A stretch of DNA of 64,000 nt. Source: Chrysophaeum taylorii (lineage: Eukaryota; Sar; Pelagophyceae; Pelagomonadales; Pelagomonadaceae). Location: positions 87,302-151,301 of the forward strand of contig JAQMWT010000673.1 in assembly GCA_029834535.1 (NCBI GenBank). Reading direction: 5' to 3'. The translations under genes and the position numbers were made by a program. A model generated the notes under the pieces. The model had not been told where the DNA came from. It did no database searches and was given only the letters and a program-made list of their open reading frames with translations. Below, in pieces: positions 1-64,000 of the stretch (positions are counted from its first letter, which is position 1; each line of letters begins with the position of its first letter).

Positions 1-258
1 CCCGTCGACATGCACAGGCACAGCACGCGCGGGTCGCGCCACACGCTCACTTCTGCGGTGGACGGCTGCCGACTCGACCCACTCACGCGTCGTAGGCCGC
101 CGAACAGCAGGATGGTCGATTGCAGCCGCCACGTCATCGCCAGCCGAGGCGCTGTGCGCCGACGCCCTTGTTCTCTCTCCTTCGCCGAACAATTACTTAC
201 CCTCCTACGTCTGCCTTAACGGATATCAATTCTTCGAGAAGAAGAAAAAGAAGAAGAT

Positions 259-1911
259 ATGTCTGATGATTCGGGCTGGGAACCCAAACGGGCTGTGCGT
301 CGCCGCACGCGCGGAGGCCAGGGTGTCGTCGTCGTTACACCAGTCGAAGCACCCAAACAACAGCAACAACAACGACAACAAACGCAGCAGCGGCGGCGGC
401 GGCGATGCCTCGGGGGACCGCGCGTAATCGAAGAGCGCGCGTGCGCTGTGGGTGACGTCGGCGCGGGGCGAGTTGGCCTGTACGTGCCGCAGCACGTTCG
501 GTGCGCATTGACCGCTGTAGAGGTGGAGACGCTGTCGAACGCCGGGGAGGAGCTGTCGCGAAGGTCCCTCGAAGGATTAATGGAATCGCTCGGTATGCCC
601 GATCGCGTCGACGAGTGCGCGGCCGCCGTGGGCCATGGCGCGTCGGCGGTCGACGTCGCGGCGTGGATTTCCCGGGACCGCCTGCAGAATGACCGCACCC
701 CGGCGCCGGCCCTCCCGCTGCCGCCGTGCTGCGAGAATCTCGCGTGCTTTGCGTCGCCGAACGCGCCGCCGCCGGATTCGTCGTCGAACCGCGAGCTCTA
801 CACGCTTTACGTCGGGTGGACACGCAAGGAAGGGAGCATCACAGCAACCGTCGCCTTCCGCATGCTGCAGACCTGCGGTTACCAGGCCGCGTATGAGGAC
901 GTATCGCGGGTCTTCGAGGAGGTCGACGTTGGTTCGAAGGGAGCTCTCGCGTTCCACGAGTTCTGCGCGCTTCTCGCGAACCTCAACGCCACCGACCTCG
1001 TCCTAAAAAAGCGTGCCAGGGCCTGCGCCACATCATCAGAGGAGTACCAACAAGATCTGGCACTGTTTCGACACCATTACGAAGCTTTCGACCTAAGCGG
1101 CGATGGGAGACTGGATTTCGACGAGCTAAGGGCCGCTCTCCACGAGCTCGGCTTTGACGTCAGCGTGCGCCGACTCCGCCAGCTCATGGCCGACGTGACG
1201 AACGGCGAGTCGATCAACTTTGGGGAATTCTTAAGACTTATGCGTCGCTTTGATGTCCGACGCGACAACCTCAACGCCATCATCGCCAAGCGCGGGGGCG
1301 GCTGCGTCGGCACGGCTGCCCTCCTTGCTCACTTTCAGGCGCTCGCGATCCCGCCTATTGGCGTTCATGATCTTAGACTCGCGGACCTGCCTCGAAAGGG
1401 ACCAACAATCGAGGCCGTCATCCTCGGCTCGTCGCTACGAGGGACACCGTACGCCAACGCCCTCTTGCGCCTCCACGTCCAAGCGAGCCCGGGATATCCC
1501 CTCCAGCCACCTGTCGCATTCTTTTCGCGCCGCCTCTTCCACCTCAACTTTGACATCGCCCTCGATGGCACGACCCATCTCGCCCAGCTCCTTCACAAAT
1601 GGGATGCGACATGGCGCCTCAAGACCCTCCTCCAACGCGTTTGCGCCCTGCTCCGCGACCCCGATCCCAACCTCCTGCCGCCCGATCTCTATGCTGGCAC
1701 CCGCTACGACGTCACCTTGGCTGATCCTCGCAAGGCCCTCGCACATCCGCCCGGCTACGATCTCAGAACCAAAAAGGCACAAAACAAACTCACCGCCGAA
1801 GTGGCCCACCTCTTTCACAAGCGTCGCGCCCACTACGACGCCCTCGCCAAGGCGTTTGCCGACAGACACCTCGAGCCTTTCGACGACGCGAGCTATAGAC
1901 CAGACAAATAA
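259..1911 (+). CDS. UBA-like / EF-hand / inactive E2 (UEV) fusion protein
   Basis: Single-exon 550-aa protein starting at an ATG. A Gln/Arg-rich N-terminus is followed by a UBA-like helical stretch at about 101-141. A calmodulin-like EF-hand region spans about 175-335. One loop is canonical, D278 to E289 (DLSGDGRLDFDE); the others are degenerate. Residues about 383-540 read as a ubiquitin-conjugating fold: GTPY, then PGYPLQPP, then HLN430 in place of HPN, and a C-terminal helix resembling E2s (EVAHLFHKRRAHYD). The catalytic Cys position holds His440 (GTTHLAQLL against the usual GxxCLxxL), so it should be an E2 variant without transfer activity. Known UEVs partner active E2s or bind ubiquitin. 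A calcium-responsive ubiquitin adaptor is inference. It ends 72 bp before RPL8 on the same strand. The EF-hand and UEV calls are firmer than the UBA call. Confidence 0.75.
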   Translation: MSDDSGWEPKRAVRRRTRGGQGVVVVTPVEAPKQQQQQRQQTQQRRRRRCLGGPRVIEERACAVGDVGAGRVGLYVPQHVRCALTAVEVETLSNAGEELSRRSLEGLMESLGMPDRVDECAAAVGHGASAVDVAAWISRDRLQNDRTPAPALPLPPCCENLACFASPNAPPPDSSSNRELYTLYVGWTRKEGSITATVAFRMLQTCGYQAAYEDVSRVFEEVDVGSKGALAFHEFCALLANLNATDLVLKKRARACATSSEEYQQDLALFRHHYEAFDLSGDGRLDFDELRAALHELGFDVSVRRLRQLMADVTNGESINFGEFLRLMRRFDVRRDNLNAIIAKRGGGCVGTAALLAHFQALAIPPIGVHDLRLADLPRKGPTIEAVILGSSLRGTPYANALLRLHVQASPGYPLQPPVAFFSRRLFHLNFDIALDGTTHLAQLLHKWDATWRLKTLLQRVCALLRDPDPNLLPPDLYAGTRYDVTLADPRKALAHPPGYDLRTKKAQNKLTAEVAHLFHKRRAHYDALAKAFADRHLEPFDDASYRPDK

Positions 1912-1983
1912 GACCCAACAACGAATTATCCTCCCTCCCAAGCTCGCGGGTAAGCGTCATCTCGAAAGGCATCGCTAGCATCG

Positions 1984-2757
1984 ATGGGGAAGGTGATCCG
2001 TGGACAGCGCAAAGGCAAAGGATCGATCTTCACGGCCCACACGCGGCTACGCAAGGGTCCCGTGAAGCTGCGGAAGCTCGACTATGCGGAGAAGCAGGGC
2101 TACATCAAGGGCGTCGTGAAGAGCATCGTGCACGAGTCTGGGCGCGGGGCCCCTCTGGCGCGGGTGCAGTTCCAGAATGCGTACCGCTACAAGCGAGACA
2201 CCGAGCTCATGGTGTGCGCCGAAGGTCTCTACGAAGGCATGTTCGTGTACTGCGGCGCCAAGGCGGCCTTGACGGTCGGGAACGTGGTGCCGCTGTCGGC
2301 GGTGCCGGAGGGCACCGTCGTGTGCAACATCGAAGCGCGACCAGGCGACCGCGGCGTCTTCGCGCGATGCTCGGGCGATTACGCCGTCGTCGTGACGCAC
2401 GACGAGGATAAGGGCATCTCCAAGCTCCGACTCCCGTCGGGGGGGAAGAAGACGGTCAAGTCAAAGTGCCGCGCTATGATCGGTATCGTCGCGGGAGGCG
2501 GCCGTACGGACAAACCGATGCTCAAGGCCGGCCGCGCCTTCCACAAGTACCGCGTCAAGCGCAACGAGTGGCCCAAGGTCCGTGGTGTGGCGATGAACCC
2601 CGTCGAGCACCCTCACGGTGGCGGCAACCATCAGCACATTGGCCACCCGTCGACCACCAAACGAATCTGCTCGGCCGGTCAAAAGGTCGGCCTTATCGCC
2701 GCTCGCCGCACCGGCAGACTCCGCGGCATCAAGAAGACCGCTGTTGACAAGGATTAA
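1984..2757 (+). CDS. RPL8: 60S ribosomal protein L8 (uL2 family)
   Basis: Complete intronless 257-aa protein, the usual length for eukaryotic cytosolic L8. It starts [16 protein letters not shown] and contains the conserved [17 protein letters not shown] segment next to the peptidyl-transferase centre, followed by the basic C-terminal tail. uL2 binds 23S/28S rRNA and is needed for subunit association and peptide-bond formation. The eukaryote-type N-terminus and the lack of a presequence place it in the cytosolic ribosome, not the plastid or mitochondrial one. The ATG lies only 72 bp after the stop of the upstream gene, so its promoter must overlap that gene's 3' end. Confidence 0.98.
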
Positions 2758-4187
2758 GATTATTATCACCTTCATCATCATCGTGCTCCACAAGACGGCC
2801 AATATCGCCACTCCCTGCTTTGTCTGCCTGGCGCCCGCGCGCGTGCAGCATGGCGTTCTTATTTCCGGAGGATCCCTCCCTGAGCCTACGATTCTTTGCC
2901 ACTTTTCTTACTGCGTGCTGTGCATCTCACATGAGACAAAGTGGGGGTTCATCGCGCTCTCGAGCTATCTCATATCGCCTCCGTGTCGAAGCTTTCCCTT
3001 CTTCGCCTCGTCCTCGTATGAAAATGACCAGAGTAGACCCTCCACCACATGTAGGAACCTGCGTTCTGCGTTGTGGGTCTCGGCTTGCGGACTGGTCTTG
3101 TTTGCGTGGGGGTCATGCACTGTCTTGGAGCGTATTTTGGCGCGTACGATTTTTTGGTGAGCTCCTTTGTGGAGTGGCTTTCGTGCAGTGCGTGTTCGGT
3201 TTTGTGGTTTCTTGGTTGGTTTTCCTCTTGGAATTGTGTCCGCTGTCCTAGTACCTTTCTCCACAACATGCATTCTACACGAGGTGGATTGAACGTCCAA
3301 CTAATAAATGCCCAACTTACTACTTGTACAAGTACTTGTACCTAAAACATCATCATGGTTTGCAACTCTCAGGCTGAAAGAGCCAGAATGGATGAGCGCA
3401 GAGGGAAATAAGGGAGAAGCAAGAACGCAAAGAGGGGCGGCAGAAGAAGGAAGGAGGGAGCAGGGCACACTACCTAACTTTTGATTCATGGACGCGACAT
3501 TCTTCGGATCTCCTCTTGTTTTTCACATTCCCCTCTGTTCTTCTGCAATCATCCATTTCTGAGTCTTCGAGCCTGGGAATTGCGTACCATGATGATACTA
3601 AGATTCCGTTGCTAACTCTTGAGCGCCGCGGCTAGCTGTTGCTTTCCTCCAGCGTGCCAGCCAGTAAGGATTTCCCAATGCACGAGGCCATGCTACATGA
3701 CCCTCCCATGGCAGACAGCATATGACAGAAGGGGGAAACTCTCTATTTTCTGACGGGATCTGCTACTTTTCGCATTTCTTCTCTTGTGAAATTACCCATC
3801 GCGCGGGTTTCCTGTGCAGCCGGGATTGGCCTAGAGTTCGCTTAAACCCCGGCACAGGCACGTGAGAGAGGGCGATGGAGGAGAGGGCGGCGGGAGCAAC
3901 GTTCGGGAGATGAAGCGATATATTCGAAATATACGTCGCGACAACAACGTGAGCACGAGGAGCTGCCATCGCCCGGACCAGCTTGTGTCGAGTGCCCTCG
4001 GGACGCAAAACTTGTCCGTGTGCGCTCTGGACTTTTTTGGTATATAGGAGTACGGTGTGTTTGACGATACACACCTGGGCTTTGGAGGAGAAAGCCTTTG
4101 CAGTCAGTGGTATCACCAAGTTATTGATGTTGCGCTGTCTAAGACGGATGAGGAGTCGGATACGAGAGAGTCGTAAAGAGCGGCAGA
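2758..4187. other. Intergenic region between RPL8 and the ABCG gene (convergent)
   Basis: No ORF here looks coding on either strand. The stretch is more AT-rich than the genes around it. It should hold both 3' untranslated regions; an AATAAA-like motif lies near 3302. A palindromic repeat lies at 3348-3598, listed separately. Confidence 0.5.
3348..3598. repeat. Inverted-repeat (MITE-like) element
   Basis: About 52 bp at 3348-3400 (core AGAGCCAGAATGGATGAGCG) recurs as an imperfect reverse complement at 3545-3598 (core CATCCATTTCTGAGTCTTCG). The spacer is about 145 bp. The same core appears again at 39081-39140 next to another dispersed repeat, so this is a family and not a chance hairpin. No transposase is present inside. 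Target-site duplications were not clear by eye. Confidence 0.5.
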
Positions 4188-7100
4188 TCATCCTCGTCTC
4201 GTGATGGAATAAGTTGCCGCGATGGTGCCTGCGATCAAGACGCCGACAAGCCATGCGAAAAGTATGAGATAGTTTCGGAGCAGGGTCCCCGGCTGGATGC
4301 CGTAGTACTCGAGAAGTTCCGCGGAGCCGTCCGTCGTGCGATCCCGAAGGGCCGCGTTCATCATGTTCTGGAATGCGTAGGTCGCGACGTTGAGCTGGTA
4401 CAGAGGCTTGAGATATTGCTTAAGATGAGACCGCACGACGAATGCGCCGCTGAGGGTGAAGATCACGGCGACGAGCGGGTTGCTGATCTGCGAGGCGCGA
4501 ATCGGATTTGGGACTACTAGGCTGATGATGCCAGCGATGTGACCAAACGTCATGCCCAAGAGACCAGTCGTGGCAATGCCGTTCGCCAGGCGTGCAGGAT
4601 CGAGCGGCAATCCAATAAGGTACCACCAGATGCCGACTTGGGGGATACAGGTAGCCGAGACGGCCGCCGTCGCGAGCGTCGCCCGCGCGCACCAGTAGAC
4701 CCACGGCGCGAACGCACCGTTTTGGTACTCGCGCTGCACGAAGGTCCGCTCGGTCGGGATGCTCAATAAAAGGCCATTGAGGGAGATGACGGCGTGGCTC
4801 GATATCCCAAAGAAGAGCCCGAGGGCGAAGTAAATGGTTCGAAGCCCAAAATTGCGGAAAGAGAGTCCGACGAGCATACCCGTCTGGACGTTGGCCGCGA
4901 GGAGCTCCAACGCTTGGCTCTTGAGGAAAATCCGGAACGATCTGCGCGTCAGGATCGTATATTGTTCCCACAGGCTTGCCTCGTAGTGCATTGGCTCCAC
5001 GCCCGTCAGGAAGTGGGTGAGCTCCATGGTCCACAAAGCATCGACGAGCGAGCCCGTCGAGCCCGCGCGAGCCGTTGTCGACGTGTAGCCCGTCGAGTCG
5101 AACGAAGATAGGGTTGCCTCCAATTTCTTCTTGAGCGCCACGCCCGTCGAAAACGCAAGGTACTCCGCGGTGGCTGTCTTGGTGAGCGCCGCACCCTGGG
5201 GACTCGCGTCCCACTTGTCCGGCCATTCCGAGTCGGGCGCTGCCGTCAGCACAAACATGAAATGTTCCGCGGGGTTCTCGTCGGTTGGACACGGTGCTCC
5301 CGAAACAGCAGAGTGCTGAACGAGGGCCGACGGCACGCCGCAGTAGACGACGCGGCCAGCAGCCAGGAGCACGAGCGAGTCAAACCTGCACACGAGCGCC
5401 CACGGCGGTTGGTGGATCGTTGAAATGACCGTGCGGTTGTAGGCACGCGCGAGCTGTACCACGACCGTCGCCACGGCCATTGCGGCAGCGGCGTCGAGGC
5501 CCGTCGTCGGCTCATCCACCACCATGATTTTGCGCTCAGCGAGGAGGTCCATTCCAATGCTGAGTCGTCGCTTCTGTCCGCCCGAGAGCCCTGGGTTCTC
5601 CGGTGTGCCGATGACGTCGTCGAGCTTGTCCACTATACCCATGACAGTGGCGACCTCGTCGATTTTCTTCGAGCGCCCGGCGAGAGACCAGCTGCGCGGC
5701 GAACGCAGGAGGGCTGCGTACTTAAGCGTTTCGCGGGGAGTGAACGCTCCCACGAGCACGTCGTCTTGCGGCGTGTACGTCGCCATCGCACGGAACCGCG
5801 TCGCGTTGAGAGCCGTTCCGTCGACCACGACCGAGCCTTGAGTCACGCCTGGGATCCGTCCGCCTATCGCGTCCATGAGGCACGTCTTTCCGGCACCCTG
5901 CGAGACGACGTTATACGATTTGTCGCGTCAAACAAGATAACACAAAACAATCGCTACACACCGACGGGCCCAAGAGCGCGGTCGCCGTAGACGCCTCGAA
6001 AATGAGGTCAACACCCCTGATGGCCGCGTCAGCTCTTGGTAGCGCGAGCCCTGGTGGCTCAGCTACCATTGTCACCGCCGGAATCGCATTCGCCGTCTGA
6101 TGCGCCGCCAACCTGGCCTCGGGCCAGAACCAAAATCGATGAGTCGTAACGCGCGAGCCACGCTGCTCGCCGAGCGATGACACCGACAGGAGCGAACCGT
6201 AGCCGCTTTTGTGATCTGACAGCAGCTTGGAGTCGTCTGCGCCGGTTTTATTTTTGTCAGAACCAGCTCTATTCTTCGCGACGACGACGGACGTCGGTAA
6301 CTCGCCTTCGGGCGCGATTACCGCCATCGACGTGGTATGTTGTACATCACGCTTCGAGCTCACGGGCGCCTGACGGTCGGGCTGAGAGAGCATTCTGTGA
6401 GCCGCCTGGTGGCCAAGACACACGAGCGCGCCGAGGATAACGAGCTGGGCCTTCCACCAACTCGCCGCATGTCCCGGGTCGACGTTGGTGTACTCCGACG
6501 ACGTCAATATTTCCCACGCCACGTCAGTTGCGTGCCCGAATGTGATATCGAGGATGATGCGATTGTGCCACGTGAAAATGTTCGGGTAGTGGAAGGGCCA
6601 CATGACAGGGCGCAGGCGCGAGAGAGGGATGATGAGGCCCGACGTGAGGGCCATAAGGATCATCATGACCGGCAAGGCCTTGAGCCCGCTCAGCGGTGTC
6701 GGCGTCAGGACGCCGAAAATCAACCCGAGGATCGAACAGATTAAAAAGTGGAGGCCCGTGGCCGACCAGAATTTGAGGACGAGTCCGACGTCCGAGTCGC
6801 CCTTGACCGGGATCTCGAGCATCGGGTACACGATAGCTGTGGCGATCGTCGCGGCGAGCACGCTCGATAGAAGCTGGACCGTGCAGTGGGCGAACCAGTA
6901 GGGCCCTGCGGCGTACACGCCGTTGCGCCACTCGCGTTGCACGACGGGGCGCTCGAGCGGTATGAAGACGACGGCGGGGAGTGCTGCCGCTTGGAGCAAC
7001 CCCATGCTGAGGCACAAAAGAAGATTGACCTTGGCCGTGGTCCATCCGGCATCGAGCTGAGTGAGCCCGACGAGAATCGAGACGGCGATGACCATCGCGT

Positions 7101-8169
7101 ACACGGTCTGGCCCTGGGCGACGTCCGTAACCCAGAGGTGTGCCGAGCGAAGCACGAGCAACCTGTACTGCTCGAGCAGCGGATTCGGGTAATCGTCGGT
7201 GAGCGCCAAGTCCAGGTCGACGAGTCCGGGTCCCTCTCCGTGCTTTGCGCGCATCTGCTGGAGACGTCGTCGCTCTGTCGACGCTTCCCATCTCTGGACC
7301 CAAACGTGGGTCCCTTCGTTGTAGAGCGTGAAGAGTACGTGGTCGGCGGGATTCGAGTTCGGCGATGGCGTCGGGCTAAAGCGCGCGAAGAATGCCGATA
7401 GCGGGGATGGTTGGCCCTCGAATACGACGCGGCCACCGAGTCCGAGCACAATAATCTTCGAGAACGCGTTGCAGAGCGCCCACGACGGCTGGTGGATAGC
7501 GGCGATGACCGTCCTGCCTTCTGACGCACCCGCGCCGCGGATCATCTCGACGAGCGCCATCGCCGTAGCGGCGTCGAGCCCGCTAGTAGGCTCGTCCATC
7601 AACAAGACCGGGCGCGTCGATAGAAACTCGATGGCGGCCGAGACGCGCTTGCGTTGGCCGCCCGAGATACCCGGGCGAAGTGCGTCGCCGATGCGGACGT
7701 TGGTAATGTGCTTGATTGCTAACCGCTCCATCAACGCATCGGCGCGTTTGATCCGGCCAATCGTGGTCATGCCAATCGGACTCCGGAGCATCGCCGCATA
7801 ATAGAGCGTCTGCTTGACCGTCAACTCGGCGATGAGCGCGTCGTTTGGCGGCATGAGCGTCATCAGCAGCCGACACCGCGTTTTGGTCAGCTTGAGCCCT
7901 TTGACCAGCACCTCCCCGGTCTGCTCGCCTACCCAGCGACCCGCGAGCACCCTGAGCAGCAGAGATTTGCCGGCTCCCGACGGCCCGATTATCGCGGTCA
8001 CGCTCTCGGGGTCAAAGGCAGCGTTCACGTTTGAGAGCAGCAGTGCCCCACTCGAGCCGCGCACCCCCACATCCACGGCTTCAAGGCGCGTCCGGAGCGG
8101 ACGCGTCGGTACCTCCTCGTCGACGATCGCGCTCTCTGGATCTGCCATGTTTGTCGTGGTCTCACCCAT
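4188..8169 (-). CDS. Full-size ABCG-type ABC transporter (two NBD-TMD halves)
   Basis: Two large frames join across one 64-bp GT-AG intron (5898-5961) to give about 1305 aa; exon 1 is 5962-8169 and exon 2 is 4188-5897. The intron falls inside the second Walker A, and splicing restores GPSGAGKT. The order is NBD-TMD-NBD-TMD, the reverse topology typical of ABCG/PDR transporters. NBD1 has Walker A GPSGAGKS near residue 61, signature SGGQRKR and DEPTSGLDAA. NBD2 has signature SGGQKRR and DEPTTGLDAA. Each NBD is followed by a hydrophobic multi-span ABC2-type domain. Full-size ABCGs export lipophilic compounds from the plasma membrane; the substrate cannot be told here. Both ATP sites look intact. 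The start ATG at 8169 is followed by a short acidic leader. Confidence 0.93.
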
Positions 8170-9002
8170 TGCGCTTCACAGCGTGGTGGTCAGAGGTGCG
8201 AAGGTGTACAGTGACGTCTCAAGGTTTCGGACGGATGTTTGTCGCTGTTTGTTCTGTTCGCGTGACGTAACTCGAAAGGACACCAGCGCAGTCCCAGCAC
8301 ACCAATAAAAATTCCGGTTGAACTCGCACTTCCTAGGATCTTTGCAGGGTCCCTGTGGCGGACCGAAAATAATATCCCTATTAAATAAATATTGTGGATT
8401 ACACTATATATCTAAAACAACGTCTGCACGCTGTCGACTCACGGGGCAGACCCCGAAACCGCTTCTCCTGGCGGATGTCGAAGGTCTAGCCGGAAAGCAA
8501 GAGCGAGCGCGCGCGACGACAACAATCAAACAACATAAAAAGCAACAACCCCCCCGGGCGAAATGTCGGCGCGAGGCCAAAAATAAACGGCGCACAAAGA
8601 AAAGACCAAAGCCACCACCTGTGCGTATGAGCGAGTTCTGCGCATAAAGCGCAGAGGAACCGCCGCCGCACATATGGGCGGCGAAAGAAAAAAGTTAATT
8701 GACGACGACCTCGGAGTCGTCTATCTTTTCGGCCTAGCATGCCGGCCCGAGACGTGCACGACGAAATCACCGACGCTCATAAGTATCGAGAGCCGAAAAG
8801 GATGATCGTCGGGGTGTTGGTATATTTTTTCGTTCGTTTTCGACGAGAGCAGCTCCACCCCAGCCCAGCAGAACTCGAATTCGGAGGCGGGCAGGCATGC
8901 AGTTAGGAAGGAGGTCGCGTACACGCAGAGAAAAGAACAAGGTGCGAAAAAAGAAGAATCACCACCACCACCACCACCACCACACCATAGCGCTCGCGCG
9001 CG
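8170..9002. other. Intergenic: ABCG upstream region and Nup93 3' flank
   Basis: Several ORFs of 60-110 codons overlap on both strands, but none has protein-like composition. A (CAC)n tract sits at about 8959-8983, just after the Nup93 stop. The ABCG promoter should lie near 8170-8400. Confidence 0.4.
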
Positions 9003-11912
9003 CTACATCATCATGGCTTCGTAGCGAGAGAGCGTGGTCTTGACGTCGGGGGGGAGGCGAATCTTGACGAGGCCCGCGAAGTTGACGAGGAGGGCTGCGC
9101 GGCGTCTGAGGTCGGCGGCGAGGTCGCGGTCGGCGCGTTGGTGTTGTCGGGGGACGATGATCGCAGCGGGGGGATCGAGAGTTAGTCGCGTCGCGTTTCG
9201 GGCATCTTTCGTCTGATCGGGGGGATGGTGGTGCGCGGGGTATCGGGAAAGGTCCCTGGCGCGCTGGTGTAGGGCGTAGAGGCAGTCCATGGCGCGGACG
9301 AGGACGTCGGGGAAGACCTTGTGGACGCGGGGATCGAAGGCGGGGGCGGCGTCGAGGAGGGTCGCGAGGTCGGATTGGGTCGCCGGGAGGAGGCGGAGGC
9401 CTGGCTGATCGAGGAGGTGGAGGGCCTGGTCGTACCTCTTGTCGTCGCATTTGTCGAAGAAGTCGGCGAGGTTGAGGAGGGTCTGGAAGGCGTGGCCGAC
9501 GTCGTGCTTGTTGGCAGATTTGAGGGCGAGGAGGACGCGCTCGGCGCGGGGTCCCGTCTCGAGGCGAGTTCGGGCGTAGTCGGCGGCGCGTTTGAGCCAG
9601 TCGGCGCGGCGTTTTGCGTCGGGTTTGGAGACGACGCGGGCGAGGTGGTCGGAAAAGAGGTCGATAACGGCGACGTCGTCGCCGGCGAGGACGAGGAGGT
9701 CGATCGCGTCGTCGTGGTCTCCTCTGGCTCTCGAGACGCGCGCGGCGACGGCGAGGACGCGCTCGACGAGGCGAGAATCTCTGAAGTGTCGATCGAGGGC
9801 CGCGGTGGTCGCATCGCGCTCGAGGGTGGCCACGTCGAGGGTGCCGGCGAGGTCGTCGAGCGAGGGCGCGCCGAGGACGAGCGAAATGACCGAACCTAGG
9901 AGAGAGACGTCGCGGTCGTCGAGAAATCCGACCTCGTCGAACGAGGCGAGGGACCCGAGGAGGTCCTCGTCGGGGGAATCGTCGACGAGGTTCGCGCGGT
10001 GGCGTCGCCAGGCCACGTACTCGAGGCCGAGGGCCGGGTCGGCCGCGGCGACGTGTCGCGCGTAAACGTCCAGAGCGCGAGGAAAATCGAAGCGCGAACA
10101 CTCGGTGGCGAGCTTGGCCTTCTTGTTGTGGGCTGCCGCGACGGCCCTCGAGGGCTCGGCGAACAACAAACCGTAGCTGTCGAGGGCGAGCGCGAGGTGG
10201 AGGGCCTCGGAGGGGAGGCGCGAGGCGGCGAGGTAGGCGATCGCCGCCTCTGGGGCGCCCGCGTGGAGGAGGACGTTCGCGTATTGGAACGGGCGATCGC
10301 CCGCCGGATCGAAGTGCTTCGCGCCGAACCGCTGGACGCTCGCCGCGACGCTCGAAGAAGCGGGCGAGAACGAGGCCCGCCAGAGCTCGCCCCACAAATA
10401 GTCTTCGATCGTGCGAAAGACCTCGCGGCGCGCCGCGTCGTCGGCGATTCTGCTGCTACCGCTCGGCGGCCCCGCGTCGTCGGGCCGGCACGAGACCAGA
10501 TCGAGGACGACGCGCTCGTAGGGGCAGGCGTGGTCGTCGGCGCCGGCGTCGAGGGCGGCCTCGAGGGCGCGCACGGCGATCACCAGCGCGTCGCGCGCCT
10601 GGGCGCGCTCTCGCGCGCGCTCGTACGGCGCCGACAGCCATCCCTCGAGCTCGAGCTCGAGGTCGAACGCCGCGTGGGCCGCGAGGGCCTCGGCGACGCG
10701 GTCGAGGACGGGGTCGCGGACCGCCACGCGGCAGGCCTCCGCCACAGAAACGGCGTCCCGGGGTCCACCCGACCGAAATGCGACGTATATCTGGGGCCAC
10801 GCGGGCTCGCCCCGCGCGACGAGCGCGCGCTCGACGCTCTCGCGCGGTAGCTGGTGTCGGACGCGCAGGAGCGCGACGTACCGGCACGCGTCGTCGGCCT
10901 CCTCGTAGGCAGCCGCGCCCATCGCGTGAGCGCGCAGCGTCTCGGCCGCCTCGCGCCGCCGCTCGTCGACGAACGCGGCGTACAGCCGCTCGAGGAAATT
11001 CCGACGCCCGCGCGCGAGCCACGCGTCCGCGCGCGAATCGCCTTCCCTCGCCCGCCTCGCGGCGCTTCGCGTCGCTTCGGCCGCCGCGACCCCGGCGCTT
11101 CCAGAAACATCGGGGGGACGCACGTCCTGGAACCGCACGTCCTCGCGCGCGGCCGCGTGTCCGATCCGCCACGCGACGCTCGCGCCCGACCGCGACGACG
11201 ATTCCAGTCGACCAAACTCGTAAAACGCCCGAAACTCCCCTCGCGCGTCCACGCTTTCCCGCGTCTCCGGGTCGAGGCACGCGTACTCGTTCAGCCGCCG
11301 TACCACCTCACCGTGCGCCCGGTCCTTCGCGTCCAGCGCGGCCCGCCCTCCCGAACGCCCCGCGACGATCGCCCCCTCATCGGCCGCGCAAGCCGCCGCC
11401 GCCGCCGCGCTATCGTCCTGCCACGGAAGCGCCTTCAGGCCCATCTCCCCAAGCAGCCGTTCCTTCTCGCGCTTCCACGCCTCGGCGGCGTGCTCGGCCG
11501 CGAGGGTCTCGGCGTCACCCAGAGCATCGTTGATCGCGCCCTCGATCGCCGTCGCCACCACCTCCTCCGCTCGACCCCCGAGAGCCGCGTCCAGGTCCTC
11601 CCCGTCCCCAACCTCCTCGGGACTCGCGTACGCAGCGCGCCGCTCCAACTCCTCGAACGTCCGCTGCAGCTGCGAAAAGTTCTGACCCGACAGCATCTCG
11701 GCGCGCGCGAGCTGCGGTGCCTCGCCCATCTCCACATCCTTCTTCGCCGTACTACTCGGACCCAACAGCTTCAAGTTCTCCGCCTCCAGCTCCTCGATCG
11801 ACCGCTGCAAAAACGGGATCCCCGACGCCCCAACCTGCCGCCGAAGCAGAGCCTCCGAGTCCACAGCTAAAGTCGATAACTCAGACACGCCGCCGTTCGC
11901 CATCATCACCAT
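9003..11912 (-). CDS. NUP93: Nup93/Nic96-family nucleoporin
   Basis: Uninterrupted frame; from the ATG at 11912 it gives about 969 aa, against roughly 820-840 in animals and yeast. Upstream in-frame sequence contains another ATG at 11996 but looks like leader. Near the N-terminus is a coiled-coil stretch with the family-like PFLQRSIEELEAEN. A long alpha-solenoid follows, and the C-terminus ends in ALLVNFAGLVKIRLPPD, which resembles Nup93. Nup93/Nic96 is a scaffold of the nuclear-pore inner ring that links Nup205/Nup188 and the Nup62 complex. The antisense strand of this GC-rich gene carries long spurious ORFs. The extra length lies in Ala/Arg-rich insertions in the middle. Confidence 0.85.
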   Translation of the reverse strand: MVMMANGGVSELSTLAVDSEALLRRQVGASGIPFLQRSIEELEAENLKLLGPSSTAKKDVEMGEAPQLARAEMLSGQNFSQLQRTFEELERRAAYASPEEVGDGEDLDAALGGRAEEVVATAIEGAINDALGDAETLAAEHAAEAWKREKERLLGEMGLKALPWQDDSAAAAAACAADEGAIVAGRSGGRAALDAKDRAHGEVVRRLNEYACLDPETRESVDARGEFRAFYEFGRLESSSRSGASVAWRIGHAAAREDVRFQDVRPPDVSGSAGVAAAEATRSAARRAREGDSRADAWLARGRRNFLERLYAAFVDERRREAAETLRAHAMGAAAYEEADDACRYVALLRVRHQLPRESVERALVARGEPAWPQIYVAFRSGGPRDAVSVAEACRVAVRDPVLDRVAEALAAHAAFDLELELEGWLSAPYERARERAQARDALVIAVRALEAALDAGADDHACPYERVVLDLVSCRPDDAGPPSGSSRIADDAARREVFRTIEDYLWGELWRASFSPASSSVAASVQRFGAKHFDPAGDRPFQYANVLLHAGAPEAAIAYLAASRLPSEALHLALALDSYGLLFAEPSRAVAAAHNKKAKLATECSRFDFPRALDVYARHVAAADPALGLEYVAWRRHRANLVDDSPDEDLLGSLASFDEVGFLDDRDVSLLGSVISLVLGAPSLDDLAGTLDVATLERDATTAALDRHFRDSRLVERVLAVAARVSRARGDHDDAIDLLVLAGDDVAVIDLFSDHLARVVSKPDAKRRADWLKRAADYARTRLETGPRAERVLLALKSANKHDVGHAFQTLLNLADFFDKCDDKRYDQALHLLDQPGLRLLPATQSDLATLLDAAPAFDPRVHKVFPDVLVRAMDCLYALHQRARDLSRYPAHHHPPDQTKDARNATRLTLDPPAAIIVPRQHQRADRDLAADLRRRAALLVNFAGLVKIRLPPDVKTTLSRYEAMMM

Positions 11913-12263
11913 CGCGAATTCAACGGCCGAAATCAATCGACTAATTATTACTTCAAAAAAACTGTCACCGTTGGAGGGACCCGGGCGTCTACACATGCAC
12001 GGTTTCACTACACCGAGGACCCCGCACCTTATGCATACCCCTACGACGCCAAATCATCACACTCCTCAGCAACCTGGCAGGCGCGAACACCCAACCCAAA
12101 CACGTTTCGCTCCTGCAAATAGCATCCGCATCAGTGCGCGCTGCCGTAATATGCAACGACGACAAAAGCAGCGACAGAGTGCGCGAGGTGCGGCCACCAG
12201 AGGCCAGGAGCGCAGCGTCTCCGGTTCGCTTTGATGATTGCAACACCGACACGCGCGATGGTT

Positions 12264-13575
12264 TTATCCCACAACGTCCCGCATTACGTAGGCGTTATTT
12301 TTGTCGTCGTCGGTTCCAAAGAAAATCAGCCGCACTCGCGCGGTGGCGGTCCACATATATAGACGCAACAATGTCGTCGTCCACGCACCACCTTCTGCCG
12401 CGAGTGGAGACGCCATCTTCTTCGAGGTTGCTCTTAGCTTCCGACGCCGAGCGTGAAACGACCACGTCCCAGACGTCATCCGAGACCACGGGAATTTCGT
12501 CGGCACAGTCAGTCGTACCCCTTGACCGCAACCTGATCGTCCACAATCACGATTACGCCCGGTAGTGGTGAGCGCTTGTCTCGACATTGCCAGCAGCCCA
12601 ACAGGCTCGCCGATAACCTCGGTCTGACATGACCAAAGCACCCTTGGTCCGTCGGACATGGGCACAGTGAGACGTTACATCCGTCACTTGGGCCGGTCAG
12701 ATATCGCGATGCCTGAGCCACCACGTCCGGTACTCCCCGAGTTTTCGTTCGCCACAAAGACGACTTGGTCAGCGGAGCGCATGCCCTCGTCGAGACAAGG
12801 AGTCATCCATTCTGGAAAGCGATCTACCAAGACCTCTGCGAAGCGCGCTAATCCAGCATACAATGAGACGCCAACGACGACTGCGAACAGCGCGCGGAAG
12901 CGGCCTCGCAGTCGAGAACGTCCTGGAATCGCCGAAATACGGCAGCGACATCCGCAACCGCGAGCGCCCCAATCCTAATGGCTGGCGTTAAACTCACCGT
13001 CCGCATACTCGCGGTGTACGGATACGCGTAGCAACCAGGTGAGCGATATCGCGATATCTCACAACGCAGGTCTGCATGCTGATATTTTCTCGTGCAACGC
13101 GTCCCCAAAATTGTATACTTCGACGGGAGAGTGGGATCTTCGCCACCCAGCCTAAAAGCAATCACAAGCGCCTCTCTGCGCCCGTTGCTTGGAGAAAACA
13201 CTGCACCCTCCTACCAAACGACAGCAATCTCCCCGTTTGTCAAACCTCACGTCGGAGTGGGCACCTCGTGCCGTACCTCAAGCCGTCGAACGATGGCTAC
13301 CGCGCTAGCCATCCACGTGGCCAAGTGCTCAACCTCGGCGAACCACAGGTCGCCGCCGATTTGGCACTCAGTGTCTGTGATCCACTTGCATGGCTCCGAG
13401 CAAGTCGCCCCGAAGCCAGTGAGCACCAGAAACGTGGCAGCTAGTCGTGCTGTGATGCCAGAGGCCCCTCGCCTGAAAACAAATACGGAAGGTGTCTGTC
13501 AAAATGAAAGGAGCTCAACAACATCAGCTCTTTCTAATGACACAGCCGCCAAAGCCGCATCATCCTCGGAAGCAT
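12264..13575 (-). CDS. Tentative spliced gene for a secreted or membrane protein
   Basis: No long ORF is present, but a consistent exon chain can be traced. Exon 13544-13575 joins across a 71-bp intron (13473-13543, acceptor TTTGTTTTCAG) to 13277-13472. That joins across a 66-bp intron (13211-13276) to 12998-13210, followed by a GTGAGT donor. The product starts MLPRMMRLWRLRG, then has a hydrophobic stretch (LAATFLVLTGFGA) like a signal peptide and a Cys-containing ectodomain. Downstream, one choice of splice sites gives a membrane-like segment (ALFAVVVGVSLYAGLA) near 12880. The 3' half down to about 12264 is uncertain. Intron sizes match those of well-supported genes here. No family was recognised; a decayed gene is the main alternative. 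Confidence 0.33.
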
Positions 13576-14561
13576 CGTCGCCTTAAGAGAACGAAAGGCC
13601 GGCTGACGGTGTGAGCCCCAAGAGCATTCTCGAGACACCCCTCCCACATCTAGCAGTCGACATAACTCCCCCCTCATAACAGTTGACATTAAAAAAAACC
13701 TCGGGCGTACAGTGCCAACCGACGTTCCGACGCCGCCACATATCCAAGGACTCGATATCCCGTTTAACGGCACTCGATCCCTCGCAGTCAGCGTCGTCCA
13801 TCACGAGTCCGCTGAGCTTGGGCCTAGTTTACGTGTGATCAACGAGGCAAGATGCCGAAGAAGGACGATCACAGCACGCCATGTCCCTAGGCCCTTTAAA
13901 GTCTCGTGCGGTCCTTTCCGGTTGGGCTAGAGTAATAGCGTAGCGCAAGACGCAGGCGCGAAGACCACTGCGTGGAGTCTGGGCCGGGTCTGACCCAGAG
14001 TTCAGGTATGCGACGGACGGGATCTTTGCCTAGTCGTCGAAATCGCGTGGTTCACTTAAACGAGCAGAGAAGTTGAGCAGCGCTTCGAAAGGAAAGTTTC
14101 AAGTCGACGACAAAGCCCCGCGAGCGTGCGATTTCGCCCGGAGCGACCCATTCTTGCTTGTTGACCACGCGCGCAGCTGCGCCTCGACGCCTCCGAACTT
14201 AATTAATTAGCTAAACGGGCGCACGGCGCTAAGGATGATCGACCGCGATTTCAACTCCCTGACTCGCGTCGTCGCTTCTCGTGCCAACCACGATTGCGGA
14301 TGCGGTCGACCGACGTTTAAGTATAAGCCAGCCCACCCCCCTACCAATATATGAGAAAAACCGTGTCATATGTCACGCAATGACGAGGTGCACAGGACGC
14401 GATCTCCACCCTCGCACAGTACAAAAAAACACGAGCAGCGTTACAAAGAAAGGAGGGAATGGGGGGTATCGTGCGCCTGGGGAGAGCACTTGTCCCGCAG
14501 CAAGCACAATGCCGCGGAGAAAAGGGAAATGTAGTACGCGGAAACGTTCGTCGAGCCCTAG

Positions 14562-14606
<45 letters not shown>

Positions 14607-14789
14607 CCGCCAGTGGCGACATATGCGCTACAAAGAGGAAGAAAAGACGTCGCGGGGCACCACCTCCGGCCGGCACGCGGCGGTGTATGGGTGGGTGGAT
14701 GAGATTGATTGTTCTGAACGTGAGGGGTATGTCTATCTGTCTGTTTGTTGGTCTGTCTGTCTCCTTAACATTGCGAGTCAAGCCACTCG
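13576..14789. other. Intergenic region with a (GA)n microsatellite
   Basis: About 1.2 kb between the tentative gene and the 3' end of FtsH. A (GA)n tract lies at about 14568-14606 and a TGTCTGTCTG stretch near 14735-14762. No coding signal was seen. Confidence 0.45.
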
Positions 14790-16841
14790 TTAAGCGGCAG
14801 CAACATAGTCCTCGGTGTGCTCGAGGACGAGGCGCTGCAGGGCTGAGGCCTCAACAGTCTCGTTCTCCATGAGCTCGGCGACGAGAGTTTCCATCAACTT
14901 CCAGTTGTTCTTGAGGGTGGCCTTGCAGATGTCATAGGCTTCGGAGACAAGGGCCCTGACCTCGGCATCGATCTGCTGTTCCGTGGAGCCCGAGGCCGTC
15001 TGCGGTCCGCCGATCATCTGGTTGCCATCACTCTGTTCCCAGGCCACCGGAGCGTCGAGGATGCTGTTGTTGTCGGTCGCGCGGAAGCCCCACTGCGCGA
15101 TCATGCGGCGCGCGAGGTTGCGGACTTGCTGCAGGTCGTTGGAGGCGCCGGTCGTGACCTCCTCGGCACCGTAGGCAAGTTCTTCGGCGACGCGGCCGCC
15201 GAGGGCGACCGCGAGCTGCGCCTTGAGATAGCGGAGCGAGTAGAGGCCGGATTCCATGCGGTCCTCGGAGGGCGTGAAGAGCGTGAAGCCGCCGGCGCCG
15301 TTCGAGCGGGGGATGATCGTGACCTTAGCGACGGCGTCGTAGCCCGGGGTGAGGGCGGCCATGATGGCGTGGCCGGCCTCGTGAAAGGCAACGAGTTCCT
15401 GGCGCTTCTTGCGCGACTCCTTGGATTGCGTGGGCGAAGTGGTGGTCTTCTGGAGCCCGACGGTAAGACGGTCGATCGCGTAGTCGATCTCGTCGAAGGT
15501 GATGACGTCCTTGCCGCGGCGGGCCGCGACGATCGCCGCCTCGTTCATGAGGTTCTGGAGCGAGGCCCCCGAAAATCCGATCGTTCGGGAGGCGATGGAG
15601 TCGATGTCAACGTCGGCGGCGAGGGGCTTGTCGCGCACGTGGACCTTGAGGATCTCGGCGCGTCCCGCTTTGTCCGGAAGGTCGACGGGAACGCGGCGGT
15701 CGAAGCGGCCGGGTCGCAGGAGAGCCTGATCCAAAATGTCGCCGCGGTTGGTGGCCGCGATGACGATGACCCCCGTGTTGCCCGAAAACCCGTCCATCTC
15801 CGTCAGGATCTGGTTCAACGTCTGCTCGCGCTCGTCGTTGGTCGCGAAGCCGCCGCCGCCAGATCTCTGGCGGCCGATCGCGTCGATCTCGTCGATGAAG
15901 ATGATGCAGGGCGAGTTTTTCTTCGCGTCGGCGAACAGCGTGCGGATGCGGCTCGCGCCGACGCCCACGAACATCTCGACGAACTCGCTGCCCGAGGTCG
16001 AGATGAAAGGCACTCCCGCCTCTCCGGCGACGGCGCGCGCGAGGAGCGTCTTCCCCGTCCCCGGGGGACCCTCGAGCAACACCCCGCGAGGGGACTGGGC
16101 GCCAACCTTGGTGAACTTCTCGGGGTTGGACAAAAAGTCCACCACTTCCTCGAGCTCGAGCTTCGATTCGTCGCAGCCGGCGACGTCGTCAAACGTCACT
16201 CCCGTCTTGGGTTCCATCTCTATCTTGGATCGAGGCTGGAGCATGCCCATCGGGCCGCCCATCGGTCCGCCGCCGCCGCCGCCCATCGGCCCGCCGCCCC
16301 GCCGGCCCAGAATAAACAGCCCCGATAACAGCACGAGGGGAAACAGCAAATTCACGGCGAGGCCCGCGAGAGCGTTGCCGTCTTCCGACGGCGCGGCCTG
16401 CACGGCGAACGGCACGTCCTTCGCCCGCAGGGACCGCACGAGCTCGGGGACCTCCGACGGCAGAATCTCCACGGCGTGCCGCGACCCGTCAGAGTCCAGG
16501 GCGAGCAGCTCCTTGGAGTCGGACGAGAACACCACGCGCTCCACGCCGTCGTTTTGGAGCGTGTCGAGGAACTCGGAAACCGCCCATCGGGCGGCCTCGG
16601 CCGCCACGGCCGGCGACGCCATCGTCAGCGCCGCCGTCGCGATCGTCCCCGCGGCCATCGCCGCAGCCATCGCCGACCGCGAAGAGCCACCCGCCTTCAT
16701 CGTCATCGCTTGCCTCGTCGTCGAGGCACACCCTCGGGGGCTTGTCGCCGCCGGCAAGCCTCCAAGCCGCGCTCCGAACGCGTGCACCTCCAGCGAGCCC
16801 ACGAGCACCGCGCACACCACACGCCGCATCGATCGACTCAT
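14790..16841 (-). CDS. ftsH: Plastid FtsH metalloprotease, thylakoid-targeted
   Basis: Intronless 683-aa ATP-dependent membrane zinc protease. The N-terminus has a signal peptide ([14 protein letters not shown]) with predicted cleavage before Phe (HA|FGA), a transit region, then a hydrophobic stretch ending in ASPAVAA. This is the arrangement of thylakoid proteins made in the nucleus of algae with secondary red plastids. A second hydrophobic segment ([14 protein letters not shown], about 164-177) is the membrane anchor, followed by a Gly/Met-rich linker. The AAA+ domain has Walker A GPPGTGKT near 258, Walker [12 protein letters not shown] and RPGRFDR. The protease domain has HEAGH near 485. 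All catalytic residues appear intact. Thylakoid FtsH removes damaged photosystem II subunits such as D1. The ATG at 16841 is chosen because the presequence follows at once. Confidence 0.95.
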
Positions 16842-17160
16842 CGTCCGCCTCTTCTTCTTCTGCTCCTAGGACCTGCACGTCTTTGATACGATCTGATGCG
16901 TGGTTTGGCTGCGCTGGCAAGCCGACGCCTGCGGTGGCGCTTGCCCTCTGACTCCGTCAGAACAGAGAAATATTAACGGCCTCTCAGCGAACGGCCGAAG
17001 AAATATCACCACGTCACAACTTCTTCTTCAACGAAACGGAAGCTTCGCTGCCGGAACATTCTCCAACGGAACCCGAGCGACCCGCGCGGGGCCATTCCGC
17101 AAGGACCCAGACGACTGACTGCCTCCCCACTTTACTTCCTCCGGGATCTATTTTTATAAA

Positions 17161-17715
17161 TCAGTCCCAGCTCACATCAGCCGCCGGAATGCGGGATTTC
17201 GTCACTCGGCACCCGCTGGGGAGGCTGCTCGGTCCAACGGAGATAACCAGAGCTTTACCGTGCATCGAGGGCCGCTCGTATGCCGCGCGCCCATCTAGCC
17301 CCGCAGGATTGGCCCTCAACGCCTCGGCGCGTCGGCGCGTTTCCAGGATCGACTTTCGCGTCCAGTAGTCGCGCGCCGACGCGTCGGGAGAAGACCGCCG
17401 CGGACGATCGACAACTTCGACGTGACTGCGCGCGTTGATGCGCGGATCGACATAGCTCTTCGCGATCTTCTCGACCAGCGAGGCACCCGGACGCTCGTCT
17501 TCCTGGGACCCGACGGTGGCCTTCCGAGCGTTCGCTACAGCCTTGACCCCCCCACGCGCCGAGCGATGCCACACACCACCAGCGCGTTCGACACGACCTC
17601 GCTTGCGCCGCGCCTCTCCGATTTCCGCCACGCGCTTCCCGCCCTTCTTCTCGACGCTGTCTTTTCCCGGAGGAGCTAATTCCTCTTCGTCCTCCTTCTC
17701 GCTGTCTGAAAACAT
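17161..17715 (-). CDS. Hypothetical small basic, probably nuclear protein
   Basis: 184 aa from the ATG at 17715; upstream in-frame codons lack an ATG. It begins with an acidic Ser/Glu patch (MFSDSEKEDEEELAPP), then Lys/Arg-rich segments that could act as nuclear localisation signals. A more ordered stretch follows (SLVEKIAKSYVDPRINARS, then DYWTRKSILETRRRAEALRA). No known domain was recognised. It lies upstream of FtsH on the same strand with about 320 bp between them. Codon use matches neighbouring genes, which supports it being real. The coding antisense ORFs are shadows. Confidence 0.55.
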   Translation of the reverse strand: MFSDSEKEDEEELAPPGKDSVEKKGGKRVAEIGEARRKRGRVERAGGVWHRSARGGVKAVANARKATVGSQEDERPGASLVEKIAKSYVDPRINARSHVEVVDRPRRSSPDASARDYWTRKSILETRRRAEALRANPAGLDGRAAYERPSMHGKALVISVGPSSLPSGCRVTKSRIPAADVSWD

Positions 17716-17736
17716 GATGGTCACCTCATTCCTCAA

Positions 17737-17920
17737 TAATAACCCTATAAACTTGGCTACACAGTAACTATTACAACTCCAGTACTTTCGTCATCCTTTG
17801 GTTGAAAACCAAGCTCTTCGGGTGATTAATGCGTGCGCGAAACCGTCGTCGCCAGATCAGTATATCAGTACATTGCATACTAAACGGATCGCAAAAATCG
17901 GGAAGTTCAATGTGCGTCCC
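17737..17920. other. Flank before the transposon mosaic
   Basis: AT-richer sequence without ORFs; it should hold the promoter of the gene that starts at 17715. The mosaic begins at the (GTCT)n tract at 17921. Confidence 0.4.
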
Positions 17921-18082
17921 GTCTGTCTGTCTTTAAATGTCGACTGCTAAGAGGGGGGGGTGTGTGTGGGGAGCATGAAGGATGTGGGTGGGTTTGTGGG
18001 GTATGAGGGATGTGCCTGACGGGCGGAGATAAGTACGCGGGACCTAGTCGGGGTCATCGCCGAGGCGTGGGGCAGGCGAAGA
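17921..18082 (-). mobile_element. 3'-tail fragment of the non-LTR retrotransposon (antisense)
   Basis: The reverse complement matches the end of the copy at 39461-40537: the last codons of its ORF (LGDDPD-stop), then a C-rich untranslated tail ending GTCGACATTTAAAGACAGAC. The fragment starts directly at a (GTCT)n stretch. Confidence 0.7.
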
Positions 18083-18095
18083 CCCGTCTGTCTGT

Positions 18096-19116
18096 CCTAA
18101 CTACTAATCGACAGATGTTTGTCTGTCTGTTTGTTTGTTTGTCTGTTTGTCTGTCCCTCGATTTAGGGTAAGGATCAGATAGGCGCGAGAGTAAGGATCA
18201 GGTAGGCGCGAGAGCCAGACAGTGATCCTCCAAGCCGTCTACGGCGACCTCGCAGACTATTTCCACGACCCGCGGCGGCTCTTTCAGCGCGCCATTCTCA
18301 CGCCCCGTCGAAACGATGTTGTCGATGCTGACAACGCGCGCATGACCGCGGCCTTTTTTTCCCGAAGACGAGGCGTCGGAGTTCTTTTCGGCCGACTAGG
18401 TTGGGTCGGAAGCCGACGCCTCGCTCTTTACAGTAGAGTTTTCAACTCCCTGACAACCAACGGCATGCTGACTTTGATCGCGAGCTTAATGTCTTCGCGA
18501 CCTCGACCCGTCGCACGGCCACTGCAACGGTACCAGATACATGATCGATCGTGTCGTTGTCACCGAGGCTCCTCCAACCTGTATCGCTTAAGGCCCGCCT
18601 ACGCCAAACGATCAACAAGAGCCAGGGCCAGACGCCCCGCGAGGTCGGCGTCCTCTTTCCCAAGCCCGTCTTCTGCCACGTCCAGCTCTACGTGGCTCTC
18701 TGTCGATCGGTATCCCCGAGGATATACTCATCTGGGTCGACGACTCCACCCTACCCCACACGTGCTGCGCAATACCGATAAGCCCCCTCCCGGCGTCTAC
18801 ACGCGCACTGTAGGTGAACTTACTGGGACCAGGTGAACTTACTGGGGTTGGAGATTGGGACTAGGTGAGCTGAGTGACCAGGTGAAACTGGGACCAGGTG
18901 AACATACTGGGGTTTTAGAGCAAAGGGTTTTTAGAGTAAACTCGCTCAAAGGTTGGCGGCGCGTGCAGATCGAAGCAGCTTAGATTGGCGGAGGCGAGAG
19001 CGACGAGCTCGAAGGAGTTGGTGTGAGAACTTACTGACCAGGTGAACTTATATGAAACTTACTGGGACGAGGGGTTTAGAGATTGGGACTAGGTGAACTT
19101 ACTGGCCTGCACTTGT
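18096..19116 (+). mobile_element. Decayed Pif1/Helitron-type helicase copy with tandem-repeat tail
   Basis: The unit begins with a leader (CTACTAATCGACAGATG, then (GTCT)n, then GATTTAGGGTAAGGATCAG). It then encodes pieces of a Pif1-superfamily helicase C-terminus in different frames. These are AVYGDLADYFHDPRRLFQRA and ILTPRRNDVVDADN, then FNSLTTNGM, then RNLDPSHGHCNGTRY, then TINKSQGQTPREVG and PVFCHVQLYVALCRS. These motifs are typical of Helitron and other Pif1-like helicases. Frameshifts make it non-functional. The tail from about 18823 is a degenerate tandem array ending in the shared terminus ACTGGCCTGCACTTGT. Rep/HUH endonuclease and a CTRR end were not seen, so Helitron identity is unproven. 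Confidence 0.65.
18823..19116 (+). repeat. Degenerate tandem array, unit about AGGTGAACTTACTGGGACC
   Basis: Repeats of about 19-24 bp built on AGGTGAACTTACTGGG, alternating with TTGGAGATTGGGACT. The array is interrupted by a non-repetitive 120-bp piece at about 18920-19030. The same arrays end the copies at 20985-21325 and 60032-60390. On the opposite strand each unit holds A|GTAAGT. Confidence 0.75.
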
Positions 19117-19195
19117 CGACATTTAAAGACAGACAGACGGGAAACCCACATCCTTCATGCTCCCCACACACCCCCCCCCCCCTCTTAGCAATCGA
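19117..19195 (+). mobile_element. Short retrotransposon 3'-tail fragments
   Basis: ATTTAAAGACAGACAGAC followed by the C-rich tail of the retrotransposon (CCCACATCCTTCATGCTCCC). It is wedged between two inverted helicase copies. Confidence 0.5.
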
Positions 19196-19941
19196 CATTC
19201 CCAGTTTCACCTGGTCACTCAGCTCACCTAGTCCCAATCTCCAACCCCAGTAAGTTCACCTGGTCCCAGTAAGTTCACCTACAGTGCGCGTGTAGACGCC
19301 GGGAGGGGGCTTATCGGTATTGCGCAGCACGTGTGGGGTAGGGTGGAGTCGTCGACCCAGATGAGTATATCCTCGGGGATACCGATCGACAGAGAGCCAC
19401 GTAGAGCTGGACGTGGCAGAAGACGGGCTTGGGAAAGAGGACGCCGACCTCGCGGGGCGTCTGGCCCTGGCTCTTGTTGATCGTTTGGCGTAGGCGGGCC
19501 TTAAGCGATACAGGTTGGAGGAGCCTCGGTGACAACGACACGATCGATCATGTATCTGGTACCGTTGCAGTGGCCGTGCGACGGGTCGAGGTTTCGAAGA
19601 CCTTAAGCTCGCGATCAAAGTCAGCATCCCGTTGGTTGTCAGGGAGTTGAAAACTCTACTGTAAAGAGCGAGGCGTCGTCTTCCGACCCAGCCTAGTCAG
19701 TCGAAAAGAACTCCGACGCCTCGTCTCCGGGAAAAAAAGGCCGCGGTCATGCGCGCGTTGTCAGCATCGACAACATCGTTTCGACGGGGCGTGAGAATGG
19801 CGCGCTGAAAGAGCCGCCGCGGGTCGTGGAAATAGTCTGCGAGGTCGCCGTAGACGGCTTGGAGGATCACTGTCTGGCTCTCGCGCCTACCTGATCCTTA
19901 CTCTCGCGCCTACCTGATCCTTACCCTAAATCGAGGGACAA

Positions 19942-19976
<35 letters not shown>

Positions 19977-20003
19977 AACATCTGTCGATTAGTAGTTAGG
20001 AAG
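19196..20003 (-). mobile_element. Decayed Pif1/Helitron-type helicase copy, inverted
   Basis: Nearly identical reverse complement of 18096-18870, with the same helicase pieces (TINKSQGQTPREVG, HCNGTRY) and leader. With the plus copy it forms a palindrome of roughly 2 x 0.75 kb. The small number of differences suggests recent duplication. Confidence 0.65.
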
Positions 20004-20354
20004 AAGACTGGTAAGAGGGGGGTGTGTCTGTCTTTAAATGTCGACTGCTAAGAGGGGGGTGTGTGTGGGGAGCATGAAGGATGTGGGTGGGTTTGTGGGG
20101 TATGAGGGATATGCCGTCCGTCTGTCTGTCTGTCTTTAAATGTCGACTGCTAAGAGGGGGGTGTGTGTGGGGAGCATGGATGTGGGTGGGTTTGTGGGGT
20201 ATGAGGGATGTGCCTGACGGGCGGAGATAAGTACGCGGGACCTAGTCGGGGTCATCGCCGAGGCGTGGGGCAGGCGAAGAGAGGACGGGCCCCGCCCGTA
20301 GGTCGTACGCATGCTGCCGCCGGGCATATGTGCGACGAAGGGTGACGTCCTGCG
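20004..20354 (-). mobile_element. Two retrotransposon 3'-tail fragments in tandem (antisense)
   Basis: Two antisense copies of the retrotransposon tail, each bordered by GTCTGTCTTTAAATGTCGAC (near 20026 and 20126). The second extends to sequence matching the ORF end at about 40315-40420. Both begin at a (GTCT)n stretch. Confidence 0.6.
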
Positions 20355-21325
20355 GTTTGTCCACCGATTTAGGGTAAGGATCATGTAGGCCCGTGAGCCA
20401 GACATTGTCTACGGCAACCTCGCAGACTATTTCCACGACCCGCGGCGGCTCTTTCAGCGCGCCATTCTCACGCCCCGTCGAAACGATGTTGTCGATGCTG
20501 ACAACGCGCGCATGACCGCGGCCTTTTTTTCCAGGAGACGAGGCGTCGGAGTTCTTTTCGGCCGACTAGGTTGGGTCGGAAGACGACGCCTCGCTCTTAA
20601 CAGTCGAGTTTTCAACTCCCTGACAACCAACGGCATGCTGACTTTGATCGCGAGCTTAAAGTCTTCGTAACCTCGACCCGTCGCACGGCCACTGCAACGG
20701 TACCAGATACATGATCGATCGTGTTGTGTCACCGAGGCTCCTCCAACCTGTATCCCTTAAGGCCCGCCTACGCCAAACGATCAACAAGAGCCAGGGCCAG
20801 ACGCCCCGCGAGGTCGGCGTCCTCTCGCCCAAGCCCGTCTTCTGTCACGTCCAGCTCTACGTGGCTCTCTGTCTATCGGCAACCCCGAGGATATGCTCTT
20901 CTGAGTCGACGACTCCACCCTTCCCCACACGTGCTGCGCAATGCCGATAAGCCCCCTCCCGGCGTCTACACGCGCACTGTAGGTGAACTTACTGGGACCA
21001 GGTGAACTTACTGAGTCTAGACATTGGGACTAGGTGAACTGAGTGACCAGGTGAACTTACTGAGACCAGGTGAGCTTACTGGAATTTTTTGACAACTCAA
21101 ACTCAAAGGTTGGTGGTGCGTGCGGATCAAAGCGGCTTAGATTAGCGGAGGTGAGAGCGACGAGCTCGAAGGAGAGTGGGGTGAGTGGGTGTGAGCACGA
21201 GTGGGTTTGCGCCAGGATAGAGATTGCGACTAAGTGAACTAACTGACCAGGTGAACTTACTGGGACCAGTTGAACTTACTAGGGTTAGAGATTGGGACTA
21301 GGTGAACCTACTGGCCTGCACTTGT
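20355..21325 (+). mobile_element. Decayed Pif1/Helitron-type helicase copy with tail
   Basis: Direct-orientation relative of the 18096 copy with the same helicase motifs and frameshifts. The tail array (20985-21325) ends ACTGGCCTGCACTTGT, and unique sequence starts immediately after. The leader lacks the (GTCT)n part because a retrotransposon fragment abuts it. Confidence 0.65.
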
Positions 21326-21880
21326 TGGTTTCTAACGACCTGCTGCACGACCTGCTGCTTTTACGAAGCTTTCGGGTCATGGACACGCGACAAAGTCGCA
21401 CGCGGATGGAAAACGAGGAACGAGACATAAGCGCTTTGATCGCCGAGAGGGAACGCGATGGAAAAGCGTTGCTTTGCTGCGCGAGCTTTTTGGGCTCTCT
21501 CGCTGGGGCATTGGTCATGTGCATGCTTCGAATACACAAAGTATTATCCACGCTCGTTCACACCTGCTGCAGCAGGAACAGTGACAAGAGTAACTGGGAG
21601 GCCTTCGCTTAGCATATTTACACTGAGAGCGCAGCGTTGTTCCGACACCGCTACGAGCTTTGGTTGTCATCACTTTATCGACGACACGTGCGAGTCACAA
21701 CACAAAGCAAACGTCACGAGGCGTATTTCGCGAGAGTACACTCCAACGCACTTTGTGGGAACTCGAATCTGACCAACTCGCTACAGTCATTCATCTCCGG
21801 GATTGTTCCGCGTACCTTGGCGACTGGTCTGTCCCGCACAGGATGTACAGTGCCATGTCGCAGTCGCAGTAATAAAAGTT
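21326..21880 (+). pseudogene. Truncated hypothetical gene next to the helicase element end
   Basis: Directly after the element terminus, a frame reads LVSNDLLHDLLLLRSF. It goes on through an ATG at 21379 to a charged stretch (MENEERDISALIAERERDG) and a hydrophobic segment (FLGSLAGALVMCML). After a TAG at 21610 the same frame stays open and protein-like (ALFRHRYELWLSSLYRRH) to about 21780. Coding-like sequence reaching the element border without an ATG suggests that the 5' end was lost at insertion. No family was recognised. A gene with an unseen intron is possible. Confidence 0.3.
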
Positions 21881-22161
21881 TTGCGCGCTGTGCGCTTCTT
21901 GTTCCCGTTACGGTTAGTCTGTAGTGTTGCGTGGAGTGGCGTTGTGGCTCGCGTATAACGCATACCTTTTCCTCGTGGCAATTTTTTTGCGACCCGCATC
22001 CCCTCGTTCCTACAATCAATATACTCGATCGGGTGTAGTTCTCTTTAACCCAGACCGGCCGCGGCTCTCTGAACCTCCTACGGACGGGCTCCACCGCAGC
22101 CAAAGTGGGGGATGGATTGACCATCGAAGCCTTTCAAAGTAAGGGGCGCTGAAGTTCGCAA

Positions 22162-22708
22162 TTGTGGTCCCATTGCTCTTACGTGCCTGTGCGGCGACGC
22201 AATTTCTTTGTTATTTCACGGCCCCGAGGTGCGTCGGGCAAGGCAGTTCGCGTTTTGCAACTGTCCGTGGCTGCCACTCATCTCCAGCTCATCGTTTGTT
22301 TATTCCACATCATCTCGCGGCCCAGCTCGTACACTGTGTCGGGAAGAAGTGCCGCGGCGAAATCCAACGGTGCCAGGGAATTACCGATTCTACGCACAGT
22401 CGGTTTCCTATTCGGCGCGACGAAAAGAAAAGAGAAGAAAAGCAAAGCAACAGCTGCCTCAGAACCGAAAAGACGCAGATCGACCCGCAGTTGAAGTCCG
22501 CATTGTCTCAAGGTTCAACCCGACGAAGAATGGGTACAAACGCAAAGCGCCCGATCTCGGTGCTTTCGAGCCATACTTGAATTTCGACGACGAAGAGAAG
22601 AAAGAGCGCGATACCTGGGAACGAAGACCGCGAGATCTGCACTTGGCGCATCGCCGAGGGCAGAAATTCGTGCGTTGGTGGAACGAGCGCCGCCCGCTAC
22701 CACCCTAA
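22162..22708 (+). other. Possible exon of an unknown basic protein
   Basis: The last 80 codons of one frame, ending at 22708, look protein-like: RFNPTKNGYKRKAPDLGAF, then a charged stretch (DDEEKKERDTWERR) and QKFVRWWNERRPLPP before the stop. No ATG or upstream exon could be fixed. The retrotransposon relic begins about 20 bp later. Confidence 0.25.
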
Positions 22709-22729
22709 CATTGTCTACTAAAGTGCAAG

Positions 22730-24570
22730 CAACATCTACGCCTGAAGGCACCAGCACTCTTGCCGGCATCCTCGTTGTTGCCGACGGGCGGGTTGTCTTC
22801 TGAGTGCCCGTCACGTTGAAGGCACATGCTTGCGACGCCTTTGTCTCCTCCAGTCTGCACGCGAGGTTGACGCTTGACTGACTACATGAACACTCTTCGC
22901 ACGAAACTGCAGATCTCACTCAATGCATGCATGCCCTGGCTCGGTGCATAACTCCTCGCATTGCTTACTTCGCGTAGCATATCTCCAGCCAAGGCCGAGC
23001 TCCGTGGCTGCGACGACGTCGCGCTCGAAGCCGAGACCGCCAAGTGTCTAACGACGATGGCGACGACAATACTCTCCAGCGCCTTCGTCTTCCCGCGCTA
23101 ACCGGCGGTGGTAGCATCCGCTCTTGTACCGACCTCAGCCTTGCTGCCTTCATCAACACGGCGGCCCAAACCGTGAAATGGCTCGAAAACCGTCGCAACT
23201 CGGTGGACATCATCGTCACGATCCCTAGTTATCTACCTTTGGCTCGCGTAAGTGCTCGGCGAGACCTCTTTCCGAACCGGCAATGAGATGCACCACCGCC
23301 TTGTCTTTAGCACCTCCTCGCGTGGGCCGGCATCCGCACCGAACTCCGTTGACAATGGTTTCTCATTGTGGCGCTCGCTCCGGCGACCTCGCCAACTTCC
23401 AGATCGACCTACCCATTCTCCCGCAAGTTCTTCTCCGTGGGCTCCCTCGTTGGCTTGGCTGCTGCGGCCCCGTCCTCGTCCCAATCTCAAGCGGACCCTC
23501 ATCATCCAGCATGCGAGGGGCCCGGTCAGGTAGGCTCCAGCAGGAGGTGATCTTTTTCTTGATCGACGTCGCACGTCGGGTCGTGGCGTTCTCACTGGAC
23601 CGCTTCTCCACAACCGCTTTCGGTTTTTGTCGCTTCGCTGTGCCCAACGAAGCTGGTCTGGGATCTGCGCCGGATACTCGGGATATCCATTTTCGGCGTG
23701 CGAGGGCCTCAAGGATACCTGCAACATAGCCGTCGTGCCTCTCGACGCTTTTAATGGCCGCCTCCTCGCTCGCAACCATCTCATTAATCTCCACTCGGCT
23801 GCCTCTTGGCACGGACCATCTGGCGCTACGATGTGCTCCACGGCGTCGCATCCACCCTCTGCAAGGCAACAAAACTGGTCCAGTCAGAGGTTTTCGGCGC
23901 CGTTGTCAACGTCGTCGCTCCGACCGTCAATTAGCGGCTCTACGGCCGGTACTGCCGCAATCTTGCCCAGCGCCTCTTCGTGCCCCACGTCCTCGTTACG
24001 CTTAACCTCAAGCACCTCTACAACGCCAAGACGATTGCCCTGCGCGAAGTATACGGCCACTGTCCTTCACGGCAGCAATCCCCTCACCGTCGACCGGCGC
24101 GCTGCAGAGCTCCGAGGTGTTTACGATACCCACACCCTGGATGTCGATGACGTTCTCGCGACCACGGGCGTTTCGCCAGCAGCCGGCTTCCCGGGCCCCG
24201 TCAGCAGCACTTGCGCAGGCACGGTACTCGTCTTTGGCGCTTACGGTACTTTCGGTGAGAATAGCAAAGACGTGCCACGTGTTCGCTCGCAACTGCAGGA
24301 TCTGGATCGCACGGACGGACGTGCTACAACGGCTGCGCTAACATCACCTCCGCCGCATTTACCGTGAGTAGGGCCTCGCAGCAGCCCTGTGGCAGGCACG
24401 CTGCGTCCTCAGCGCCCACACAGCCCTCGACCACGTCGCCGCCTCGGGCAGCCCAACCCAGGCTGCTCGCGCCGGGCTGTCCTCTACCTCCGTCGCGGCG
24501 TGGCGGCGACCCTTGCCTAATAAGCCCGCTTGCCCTCTCCTTCTGCGCGCACCATGCTCGCTTTGTCCCC
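22730..24570 (+). mobile_element. Strongly decayed copy of the non-LTR retrotransposon
   Basis: Pieces align in order with the longer copy at 61046-63265. They are PEGTSTLAGILVVADGRV near 22740, LQRLRLPALTGGGSIRSC near 23080, FRTGNEMHH near 23270, LTVDRRAAELRGVY near 24080, LVFGAYG near 24230 and HVAASGSPTQAARA near 24440. Many stops and frameshifts and lower similarity than the other copies mark it as the oldest insertion in the window. Confidence 0.65.
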
Positions 24571-25009
24571 CAGTCGATGTCGACCCTCGCACGACTCCGC
24601 CCATATGCTTCACACCACTTAGTTATCTCCCACCTGCAGCCGTTCTCATTTTTATTAAGGGCCTGCTGGGAAACGATGGCAGAGAAACCCGGGAGGACCG
24701 CTGCAACCTTCAAAAGAACTACGCCCAATGAACTCTGCCTGAGCCGAGACTGTAGGGGCGTTAATTCAATGCGCGACTCAATGCTGGGGCGCGGTCGACG
24801 TGGGAGATACTAGATCTTATTCAGCAAATCTTAACATTTGCCACGGCGGCTATTCCAATTCGCCGTTTGTACACAACTATGCTTTTGACATTATCGGGGG
24901 GATGTGAAAAATTCAACATATTACCATTGCGCTCGTGGCGGATATTTCCGAGTCCACACTGTTGCATGGCCCAGCGTGCGTACACGAGGAGTGTCATCAA
25001 AAACGCGTC
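24571..25009. other. 3' flank of the 5-phosphatase/LIM gene
   Basis: No coding signal was seen. This is the 3' side of the minus-strand gene that stops at 25010. Confidence 0.4.
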
Positions 25010-28000
25010 TTATTTCGCAGAGCGGCCACACAGCTCGTGGAACCAGCGATCAAAATCTTCAGGGGATTTGGGTCGAAGCTCGAGGGGACGGTTTCCTGCG
25101 CCGGCAACGAGTGGCGTGATCATGATGTGTCGCCGCTGGACGCCACCATCTACGAACGTACACATTCCAATGTGACACTCCCGAATAGAGTAAGCGGCCT
25201 CTTTAAGTGGCTTCGCGCCGTGTAACTGCGCAAGAAAAACGTCTCATACATGTAACAAACACAAGACGCACGTAGGCTTCGTGGTCACGGTAGTAGGCCA
25301 AAACATCGTTGATCGTCAGTACAAAAAAGCGCAAATGCCAACTTTTTCTGCCAAATACCGAGGATCCGCCTCCTTTCTTGTACATCTCGCCCTCCAACGG
25401 TTCCTGGTCGAGGACGGGGCCGTCTTTCAACAGCGTAGATCGGCGCTTCGCGTTCTGCGCGACGACTTTGAGGCGGGTTGCCTCGAATGACGACCGACAT
25501 TTCTTAGGCGACTGCTTCGTTTCAGCCTTCGCTCCGTCGATCATTGTCATGAAAGGGACGGCAGAGACGTTTTTGAGCGAAGACTTCGACGGTGCCATCA
25601 ACCCGCCCTGCGTTGTATCTTCGTCAGAACTCTTAAGGACGTTTTGCGGACTCGCAGGCTTTGGCAGTGGTTTTACGTCTGATGAAGGCACCTCATCGCT
25701 GCCGGCGAGTTCGTCGAGATGATGCTCGTCCGTTGGCACAAGAACCGACCCGCTGTAGGCCATCGCAGTTGCGGGGCTTTTAATGTTGTCATTGCGATCG
25801 AGGGCTGGTGATCGCTTCGGCGGAGGCGGAGGTGTAGCCAGAAGGTCGTGAACGCACAATTCTTTGTGCCTGTCCGGACTCTGGCCAGAAACTGTGCCGA
25901 CCAAAGCCAATTCAATGTGAGGTTCCGGTTTGATCACCTTGCTGGATCTTGAATCTTTTTCTTTGTGGAGCCCAGCACGACGCGCTCTACACCGTCTCCG
26001 TGAACGCTCCAGAAGACGTGCTTGCTCATGCCTGTAGGAGTCGATAAGCTGCTCCAGCTCACACCTCGCTGAAGTCTTGGCCAGCTCAAGCGCGTCAACG
26101 AGGGGCGTGACCTCAGACTGTCGAAGACTGGCGGCACGTTTTTTCTGGGCACATGTCGCGTGCCATTTGTAGCCACGCACATCAACCACACAACTCTCGG
26201 ACGCAACGATGGGCTTCGCGCAGCCAAGACACCAGTCGTCCGTATGCGTGGCACGGTATGCGTGCTCCGAATATGGCAAGCCCAAGTCATCAAATAGCAC
26301 CACATCATCCGGACCAAAGACCTGCTCGGTCACAAAACACCGACCGTATTTCTCGAGATAAGCCGACTCGCAGTAAGGCAGACCATCGTCACCTACGGCG
26401 CTTCACGTCACACAACGATATCGCGGAGTCAAAAACATGATAATACTCACCACCGGTATAACAAGGCACGCCTTTGACATCTAATAATTTGTCTGTCACC
26501 ACGCAAACCAAACACTCAGGATGGTATGCTACAGCTGCGTCGTGAGGCACAAGTAAGAGGTCTCTTGACGTGGTTTCTCGCCGCTGCCTTCCCGCACCGT
26601 CATTTCCCATTTCCTGCGCGCTCGACGGTGGGCCAATCAAGCGGTGGTCATCGACAATCAGTTCGGAGCACATGAAGCACGTCATCGCGAATCTTTCATT
26701 ATATGACTCTTTGTCGTAAATTTCTCCATCGTCGCCGATGAAAAACTCCAGTTCTCCCGTCACGTCGTCAACGGGAATTTTGCGTCCAGTGAGGCGGCAC
26801 ACAAAGTGCTCGGGATGCCATGCACGGCCAGCAGCGCGAACAATTTCGCCGTGCACCACATCGCCGCAGACATTGCACCTTTCGCCGAAATTGTCGAAGT
26901 ATGCTTCTGGCGTGTACGGCAACCCATCGTTCTCAAAGAACGCTTTCCCATCGAGCGAGACGCCAGTCGCGGCGCACCTAAAATGGTCCGCGTGCCAACG
27001 CTCACCACAAGCATCGACGTAGGCATCAAGAGCAGGCAGTACGGAATTGCCGCACGAAGGACAAGCGCGAGTCCAAAGCTTGCGGTAACATGATTCGCAG
27101 TACGGCATCACACCACGCCCGTCACCAGCGTCATGACCCCAACCCACACCGTCTGGAAGGTCCCCGCGATTCGCGCATTGCCTCGCATTAGCACAAACAT
27201 AGCATGAGGTGTGCCAAGACTCACCGAGGGCGCGGATTCCATCCGAGCCATCCATGTTCATGGGCTCAAAGCACGCATGACAGGTGAAGAGCATCTCGCG
27301 ATAAGCAGCTTCCGAATAGGGTTGTCCATTGTGCGCGTAGAAGCATGACGGATCGAGTCGTACGCCCGTCTCGGCACAACGAAAAAACTCTGGCATCCAT
27401 TTGTAGCCGCAGGCGACGATGAAGTTATCAGTCTTTAGAAGTGGTTGAAGCGTCGCGGCATCAATCCACTCACCGCCAAATTTTGCCAAATGGGCTGACT
27501 GCGTCCGCGGTAAGCCGTCGTGAAGCGCGAAATCCTCGTCTCGTAGTAAACGACCCGTGTCAACGCAGCGCCATTCTGAGACTGGCACACGCCGACCCTG
27601 GCGCTCGAGCACAACGAAATCGCCTTCTAAGAATATGATCTCGTCGTCATAGGCCACCATATCTTTCTCAACAGCGTCGTCATCAACAATATCATCATCA
27701 TCCTCCTCCTCCTCCTCCTCCTCATTCGCCATATTTTCTACACCTACGTTGTCCTTGCGATACATAGCAACAAACTTCTTCACTTCAAGGCGGAGCTTGG
27801 CATCACGTTTCGGGTTGAGCGAATGGAATCGTGGTGGTACGGAATTTTCTTCGTTCAACGAGATCTGGTGCGACAGGCGGGTCGAAGCCAAGGGAGTGCG
27901 TTTTGTCGGGAAATTTGCAGATCCAACTAAGGTTCGCGTGCTAATGCGTCGCTGTGTCTCCGTTGGCTTGGGAGCTGGCATAATGGAAGTGCTATCCGGT

Positions 28001-31000
28001 CGCATCATGAGAGGCTTCCCGTAGACACGCAGCTTTTCATCCTGTGAGTAGACACCCGAATGAATAATGTTACTTTTTTCACAAACAGTTCTTACTGTTT
28101 CGAGTTCCGCTTTCATTCGGACAGGTTCGTTGCCACTCCTATACGTTTCGCAGGCCACTCGACTGCCGTGATGTTTAGAGACTGAAGAATGTTGATCACC
28201 AGATGGTGAGACTTGGTTACGCGCCATTACGCCATCGACTTTCTGCCCATCATCCGAGTTGACCTTCCGCTCGAACTCAGATGTCGAAGAACTCTCTGCG
28301 GTTTCAGCTTCAGCCGAAGGGAGCGCCATGGCGCCGAGCGGCACGCCGACCATGTTCGGTGCCGGTGCAGAAAACCCGGCGTCTTCGTACGACCGCACTC
28401 GGTCCGCACCCCCCTTGTCCATAGCACGGACCGCGAGCGCTGTCGCCGATGGCTGCTTTTCGATGTTGGAAGCACTTGCCGCCTGCGCAGATAAGTTGTC
28501 GATATGAACGAGCTGCTGCCAGAGTGCGAGATGAGAGACGAGGTCGCTCGGAGCGACGTCGGACACGTCGGGCACGCAGCACACTCGGAGCCGACCGGCA
28601 ATGACACCAACCCACTTACCACAACAAACAACGGGAGCAGAAAAGACCGCACTGTCTCCAGCACCGCCGACGCTGTGCGCACCGTCCTCGGCGATGAGCG
28701 CATCAAAGAAACGCGAACGGGTTCGCCAGGTTTTCGACGTCGTTTGATTCGCTGCCACCAGCATCTTTCTGCCGTCGTCGTCATTCGTAGAATTGAACTG
28801 GCTCGAAGAATCGCGATTCGCAGCGTCTTGATGCCACAGTGGCGAATCGTAACGTGCATGAGCTACGTGCCAGGGCGGCAGTTGCTCATCGTCTTTGTTG
28901 GGTCGTGTCGGGTCCTTGGTGCCTGGCCTCGCGCCATCACTAGCGTGGTGACGCGTCAGCGAATCCAGGGAGTCCGCCTTAGCCCGCACGCGATCGAGAG
29001 GGATTTCGGCAAAGCCAAGGTGCTGGCCGTCGATGACTCGGCGGACGACAATGACCACTCGCTCGCGTGAAAGCCACTCGTCGTCAGAAACGGAGCAGAA
29101 CAGGGGCGGAGTTGCGTAGTGGGGCCAAATCCACGTCGGCGTCGCGTCGGACCAGACAGCGCTCGCCGACTCTTCGGCACTGAACCTCTCGGGCTGCGGC
29201 GGAGGCGCTGAGGAGCGTGCGGGCTGGAACGTTGAACTGCCGGAGTGCAATGTTCGTCGCAGTGATGAGACGCTTCCGCGCTTAGTTCGGGTGCTGGTCC
29301 GCGTTCCTTGATCAGCGTCGCCTTTCTTCAATTTTTTCAGCCGCCATTGGGCGTCTAGTTCGGCAGCTTCACACTGCGTCGGGTTGGCACACGGCGCCAT
29401 GACGGCACAGTCGGCGATCTGAGAAGGTGAGTACGAAGCCTTGTCGCCGGGACGAAGAAGGAACGGGGCTTTGACCGAGAGCGAAAGAGGGCCGGCGTAC
29501 CCGTCGTACCGAAAGCTCGTTTCGCAACCGACGGGCGAAACCTCGGGCGCCAGGGTGAAGACGACGTCCTCCAAGCTCATCCAACAGACGCCGAGCGCTC
29601 CGATCTTGTGCGGCGGTCGAGGGGGGGGATTTGTAGCAACGCTGAACGCGGCGCGCACGGGCATATGATCGCTAAAAGCCAGAGCTTTGTCGAAGCAGGC
29701 TTCGTAACTCACGAAGGCGCACCCGACTCTCCCGTCTCGATCACTGTAGTTGTCGTCGTCGTCGTTGTCGCCGTCGCAGAGCCAGGTCGCCAAATTGGCC
29801 TGGGCCGCCCTATCGCCTTTGCACGTCTTCCAAAGGATTCTATCGCAGAATGATGGATTTTGATGCTTCTTGTTGGAATAAGTTTTGGGGTGGCCCTTAA
29901 CCACGCGGTAGGTGGGCGGAAACGTGACGGGCCCCTCGTGGAATATGGGGAAGACGGCCGTGTGCTCTTTGCGTTCGCGCTCGAGTTGGTCCCATTGTCG
30001 TAACCTGACGAAATCGCCGGCTTGGGCGTACTGGAGGACACAGGCGAACTCGTCCTCGGAGCCGTGGGCACCCTTGTCGACTCGATAATTCAAATCGCCA
30101 AACCAGAACACGGTGTCGAACTGGTGGAGTGTTTGGATCGATCGCAACGACGGGTGCGCGGCGCCGTGGAGCCGAAGACCACGTGAAATCTCTTCGTAGT
30201 TTGACTGGCGTTCGGCGACGCGAGTCGCGCGCGCCGCCAGGTGGGACGTGACGAACGCGACGGAGAGTTCCCCCCCGCCGCGACGTCCGGGTTCGAGCCT
30301 GAGAGCGACGGCGGCGGCACCCTTGTTTCCCAGAACGTGAGCGAAACCCGTTGCCTCCGTGTTTGCGGCAACCGCAGCAAGCCTCTCCTTGAGGTCTTTC
30401 CTCAAGTAGACGACCAAGTGGATGTCCCAGAGAGTCGAAATGGCCGCGACGACGTAGTACGAATCGTCGTCGTCGTCGTCGAAGAAGCTCGTATCGATGA
30501 CACCGCGACGTTCGAGGCGTTCTCTGGCGAGCGATGTCTTCCGGCACAGGTGTTCGTTCATGACCTTGAGCCAGCGGCGCTTTTCCGAGTTCTCCTGGAA
30601 CCCGACGGCGTAGACGTCGTACTCGCCGCGCGGCAACCACGCGTCGAGGTCGTCGGGCGCCTTGGGCGGCTTGGCGTCGCCAACGTTGAAGGTGCCGCAC
30701 ATCACGCGGAGCCTCTCTGTGGTCTGCGCACCCCCATCGCCATTCTCACCCCCCTGACGCAAGTAAGCCAGGAACGATCCGCGCGCGGACTCGGTCGCGA
30801 AGCACATTGCGAGGCGCTGGCCGCCGCCGGGCGTCGCGCCGCTTTTCCGCCGCGTCACTCCCCAACTCACATCGATGCGCCGCGGATTAGTGAGCGAAGG
30901 GGTGATGGTGGCCCAGTCCAGGGCGATCTCGCGGCCATCCTGGATCTCGAGTTTGCGGCCCGCGGGATCAAATACGACGCGCGACGAAACGAACGGATCG

Positions 31001-31422
31001 AATCTCAAGTTGCATATCTCGACGTTGAAGGCCACCTCCCCGTTGGGCGCAATGCTTACGTGATCGCCGGGTGCGTCGAGTGCGCGCCCGCTGGTGAGAA
31101 TGCGCAACCACGTCAAAAACACCTCGCGCAGCGCGCCGCTCTCGAACTTCCACGTTTCCGTAGCGCGAGACCCCCCGCGCGTCAGCGTGAGCTCCCGCGA
31201 ATCGCCCGCGCTCCGTCGCGCGCTCGACACCTCATCGAGGCGAAACAAAACTTCTGCGTCCTGTTGTCCACCCGCGATCAACACAAATCCAGCCGCGCTG
31301 TCACCCCCGAACCGCAAAGTTCGCACAATCTGTGACCTCCTCTTGGAAGCCCCGCCGTCGCTCACGTTGAACGACGCCGCGCTGATGGCCTCCCGTAACT
31401 CTCCGAGCGTCTCGAGGTCCAT
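25010..31422 (-). CDS. Inositol polyphosphate 5-phosphatase with LIM-like array and PH domain
   Basis: Three exons (26451-31422, 25272-26392, 25010-25225) with introns of 58 and 46 bp give 2102 aa. Two PH-like segments lie at the N-terminus. The phosphatase domain spans about 232-600 with VMCGTFNVGD, FWFGDLNYRVD, FCDRILWK and SDHMPVRAAF, so the catalytic set is present. A C2-like region follows, then a long disordered stretch. Between about 1270 and 1740 lies a LIM-like array. The C-terminal PH domain (about 1988-2102) is only complete after splicing out 25226-25271 (SPEDFDRWFHELC near the end). The enzyme should remove the 5-phosphate of phosphoinositides at membranes. In most LIM-like modules the second finger has C-x2-T instead of C-x2-C. 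The architecture is unlike SHIP or synaptojanin. Confidence 0.88.
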
Positions 31423-32431
31423 CCTCTGGTAAGCAAGCGCCGATGGACCACCACAGCCGCGCCACCGCCGCCGCTCGGTTGATCCCTCTGGCCAAATCCG
31501 GCAGCTTATTAGGACAACTTTCGAGGTCTTTGTACAACTTTCGAGGGTACGTACCTGGGGTCGGAACCCGCCTTACTGTGTCGTCTCGCAGTCCCTTAAC
31601 TGAAAAACCCGCCACCCTTGCCCTTTCTACACTCTGTGTCTCCTCCTGCGACCCGCCCTCCGGCGACTCCGACTGCGTCCCTTGGGGCGCCACCCTCTCA
31701 TGCACACTCACTCCCCTTGCACTCCGCGCTTGCCTATCCCCCGCCATCTGACCCCCCGCGCCCATTGCTCAGAGCCACACCTCCCTCCCCACATTTTGGA
31801 GCTTAGTTATTCCAGTCCTCCTCCTCCTCCTCCTCCTCAGAGGGGGCTGACGGCGGAGAGCGACGACGACGACGACTCGTCTGTTCGCGCCCTTTCGTGG
31901 CCCGCCCAAAGGGCATTATGAGCTGCAGCTGCTCGAAGCACCACCACCAGAACAGCGAGGAGGGGTGGAGACTATGATGTGGGCGGGCCTGAACAGAATG
32001 ACGCACCTCTAAAATTCACGTACCGAATTCTTGGACGTCACGCATGGTGGCGTCGATAGGAGGTGGGGTAAAAGGATGTCGAAAGAAAAACCAGTGAATT
32101 GCGATGCACGGGGAGGGGGGGGTTTCCTGCGCTAGAATGACTCTTGATGTTGTAGGCGGGCGAAAGCGGCTCATAAACCTGGCTGGCACCAACTCGCGTC
32201 AGCGCATCATTCTCGTCACTCGAAAAGGAGAAACACTCAGAGATAGAGTGACACGGCAAGTGCACCCAAATAAGTGATGATGCCCAACACCGAGACGGCG
32301 TGCGGCTTTTTTGTATGGACGAATGGGTCATGAACAAAGGTGACTACGGGAGATCGTCCTCTTTTTTTTGGGGGGGGAACCGCGATCGGCAAACGACCGC
32401 CAGCTACGCGTAAATTCGAGAAAAGGTCCAT
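31423..32431. other. Intergenic: 5-phosphatase upstream region and PDZ-gene 3' flank
   Basis: Short overlapping ORFs only. A small frame ending at 32238 contains a hydrophobic stretch (VLGIITYLGALAVSLYL) and could be an extra exon, but no start could be assigned. A TCC-repeat lies near 31817-31838. Confidence 0.35.
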
Positions 32432-34175
32432 TTAGGTGATGATGATGGCTTCCTCGCCAACTCCTTCTCGGGTATCGTCCGCGAGGGCAACGCGCGGCGC
32501 CGAGGCGGCCTGGGTCCTGCGGGAGCATTGTTTTTTTGGCGGCGTGGACGCTTACGCGAGAGAATCGAGAACAGCAAGTTGCGACCCAGGGTGGCGGGTC
32601 CCGTTTGCCAATCGCGGTCGCTTTGGCCGGCGTCGCCTACGTGCCAAAGACGGCGTTGACTCGTGATAAACAGGCAGAACTGACGGTTGTTGCTGCTGTT
32701 GTGGCCCGTCTTCTGAAGCGTCGTCGTCGTCTGCCGAATCTTCGCCAGGCGCGTCGCGGTCGACGTCCTCGCTGCCGCCGCCGCCGCCGCCGCCGATTTC
32801 ACAGGTCCCCGGAGTCGTCGCTTCGGGCTCCTCGTCACCCTCGCCGTTCCGCTTGCGCGAGCGGGTCGCCGCGGCCTTGCCGGCATCCGTGATAACCGTC
32901 GTGCTAGACGGACCCCAGTTCTTGTGGTAGTCGTTGGCGGCGGCGCTCGCGGCCGGCGTCGAGGGTCGTTGCTCGACGCCGAGCAGGTCGAGGTATGGCT
33001 TGGTGTGGTACAGGTCGTACTGGACCACGAGAGGTGGCTCGTCGGGATGATTCGGCGAGGCAAACGTAAATTGGACGTGCTGGACCTGGGCGCGAAGCGT
33101 CGTGCCGTTCGACTTACGGTCGATATTCATCGTCGCGCGCGTGCGCGCAAAGCCGCAGTCGGTGAACTTACGCGGCAGCGGCGCTACCTCGTCTTTCTCA
33201 AAGTAGATGTAGACGCGACGACCGTTGTTCGCGTCGTAGAGCCGTCGCATGCGTTCCTGGGAGATCGCGACCCAGTACCCCTGGCTTGCGACGAGCTCGT
33301 CGCGACACAGGTGGACCGACTTGTCGCGCTTGAGGACGTTCTCGCAGATCTCTTCGGGCGTGATGTCGTGGGCGAGCATGAGCATGAGCATGCGTTGCTT
33401 CTCCTCTGGCGACCCCCGCGCGCGTGGGTTTCCGGGGGACTTGCCATCGCCTTTGCCGTCGCTGTTCGCGCGCACCGGCGCGGCCCCGCCCTGTTTGAGG
33501 AGTCGCTGTTTGTACCCGTCGAGCGTCGGCGTCCTCTCTTTGAGCGCCATCTTGAGCTGCCACCGCGTGAAGGCGTTCGCCTCGTAGGCGCGGAACAGCG
33601 CGTCGACGTCGGAGCGCGCGCGCTCGAGGACCACGTTCAGAGGTCCGAGGCCGAATCGGCGGTCGTCGTTTCCCGGTCGGACGGCCGGAGGGCGAAGTTG
33701 CTGCCCCATCGGGTGACCTCGGTTCGCGTCCGGCGGCAAGCTTCCTCCCGTCTGCGTCGAGGGGGGCACGTGCCCGCCGGGCGCGTTCAGGTTCTGCCTC
33801 GGAACCATCTTGAAGGGTGGCTGCTGCGCCGGCGCTCCGCCCGGCGGCGGCTGCTGCGCGCCCTGAGGCGGCGGGTGACCGCTGGGCCCCTGGCGGTACC
33901 CCGGCGGTCCTCCCGGGTGGTGCCCGCCGCGCGGCGGCCCGTGGTACGGTGGATACCCGCTGTGCGGCGGAGGGAAGCGCCGGTGCGCGCGCGGTGGACC
34001 TTGGAGGTACGGCGCGTGCGTCGGCGGATACGCGTAAGGATCGTTTCCCTGCGCCATACCCATCGGAGGCGGAGGCGGCGGCGGCGGCCCGCCTCCGTGC
34101 GGCGGACGCTGGTGCGGGCGTGGCCCGGGGGCCATTGGCGGCGGGTGAACCTCGCCGCCGCCGCCACCACTGCCG

Positions 34176-34216
<41 letters not shown>

Positions 34217-35094
34217 GTAGGGCGGCTGGTAGTCGTACCCCTGGTAGTCAGAACCACCCGATGACGTCGCGACCCCAGTGCCTGATGGGAAGTTGGAGCT
34301 TGCGGGGAGAACGTTTTGCGGTGGCGGCGAGCCCTTGGAAGTGCCACCGCCGCCAACTCCTGTCACCGCCGCCGCTGGCATGGGAGGAGACGTCGCCGCC
34401 GCGGCCGCCTTGATGCTCATGAGGATGTCTTGGTCGACAGCCTTGGGCCGCTTGGACGCAACGCTCGGCGTATCGCCGCAGCTGCCGTACGAATCAACCG
34501 ACGCCCCGCTCGCGGCATCTGCGGAGGCGTCACAACACCACGAACATCGAGGGCAAGGAGAGCGACGCACCGTCTTCGTCCTTTCCGCGGTCTCGGTTCA
34601 TAGAGCCCGTCGCAAGAGGGGGGAGCTCGCTCCGACACGTCGAGGGCTCCGCTGGGCCGCCTTGGTTCGGCTCGCGGCGCAGGAGGAGCACAACCGGGTC
34701 CGGGGCCTCCTTGAGCAGTTCGCGCAGGTGACGCTGGCCCTTCCCGTCGATGAACTTGTTCGCGACCGCGAGAATGTGGTCGCCCCGAATGACCGAGCCG
34801 CGAGCCGTCAACTCGGCAGCGTCATCGGCGAAGCCGTCCACGTAGCAGCCGCCTGAAAAAAATATGATTTCTGCCAGGAATTCACGTACCGTCCTCGCGC
34901 TCTCTGACGACCATCCCCAGCGAGCCGTTCGGCTGACGCGGAATTGTCGCGCTCCGGAAGTTTTGAGGAAGAAGCGTCATGGCAGACGAATGATCCGCGC
35001 TAGCCCGCGGGGGGTTCCCTGCCTCGCTAGGTGGTGCACTTCCTCCTCCTCCTCCTCCTCCTCCTCCTCCGGAAGAGACCGCCGTCATCGCCAT
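32432..35094 (-). CDS. PDZ-domain protein with low-complexity linker and unknown C-terminal domain
   Basis: Four exons (34890-35094, 34571-34852, 32556-34518, 32432-32516) with introns of 37, 52 and 39 bp give about 844 aa. It starts MAMTAVSS followed by poly-Gly. Joining exons 1 and 2 completes a PDZ domain at about 55-130: SLGMVVRERED, then GSVIRGDHILAVANKFIDG and PVVLLLRRE. A 300-residue Gly/Pro/Gln/Tyr-rich disordered region follows. A structured region of about 190 residues comes next, with KQRMLMLMLAHDITPEEIC, GYWVAISQERMRRLYDA and PLVVQYDLYHTKPYLDLLG; I do not recognise it. The tail is acidic, then has a basic RRRRRPKRPR stretch that could be a nuclear signal. PDZ domains bind C-terminal peptides. 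A protein-like frame at 35100-35310 (FFERDLRLEATCARG) might be a further 5' exon. Confidence 0.7.
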
Positions 35095-36327
35095 CCGGTG
35101 GTTTCACGACCGCTGCTGCCTTCTCGCGGATAATCCAAAAAAAGGAATCACCCGGTTGACGTCCCCACAGCAGGTGCACGACGACACGAGCGGTACCTCG
35201 AGCACACGTCGCCTCGAGTCGCAGGTCTCGTTCGAAGAACGACTCAAGGTCCACGTCGACCTGCGCCCTTGTCGACTGAGCGCGACCCAGTCGTAGGTCT
35301 CCGCAGTAATGTAATGCGACTTGGCAAGTCTACTAAGAATACATACTAAAAAAAATCTAGTGTCGGTTGACTTCAACTAAAAAACACATTTTGGCCCAGT
35401 GAATGGAATCTCCGCGACTTCCGTCAACGCCAATTCCTCGTCAGAATGCTCACTGCATTGCACTGGTCTCAAGCTCCGACTGCAACGCCGCGGCCCCTAC
35501 CGGAAGCTGCGCGCACGCTTCACACACTACGACGAGCCCGCCAAGTCGCAGTCTGAAGACCGCGAGCCAAACACGAGCGATGCGGTCATGACGACGAGAC
35601 GTTCGCTCGAATGTCTCCTCCGCGCGACCCCCTCGCGACGCAATTCCATCGCCGTCGAAGCGCGCGCCACGAGGCACCCCTTTGACAGGACATCTTTCGG
35701 CAGGAGAAGACGCGCGCGGCGGTGCGCGCGCGCACGCGTGCTGGTCGGAGTTGTCCGCGATGCTGCCTTCGCAGCAGACGTGGCACATCAACCAACGTTA
35801 AAACAAAAAATCCGAAAGCGAACTCAACATTGGGCAGTGGGACCAGAAAGTACCTTCTTGCCCAGGACAGGAAATAGTGAACAGCCAAAAATTGGGCGGC
35901 GGTACTGTGCAACGGACTTAACGCTGCCCAAGGACAACGCGCCTGCTAGGGGCGACTCGCAGCACTTGCCCAGCTACGTGCAAGATTTATCCCCGTGCCA
36001 TGCATCCAGACGAGGTCTACCGTCGTGGACCATAAAATTCCGCGTCGTCGCGCACAGGCCGCGCCAAGTAGGACCTGCCGCGCACACTACCGGCGACAAA
36101 TGTCGGATAAAGAGCCGAATGACCGATACTCGCGGTATGAAACTGTCCAGCAGCTGCGTGTGGCACCGAGAGCCATATCCTAGCTAGCGCACCGCGCAAA
36201 ATTTCCGGGCCGTGGTACCACTAAAGCGAAGGAGAAGAAGCTCGCGTTGTTCTCGATAGTATCATGATCAGAGTTCGTCTGGAACGTCATGGAGGAGTTC
36301 GAGGAATGTGTCCATGAAACCTGCGGG
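35095..36327. other. Region with weak coding signals only
   Basis: On the minus strand a frame at 35450-35788 begins MCHVCCEGSIADNSDQ and runs 112 codons. Another at about 35100-35310 has protein-like composition but no ATG. Neither could be tied to a family or a clear exon structure. The plus-strand ORF at 35399-36187 looks like a shadow. Confidence 0.3.
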
Positions 36328-36985
36328 CTACAATGTGATCAAAACTAGATATAGATACTGACGAGCGGTGTCGTCGTAGGCGGCCAAGAACGCAGTTCGA
36401 TCGTGATCTCGGCTAGGACGGTCGGCCTTTTTGACGGACGTCCTGAAGGCATCCGCGAGATTCTTTGCCTGGCCCTTCTTGCCGGAATCGAGGTTTCGCG
36501 CCAAGAAGATCATGTCGTCCCCCTCGTCGTAGAGCTTGCGGAGGAAGAGGCCGACGGCCTCCCACTCCTTGGCATCGATGTCATCATCGCCCCTGTGCGC
36601 GATACTGTACTATTAGCAGTCGCGACCGTACCGACGAGTTTCTCAACCGAGTCCCAAAGCGGCTCCACTCTGCCTTAACCTGCGCGCGCATGGTGTGTCC
36701 TCGTCGCGACCGCTCTCGCCCGCAGGAAGCGGTCAAACCTGCGAAATGTCGCCAAAAGCAATCGACCAGGTCGTCTCACTGAAGGGGGCCGTCGGGGAGC
36801 GAGCCGTCGTCGCCGCTTGCCGCCCGCGCGGCACTCCCGGCGACGCTGGTGCTCCAGGAGATTGCAGCACCGATGGCTTTCCGCCGAGAGACGGGTCCCG
36901 CCGACATGACGACCAACGCCGCGGCGCGGTTCGCGACGAGCGCCACAAACAAGAGCAACATCCGTATCCAACGGCTCAATAACAT
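36328..36985 (-). CDS. Probable thylakoid-lumen protein (PsbQ/Psb31-like helical)
   Basis: The N-terminal exon starts at the ATG at 36985 with a signal peptide (MLLLFVALVANRAAA). It then has a transit-like stretch with a twin-arginine (GPVSRRKAIGAAISW) and an AxA site (GSAARA|AS). That is the bipartite plus Tat pattern of lumen proteins in complex plastids. An intron at 36739-36779 (41 bp, GTGAGA to TTTCGCAG) leads to exon 2 from 36738. The last exon runs from about 36600 to the stop at 36328 and is helical and charged (EWEAVGLFLRKLYDEGDDM, AKNLADAFRTSVKKADRP). Such four-helix proteins include PsbQ and diatom Psb31, extrinsic subunits of photosystem II. The middle splice junction could not be fixed, and the family call is by pattern only. 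Confidence 0.5.
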
Positions 36986-38760
36986 AATCAACGGAATTTA
37001 TCCGAAGTCTGGGCAGTTGCTTCCCTCGGAGACCGAGGAGCAACGCGCGCATGGAATCTCGAAAAATATTTCGAGCACAGCTGGTGGAGCACACCATTAC
37101 TCGCACTGTCATATGGTATGGCCTCATCGAATCGTCAGACTGTCAGCACGAGGAGGAACCCCAGGCGTCTTCCTTCATTCGCATGGCTCCGTTGCGCAGG
37201 CTGTTGCCCACTTGGTCGCGTTTCGCCAGAAAACGGAATGTTGCGATCTGAATGAGATGGGCCTCCATCCGTCGTCGAACATGCCCGACGCAGACCTTGA
37301 TGCGATTGTTGCGTTCAAATTGGCGTGTGGGCTTGGGGGCGTGGCATTGTCCACTTCGGGCGCACGCGTATGCACTCCCTAGTTGTCGAAGGCTCTCCTG
37401 AATTCGGCATCTCTCTGTTTCACGCGGAACGACGGCGCAGCTTGAAGTCGTTGGTGTGCCTGCGTGCGCGTCGCGCCCCGCGCCGATGTGACTTGTGCGG
37501 CACCAGCGCTATACGATGGCGTTGGTGCCTGCTAAGTACGCATGGACCAAAATGAAAACCCGAGACCGGGTTCAAGTTCTTTGCCCCGGTGGACGATCAA
37601 GCGCAATTTCCTAAACACTGGGCCTTGGTCAATAGGCGCCGCGGGCCGTTGCGAACGCGCTTATCTCCCAGAACATGTTTCGTATGGGCTTCTTGGTTCG
37701 TGTAGTCCTACCTCAACCCCGCTCCCTGACACATTTCCCTTAAAGCACGTTCCAGCCCATGTTGTCGTTGATGGTCGCCCGTAGCATACTGGCGATCACC
37801 TTATACAATGGAACTGGGGCGAAAACTATACGCTGCGCGTCTCATGACGACAGATTCGTTTTTGGCTTTCAACAGACGACGTCCGTCGGCTCCACACCGC
37901 ACTATCGTCCTATGTGAGTGCCTTAAAGCGCCAAAAATCAACCAGGTGGGCCATACCAAGCGCCCGGGGGTGTTCCACGCTCCTCAGCACCATGATTTGC
38001 CATACCGCGCCGAGCCCCTGCGCTCTGACCTTAACAGCTCGATCACTTCTGCAAGTCGCAAGTGTGACCCCTTCGAGAGGGCCAGGGCAGCACTCCCCAG
38101 AGCATGGACGGCATACTGATAAAAGTAATCCAGGAGAATTGTCATATGATCGAACCATCAAAAAGAAAAGCAGTGTGATTATGGGGGCGAATCAAGCGTG
38201 CGCCAACAGCTGCACTTCGAAGACGCGGCGCTAGACACTAGAGATGACTGGGCCATTTTCGAGGGACCTCGAGTATATTAGGCGGCTCCGATTGTCTGCC
38301 GGTTTTTCGGCCAGCATGGAGCGTCAAATTTGCAGTGACGATGATGGATCAGCTCATGCGGGAACTGGAAACTGGGAATGTCAAGGTCCGAGAACTTGAG
38401 GCAGCTAAAGCAGCCCTGGAGCCAAAAAGAAAGAACGCAGGTGTGCTCCGGGGGCAAGACGTTCAAATGAGTACGCGGATGTGCCGGGGGCTAAGTTGCT
38501 CTGCGCGGCACTAATAATTACGAAGACGCTTACGGTGTAGTGAGCATGCCTGCAGGCGTGTCGCAGAGCGCACTCGCTAAAAGCAACCGGCAGGAGACCT
38601 GTCCCGACTTCGATGGCGAGAGACTCTGGATAGATGGCGCTTCCGTGCGCGTCTTTCACACTCACAAGCCTGCGCACTCCTCAAGAAGATAGATTTGCCA
38701 AAACAACAATATGATTTCACGGAGTTTCAAAATTTTCCCTTAAATACGGACCCTAACCCT
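36986..38760. other. Gene-poor stretch with one coiled-coil relic
   Basis: No supported gene. At about 38345-38540 (+) a frame without convincing context reads MDQLMRELETGNVKVREL and continues as a short coiled coil; it may be a transposon or gene relic. The upstream region of the lumen-protein gene lies at 36986-37200. Confidence 0.35.
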
Positions 38761-39063
38761 GCGATCGCTAACCGTTGGTTGCGATGGAGGACGGCGCCTA
38801 ACACGCTTGCTCCCTGCGGCGGCCCCGGCCGTCCCGGAGTGAGAAGGTGCCTGCTCGCCTCCCGGGCTGGCCGGTTAGCACCCGGAAAGTCCGCGCTGGG
38901 ATGGGGTTCGCTCGGTTGGGCAGAACGCGACGGATCGATTGTTCGTGGACCAACACGTCCGTCGCTCTGCCCCAACTGCGTGATTTTCCTCTGTGATTCC
39001 GTACCGGCTCCTGCCGGTCCGGCCTGGCTCCCATGCTCGGGAGAGGTCTGAAGTTAGTTGGTT
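38761..39063 (+). repeat. Dispersed repeat family B, copy 1
   Basis: It shares blocks in the same order and orientation with 52853-53194. One is GGTTGCGATGGAGGACGG, one is a CGCCTCCCGGGCTGGCCGG-like block, and the last block contains GGCTCCCATGCTCGGGAGAG then GTCTGAAGTTAGTT. No ORF spans it. The element continues toward the inverted-repeat core at 39081. Confidence 0.65.
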
Positions 39064-39080
39064 TTAGTTCAAAATTTTCC

Positions 39081-39140
39081 TTGTTTCCCTTCGCGCTCAT
39101 CCATTCTGGCTCTTTGAGCCTGGGAGTTGCAAGCAACAAC
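39081..39140 (-). repeat. Solo copy of the inverted-repeat core seen at 3348-3598
   Basis: The reverse complement of CATCCATTCTGGCTCTTTGA matches the arm at 3358-3405 with few changes. It sits 20 bp after family B copy 1. Confidence 0.55.
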
Positions 39141-39411
39141 AATAATAATGACCTGTGAGACTTTGATTAAGGGGCAGTTTGGGAACACCACAGCAGACCC
39201 CCAAGCCCACCAGGTACCATTCACGTCTCCACGACCCCTGAAACCGCTGAACACCCTGCGTGCCCACTTTCGCACTCACCCCCCTTTCTTCTCTCGTAGT
39301 CGACTTTTAAAAGACCCATACTACGCCCTGCCGGAGGGCCTTGACAACGACAACATTCAGTCAACGAAAAAAAAAAAAAGGGTCCGAAAAACTCGGCATC
39401 GACAAGCAGGC

Positions 39412-39459
<48 letters not shown>

Positions 39460-39460
39460 G
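39412..39460 (+). repeat. (ACAG)n microsatellite
   Basis: About 12 units of ACAG directly before the 5'-truncated retrotransposon copy, with two AGAC units after its 3' end. Confidence 0.95.
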
Positions 39461-40537
39461 TCGCTGCTGGGCCGAGATGTGTGCCCAGTACTTTGGCTAC
39501 CCCTCTCCAGCTTGTTCGGGCCTCGTGGGCACTCGCATTCTGGGCACTGACGTCGTTCTCGACGCTCACGGCAAGGTGCTTCTCACGCAGGCCAACCTTG
39601 TCAAGCGCGGAGGAGCGCGGGCCACCTGGCACGACGGCCTGCTCGAGTGCGTCCTCTGCATCGTCAAAGAGGCCGGCATCCCCGCCCCGTCCGAGGTTTT
39701 CGGCATCTTTGCTGACGTCGTCGCCCCTACCATTCGCACGCGCCTCTACGGCCGGTACCGAGGCAATCTCGCCCGACGCCAAGTCATCCTAGACATCCTC
39801 ACCACGCTCGACAACAAGGAGCAACTCTACGAGACCTCAAAACCCTCGCAAAACCCTCGCTTGGGGTTCGTTATACACCACGCCCTCCACCCCTCCCACC
39901 GTCGCCTGTCGATCGGCGCGCAGTGCAAGTCCACTCCGAATACCTCGCTCACGCCCGCGGCATCGACGCCATCATCCCCCAGCCGGGCACAGCACCACCG
40001 CCTGGCTTCTTGGGACCTGTCGAAGAGCGGGTACGTAGCTACGGCACCGTCGCCGGCCTCGTCTTTGGTGCCTTCGGTGAGGCCAGCGCGGCGAGCCACG
40101 CCCTCGCCCAAACATGCGCAGAGCGCATCGCTGCGCGAACCTGGGTGGCAAGCGGCTGCGCCAACTTCACAGAGGCAAAGGCGGCCCAAACTCGCCGCAT
40201 CTACCGTGAGTGGGGGATCGCCAACGCATTGGGCCGGGCTCGCTGTGCCCTCACCGCCCTCACCCATGTCGCCGCCTCGGGGAGCCCCACCCAGGCCGCC
40301 CGATCCCAGCAGGACGTCACCCTTCGTCGCACATACGTCCGGCGGCAGCATGCGCACGACCTACGGGCGGGGCCCGTCCTCTCTTCGCCTGCCCCACGAC
40401 TCGGCGATGACCCCGACTAGGTCCCGCATACCTATCTCCGCCCGTCAGGCACATCCCTCCTACCCCACAAAACCACACACATCCTTCGTGCACCACACAC
40501 ACACACCCCTCTTACCAGTCGACCTTTAAAGACAGAC
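39461..40537 (+). mobile_element. 5'-truncated non-LTR retrotransposon copy
   Basis: It encodes the C-terminal third of the element protein. The first part is CAQYFGYPSPACSGLVGTRI and ANLVKRGGARATWHDG. The second is the region of the restriction-like nuclease, altered here (LDILTTLDNKEQLYE where the 61-63 kb copy has PDIL...YDIK). After a frame shift the end of the ORF follows (YGTVAGLVFGAFGEAS, then THVAASGSPTQAARS) with a stop at 40420. The untranslated tail ends GTCGACCTTTAAAGACAGAC. It is flanked by (ACAG)n on both sides, as expected for insertion into that microsatellite. Not functional. Confidence 0.75.
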
Positions 40538-40824
40538 GTGGCAAAAGAAGAGATAAAGCACATCCTTGTTGTTTCCGTTGAGGTCAGGAAGAAAGCAATG
40601 GCGGACGAAGAAGTAGTCAAGCAACAACGGTGCGGTGGGTGGTTGACAACCATACCTTGATGCACGCACGTCACAGCTCGGGGCGAGGCATCGATCATGC
40701 GAGAACGGCGGAAATTGAGGACCATCTGCAGCCACCGCCGCCGGTGGTGCGTCTTGATATATCTTGGTTGCGCGTGAAATCGCTAGGTCTCGTATGATCG
40801 TAGTCGCCGAAGCGGACTGGCTCG

Positions 40825-42309
40825 ATGCTAGAGCACGTGACGTGCGTGGTGTGCGGCGACCTCGGGGGCACGAACTCGCGGCTGGAGCTGTTTCGGATCG
40901 ACGACCCGGCGCGGGCGAGCGAGTTAGACCTGGCAAAGGTGGGTCGCGAGACGCCGTTCTTCAAGAACACGTACAAGAACGACAAAGTCGACGGCGATTT
41001 CACGACGCTGCTGCACCAGTTTCTGAAGGACTGTCGGCTGACGCACCTCGAGCTCGTGGCGGGATGCCTCGCCGTCGCGGGTCCGGTGTCGAACGATCGC
41101 GTCCATTTCACGAACCTGTCGTGGATCGTCGACTCGCGGCAGCTCGAGCAGGAATTCCTGATGCCGCACGGGTCGATGCGGCTGATCAACGACTTTGTGG
41201 CGAATGGATATGGGGTCGTGACGCTCGCCGACCACGAGTACGACGACATATCGCCGCGCGGAAAGGTCGACGCGACGCGCGGCGCGCCGGTCGCTTGCGT
41301 CGGCGCGGGGACGGGACTCGGCGAGACGTTCGCGACCTGCGTCCCCGGGACCGAACCGGTGTCGGGGGTGTTGCGGTACGACGCCTGGCCCTCCGAAGGC
41401 GGCCACGTCGGCTTCGCGCCGCGCGACCCGATCCAGCGCGAGCTCCTCGAGCACCTCCACGACAAGTTTGGCGGTCGCGTCTCGACCGAGCGCGTCGTCT
41501 CGGGAAAGGGTATCGTCAACGTCTACGAGTTCCTCGCTTCCAAGTTTCCCGAAGACGTCGATCCGATCATCGACAAGAGAATCCGGACAGAGACCGAGGG
41601 CGCGGCGATCGTCTCGAGGTCGGCCTACGACAACAAGCTCTGCGAGCGAGCGATGGAGATCGTCCTCGACGCCTACGGCGCCGAACTCGGCAACGCCGCA
41701 ATTAAATGGCTTCCCTTCGGTGGCCTCTACGTCGCCGGCGGCATCGCGGGCAAGAACCTCGAGCGCATCCGCGCCGAGGGCTCGGCCTTCTACAAGGCTT
41801 ACCTCGACCGCGGTACGTCCGTCTCTCGACTAGAAAAACCGTCGTCGTCGTCGTCGTCGTGTCATAACGCCCCCAGGACGCGTGAAGACTGTCCTCGACA
41901 GGATCCCGCTGCGCCTCGTGACCGTCGACGACCTCGGCCTCCGCGGCGCTCACTACGTTGCCATCACGATCCTCATCGAATTCGCGAAGAATAAGAAGCC
42001 CGCGCTCCGTCTCGAGACTTCGTCCCCCGACGACTACCCCGAGCCCGACGACTCTGATTGGGAGGCCAAAAACGATGCTTCCGACGCTAAAATCCAGCAG
42101 TCCTTGGAGCCCGCTCGCATCGACGGGTCAGTGGTGCCTTCTTTGTTAGTTATCCTTCACTCTTCTTCTCGCGACGACGACGACGACGCAGCTCGTCTTC
42201 GCTCGAAACCGCTCTTCTCGGCGTCGCGCGCGCGATGGTCTTTTGCTCGGTCGGCATCTCGCTCACAGCCCTCTTCTGCACCGCCCTTCTCACCCGCCGC
42301 TCTATTTGA
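40825..42309 (+). CDS. glk: Glucokinase (bacterial-type Glk) with predicted C-terminal membrane anchor
   Basis: Exons 40825-41812, 41877-42126 and 42192-42309 with introns of 64 and 65 bp give about 451 aa. The N-terminus has the ATP-binding CGDLGGTNSRLELF. LRLINDFVANGYGV supplies the catalytic Asp, and CVGAGTGLGETFATC and SEGGHVGFAPRDPIQ complete the Glk pattern. The enzyme phosphorylates glucose to glucose-6-phosphate. After the Glk core (ending near LRGAHYVAITIL) comes an acidic tail. The last exon then gives VARAMVFCSVGISLTALFCTALLTRRSI, a single hydrophobic helix at the extreme C-terminus. That looks like a tail anchor and is not usual for this family. The final exon depends on a GTCAGT donor, so the anchor is less certain than the kinase. 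No plastid presequence is seen. Confidence 0.88.
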
Positions 42310-43053
42310 TTTTGGTGCTTTGGGATTTCGTTTTATTCAAGACCCCGTCGGACCGTAAGAATCGCAACTTTTCTTTCCACTACTACGAATATTTTCCTGG
42401 ATGGATGGATGGATGGATGCAACCCCTCCTCCGGCAAGCACGGAGCTTTCTCCTCCTAATATTGTGCCAGCAGCGTCTCTGGTCCGCCGAAAATCACGTC
42501 GCTGCTTCTATAGTAAATTGTCCCGCCCCTCCTCATTCTCTATAATATCGTGGTCGGAGACCGTCGTCGGGATGCAACTTTCCGTTCTTTTAGCCAGACT
42601 AGTCGCGCGATGCTTGCAAGGGCGCGCCCATCCTCGAGACAGACAGACTGACAGTTGCTGGTCGGGAGCGCGACCCTGCCCCCCCCCCACGTGCACTTTA
42701 CCGCATATGTCGGGATAAGATCATAATTTCAGCTCCTCGTTTTCTTCTCAAGCAGCAACAGTCACGGGCTCGCCGAGAAGTTTTACCGAGGCGGAGAAGA
42801 TGCGGAGATAGAGCGCCTAGGAGCAACGTATCATCCTGATTGGCGACACATAGCGTCGTCGGACAGCAATACCGGCGGCGACCAGCACGTACGATGGCCA
42901 AATTTTATTTTAAGCACGTGAGTAGGATGGATGGGCAAAGGGGTAGGTGGGACATCTTCCACAACTATGCACAGCAATCGCGCTGCGACGTGTCGGGCAT
43001 GTCTTTGGTTAGGGGAAAGATGCGGAGCTACCAAGGCGTCAGGTTATCACAGT
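42310..43053. other. Intergenic between convergent glucokinase and PH-domain gene
   Basis: No coding signal. It contains a short (GATG)n tract near 42400-42420 and a brief CAGACAGACTGACAG stretch near 42640. Confidence 0.45.
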
Positions 43054-45393
43054 TCACGAGGCTCGCCGTGGCGGGGGCGGCGGAGGCGCTGAGCCAATTG
43101 CATTCACAGTACGTGGCGGTGGCGCAGGAGGCGTCGAGCCGATCGCATTCACGAGTCGGACCGGTGGGACAGCGTTCTGAGGCGCATTGCCGCCGTATTT
43201 CGCCTTACTTGGCACCTTGAATAAAGGTGGCGGTGGTACGAACGTAGGGCGTCTCAGCGCCGCTGTTGCCTTGTTGCGATCCGCGTTAACCACCGGCGCG
43301 GGGAACTCTGGTTTCACGGGTTGTTGCGCGGTGGGAAGGGCGCGAGTGGCTGGCGGCGCTGGGACTTTATTCGTCACGGCGTCTTTGAGAGGCGCGACAG
43401 CGACCGTAGGTTTCGATGAGGACTGGGGAGGTGGTGGTGGTGGTGGGGCGTGCAACGAGGACGACGGCGGTGGTGTGACTGCCGCGTCGTTGTTTGCGGC
43501 GCCTGGCGGCGGCGGCGGCGGCGGTGGTGGTGGTGGTGGTGGTGGTGGCGGCGGCGGCGGCGGCGGCGGTGGAGTCGTCGGCGGTGGGGGAGCCCGCGGC
43601 GGAGGCGGCGGCAGGGGTGCCGTCGAGGGGGGGGTCGGTCGTGGCTGCTGGTCTGCCGCGGGCGGCGGGGCAGCCACCCGCGGTGTTGAGGAATTGGCAA
43701 AAAAGCGGGTTCGAGAATTCGAAGCGTCGACGAGCTGCTTCAGGGTCGAGGCCCAGGCGTCGCGATTCACGCGCATCGGGAATCGCATAGAGACGCGGCG
43801 AGAAGGTTGCTGGAAGTCGACGGAGACGAAGAAGTTGTCGCCGCCAGGGATGTCGTCAAGAGAGGGGTCGATAATAGAAAGCTTCCCCCCCTCGAGGCCA
43901 AACTCCTCCTCTAGCAAGCCGGTGCGGTCGTCAAGGATTTGGAGCGTGTAGTTCTCGAAGTCGGCGATGCCGTTCACATCGACCTTGGCCATTTTGTGCT
44001 GCCAGCGGCCTCGCTTGGGGACGGGAGCATCGAGCGCCAGGTTGACGACGCCTTGAACGGTGCCGCGGTTCCAGACAGCCAGAGCGTCCTTGTCGACGCT
44101 CGGTGGCCTGACGGCGACTACCTTAGGCGCGGGGGCCTCGTGCTCGCCAGTCTTCATCCGCTCGACGAGGAGGTTGGCGGCATCGCTGGCCGAGCGCGAT
44201 CGTCGGTTGCAAAGCCGCGCGACGACGTCCTCGATGCTGCGAAACCACGCCAGCGCCTCGACGGCGTCGACAATCTCGATCTTGAGGCGGCCCGTCGAGG
44301 GCGTCTCGATCGTAAGCTTGACCGGCCCATCGACTTTCTCCGGTAACACATCGTCGTCTCTGCTCTGCCCGCGGAATAGCGGGTTGTTATCCGCGTCGGC
44401 CGCCTTGACCGGCGCCGGCTTGGTACGTATTACTGCCTCCTCCTTGTCCTTTCCTATCTCATCCTCCTCGTCGTCGTCTTCTCGCAGTTGCGGCATGAGT
44501 TGACGCGGCTGCTGTGGCGTCGAGAGAGCGCCCTTGGACGACGCGCGATCGAGGTTGACGACGGTCTCGGCAGTCACCGGAAACGTCCCCTGGAAAATGC
44601 CTTGGGCCGCGTCGGCGCGACTCTTGGCGTAAGCTAGCGCGCACGTGGTAGTGTTCTCCGCCTCGTCGTCGCCTTGCTTCACGCTGACGACCACGACGTA
44701 CCGAAGCGCCCACTCGTTGTTCACGGACGTCGTCATGATGCGAGACGAAGCCCGCCGGAGCGCTCGTCGCGCCGTCTGCTTCTTAGACGTGTCGTCGACG
44801 GCGCGCTTCTTGAGGTAGCCCTCGCACGGGCCGACACCGTGGCCCGCTGGCTTCCACATGCTCGACGCCATCGTAGCCGTCAAGATTCCATCGAGCTTCA
44901 AGCGGCGGGCGAGCACCTCGATCGCCGCGGCGAGCGCTTTTTTGCGCCTTTTGGCGGCGACCTCGATCGCGACAACCCAAGCGTCCCGGATCTTGGTGGT
45001 CTCAGTGCGTAGCAACGTCATACACTTGGTCGTTCCCTCGATCGTCCGCATCCGAAGCTCCGTGTCGCCGATCTTGTCGACGCCCTCGAAGGTCGCGAGG
45101 TCGATCGCCCCGTGAAACTTGGCGTTCTCCGCCTCGGCCCAGACCCACCACGCGTCGCGGAAGATTGCGATCCACCGGGCCTTCCACACCTTCTTATACT
45201 TGGCCTTCTTCATGCACCACGACGTCATTCCCACGGTCCCGTACCGCTCCATCGGCAGCGGCAGCCGGTGGCCCGATGGCTCGAGGTTGATGAACTGCTC
45301 CTCGTCGAGGCTCTCGGCCCCACCGGGCGGTAACTTCGTGTCCTCATCGATCATGTTCCCCTGGTACACCCCGGCCATCGAAAGCTCGGCCAT
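43054..45393 (-). CDS. Multi-PH-domain protein with long polyproline region
   Basis: About 779 aa from the ATG at 45393; the longer frame upstream starts at a non-ATG codon. An N-terminal PH-like domain has WCMKKAKYKKVWKARWIAIF and ends in IRDAWVVAIEVAA. A second divergent PH-like domain starts GPCEGYLKKRAVDD. A third segment (YTLQILDDRTGLLEEEFGL, then RVNRDAWASTLKQLVDA) is also PH-like. The last 270 residues are Pro-rich, with a run of about 20 prolines, and end in two copies of VNAIGS followed by prolines. The pattern resembles FH1-type profilin- or SH3-binding tracts, but no FH2 domain follows. A membrane- and actin-linked scaffold is inference. The polyproline run is encoded by GGT/GGC repeats on the plus strand. 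Confidence 0.7.
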   Translation of the reverse strand: MAELSMAGVYQGNMIDEDTKLPPGGAESLDEEQFINLEPSGHRLPLPMERYGTVGMTSWCMKKAKYKKVWKARWIAIFRDAWWVWAEAENAKFHGAIDLATFEGVDKIGDTELRMRTIEGTTKCMTLLRTETTKIRDAWVVAIEVAAKRRKKALAAAIEVLARRLKLDGILTATMASSMWKPAGHGVGPCEGYLKKRAVDDTSKKQTARRALRRASSRIMTTSVNNEWALRYVVVVSVKQGDDEAENTTTCALAYAKSRADAAQGIFQGTFPVTAETVVNLDRASSKGALSTPQQPRQLMPQLREDDDEEDEIGKDKEEAVIRTKPAPVKAADADNNPLFRGQSRDDDVLPEKVDGPVKLTIETPSTGRLKIEIVDAVEALAWFRSIEDVVARLCNRRSRSASDAANLLVERMKTGEHEAPAPKVVAVRPPSVDKDALAVWNRGTVQGVVNLALDAPVPKRGRWQHKMAKVDVNGIADFENYTLQILDDRTGLLEEEFGLEGGKLSIIDPSLDDIPGGDNFFVSVDFQQPSRRVSMRFPMRVNRDAWASTLKQLVDASNSRTRFFANSSTPRVAAPPPAADQQPRPTPPSTAPLPPPPPRAPPPPTTPPPPPPPPPPPPPPPPPPPPPPPGAANNDAAVTPPPSSSLHAPPPPPPPQSSSKPTVAVAPLKDAVTNKVPAPPATRALPTAQQPVKPEFPAPVVNADRNKATAALRRPTFVPPPPLFKVPSKAKYGGNAPQNAVPPVRLVNAIGSTPPAPPPRTVNAIGSAPPPPPPRRAS

Positions 45394-45863
45394 CCTTCTG
45401 GATCGCAAGCTCACGCTGGGGGCAGTCAGGGCCTCAGAGGGACGAACACATCGCTTCAAGCATGTTGATAGAAAAAAACCCTAGGAAAGAAGAGCGAGGT
45501 AATATCTTCGTACTGGATTCGAGTGGATCTGTTGAAAAAATAGTTCACAACTTTTCTAAGGGGGTTGCTAAAGGCCTCCTTATCGAAAGGTGAGGGTAGG
45601 AATGCCGGTCCTTGTGTGTGTGCGAGGGCCCAGGGCCATATATACCCCTGTGCTTATTACATCGGGAGGTCTAGTCACGGATGTAGGCGGTTAGGCGCAT
45701 CACGAGCTCACGAAAATAGAACTGGTCAGTGAACTGTGTAAACCGACCGACCGACCGACCGACTGACTTACCGACAAGTAAACCAGAGAAAAGAAGCAAA
45801 AGCCGCGGCCGCTCACCTATAGGAGGAGTAAGTAAGTATCGAGATGTAGCTTCAGTATATGAT
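45394..45863. other. Intergenic with PH-gene upstream region
   Basis: No coding signal. A (CCGA)n stretch lies near 45748-45765. The 3' end of the next minus-strand gene follows. Confidence 0.45.
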
Positions 45864-47372
45864 TTAGAGCTCGTCTTCAGCCCGGAGAAAGGCGGCTGCG
45901 CGATGGCGATCGGGAAAGAGAAGGTCGAGGAGAAGGAGTGCGGCCGCGAGGAGCGCAAGAACGAGGAAAGCCAGGGCGAGGAAGGTCGCCGCGTCGGCCA
46001 GGCGATAGGTCGGCCCGCGATGGGTCGCGGCGAAGTCGGCGGGGAGATGGCCCTTGACGCGACGGTCGAGGAGGCCTTGGTAGAGGTCGTCGAGACAGGG
46101 CTTGGGTTGGTTGACGCGTTCGCACGCGGTGCGGAGCTCGGCGACGAGGGAGGACGCGCGTCGGTTGGAGGGCGCGGCGGCGGCGAAGGGCGCGCCTAGG
46201 GCGAATCTGGCCCCGACGGCGGCAAAAAGCACGTTCGGGAGGCAGAGGACAAACTCGAAGAGGAGAGGCGAGGGCAGCGCCTGGGCGACGTCGACCGTGG
46301 GTCGCCAGAGCTGCGTTCGTTTGCGTCTTCTGGAGGTATCCTCGTCGTCGGGCGTCGCGTCGCGGCGGCGCTTGACTTTTTCGGCCGACGTGACGAGGGC
46401 GGCGCGCGCCTCGCGCATCGCTGCCGCGGCGAGGCGGCGGTGGGCGCGCGAAGCACAGAGGGCCGTGCGGTAGTCGGTGGTCGGGTCGAGCGCGGCGGCG
46501 GCGAGGAGAGGTCCGTTGACGAGGAGCGCGCCCCACGTCGCCGTCGTGAGGTTCTGCCTCGCGCGATACTCGATCGGGATGTCTGCGGTGGAGAGGAGAT
46601 CGTAAAACTTGCTCAGGACCTTCTCGCGCTCGGCGTCGAGCCGCTCGAGCACGAGCATGCCCGCGGCGGATAGAGCGACGAGGGCCCCGTCCGGCTCGCG
46701 GCGGGCGACACCAAAACACGCCGCGCCGTCGACGACCACGAGCTTACCCGAGAGATCGCGCTCCTCGTCGTCCTCCCCAGACTTTGGCCGCGCGTCGGCT
46801 TGGAAATACGCGTCGAAGGTCGCGTACGTCACGACGTCGGCGCTCAGGAGCACGACCGGGAGCGCGTCCCGCTTTGTCCTCGCCGCCTCGAGGATCGCCT
46901 TGGCACACGGCTTGAGGTCGTCGACGTCGACGCACACGATGATCATCGCAGCCTGCGCGAGGGCGGCCGTCGCCTCGGCATTCGTGCGGCATTCGAGCTC
47001 GGACACGAGCTCGGCCGAAGCGCCGCGCTTGGCGCTCGCTCGGTGCGGCACCACCCGCAGGCCCGCCTTCTTGCGCGGCGCGCGCGGAGCCGCCCGCGCC
47101 AACGACACGAGCTCGCTCCGCTCGATCCCTCCCTTCGGCACCTCGACGTCGCGCGCCGCGAGATAGGCCTTGAGACCTTTAATCGACAGCGATTCGACCG
47201 ATTCTTCTTCTTCGTCCCTGCAAAGCGGCGCGACGTCGACCTCGGCGTAGCCACCAAGCACGAGGTGCGCCCCGATATACGTCGCCAAGTCCCGCGACCA
47301 CGACGACGCCGAATGGACCACGGCGACCCTGGGCCGCGCGTAGCCCGACGGCACCTTTGAGTGACGACTCAT
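45864..47372 (-). CDS. Ketopantoate-reductase-like protein with predicted tail anchor
   Basis: Single-exon 502-aa protein. The N-terminal half is alpha/beta with hydrophobic strands (AAMIIVCVDVDD, ALPVVLLSADVV) but lacks a clear GxGxxG. Between strands lies a SAP-like helix-turn segment (SLSIKGLKAYLAARDVEV, IERSELVSLARAA). Residues about 250-345 resemble the all-helical C-terminal domain of the ApbA/PanE family: LSKFYDLLSTADIPIEYRAR, NLTTATWGALLVNGPLLAAA. The C-terminus carries a strong hydrophobic helix (FLALAFLVLALLAAALLLL) and a short tail. PanE reductases make pantoate for CoA synthesis; activity is doubtful without the NADPH motif. The ATG overlaps the ATG of the divergent gene by 2 bp. 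Confidence 0.5.
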   Translation of the reverse strand: MSRHSKVPSGYARPRVAVVHSASSWSRDLATYIGAHLVLGGYAEVDVAPLCRDEEEESVESLSIKGLKAYLAARDVEVPKGGIERSELVSLARAAPRAPRKKAGLRVVPHRASAKRGASAELVSELECRTNAEATAALAQAAMIIVCVDVDDLKPCAKAILEAARTKRDALPVVLLSADVVTYATFDAYFQADARPKSGEDDEERDLSGKLVVVDGAACFGVARREPDGALVALSAAGMLVLERLDAEREKVLSKFYDLLSTADIPIEYRARQNLTTATWGALLVNGPLLAAAALDPTTDYRTALCASRAHRRLAAAAMREARAALVTSAEKVKRRRDATPDDEDTSRRRKRTQLWRPTVDVAQALPSPLLFEFVLCLPNVLFAAVGARFALGAPFAAAAPSNRRASSLVAELRTACERVNQPKPCLDDLYQGLLDRRVKGHLPADFAATHRGPTYRLADAATFLALAFLVLALLAAALLLLDLLFPDRHRAAAFLRAEDEL

Positions 47373-47373
47373 G
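47370..47373. promoter_or_regulatory. Overlapping start codons of a divergent gene pair
   Basis: The sequence CATG at 47370-47373 reads ATG on the minus strand (47372-47370) and ATG on the plus strand (47371-47373). If both starts are used, each promoter lies inside the other gene's coding region. Confidence 0.45.
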
Positions 47374-47933
47374 AGGGTTTCGATGCGAGACGTGTCTTCT
47401 TCCTCAGATGATGAGCTCCGCGGTGTCCCCGCCGGCGCGCTGGGTCGCGTACGTCATTCCTCTTCCCGGATTGTTCAAGGTGCGCGTAGGTTGGGATCGA
47501 GCTCCTCCGCAACGCACGCGCCGGCGAAGACGAGCTCGCGCGCGGGACCTGTACAGGCTCCATCGTCGACCAGAGCCAGTTCCGCAACATCGCCGTCGGC
47601 GAAGGATATAAGGCCCCCTTTGTCGTGCGCCAGCCAACGGCGCACCCTAAGCCAGAGATCATCGACGAACGACCCAAGAAACGCGCCAAGAAAGACAAGA
47701 AGAAAAAGAAGAAGAAAAAAGACAAGAGGAAGAAGCGCCATCGTCGGTCGCAAGACGACGACGACGACGACGACACTGACGACGAGCAGGCCGCGGAGAT
47801 TCCCGTGGTTGCCGACGACTGGGAGTTTGCGCGCCGGCTCGCGAGATTCGAGGCACTCCTCGAGGAACGGATCAGCCGACGACGAGGTGCGACCTCCATC
47901 ATTTTTCGTGATTGTTCTATTGCCTGTGATTAG
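47371..47933 (+). CDS. Small Lys-rich nuclear-type protein, spliced
   Basis: Exon 1 (47371-47448) reads MRVSMRDVSSSSDDELRGVP. A 41-bp intron (47449-47489, GTACGT to GCGTAG) restores frame to a 47490 exon: VGIELLRNARAGEDELARG, then SQFRNIAVGEGYKAPFVVRQ. A run of lysines, an Asp run and a helical end (WEFARRLARFEALLEERI) follow. The reading stops at 47931-47933. A possible second intron (47887-47933, 47 bp) would instead extend it with ESLRRFFFVCEDQTKRR. The Lys and Asp tracts are typical of nucleolar or RNA-processing factors. No named family was recognised. It is divergent from the reductase-like gene. Confidence 0.55.
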
Positions 47934-48368
47934 AGTCCCTCCGGAGATTTTTTTTTGTCTGTGAAGACCAAACGAAACGAAGAACCATAGATGAGGCGTC
48001 TTCAATGTTTTTCCGCCCGTCCCGCCGCGCGTCTTCACCGCCGTATCAAACCTCGGTCTACAGGTCGCAGCCCCACCACGTGAGGCGTATGACTACTGGA
48101 ATAGTGTGCGGTCGCGCCACTTTGATGACGACTTGGGCATTTTTTTACGACGGTCGTGGATTTGCGTTGTTGTGGATAATGATGGTGTCGTGCCACCTCT
48201 CTCTCTCTCTCTGTCTCTGGTGCAGATTAAAATGAGATTATTTTGGTATTATTATTTTCCTCGAGCCCGTCGGCGACAAGACATGTCATGAGATTATGAC
48301 GTCGACGGGCGAATTGTGTTGCGAGCAAGCGCTGGGTCGGCGGCAGTCGGTCTACTCTACCCAAAAGC
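47934..48368. other. Intergenic, 3' side of the PARP gene
   Basis: No clear coding signal apart from a possible 3' exon of the preceding gene. A (CT)n run lies near 48198-48214. Confidence 0.4.
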
Positions 48369-51300
48369 CTAGAGAGTTCGGAAGCAGACGAGGTACTCGG
48401 GATAGGCTTGGGCGTCGTGGTAGGTAACGAAAATCGCGGGATTTTGCACATTGTTGACCGTAGAATCGTAGAGTTGATTGGTCGATGGATCGCGTACGTC
48501 TGGCGCGAGCGCGCCTTGTTTGCCGAGACAGTACTCGCCAACAAGGACGCGCACGAGAAACATATGCTGGTTCCCGTCGGCGTCGGGGACGCTGTATTTC
48601 CCGCTGGCCGAGTACGAGGCGTCGCGGGCGAAGTATACCCCTTTCCCGAGTTTGACCGCGTGGCGACCGCAAAAGTTTCGGTTGAATCCCTGTTGTACGA
48701 TCTTGGGGATAACGTCCGGGGAAGTGCCGTGGAAGAGCCACTGGCGCTCGAAGCGCGCGGCGGTGTGGTGGGCGTCGATTTCCTTTTCTCGCTGCAGAAC
48801 GGTCTCGCGCTTGACCGCGTAGCTCTGCCACATGCTGACGTTCTGTATTCGATCTATCGAGACGATCTTTACCCTCTCGGGATCGAGAGTCTCGAAGAAA
48901 AAGTTAGCGACGCGCCGAGTCTCTTCGTGGTGCTGGCGAGAGTCGAGGCGAAACGACTGGGCCACGAGCGGGTCTCGAACATTTTCCCAGTGCTCTGGCA
49001 CGTCGAGGAGGCCCGCGGCGCCGCCGGTCAATTTGGCGAGACGGCTTAGCGCGTCGCGACTGGGCTCGGACGTCCGCGCGATCGGGAACCAGCCAGATCC
49101 GGTGGACACGGTAATGGTGGCGCCGTCGTCGCGCACGTAGCTGCGGGGGGGGGGGTTCGAGGCAAGTTCCTTCTCGACGGTCCCCTCGGGTTCGAGGATG
49201 ACCGACCCGTATGCTAAGCCGTCAGGGCGGCTCCTCGTGATCTGGACGAGCGAGCCCGCTCTCAACGCGAGAAGCGGTTCGTCCGCGTCGAGGTCATCGG
49301 TGACGACGGACGTGGATTCTTCCAATAGTTCTGAACATCGGGAGATCTCGACCTCGATTCGTCGAGGAGCCGAACGCAGGACCTTTCGTAGGATGCGTCC
49401 CGAGGCGTCGATCTGCTCCATCGTTTCGAAGTCGACCGCGTAGCTCTCCGCGTCGCCGTCGTCCGCCGACACGAACCGCTCGCCCCTCAGGTACGCTGCC
49501 TCGAGCTCTCTCGCGACGGGGCCGTCGTATTCAACCCACCCCGACGTCGCGTCCTCCTCCTCCTCCTCTTCTTCTTCTTCTTCTTCTTCGTCCTCCTCCT
49601 TTTCGTCGTCGTCGCCTTTTTTCCAATACCACGCGGCGGCGACGTTATCATCAAAGTCCGAGGAGAGCGTCTGGTGGATCTGCACGAACGTGTCGAGATG
49701 CTCGGCGGGATTCCAGTCTGCGACGACCGACTTCATCGCGACCGCGTTGTCTTGGATATTCTGGATTTCCTTTTCGAGGCCGAGGATGCGACGTTTTTGC
49801 GCGCGAATCTTGACGCGCTGGCGGTAGACGTACGCGAAGGCGCACAAGAGGACGACCCCAAAGATGGGCCCGAGGATGACGAGGATCTGTTCGACGCGCC
49901 TCGCATTATTGAAATTGCCGCCGCGTCCCGAAGAAGAAGAAGAAGAAGAACAGTCGTAGATAATATTCGCGTAGAAGTCGCCGCGCCGCGGGTACGGCGC
50001 GACGCCGAGCTCGGCCATCGGCGATTCGACGTTTGTCGACGTATCGTAGAGCCACGCCACGTAGGCGAGCGCGTCCGACGCTCCGTTTTCCGCGCACTGC
50101 GCCTCGACGTCGGCGACCGGAATAGAAACCTCGAACCCCATCGCGAAGGGCCAGCACTCGGCGTTGCCCGCGAATATTCGCTCGTCGAGCATCGCGAGAT
50201 GTCCTGAATGATCCGTTATCACGCTGTCCATGCACGCTGCCAGACTTGACGTCGACAAGGAAATTCTGGTCCCGTCCGTCGCGAGGGTCGCCGCCTTCTT
50301 CACCCGGTCTCCCCCGACGTCGCCGATCGCCGCGACGTAGCCGAGCGCGCCGTCCCGATACTCGACGGCCGCGTAGACGTGCGAGTCGCTCTCGACTACG
50401 TCGTAGCTGCCGTCGACGACGAGGGTATAGTTCGCCCTCACCAAGGATGTCTCGCACACCCTCTCCAGGACTGTGGTGAAGGTTAAGGTGGTTTGCGAGA
50501 CGTCGGAGCGCGACACGAGCAGGATCGGCTGCCGCCGAGGGAGCGAGAGAGAGGGGTTTTCGGCCCTGATCGCGGGGTCGTCCCAAAACGTAATTTCGAG
50601 CGAGTAAATTTTGGCAAGAACGAGCGGCGACAGCACAATTTGTTCCGCACCCGCGGCGGAGTCAAGGGCGTCCAATCTCAATACGACTTGGACGCCCGCC
50701 GCGAATATCGGGGCCACGAACGCCGCGCGGGGCGCATCATCAAAGTCGACCGCGCCAGACACAAAGACCTTGACACTCGTTGCGTTCGACCCGAGGACTT
50801 CTTCCACCACGTGTGGCGAGGCTTCGTACGCTTCCGCGCGAACCACAACATCGCTCGAAAACTCCGCGTACGCCGAGTTGATCGAGTCGAAGAGCCGAGC
50901 GGCCAGGGCCGGCACGGACGCGGGCAGCCGGCGCACCAGCTGGAAGTCTACGACAGGACGTTCCCCGTTGTCGCACTCGACCTGCTCGACGATCATGGTC
51001 GCAACACTCTCGCGCATGTGTTCCGGCAACCGCGCAAACCCCAGCCGCTCCTGGACCAGTCCTGGGGTGTCGGTCGTGTAGAACCACGCGAGAAAATTGA
51101 GGGTCGCCGCGCGCGCCGCGCAGTCGCGGCCGACGTGGGTCGTCTTGCGCAGGACGAAATACGTGAGGCTCGAGATGGGCCACGCGGTCGACGACGACGC
51201 GTCCTCGATGTCGGCCGTGAGCCTCGGGTTGTCGAGCAACAGACCCGAGAGCTCGGCGAGCGCGTACTCCACGCTCGCCGTCGAGGCTGTCACGACGCGC

Positions 51301-51986
51301 CCGTACTTGTTGATGACGTTCGCGTAGTCGACGCCGCGCTCGACCGCCTCTGACAGCACCACGTACCCGATCGAATACTCCAGAGCCAACACGGCCGCGA
51401 CGACGCCGTCCGTCGTGTCGCCGCGCTCGAACCCGCCCGGCCACGCCGGCTCCTTCGAGGCGCCGATCGTGCGGTTGAAATCGACCGAAAACTTTGACAG
51501 CGCGATCGTGAATATTTCGGTCGTCCCGCTCGAGTCCTCCCTCACCACCGGCACGATCGTCGCATTGGGGAGCGCGACCCCCGGGTTAGTCGCGGCTATC
51601 AACGGATCGTTCCACCGCGCGACGACCCCTCGAAACACGTCGGCGAGCGCCTCGCGCGACAACGCGAGGGTCGTGCCGACACCGGGCACGTTATAAATCG
51701 GCACGACTGCCGTCGCGGTCGAAGGATACATCTGCAAATCGGGAACCTCCTCGTAGTCGGACGCTCGTAGCACTGAGTCCGACCCCGCGAAGTCCGTCGT
51801 CAACGCCGCCAACCAATCGTCGTCCAAATCCACGCCCGCCTCGTCGCGTTTGATGAGTTCGATTCCCCGCCCCGAGCCCGTCGACGTGTACTCGACGGTG
51901 TCCTCCGCGCCAAACGGATACACGTACGCGACCTCGCGGTAGAGCCGCGCGGGGAGCGACGCGCCAGCACCGACGACCACAACCAT
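48369..51986 (-). CDS. Receptor-like ADP-ribosyltransferase: two PstS-like domains, TM, WWE, SH3-like, PARP
   Basis: Uninterrupted frame giving 1205 aa from the ATG at 51986; a signal peptide is not clear and an upstream exon may be missing. The first domain matches PstS-type phosphate-binding proteins: GAGASLPARLYREVA, STGSGRGIE, TTDFAGSDSVL, VVREDSSGTTEIF. A second, more divergent copy follows (about 380-690). One membrane helix lies near 698-719 (ILVILGPIFGVVLLCAFAYVY), followed by a coiled coil. A WWE domain starts AAWYWKK near 782 and contains a poly-Glu insert. An SH3-like domain (ALRAGSLVQITRSRPDG, GWFPIART) precedes the PARP catalytic domain: LFHGTS, GVYFARDASYSASGKY, PAIFVTYHDAQAYPEYL. 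The triad reads H-Y-I, as in mono-ADP-ribosyltransferases. Ligand binding outside and catalysis inside is inference from topology. Confidence 0.88.
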   Translation of the reverse strand: MVVVVGAGASLPARLYREVAYVYPFGAEDTVEYTSTGSGRGIELIKRDEAGVDLDDDWLAALTTDFAGSDSVLRASDYEEVPDLQMYPSTATAVVPIYNVPGVGTTLALSREALADVFRGVVARWNDPLIAATNPGVALPNATIVPVVREDSSGTTEIFTIALSKFSVDFNRTIGASKEPAWPGGFERGDTTDGVVAAVLALEYSIGYVVLSEAVERGVDYANVINKYGRVVTASTASVEYALAELSGLLLDNPRLTADIEDASSSTAWPISSLTYFVLRKTTHVGRDCAARAATLNFLAWFYTTDTPGLVQERLGFARLPEHMRESVATMIVEQVECDNGERPVVDFQLVRRLPASVPALAARLFDSINSAYAEFSSDVVVRAEAYEASPHVVEEVLGSNATSVKVFVSGAVDFDDAPRAAFVAPIFAAGVQVVLRLDALDSAAGAEQIVLSPLVLAKIYSLEITFWDDPAIRAENPSLSLPRRQPILLVSRSDVSQTTLTFTTVLERVCETSLVRANYTLVVDGSYDVVESDSHVYAAVEYRDGALGYVAAIGDVGGDRVKKAATLATDGTRISLSTSSLAACMDSVITDHSGHLAMLDERIFAGNAECWPFAMGFEVSIPVADVEAQCAENGASDALAYVAWLYDTSTNVESPMAELGVAPYPRRGDFYANIIYDCSSSSSSSGRGGNFNNARRVEQILVILGPIFGVVLLCAFAYVYRQRVKIRAQKRRILGLEKEIQNIQDNAVAMKSVVADWNPAEHLDTFVQIHQTLSSDFDDNVAAAWYWKKGDDDEKEEDEEEEEEEEEEEEDATSGWVEYDGPVARELEAAYLRGERFVSADDGDAESYAVDFETMEQIDASGRILRKVLRSAPRRIEVEISRCSELLEESTSVVTDDLDADEPLLALRAGSLVQITRSRPDGLAYGSVILEPEGTVEKELASNPPPRSYVRDDGATITVSTGSGWFPIARTSEPSRDALSRLAKLTGGAAGLLDVPEHWENVRDPLVAQSFRLDSRQHHEETRRVANFFFETLDPERVKIVSIDRIQNVSMWQSYAVKRETVLQREKEIDAHHTAARFERQWLFHGTSPDVIPKIVQQGFNRNFCGRHAVKLGKGVYFARDASYSASGKYSVPDADGNQHMFLVRVLVGEYCLGKQGALAPDVRDPSTNQLYDSTVNNVQNPAIFVTYHDAQAYPEYLVCFRTL

Positions 51987-52416
51987 TCGCCCTCTCGATC
52001 GACGCCGCGCACCTCCTTTTCTCGAGTCCTCCAAGGCTCTGCTACCCCCACAACCTTGCCGCACACGTCTCCACCACCATACCCCTGCTCGAACGATCGA
52101 CTCACCAACCCACCAACCGACTTCGTGTCGGAGATAGAGAACTCAGTGGAGATTCGAGTTTGAATCCGCCCACCTGCACAGTTCTTCAGCGCTGGGGAAT
52201 TCGATAAACTCACTTCACTAGGTTCATAGAACTTCAGTTCACTTCACTTCACCAGAATTCTCCCCCTTCGTGTTCACGTTCGCGTTCGTTCACCAGGGCA
52301 GACGGCTTGAGCCTTCGTCTAATGAGCAAAAAAAGCTGGAGCCGCGCGCGCTACCTAGAGTTGGAGGATAATGTTTATGATGAGGGGGGGGGAGCTCGGA
52401 ACAGACTGAGGAGCAC
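51987..52416. other. PARP-gene upstream region
   Basis: In-frame sequence continues to about 52064 without an ATG, so an upstream exon with a signal peptide could lie here. A degenerate CACTTCACTTCACC repeat lies near 52205-52250. Confidence 0.4.
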
Positions 52417-52626
52417 ATGAACGAGCCGGTTGCGACATCGATGTTGTCACGTCGAACACGCCCGGCAGAATCTGACGATCAACGAGGTCCGTCCAAGGTG
52501 TGGTGGGACTGCGTGCGCCGTCTGAAGGAATATCACTCTAGCCGCGTCAGTGGGAAGGCGACGCACGTGTGTGTCCTGTGCTGGGAGCGCCTGAAGGTGA
52601 CGAGAGACTCCAGGAGGGGCACCTGA
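52417..52626 (+). pseudogene. BED-type zinc-finger fragment, transposase relic
   Basis: 69 codons from an ATG end at a stop. The sequence SKVWWDCVRRLKEYHS followed by ATHVCVLCWERL has the W...C-x2-C layout that begins BED zinc fingers of hAT-type transposases. The His pair expected further on is cut off at the (ACAG)n tract. Only the first half of the finger is present, so it is a fragment. Confidence 0.45.
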
Positions 52627-52636
52627 CAGACAGACT

Positions 52637-52667
<31 letters not shown>

Positions 52668-52670
52668 GAC
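52624..52670 (+). repeat. (ACAG)n microsatellite
   Basis: About ten units of ACAG with minor interruptions, directly after the BED fragment. Confidence 0.9.
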
Positions 52671-52852
52671 CAAGCCTCTTGCACACTTTCTTTTAGGGTG
52701 CGCATTTGGGGGATGCGCTTGACCGTCAACAGCTCACCAAGAAACAGAAGACATACGAAGAAAGGGAGGGCGTAATGACGGCCGTGGGCGTTGGGGCAGC
52801 CTCGAAGGATAAATCGCAGGTTATCAGCTACTTGCAGGCCAGATCGCCGACT

Positions 52853-53194
52853 GCGGTTGCGATGGAGGACGGTGCCTCATGAATCCTGAGCCTTGCGAGG
52901 GCATCCGCCCTCCCGGCGTAGGTTGGCACCTATTCGCCTCCCGGGCGGGCCGGTTGGCAGCCGGAACGTTCGCAGTGGGACGGGGTATGGCCGGGGGGCG
53001 AAGACGGAAGGTTATCGACGAGTTGGTTGACAGTCACATCGCGGTCTCCTCGTCGCATGGCGACAAGCTTGATGGTCACTCTCCGCCGACCGACCTTTCG
53101 GTGCTCCTCGTCTACAGACCCGTGATTCCGGACTGGCTCCTGTCGGTCCGGCCTGGCTCCCATGCTCGGGAGAGGTCTGAAGTTAGTTCGTTAG
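52853..53194 (+). repeat. Dispersed repeat family B, copy 2
   Basis: It shares ordered blocks with 38761-39063, including GGTTGCGATGGAGGACGG and CCATGCTCGGGAGAGGTCTG. Different internal lengths show that both copies are decayed. Confidence 0.65.
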
Positions 53195-53888
53195 TGCAGG
53201 CCATGCCCAGCCTGTCAAAGCACTCTGCCCTGATGGTATTCGCGGGCGAGACGGACAACGTTGCCCTACTGCGCATGAACAAGAATTTCATTGCGGCGGC
53301 CCGGATCAAGTAAAGCGACCTCGGACCCAAGACCGAGTTCAATAGCGCCGTGTGCACCATTCCCGAAGACTCTTCGGAGATGGATGTTGATGAGAAAGAG
53401 CAAGACGAAGATACCGGGGTCGTTCGTTCACATCGCCTAAGGCAAGAGATCATTGCGCGTCTTTATCCGGGACGTCCGCCCTTTATTCTCTCTTCTGCGT
53501 TGGGCGGGCCCCGTTGAAAGAACGCATATAGGCAGAGGTGCAGCATGGACCTTTTTTTGAAGGCTGCTGAATCCCTTCGTTGGTCGAGAGGAGGAAGAGT
53601 CTCGCCGCGCGCATTTCTCCCCTATAGTATAGTATAGGGAATATATAATTGTCTACTCTTGAATGAGTGCGCGAGACGATGACTCCCATTTGTGCCGTCC
53701 TGGCGCTCCCTTATTTTTTCCGCCGCGGAAAGAGAGCGACGTTGCATGTTGCCAACCCCGGACCCGTTCTTTTGTTGGACAGTGTCTGTAGAGTACTTCT
53801 CACAATTATTAGACTTACGAAGAATATCATACTTATGACGTCATCACGAACTATGTGAAGGAGGACTAGGCCTCGACGTTGTTGTTAG
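53195..53888. other. Relic coding sequence and upstream region of the LRR gene
   Basis: Right after family B a plus frame reads MPSLSKHSALMVFAGETDN, then a TAA at 53311, then stays open (EDSSEMDVDEKEQDEDTG) to about 53515. It could be the remainder of a transposon protein. A TATA-like ATAGTATAGTATAGGGAATA lies near 53624-53645. Confidence 0.3.
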
Positions 53889-56800
53889 ATGATGGAGCGG
53901 CAAGGATCGGAGCGATCGCAGATAACGTCGTCAACGATGACGACGACGACGGTCGGCACCACCAAGGAGGAACCTATATTGGCGGCCGAACGCACGAAGA
54001 TGGGCGGTGCGTAGTTCTTTCATTTCCAAAGAAGAAAATGAAAGCGTGGTGTTGTAGGCGGACTTTGGACGACGGAGAAGTACGGGGACCTGTCCCAAGG
54101 CGACAAGCGGTTGGCGGCGGCATTTGTGACGGGTCGCGTGGAGTTGCGGCAGCTGCGCGGGCTCTACAAGATCGAGTTCAAGGAGCTCGCGGTCGTATAT
54201 CGGCGGACGGGCGAGGACGGGACGAAGGCGCCGCTGCGGGCGCGCGTGTACCTGACTCAGAAGACGGCAAAGAAGCGCATGGCGGACCTCGAGGAGACAT
54301 CGTACGCGGTGCCTGTGGACGGAGACGGTTACGTCGGGAATCGCGAGGCGACGTTAGGAGCGTTCGAGCTGAGCCTCCGCGACGCGCCGGTGGATCCGAG
54401 GGAGTACCGCGGCCTGGTCGTCGCCAAGCCCGCGCGCGAGGTGCCTTTGACGGAGGAGCCCGCGGTGTACGGGTACGCGCGCTTCATCGACGACCGGCCC
54501 GAGATTCCGACGACGGACAACGCGTTGGGCATGAACGAGTACAAGGATCTGCTCGAAAAGGCACGGAAGCACGCGGCGACGTTAAGGGGGGGGCAGGCGA
54601 CGACGAGCCATCATCATCAGTGGAAGTCGATGTCGTACTACAAGCGCATGGCGCGCAAAGCCTGGGAGGAGCTGGACAAGGTGGAGGAGGCAGAGATGGA
54701 CGCGGAGGAGTTCAAGCGCGCGTTGGACTTGCTGGACGTGACGATGCTCGAGCCGCGCGCGATCCGGCTGTTCGAGGCGGCGGACCTGGACAATTCGGGG
54801 TTCATCGGGATGACCGAGTTCGAGGTCGCTCTGATGATGCACGACGGCGCGCCCGACGCCGGGTTGACGCCGCAGGACGCGTTCAAGATGTTTGACTTCG
54901 AGAAGAAGGGAACTATCAGTCGCACGGCGTTTCCGCGGGCGGCGGCGTCGCTCGAGGTAGCGAAGACGTTTCCCGGCAAGCCCGAGTCGGAGGAGCGGCG
55001 GCGGGCGATGGAAGCGTTGTTTGACGTCGTGGACAAGGACGGCTCCGGGGAGATCTCGTACGCCGAGTTTCGGAGCGCGTGGGCGCAGCTCGTGGACGTC
55101 GAGTTCGAGCTGCGGCGGCGCGGAATAGCGCCGGCCAAGGTGCCCAAGTTTCTGCGGGCGTTTGGGCTGGCGACCCGCGGCGCGATGGCGATCAACCGCC
55201 ACGCCTTACTCCGGGCGTGCGCGGACGAGGAGTCGGCCGAGCGCCGGGCGTTCGAGGACGCGCGGCGCCTGGTCGACGACTTGCGGGAGAGCGCGCGTCG
55301 AAAGCGCGACGAGAAACGACGGGCGCGAGCAGCCGCGCGCGACAAGCTCGGGTCGTCGGCGGCGCGCGATACCGCGCTCCGGAACAAGGAGCGCACGGCG
55401 AGGTTGCGGAGAGAACAGGCCGCGCGGTCGCGGCACCGCGAGGAAGAGAAGGTGGCGCGGAATCGGCTCGCGGCCGAGCGAGCGCTGGCCAAGCGGCGAG
55501 CGGACGCGCAGCTCCGCGCGCGGTCGGCGCAAAAGGAGGAGGACCGCGTGCGCGAGATTCGCGCGGCGGGGCTCGACCGCCTCGAGGCCACCTTCCGGGA
55601 CCTCCGCGTCGTTCCGCGCGAGATGTTCGCGAGCCTCGCGGCGCGCGAACGGCTCGCCGACGTCGTTTGGGCGGATTTCGGCGACAATCGCCTCGAGGTC
55701 CTGCCGTCCGAGGGGTTTTTGATGTGGTTCGCGTCGCTGCGATACCTGCGGCTCGCCAACAACCGCCTCGTCTCCTTGCCCGGCGCGGAGCTCGGCAAGA
55801 TGGGCAAGCTCCAAGTATTGCGGCTCGGCCGCAACGAGTTGACCGAGCTGCCGTCGTCGATCGGCGAGCTCCTCGAGCTGCGGGAGCTCGACGCGTCGAT
55901 CAACCGCCTCGCGACGCTCCCCGGTGCCATCTCGAACCTCCGGATGCTCGGGTCGCTCGACCTCGCGTCGAATCACATCGCGGCCGTGCCGAACGGCGCG
56001 CTCGGCCCGTTGTTCGGGCTGCGAACCCTCTCGCTCCGCGCGAACAGGCTCTTCGAACTTCCTGACGACATATCCGAGGCCGTCTCCCTCACGACCCTCG
56101 ATCTTCACAACAATCGGCTCCACGCGCTCCCCGAGCACATCGGCGACCTCGTGAGGCTCAAAGGCTCGACGTCTCGACGAACGCCCTCTCGACGCTCCCC
56201 GACTCGGTTTTGGCCTCGCGTCGTGCGAGGTCTTTTTGCTGTCTCGGAACGAGATCGTCGGTCTGGGGCCCTGGATCGGCGGCTGGAAGCGCGCGACCCT
56301 CGTGGACGCCTCCTTCAACAAAATCGCGAGGGTCGACCGCGCCGCGGGCGCGCTCCGCTCGCTCGTCGACCTTCGGCTTCGCGGAAACGAGTGCGTTTCG
56401 CTGCCGCCCGAGGTAGGGCTGGCGCGCCAACTCCAAACCTTCGACTGTTCGGCCAACGCCCTCGCGACACTCCCCGTCGAACTCGGCGCCCTGGCGCACC
56501 TTCACACCGTGACGCTCGGGCGGAATTCCATCGCCGGTCTCCTCCCGCGAGAGATCGGCCTCCTTCGGTCGGCGACGCGTCTCGACCTCTCGTACAACAA
56601 GATCGAAGAGCTCCCCGAGACCGTCCGGGGGCTCCAGGAGCTCATCGTCCTCAACCTCGACCACAATCGCCTCGAAACGTTGCCCGACGCGATTTTCGAC
56701 TGCGCCCGCCTCGAAAACCTCTCCGTCGCTGCCAACAGGCTGCGCGCGCTTCCCGCTTTCGGCGGCGGCGGACCGGCCCTCCGCGTCCTCGACCTCACCT

Positions 56801-57647
56801 CAAACCTCATCGAAGAACTCCCCGCCGACATCGCGCGACTGGCCAACATCACGCGAATCTATCTCGGCAAGAACCGACTCCGCTCGCTCCCGATCGAAAT
56901 GGCCGACCTCCTCGACCTCGCCGACGAGGTGCGCTTAGATAGGAACCCGTTTTCGGACCTCCCCCCGAGATGGTCGTGCTACGACGCCGACCTGGCCATC
57001 CAGTGGGTCCGCGACCACGCGAGGTTTTACCGAGAGGCCCTCGAAGAGTGGGACGCGACCGGACCCTCCACGTCTCCGGCCGCTCCAACCTCGCCGCCTA
57101 CGAAGCCGCCGTCAAACGACGCTGCGGCTCAACCTGATCGACCACCACGCCCCTCCTCCGTTCCTACTATTTCCGCGCGAAAAGGACCGGCACCGCGCCC
57201 AGGTTCGACAAGCTCGCCGACGACGACGCCAAACTCCGAGCGACCGCGCGCCGCAAGGCTGACGCCATTCGTGACTTCCGCGCGACCAAGGCTAGACGAG
57301 ACTCGATCTTCTTTCACCGTCTCCAGGAAGACCTCTACCACGAAAATCTCCGACCGCGAATCGCCGTCGCCGAAACGCGCTTCAATCTCCGACGCGAACG
57401 CACCGCCGCTCTCGACTCCACTGACGACACCCTCCTCGAGGAAGTCCACCGCCGCGCGATACTCCAGGACCAACGCGAGGCCCATGTCGAGGATATCCGC
57501 CTCCAGGAGGAACTCCTCCAACTCCAGGCCCTCCACCAACACCTCGACACCTGTGGCGACCCGACGGACGGGACTCACTTTTTCCTCCAATTGGTGGCTT
57601 CTATTCCAACGGCTACCCTTCTTGACACAACCAACGAGTTGAGGTAG
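53889..57647 (+). CDS. EF-hand / coiled-coil / leucine-rich-repeat protein, frame-broken
   Basis: Exon 1 (53889-54006, MMERQGSERSQITSS) joins across a 51-bp intron (54007-54057) to a long exon. EF-hand-like units follow: RLFEAADLDNSGFIGMTEFE and VVDKDGSGEISYAEFRSAW, the second with a good calcium loop. A charged coiled coil comes next, then at least a dozen LRRs of the LxxLxLxxNxLxxLP type. The frame breaks near 56160 and 56215, where two missing bases or a 79-bp intron (56151-56229) would repair it. It breaks again near 57056. Beyond that a coiled-coil C-terminus (FDKLADDDAKLRATARRKAD) is open to 57647 except for one TGA near 57138. The gene may be decaying or carry base-call errors. Role unknown; such proteins are often scaffolds. 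Confidence 0.6.
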
Positions 57648-57719
57648 AGCTACTACAAGCAGTTGAAGTTTTTATTACTGGTGACGTTTACGTCAATGCG
57701 CGTGGCAGCTCAGAGCGGC

Positions 57720-58146
57720 CAAAGATTCCTTCAGAGTCAGTCAGTGAGTCAGTCTCGCCATGAGACAACCTATCCACCAAGCCGTTAGTCAGTCAGACAA
57801 CTTATCCAGTGACCAAGCAGACAGTCAGTCTCAGCAGTCAGTCCTCTCTGAGGCTCTTCGACTCCAGGTATTATTATTACGAGTTGTAGACCGTGTATGC
57901 TGCGCCTGACCCCTAGAACCACACGCCCAAGGCCATCATCATCGCCAACAAACCAACCTCCGCGAGTTGAGTTGAGTTGAGTTGAGTTGAGTTGAGTTGA
58001 GTTGAGTCTCGACCGAGATTCATCCCTCCCCAGAGTCAGCCAGTCAGTCAGTCAGTCAGTCAGTCAGTCAGTCGTCAGTCAGTCAGTCAGTCAGTCAGTC
58101 AGTCAGTCAGTCAGTCAATCAGTCAGTCAGTCTGTCTGTCTGTCTC
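57720..58146 (+). repeat. (CAGT)n and (GAGTT)n microsatellites
   Basis: Scattered CAGT units from 57735, then (GAGTT)n at about 57967-58005, then long (CAGT)n arrays at 58036-58140 ending in (GTCT)n. Together these cover most of the gap between the LRR gene and the next gene. Confidence 0.9.
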
Positions 58147-58414
58147 AGTGCAGAGTGCATCCTCCCTGCGCGCGCGCGCCGTACGAGGAGTTTTATTAGC
58201 GCGCGTTCGTTTCCCAGGTACCGGAACCAGGCCACGCTTTACGAGCCCTATTATTGATCTTTACCCTCGTAGCATCCCTGGTGGCAAAACGGATTTCTGG
58301 CCGTACAAATCAAAAGCCTCGCCACAAGTCGCGAGACCTGACTTGACTTTCAATTGATTAGTACTTGGAGCTTTTAGGACCTGACGAAGCTCCTTTGCTG
58401 CCCCGACTCTTTGA

Positions 58415-59287
58415 ATGTTAGACGTGTGGAAATTCTGTCAAAAAGTGTGTGACGGAAACCTCGGTGGCACGTTTGCCGTCGCGTTGTCTGTGAGGCCAAC
58501 TACAACAGTCTCTCCCGTGATGGTCGGAATGATATCGTCGCGCCTCGAGTACGCGGACGTGTCGCGAGGGGCGACGGTTCTCGTGCGGCATGTCGACGTC
58601 GTCGTCGGCGTCGACCCCGCCTGGATCGAGCCGTTGATGTTCGGGTGGCGGCGCGCCATAATCGAACTCGACCAAATCCGCTCGCTGGTCATGGTCAGGT
58701 TGAACGACACGCTCCAGCGCGTCGCCGTCATCAACCCGCAGCTCGCGGCGCGAGTCAAGGCCAAGGTCAAGTACGCGGTACTCTTCATGAATCGAAACAT
58801 CGACGCGTTTCTGACCAAGCGAATGACCATTTGTGGCTACGACTCGATGGACCAGATCATCGTCGACTCGACGCTCAGGCGCCTCCACTACCAGATCAAC
58901 TTGATGCGCGCAGCTCTCTGCCTCCTCGGAGATCCTCAGTGCCATGCGATCGGCATCACGCAGTCGTCCCGCCCGCTCCTATTTCTCACCGAAAAGCACG
59001 TGTGCCAGTCGAGGAACAATCCGAAGGCCGTCGTCAAAGAACGCACCTTCGAACAACCGTCATTCGCCGTAGACAACCCCGCCTCTATGCACAGGCCACC
59101 GTCCTTCGGCATAGATCCCACTGCCGTGCACAGGCCACTCCCTATGCACCAGCCTGTCGGCCCCGTGATCGTTCCGCACGGCCAACACGACGGCTACTTC
59201 GACCCCAACCTCGTCGGCCAACCCCCAATTAAGCACCACCTCATGCTGCCCCCGAAGCCAGTGCAAATGCCCTCGCCGCGCTATTAA
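58415..59287 (+). CDS. Orphan protein with His/Pro-rich tail
   Basis: 290 aa from the ATG at 58415, no intron needed. The first 190 residues look folded: SSRLEYADVSRGATVLVRHV, DPAWIEPLMFGWRRAIIELD, AVINPQLAARVKAKVKYAVL, then a helical NLMRAALCLLGDPQC. The last 90 residues are rich in Pro, His and Met with repeats of the type MHRPPSFGIDP / VHRPLPMHQP. No known family, signal peptide or membrane helix was recognised. Codon use matches neighbouring genes. A Pif1-element copy lies 0.7 kb downstream. Confidence 0.6.
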   Translation: MLDVWKFCQKVCDGNLGGTFAVALSVRPTTTVSPVMVGMISSRLEYADVSRGATVLVRHVDVVVGVDPAWIEPLMFGWRRAIIELDQIRSLVMVRLNDTLQRVAVINPQLAARVKAKVKYAVLFMNRNIDAFLTKRMTICGYDSMDQIIVDSTLRRLHYQINLMRAALCLLGDPQCHAIGITQSSRPLLFLTEKHVCQSRNNPKAVVKERTFEQPSFAVDNPASMHRPPSFGIDPTAVHRPLPMHQPVGPVIVPHGQHDGYFDPNLVGQPPIKHHLMLPPKPVQMPSPRY

Positions 59288-60031
59288 TCAACCCTACCCA
59301 GAAAAACATATGGACGACGTCTTTGTGTCGTTGCGACTTTTGAATCCCCCATGTTCAATTTCCACGCCGAGTGTGACGACTTCTCCACCGTCTCAGACCT
59401 TCCGACACACACCTAGTCGATTTACGCTGCTTTCTCCTGCTTGGTTGCACCTGCTGCTGCTGCTGCTGCTGAAGACGCATCATTTTGTTTTTCCCTTGGT
59501 TGTTGTCCTACCCTTCACACATCGCGGCCGGTGTCACATGAACGAACCTTCTTTAATAACAACCCTAGCCCAGCCGCCTCTATTATATCAGCGATTCATC
59601 GTGTCGTGATAGTTGCGGTGATGACACGATACTCTACTACTTCGCGTCACCGCGAGGACAAAATAAACACTACTGCCCTCCTCGCCTCGCCACATTATAT
59701 GATGGTCGTCGTGATGCGAAATGAGAGAGGTCCGAGGACATGTACGTAGACACTCTAAACAGACTTTGACGAAGCACGACGAGGTGAATTCACGGCGATT
59801 TGGTTCGCCGGCTTTCGCGAATTTTTTGGGTATTCTTCGCAAATTTTTGGCGATGATGATGGGCTCGTCGGCCGTCGATAATTTTTTTCGGCACGGCGTG
59901 AGGATTTTTTTTGAAAGACTGCAATAATAATTGAGAGGCGGGTGAGGACGTAGTACAAGGGTTTGTTATTGCAGGGTTTTTGATTGGTCCGTCCGCACGT
60001 GTGATGGCAGGAGAGGGTTTAATAAGAGTAG
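59288..60031. other. Intergenic before the second transposon nest
   Basis: AT-richer sequence with poly-T runs and a (CTG)n stretch near 59450-59473. No coding signal. Confidence 0.45.
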
Positions 60032-61045
60032 ACAAGTGCAGGCCAGTAAGTTCACCTAGTCCCAATCTCTAACCCCAGCAAGTTCACCTGTTCCCGTTAA
60101 GTTCACCTAGTCCCAATCTCTAACCCCAGTAAATTCGGTGTAAACCCAATCTCTAACCCCAGTAAGTTCGGCGTAAACCCGCACCCACTCACCCCACTCT
60201 CCTTCGAGCTCGTCGCTCTCACCCCGCCAATCTAAGCTGCCTTGATCCGCAGACGCCGCTAAGCTTTGAGTTTACTCGAAAAGCCCCAGTAAGTTCCCAC
60301 TTGGTCTCAGTAAGTTCACCTGGTCACTAAGTTCACCTAGTCCCAATCTCAAACCCCAGTAAGTTCACCTGGTCCAGTAATTTACCTATAGTGCGCGATG
60401 TAGCTGGGAGGGGGCAATACGTAACTGAACGAAGTACAATGTGGAGTGGTGGAGTCGTCGACCAAGAAGAGGATCCTCGGGGTTGCCGATCGACAGAGAG
60501 CCACGTAGAGCTGGACGTGGCAGAAGACGGGCTTCGCCAAGAGGATGCCGACCTCGCGGGGCGTCTGGCCCTGGCTCTTGGTGATCGTTTGGCGTCGGCG
60601 GGCCTTAAGGGATACAGGCTGGAGGAGCCTCGGTGACAACGACACGATCGATCATGTATCTGGTACCGTTGCAGTGGCCGTGCGACGGGTCGAGGTTACG
60701 AAGACTTTAAGCTCGCGATCAAAGGCAGCATGCCGTTGGTTGTCAGGGAGTTGAAAACTCTACTGTAAAGAGCGAGGTGTCGTCTTCCGACCCAGCCTAG
60801 TCAGCCGAAAAGAACTCCGACGCCTCGTCTCCGGGAAAAAAAGGCCGCGGTCATGCGCGCGTTGTCAGCATCGACAACATCGTTTCGACGGGGCGTGAGA
60901 ATGGCGCGCTGAAAGAGCCGCCGCGGGTCGTGGAAATAGTCTGCGAGGTCGCCGTAGACGGCTTGGAGGATCACTGTCTGGCTTTCGTGCCTACCTGATA
61001 CTTACTCTCGCGCCTACCTGATCCTTACCCTAAATGCAGGGACAA
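60032..61045 (-). mobile_element. Decayed Pif1/Helitron-type helicase copy, inverted
   Basis: It begins with the reverse complement of the shared terminus (ACAAGTGCAGGCCAGT), then the tandem array to about 60390. The same decayed helicase C-terminus as in the 18-21 kb copies follows on the minus strand (TINKSQGQTPREVG, PVFCHVQLYVALCRS). The leader is interrupted at its CAGA tract by the retrotransposon that follows. Confidence 0.65.
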
Positions 61046-63265
61046 AACAGGTTCCCTCGTGAGGTTGTCGACGCCCTCCTGCAGTACGCCCGCGACATCC
61101 AAGCTAGCGGCGAGGAGCTCCGCCTCGACAAGTGCGAGGCGTTCTGTCCGGCACTTGGCATGGGGCTTCTCGACCACCCCGATGTTCACGACCACGTCCA
61201 AGTTGCGCCTGACGGCACGCGTACTCTTGCTGGTATCCCCGTTGTCGCCGACGGCCTCGTAATCTACGGTGTGCCCATCGGCTCCCCGGCCACGCCGGAG
61301 ATGCCTCTGTCGAAGCTACCTTGCAACGCGAGGTTGACGCTCAGGTGAGCTACATGAGCCGTATTCGCACCAAGCTCCAGAACGTCTCCTCCACTGCATG
61401 TACTCGTTGGGCGCTACTGCATCGCCCCGCGCATGGACTACATCGCGCAACACTGCTACCCCACCAATGCCTTGAGCGCGCTCCGCCGCTTCGACGTTGC
61501 CGCCCTCAGCTTCGTCGCCACAGCACTTGGCGCAGATCCGCGTCAGGTTTTTGACTCCAACGGCATCGTCCTCCAACGCCTCCGTCTTCCTGCTCGAAGT
61601 GGGGGTGGCGGCATTCGCTCCTGCGCCGACCTCAGCCCCGCCGCCTTTGTTGGCACGGCGGCTCAGGCCCTCCCACACCTCGTCGACCTTCGCGATCCTA
61701 CGGGTGCCTTGGAGGTCCCTGGCTACCTCCCCCGCTCGCCTCGGTCGTGGGTGCCACTTCTTTTCGCACAGGTAACGAGTTGCACCGTTGGCACCACCTC
61801 CTCGCATCCGGTTGCCGCCTGGGGCGGGCACTCGAGACTGCGTGGGACGGACTTCGGGCTGATCTCCGTACCACGCTGGCTTCCCACGGCGGCGCTGGTT
61901 CCGGCGACCCCGCCACGTTCATCTCTCGACGGTCTCTCCTCTCCCACGAATTCGTCTCCATGGGCGTCCTCGTCGACCCCACCATCTCGACACCCGTGCT
62001 CATACCCCAACTCCAGCGTGCTCTAACCTCCCAGCGCGAGACAGCTCGGGCCACTGCACTCGATCGCCTTGCGGCCACCCTTCCCATCACCGAAGCACTT
62101 CGAGTAGCGGCGTCCTCATGGGATCGCTTCTCGACCGTTCATCAGCTCGTGCCCAGCTCTGGCCTTCAAATCCCCCACCGCTGCTGGGCTGAGATGTGTG
62201 CCCAGTACTTTGGCTACCCCACTCCAGCTTGTTTGGGCCTCGTGGGCACTCGCATTCTGGGCACTGACGATGAGAAAGTCTTTCTCGACGCTCACGGCAA
62301 GGTGCTTCTCACGCAGGCCAACCTTGTCAACCGCGGAGGAGCGCGGACCACCTGGCATGACGGCCAGCTCGACTGCGTCCACGGCAGCGTCAAAGAGGCC
62401 GGCATCCCAGCCCTGTCCGAGGTTTTCGGCATCTTTGCTGACGTCGTCGCCCCTACCATTCGCACGCGCCTCTACGGCCGGTACCGAGGCAATCTCGCCC
62501 GACGTCAAGTCGTCCCAGACATCCTCACCACGCTCGACAACAAGGAGCAACTCTACGACATCAAAACCCTCGCTTGGGGTTCGTTGTACACCGCCCCTGC
62601 CCTCCATCCCTCCCACCCGTCGCCTGTCGATCGGCGCGCAGCGCAAGTCCACTCCGAATACCCGCTCACGCCCGCGGCATCGACGCCATCATCCCCAAGC
62701 CGGGTACAGCACCACCGCCTGGCTTCTTGGCCCTGTCGAACAGCGGCTACGTAGCTACGGCACCGTCGCCGGCCTCTCGTCTTTGGTCCTTCGGTGAGGC
62801 CAGCGCGGCGTGCCACGCTCTCCGCCAAACATGCGCAGAGCGCATCCTCGCTGCGCGAACCTGGGTGACAAGCTGCGCCGCCCAACTTCCCAGAGGCAAA
62901 GGCGACCCAAACTCGCCGCATTTACCGTGAGTGGGGGGATCGCCAACGCATTAGCCGGGCTCGCTGTGCCCTCACCGCAAAACCTCACTCACCCATTCGC
63001 CGTCCTCGGGGAACCCCGCGCAGGCCGCCCACCCTCCCAGCAGCAGACAGGAACGCACCCTTCGTTGCCGCACATACGTCCGGCGGCAGCACGCGTTACG
63101 CCTACGGGCGGGGCCCGTCACTCTTCCCTTGCCCCACGCCTCGGCGATGACCCCGACTAGGTCCGCGTAACTTATCTCCGCCCGTCAGCCACATCCTCTT
63201 ACCCCACAAACCCACCACATCCTTCATAGTCTCCCCCACACCCCCCTCACCCCCCCTCTAGCAGT
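61046..63265 (+). mobile_element. Longest copy of the non-LTR retrotransposon (RLE type), frame-broken
   Basis: It covers the end of the reverse transcriptase and everything downstream. It starts after the catalytic YADD region at REVVDALLQYARDIQASGEE and LRLDKCEAFCPA. Then come VVADGLVIYGVPIGSPATPE, PRMDYIAQHCYPTNALSALR and LQRLRLPARSGGGGIRSCAD. From 61747 a long frame runs to a nuclease region where VVPDILTTLDNKEQLYDIKT fits a PD-(D/E)xK motif (P-D...D-x-K), typical of the restriction-like endonuclease of early-branching LINEs such as R2, R4 and CRE. The C-terminal part is in shifted frames. The 5' end is truncated at a CAGA tract. Several indels make it inactive. Confidence 0.75.
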
Positions 63266-64000
63266 CCTAACTAATAATCGACAGATGTTTGTCGTGGTTT
63301 GGTCTGTCTGTCTGTCTGTCTGTTCGGTTGTCCCTGATTTAGGGTAAGGATCAGGATAGGCGCGAGAGTAAGGATCAGGTAGGCGCGAGAGCCAGACGTG
63401 ATCCTCAAGCCGTCTACGGCGACCTCGCAGACTATTTCCACGACCCGCGGCGGCTCTTTCAGCGCGCCATTCTCACGCCCCGTCGAAACGATGTTGTCGA
63501 TGCTGACAACGCGCGCATGACCCAGCGCCTTTCCCGGAGACGAGGCGTCGGAGTTCTTTTTGGCAGACTGTGGGGTCGGAAGACGACGCCTCGCTCTTTA
63601 CAGTCGAGTTTTCAACTCCCTGACAACCAACGGCATGCTGACTTTGATCGCGAGCTTAAGTCTTCGCAACCTCGACCCGTCGCACGGCCACTGCAACGGT
63701 ACCAGACACATGATCGATCGTGTCGTTGTCACCGACATCCAACATCTGTCGATTAGTAGTAAAGGTCACAGAGCCAGGGCCAGACGCCCCGCGAGGTCGG
63801 CGGCTCCTCTTGCCCAAGCCCGTCTTCTGCCACGTCCCAGCTCTACGTGGCTCTCTGTCGATCGGCAACCCCGAGGATATCCTCTCTGGGTCGAACGACT
63901 CCACCCCTACCCCGCACGTGTGCTGCGCAATACCGAATAACCCCCTCCCAGGCTTCTACACCGCACTGTAGGTGAAAACTTACTGGGACCAGATTTACTT
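63266..64000 (+). mobile_element. Decayed Pif1/Helitron-type helicase copy, running off the window
   Basis: The leader CTAACTAATAATCGACAGATG with a (GTCT)n tract is followed by the helicase relic. Here FPGDEASEFFLADCGVG is readable, then RRLALYSRVFNSLTTNGM and the HCNGTRHMIDRVV region. The segment AFAMTINKSQ is deleted and replaced by a leader-like piece near 63735-63760. The tail array starts at about 63970 and is cut by the window end. Confidence 0.6.

Follow-up and report, generated by a model that had tools for sequence, protein, structure and literature searches.

A putative PstS-headed receptor mono-ADP-ribosyltransferase in the genome of the pelagophyte alga Chrysophaeum taylorii

A stretch of 64,000 nucleotides from the genome of Chrysophaeum taylorii (the window) was found to carry, on its minus strand, a gene that may well encode a type I single-pass receptor mono-ADP-ribosyltransferase, the PstS branch of which would sense phosphate or a similar oxyanion; a probability of roughly 0.55 is given to this reading. 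What the sequence shows directly is the set of domains and their order, the residues of the binding site and the catalytic triad, as well as the existence of related genes and of other proteins in which each half is used again. A family of receptors seems to have arisen in the alga, each of them a single chain at the cell surface that ends inside the cell in an ADP-ribosylating enzyme, and no published description of a receptor-PARP was found in a literature search.

The whole coding frame (48369..51986, minus strand, stop codon included) runs from an ATG at 51986 to a stop at 48369 and encodes 1205 amino acids; it is open up to 52142, giving 1257 codons from stop to stop, whereas 30 Markov-1 windows matched to it in composition had no frame longer than 429 codons. 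When the frame was taken from 52064 and searched with Pfam, it matched PBP_like_2 in two stretches (E = 3.2e-30, over the cut-off), PARP (E = 1.4e-25; 90.4 bits against a cut-off of 26.7) and WWE (E = 1.7e-7; 32 bits against 21.1), with no match to a kinase domain and no 7tm_3 domain. The resulting order of two PstS-type domains, one membrane helix, WWE, a weak SH3-like domain and PARP was that of the original prediction; the profile searches proposed there for PstS, WWE and PARP all succeeded, with Pfam scores over the cut-offs.

PstS-type domain 1 (aa 4–341; 50964..51977, minus strand) was delimited by Pfam and by phmmer against PDB sequences, among which the best PstS match had an E value of 1.4e-36 and all 17 sequences at 1e-20 or better were phosphate-binding or phosphate-transporter chains. 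Domain 2 (aa 358–692; 49911..50915, minus strand), which lacks the first strand, was delimited by the second Pfam stretch, hhalign and alignment, and its three-row profile matched a profile of 28 bacterial PstS in hhalign at 99.6% (E = 7.9e-24). The phosphate-ligand positions of domain 1 were found to be S10, S38, D70, R149, S153, G154 and T155, the counterparts of which in E. coli PstS we take to be T10, S38, D56, R135, S139, G140 and T141; six of the seven were invariant across domain 1 and the 28 bacterial PstS, the exception being serine in place of T10. In the alignment, domain 2 keeps the equivalents of R135 and S139 and has lost those of T10, S38 and D56. The predicted pair of PstS-type domains was recovered by profile, and its phosphate ligands in domain 1 but, for the most part, not in domain 2. 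The aspartate and arginine of PstS select phosphate, and the conserved site residues of domain 1 suggest that phosphate could be the ligand.

It is possible, if unlikely, that the protein is a receptor mono-ADP-ribosyltransferase in which PstS serves as a generic Venus-flytrap scaffold and the ligand is a different oxyanion, a small molecule carrying phosphate or a protein partner. Domain 1 is just 31–38% identical to the aligned bacterial PstS, domain 2 is without most ligands, and a class C GPCR of the same genome (L009, with 7tm_3), which has the PstS tandem at its head too, shows an altered GSGTT loop in domain 1; these features suggest that ligands may differ between members. Nevertheless, domain 1 of both PARP-type genes, that of the window and a second one considered below, has retained the ligand positions, among them the aspartate and the arginine. 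The bacterial PstS relatives were of the ordinary kind: at least 564 were confirmed among at least 595 pattern matches, with no clear donor among the 80 listed relatives kept (30–36% identity). Searches of viral contigs confirmed no relative of the whole window protein from 600 pattern matches, and none from 19 pattern matches obtained through the PARP alignment.

The single membrane helix of the original prediction was borne out as the sole clear hydrophobic peak (aa 701–719; 49830..49886, minus strand), with a mean hydrophobicity of 2.59, the weaker peaks of 1.78 and 1.68 falling within the PstS domains. Lysine and arginine amounted to 3 in the 15 residues before the helix and 8 in the 20 after it, which favours the receptor reading; in the second gene they numbered 7 on each side, which speaks against it. 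Of the predicted coiled coil, what stood was a few heptad-like repeats, read by eye, in the basic stretch that follows the helix (aa 721–757; 49716..49826, minus strand). The window frame starts with MVVVVGAGASLP, and no signal peptide was found in it ahead of domain 1. A scan of the 2 kb upstream for ATGs with a hydrophobic core gave five candidates (53830, 53546, 53360, 52705 and 52438), the strongest of which, at 53830, lies about 1.8 kb from the frame; among these, as judged by eye, no signal-peptide exon was found. The second gene begins with MMWSKIRGLVVGSGLVSG before domain 1, by eye a plausible but weak signal sequence.

That no signal peptide was found for the window gene would suit a protein of an inner membrane (vacuole, acidocalcisome or ER) with lumenal PstS domains, which would report stored phosphate or anchor the PARP; the topology would be equal, and PARP16 is anchored at the ER. 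This location is doubtful, given the start of the second gene and the surface-receptor make-up of both the GPCR with the same tandem and the ANF-type relatives. Bacterial PstS serves an ABC importer, and by analogy the ectodomain might merely capture phosphate for uptake, the PARP being constitutive or responding to another cue. Such a role is improbable, since the PstS tandem on a GPCR points to signalling and no pst permease was found among the 14 other large frames of the window, 10 of which had Pfam matches. The same scan found no pst importer, SPX or ADP-ribose proteins; two ABC-2-type transporters were present, of a family different from the pst permease. Bacterial contamination was rejected, as the contig has Nup93/Nic96, EF-hand/LRR, LIM and ubiquitin-conjugating-enzyme frames and the second gene contains a GT-AG intron of 49 bases.

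On the C-terminal side of the helix, the WWE domain, a type also found in PARP14, spans aa 784–868 (49383..49637, minus strand; Pfam stretch aa 813–868) and is split by an acidic insert, its limits being set by Pfam and a WWE search of the same genome. The predicted SH3-like domain (49065..49289, minus strand, ending in GWFP), delimited by the family alignment and by profile against PDB, was recovered weakly: a seven-row family profile gave seven PDB matches with E values of 0.001 to 0.1, to short myosin-3/5, Vav and Caskin chains that are presumably SH3 domains, and SH3_2 was matched in one relative under the Pfam cut-off (E = 6e-4). The PARP catalytic domain (aa 994–1203; 48378..49007, minus strand) was delimited by Pfam and was closest among PDB sequences to PARP15, PARP14 and PARP10 (E = 2e-43, 9e-40 and 3e-38, respectively). 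Alignment to PARP15 placed the predicted H-Y-I triad at H1086 (LFHGT; 48729..48731), Y1118 (GVYFA; 48633..48635) and I1185 (PAIFVTY; 48432..48434), all on the minus strand. The third triad residue is glutamate in polymerising PARPs, and PARP10, PARP14 and PARP15 are active mono-ADP-ribosyltransferases; assignment of the window PARP to the mono-ADP-ribosyltransferase type is supported by its non-glutamate third residue. That the domain is enzymatically dead and used as a scaffold is quite improbable: the loss of the triad histidine in one relative (C606) indicates that decay happens in the family, but here the triad is intact in all three residues and the domain matched PARP10, 14 and 15 at E = 2e-38 or better.

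The second gene (L008, contig C389) was found to have the same domain order as the window gene (contig C673). In aligned columns the two were 58% identical in PstS domain 1, 53% in PARP, 31% in WWE and 24% in the helix and juxtamembrane region. The third codon position was the most diverged in PstS domain 1 (0.65/0.66/0.47 by codon position), PARP (0.61/0.72/0.41), PstS domain 2 and the SH3-like domain, as in constrained coding; in the helix and juxtamembrane region and in WWE it was not. At a further 14 loci in the genome an ANF-receptor match is followed downstream, without change of strand, by a match to WWE or PARP. Nine of these were read and six run through Pfam, and all six gave 5'-nucleotidase-C, ANF receptor, WWE and PARP in that order. 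The N-terminus of C125 alone had no phmmer match in PDB, whereas a six-row profile did give PDB matches. The HGT histidine was present in 10 of the 11 receptor-type frames read; in C606 the HGT string at 1332 aligns to the tyrosine motif instead, and in C323a the histidine site is at 1506, a regular-expression match at 467 lying in the ectodomain.

With the PstS tandem on a GPCR and another ectodomain on the TM-WWE-PARP part, head and output look swappable, and these arrangements, together with the second gene, back the reading of the window product as a single-chain receptor. The ectodomain and the cytosolic parts differ in origin, but it is very improbable that two adjacent genes, or pieces joined wrongly in the assembly, were taken as one; this was rejected on the unbroken 1257-codon frame, which on sequence gives no sign of the two separate genes that would have refuted the original prediction, on the same order at C389 and on the helix lying inside one frame in the other receptor-type PARPs. 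In a midpoint-rooted tree of the PstS domains, which has long branches, the three second domains (window, L008 and GPCR) grouped with support of 100/99, the first domains of the two PARP-type genes with 95/90 and all three first domains weakly (82/64). In the PARP tree the second gene joined the ANF-type group (88/89), apart from the window PARP, the placement of which, like that of PARP15, lacks resolution. The two PstS-type genes are thus sisters by ectodomain, their sisterhood by PARP being without support.

From these features we infer how the receptor lies in the membrane and is secreted, what it binds, how its enzyme acts and is coupled to binding, and which substrates it modifies. The PstS-type clamp tandem would hang on the membrane outside the cell, where domain 1 would close around inorganic phosphate or some similar oxyanion and domain 2, with most of its site lost, would probably be structural or a dimer partner. 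Closure of the clamp would rearrange the chains and be relayed to the WWE-SH3-PARP part in the cytosol by way of the helix and the basic stretch next to it. This part would thereby be switched on or off in the transfer of single ADP-ribose groups from NAD+, with the receptor or neighbouring proteins as acceptors, and the WWE may recognise partners bearing ADP-ribose or the modified receptor. More tentatively, and at somewhat under even odds, receptor ADP-ribosyltransferases may form a new class in this lineage with interchangeable bacterial-type heads (the PstS tandem, or a dead 5'-nucleotidase with an ANF flytrap), the PstS branch being a plasma-membrane sensor of external phosphate that signals by mono-ADP-ribosylation.

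Several known systems share parts of this design. Bacterial PstS resembles the ectodomain by profile and in the ligand positions kept in domain 1, whereas the window protein is a membrane-tethered tandem fused to a signalling tail, with a degenerate domain 2 and without a pst importer in the scanned frames of the window. PARP10, PARP14 and PARP15, of which PARP15 is the best match in PDB, share the catalytic domain and a triad of H, Y and a non-glutamate residue; they have macrodomains or RNA-binding parts, with no ectodomain and no membrane helix. PARP16 likewise joins a PARP to a membrane helix, as a tail-anchored mono-ADP-ribosyltransferase with the enzyme at the N side, a very short lumenal tail and no ligand-binding ectodomain. 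By sequence, the window protein is like enzyme-linked receptors in having a ligand-binding-type ectodomain, one helix and a cytosolic enzyme on one chain; to our knowledge, the receptor enzymes known all end in kinases, cyclases or phosphatases. The flytrap of the animal Venus kinase receptors is not PstS-type. These receptors are described with activity induced by extracellular amino acids and the same plan of a periplasmic-binding-type (Venus flytrap) ectodomain, transmembrane segment and cytosolic enzyme on one chain (PMC3703292); the enzyme there is a tyrosine kinase and here a PARP. Similarly, the class C GPCRs of diatoms, which are also algal receptors, have ectodomains of the bacterial periplasmic-binding or 5-nucleotide-C type, and L009 bears the PstS tandem of the window gene, but their output is seven helices instead of a PARP, and in the available part of that source the ectodomains are PBP1 or sugar-transporter-like, with PstS not mentioned (PMC3727952).

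If the receptor reading is true, ADP-ribosylation would be a new output of transmembrane signalling, and outside conditions would be linked directly to NAD+ use; on the broader reading of a receptor class, the alga could use its two kinds of head to detect both phosphate and nucleotide-like compounds in its surroundings. Whether diatoms sense phosphate at the plasma membrane or internally is stated to be unknown in PMC11448323, and the PstS-headed receptor offers a concrete candidate sensor type for algal phosphate. With 84 LHC matches in its genome, the host appears to be photosynthetic, and its three macrodomain matches are possible readers or erasers of the modification. A point against the main reading is that three SPX matches over the cut-off equip the cell to sense phosphate from within as well.

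The minus-strand frame at 48369–51986 was found to be open over 1257 codons from stop to stop (1205 aa if translation starts at ATG 51986), compared with 429 codons for the longest chance frame in 30 composition-matched Markov-1 windows. The Pfam families PBP_like_2 (in two stretches, 3.2e-30), WWE (1.7e-7) and PARP (1.4e-25) all exceeded their cut-offs, and the original observation of two PstS-type domains, a membrane helix, WWE and PARP was confirmed. Among PDB sequences, the head matched PstS (1.4e-36), and the tail matched PARP15 best (2e-43), followed by PARP14 and PARP10. The PARP domain carries the expected H-Y-I triad (H1086-Y1118-I1185). The membrane helix (aa 701–719) is followed by a basic stretch, a WWE domain bearing an acidic insert, the SH3-like domain and PARP. 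The SH3-like domain was recovered only with a family profile, giving seven PDB matches (E 0.001–0.1) to chains of myosin-3/5, Vav and Caskin, which we take to be SH3 domains. The phosphate site is kept in the first PstS domain and not, as a whole, in the second. Domain 1 (aa 4–341) aligned with PstS over its length and was read at seven positions presumed to be the phosphate ligands of PstS; six of these (S38, D70, R149, S153, G154 and T155) were invariant in the window and 28 bacterial PstS, and the seventh was serine, where E. coli has threonine 10. Domain 2 (aa 358–692) was PstS-derived by profile comparison (99.6%, E 7.9e-24), lacked the first strand and, among the ligand residues, retained no more than the arginine and the first serine, a pattern common to all three tandems aligned.

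The second PstS-type PARP gene, C389, displayed the same domain order, with its PARP continuing past a 49-base GT-AG intron. Identity to the window gene over aligned columns was 58% in PstS1, 37% in PstS2, 42% in the SH3-like domain and 53% in PARP, and 24–31% in the helix region and WWE. In the former four domains it was the third codon positions that had diverged most, which did not hold for the helix and WWE stretches. A third PstS tandem, with a phosphate loop altered relative to the window gene, forms the ectodomain of a class C GPCR frame at C695 (L009:4231–8502 (+); 7tm_3 8e-31, PBP_like_2 5.9e-22). The PstS domain tree, built with 14 of the 28 bacterial PstS and one E. coli-like chain and midpoint-rooted (with a program warning of long branches), placed all six tandem domains together on the same side of one branch (99/99). 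Among these six, the three second domains clustered firmly (100/99) and the three first domains weakly (82/64). The simplest reading of these sequences would be one internal PstS gene duplication, after which the tandem was joined to two different outputs. The single PstS of C314 fell elsewhere, on a very long branch. This frame (L010:3559–5301 (-)) has one PstS domain, with a hydrophobic stretch near its N-terminus and a membrane helix at its C-terminus, and may be a tethered phosphate-binding protein.

The PARP search returned 21 matches in the genome. Two were PARP1-like with WGR domains (C360, C552), two were PstS-type (the window gene at C673, and C389), and 12 lay on the same strand as an ANF_receptor match and a few kb downstream of it, as found by comparing the PARP and ANF tables (C125, C129, C323 ×3, C242, C370, C379, C439 ×3 and C388, the last with an internal stop). 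The other five (C495, C474 ×2, C480 and C122) were in neither class or unclassed. ANF and WWE matches with a PARP-type tail missed by the search were found at C149, whose tail is interrupted by a change of frame such as an intron could cause, and at C606 (L052:1239–5498 (-)), which has lost the triad histidine and is likely catalytically dead. The genome thus holds 16 receptor-type places, two PstS-type and 14 ANF-type. The helix region was read in 11 of them, namely both PstS-type and nine ANF-type; Pfam covered six of these nine and part of one C439 copy, with C323a, C149 and C606 outside that scan, and one C323 copy, three C439 copies and C388 were seen in search tables or as a partial frame only. 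All six scanned frames presented 5_nucleotid_C, ANF_receptor, WWE and PARP in that order, with WWE in C379 and 5_nucleotid_C in C323b below cut-off; the partial C439 frame showed ANF_receptor, along with a Peripla_BP_6 match that did not reach its cut-off. Judged by domain content, this is a set of putative receptor PARPs with interchangeable heads, larger than the single gene first noted. A six-row profile from ANF-type N-termini matched 25 PDB sequences of 5'-nucleotidases with E no higher than 0.01 and a lowest value of 3.8e-11. Since the family has GG and NPRD where the best match has GD and GNHE, presumably metal-site motifs, this part is probably a dead enzyme retained as a binding module. 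Six stretches (L038, L040, L041, L042, L043 and L044) show such an N-terminus, with metal-site motifs apparently lost, before the ANF receptor domain. The 15-row PARP tree grouped the ANF-type PARPs (100/99) with C389 beside them (88/89) and did not resolve the window PARP and PARP15. The window gene is the sister of C389 by its ectodomain sequence, a relationship not shown by the PARP tree. The shared WWE-SH3-PARP layout suggests, without proving it, that all receptor-type PARPs go back to one origin.

The favored reading, with a probability of roughly 0.55, is a receptor mono-ADP-ribosyltransferase sensing phosphate or a similar oxyanion. Ligand would close PstS domain 1 outside the cell, the signal would cross the membrane via one helix, and mono-ADP-ribosylation inside the cell would come under control of the head, with WWE possibly reading the modification or providing feedback. 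If one ligand had to be named it would be phosphate, since both PstS-headed PARP genes preserve the site; a different ligand is possible but less likely. The readings given here and below are not mutually exclusive, and their probabilities do not add up to one. Placement of the protein in an inner membrane is unlikely. A scan of the 2 kb upstream of the window gene for ATGs with a hydrophobic core revealed no signal peptide; it listed five candidate ATGs with such a core, judged by eye, the strongest about 1.8 kb away. C389 offered a weak candidate by eye. Lysines and arginines number three in the 15 residues before the window helix and eight in the 20 after it, and seven on each side in C389. 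Three SPX matches exceeded the cut-off in the genome, so another phosphate sensor is available in the cell. The missing signal peptide, the weak C389 candidate with its even charge and the SPX matches count against the receptor reading. The predicted single-chain phosphate receptor is partly supported, namely in its domains and their order. Capture of ligand without signalling is improbable. A dead PARP, for which C606 offers a precedent, is more improbable still with the triad in place, and two genes instead of one are highly improbable given the single open frame.

Judged by domain order, the window gene would belong to a known kind, the enzyme-linked receptors. It would resemble the Venus kinase receptors (PMC3703292) in its working, with PARP in place of the kinase. 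Among the literature matches listed, mostly open-access titles and abstract starts, no receptor with a PARP tail was described, which is weak evidence of absence. If ligand and activity were shown, there would be a real chance that this set of PARPs deserves a receptor class of its own. Diatom class C GPCRs with PBP1 or 5-nucleotide-C heads are described in PMC3727952, and PMC13187674 states that the machinery of phosphate-calcium signalling is unknown. In the present genome, L045:1499–6619 (+) is a class C GPCR frame whose ectodomain is a right-handed beta-helix, and L046 resembles it by eye. L053:357–3998 (+), at C366, has an ANF receptor match; after it come a stretch that by eye is rich in cysteine and no fewer than five hydrophobic segments.

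The genome (70.8 Mb, 697 contigs) gave 84 light-harvesting-protein matches, for which reason the host was taken to be a photosynthetic alga. Runs of such matches with identical scores at C88, C390, C539 and C518 suggest recent tandem duplication or homogenisation. Within the window, a 1727-aa frame (26392–31572 (-)) joins a LIM domain to Exo_endo_phos2, a family which presumably includes inositol-polyphosphate phosphatases. An EF-hand and leucine-rich-repeat frame (54042–56939 (+)) adjoins the receptor gene on the opposite strand; its translation becomes arginine/proline-rich near the end, where a change of coding frame is suggested.
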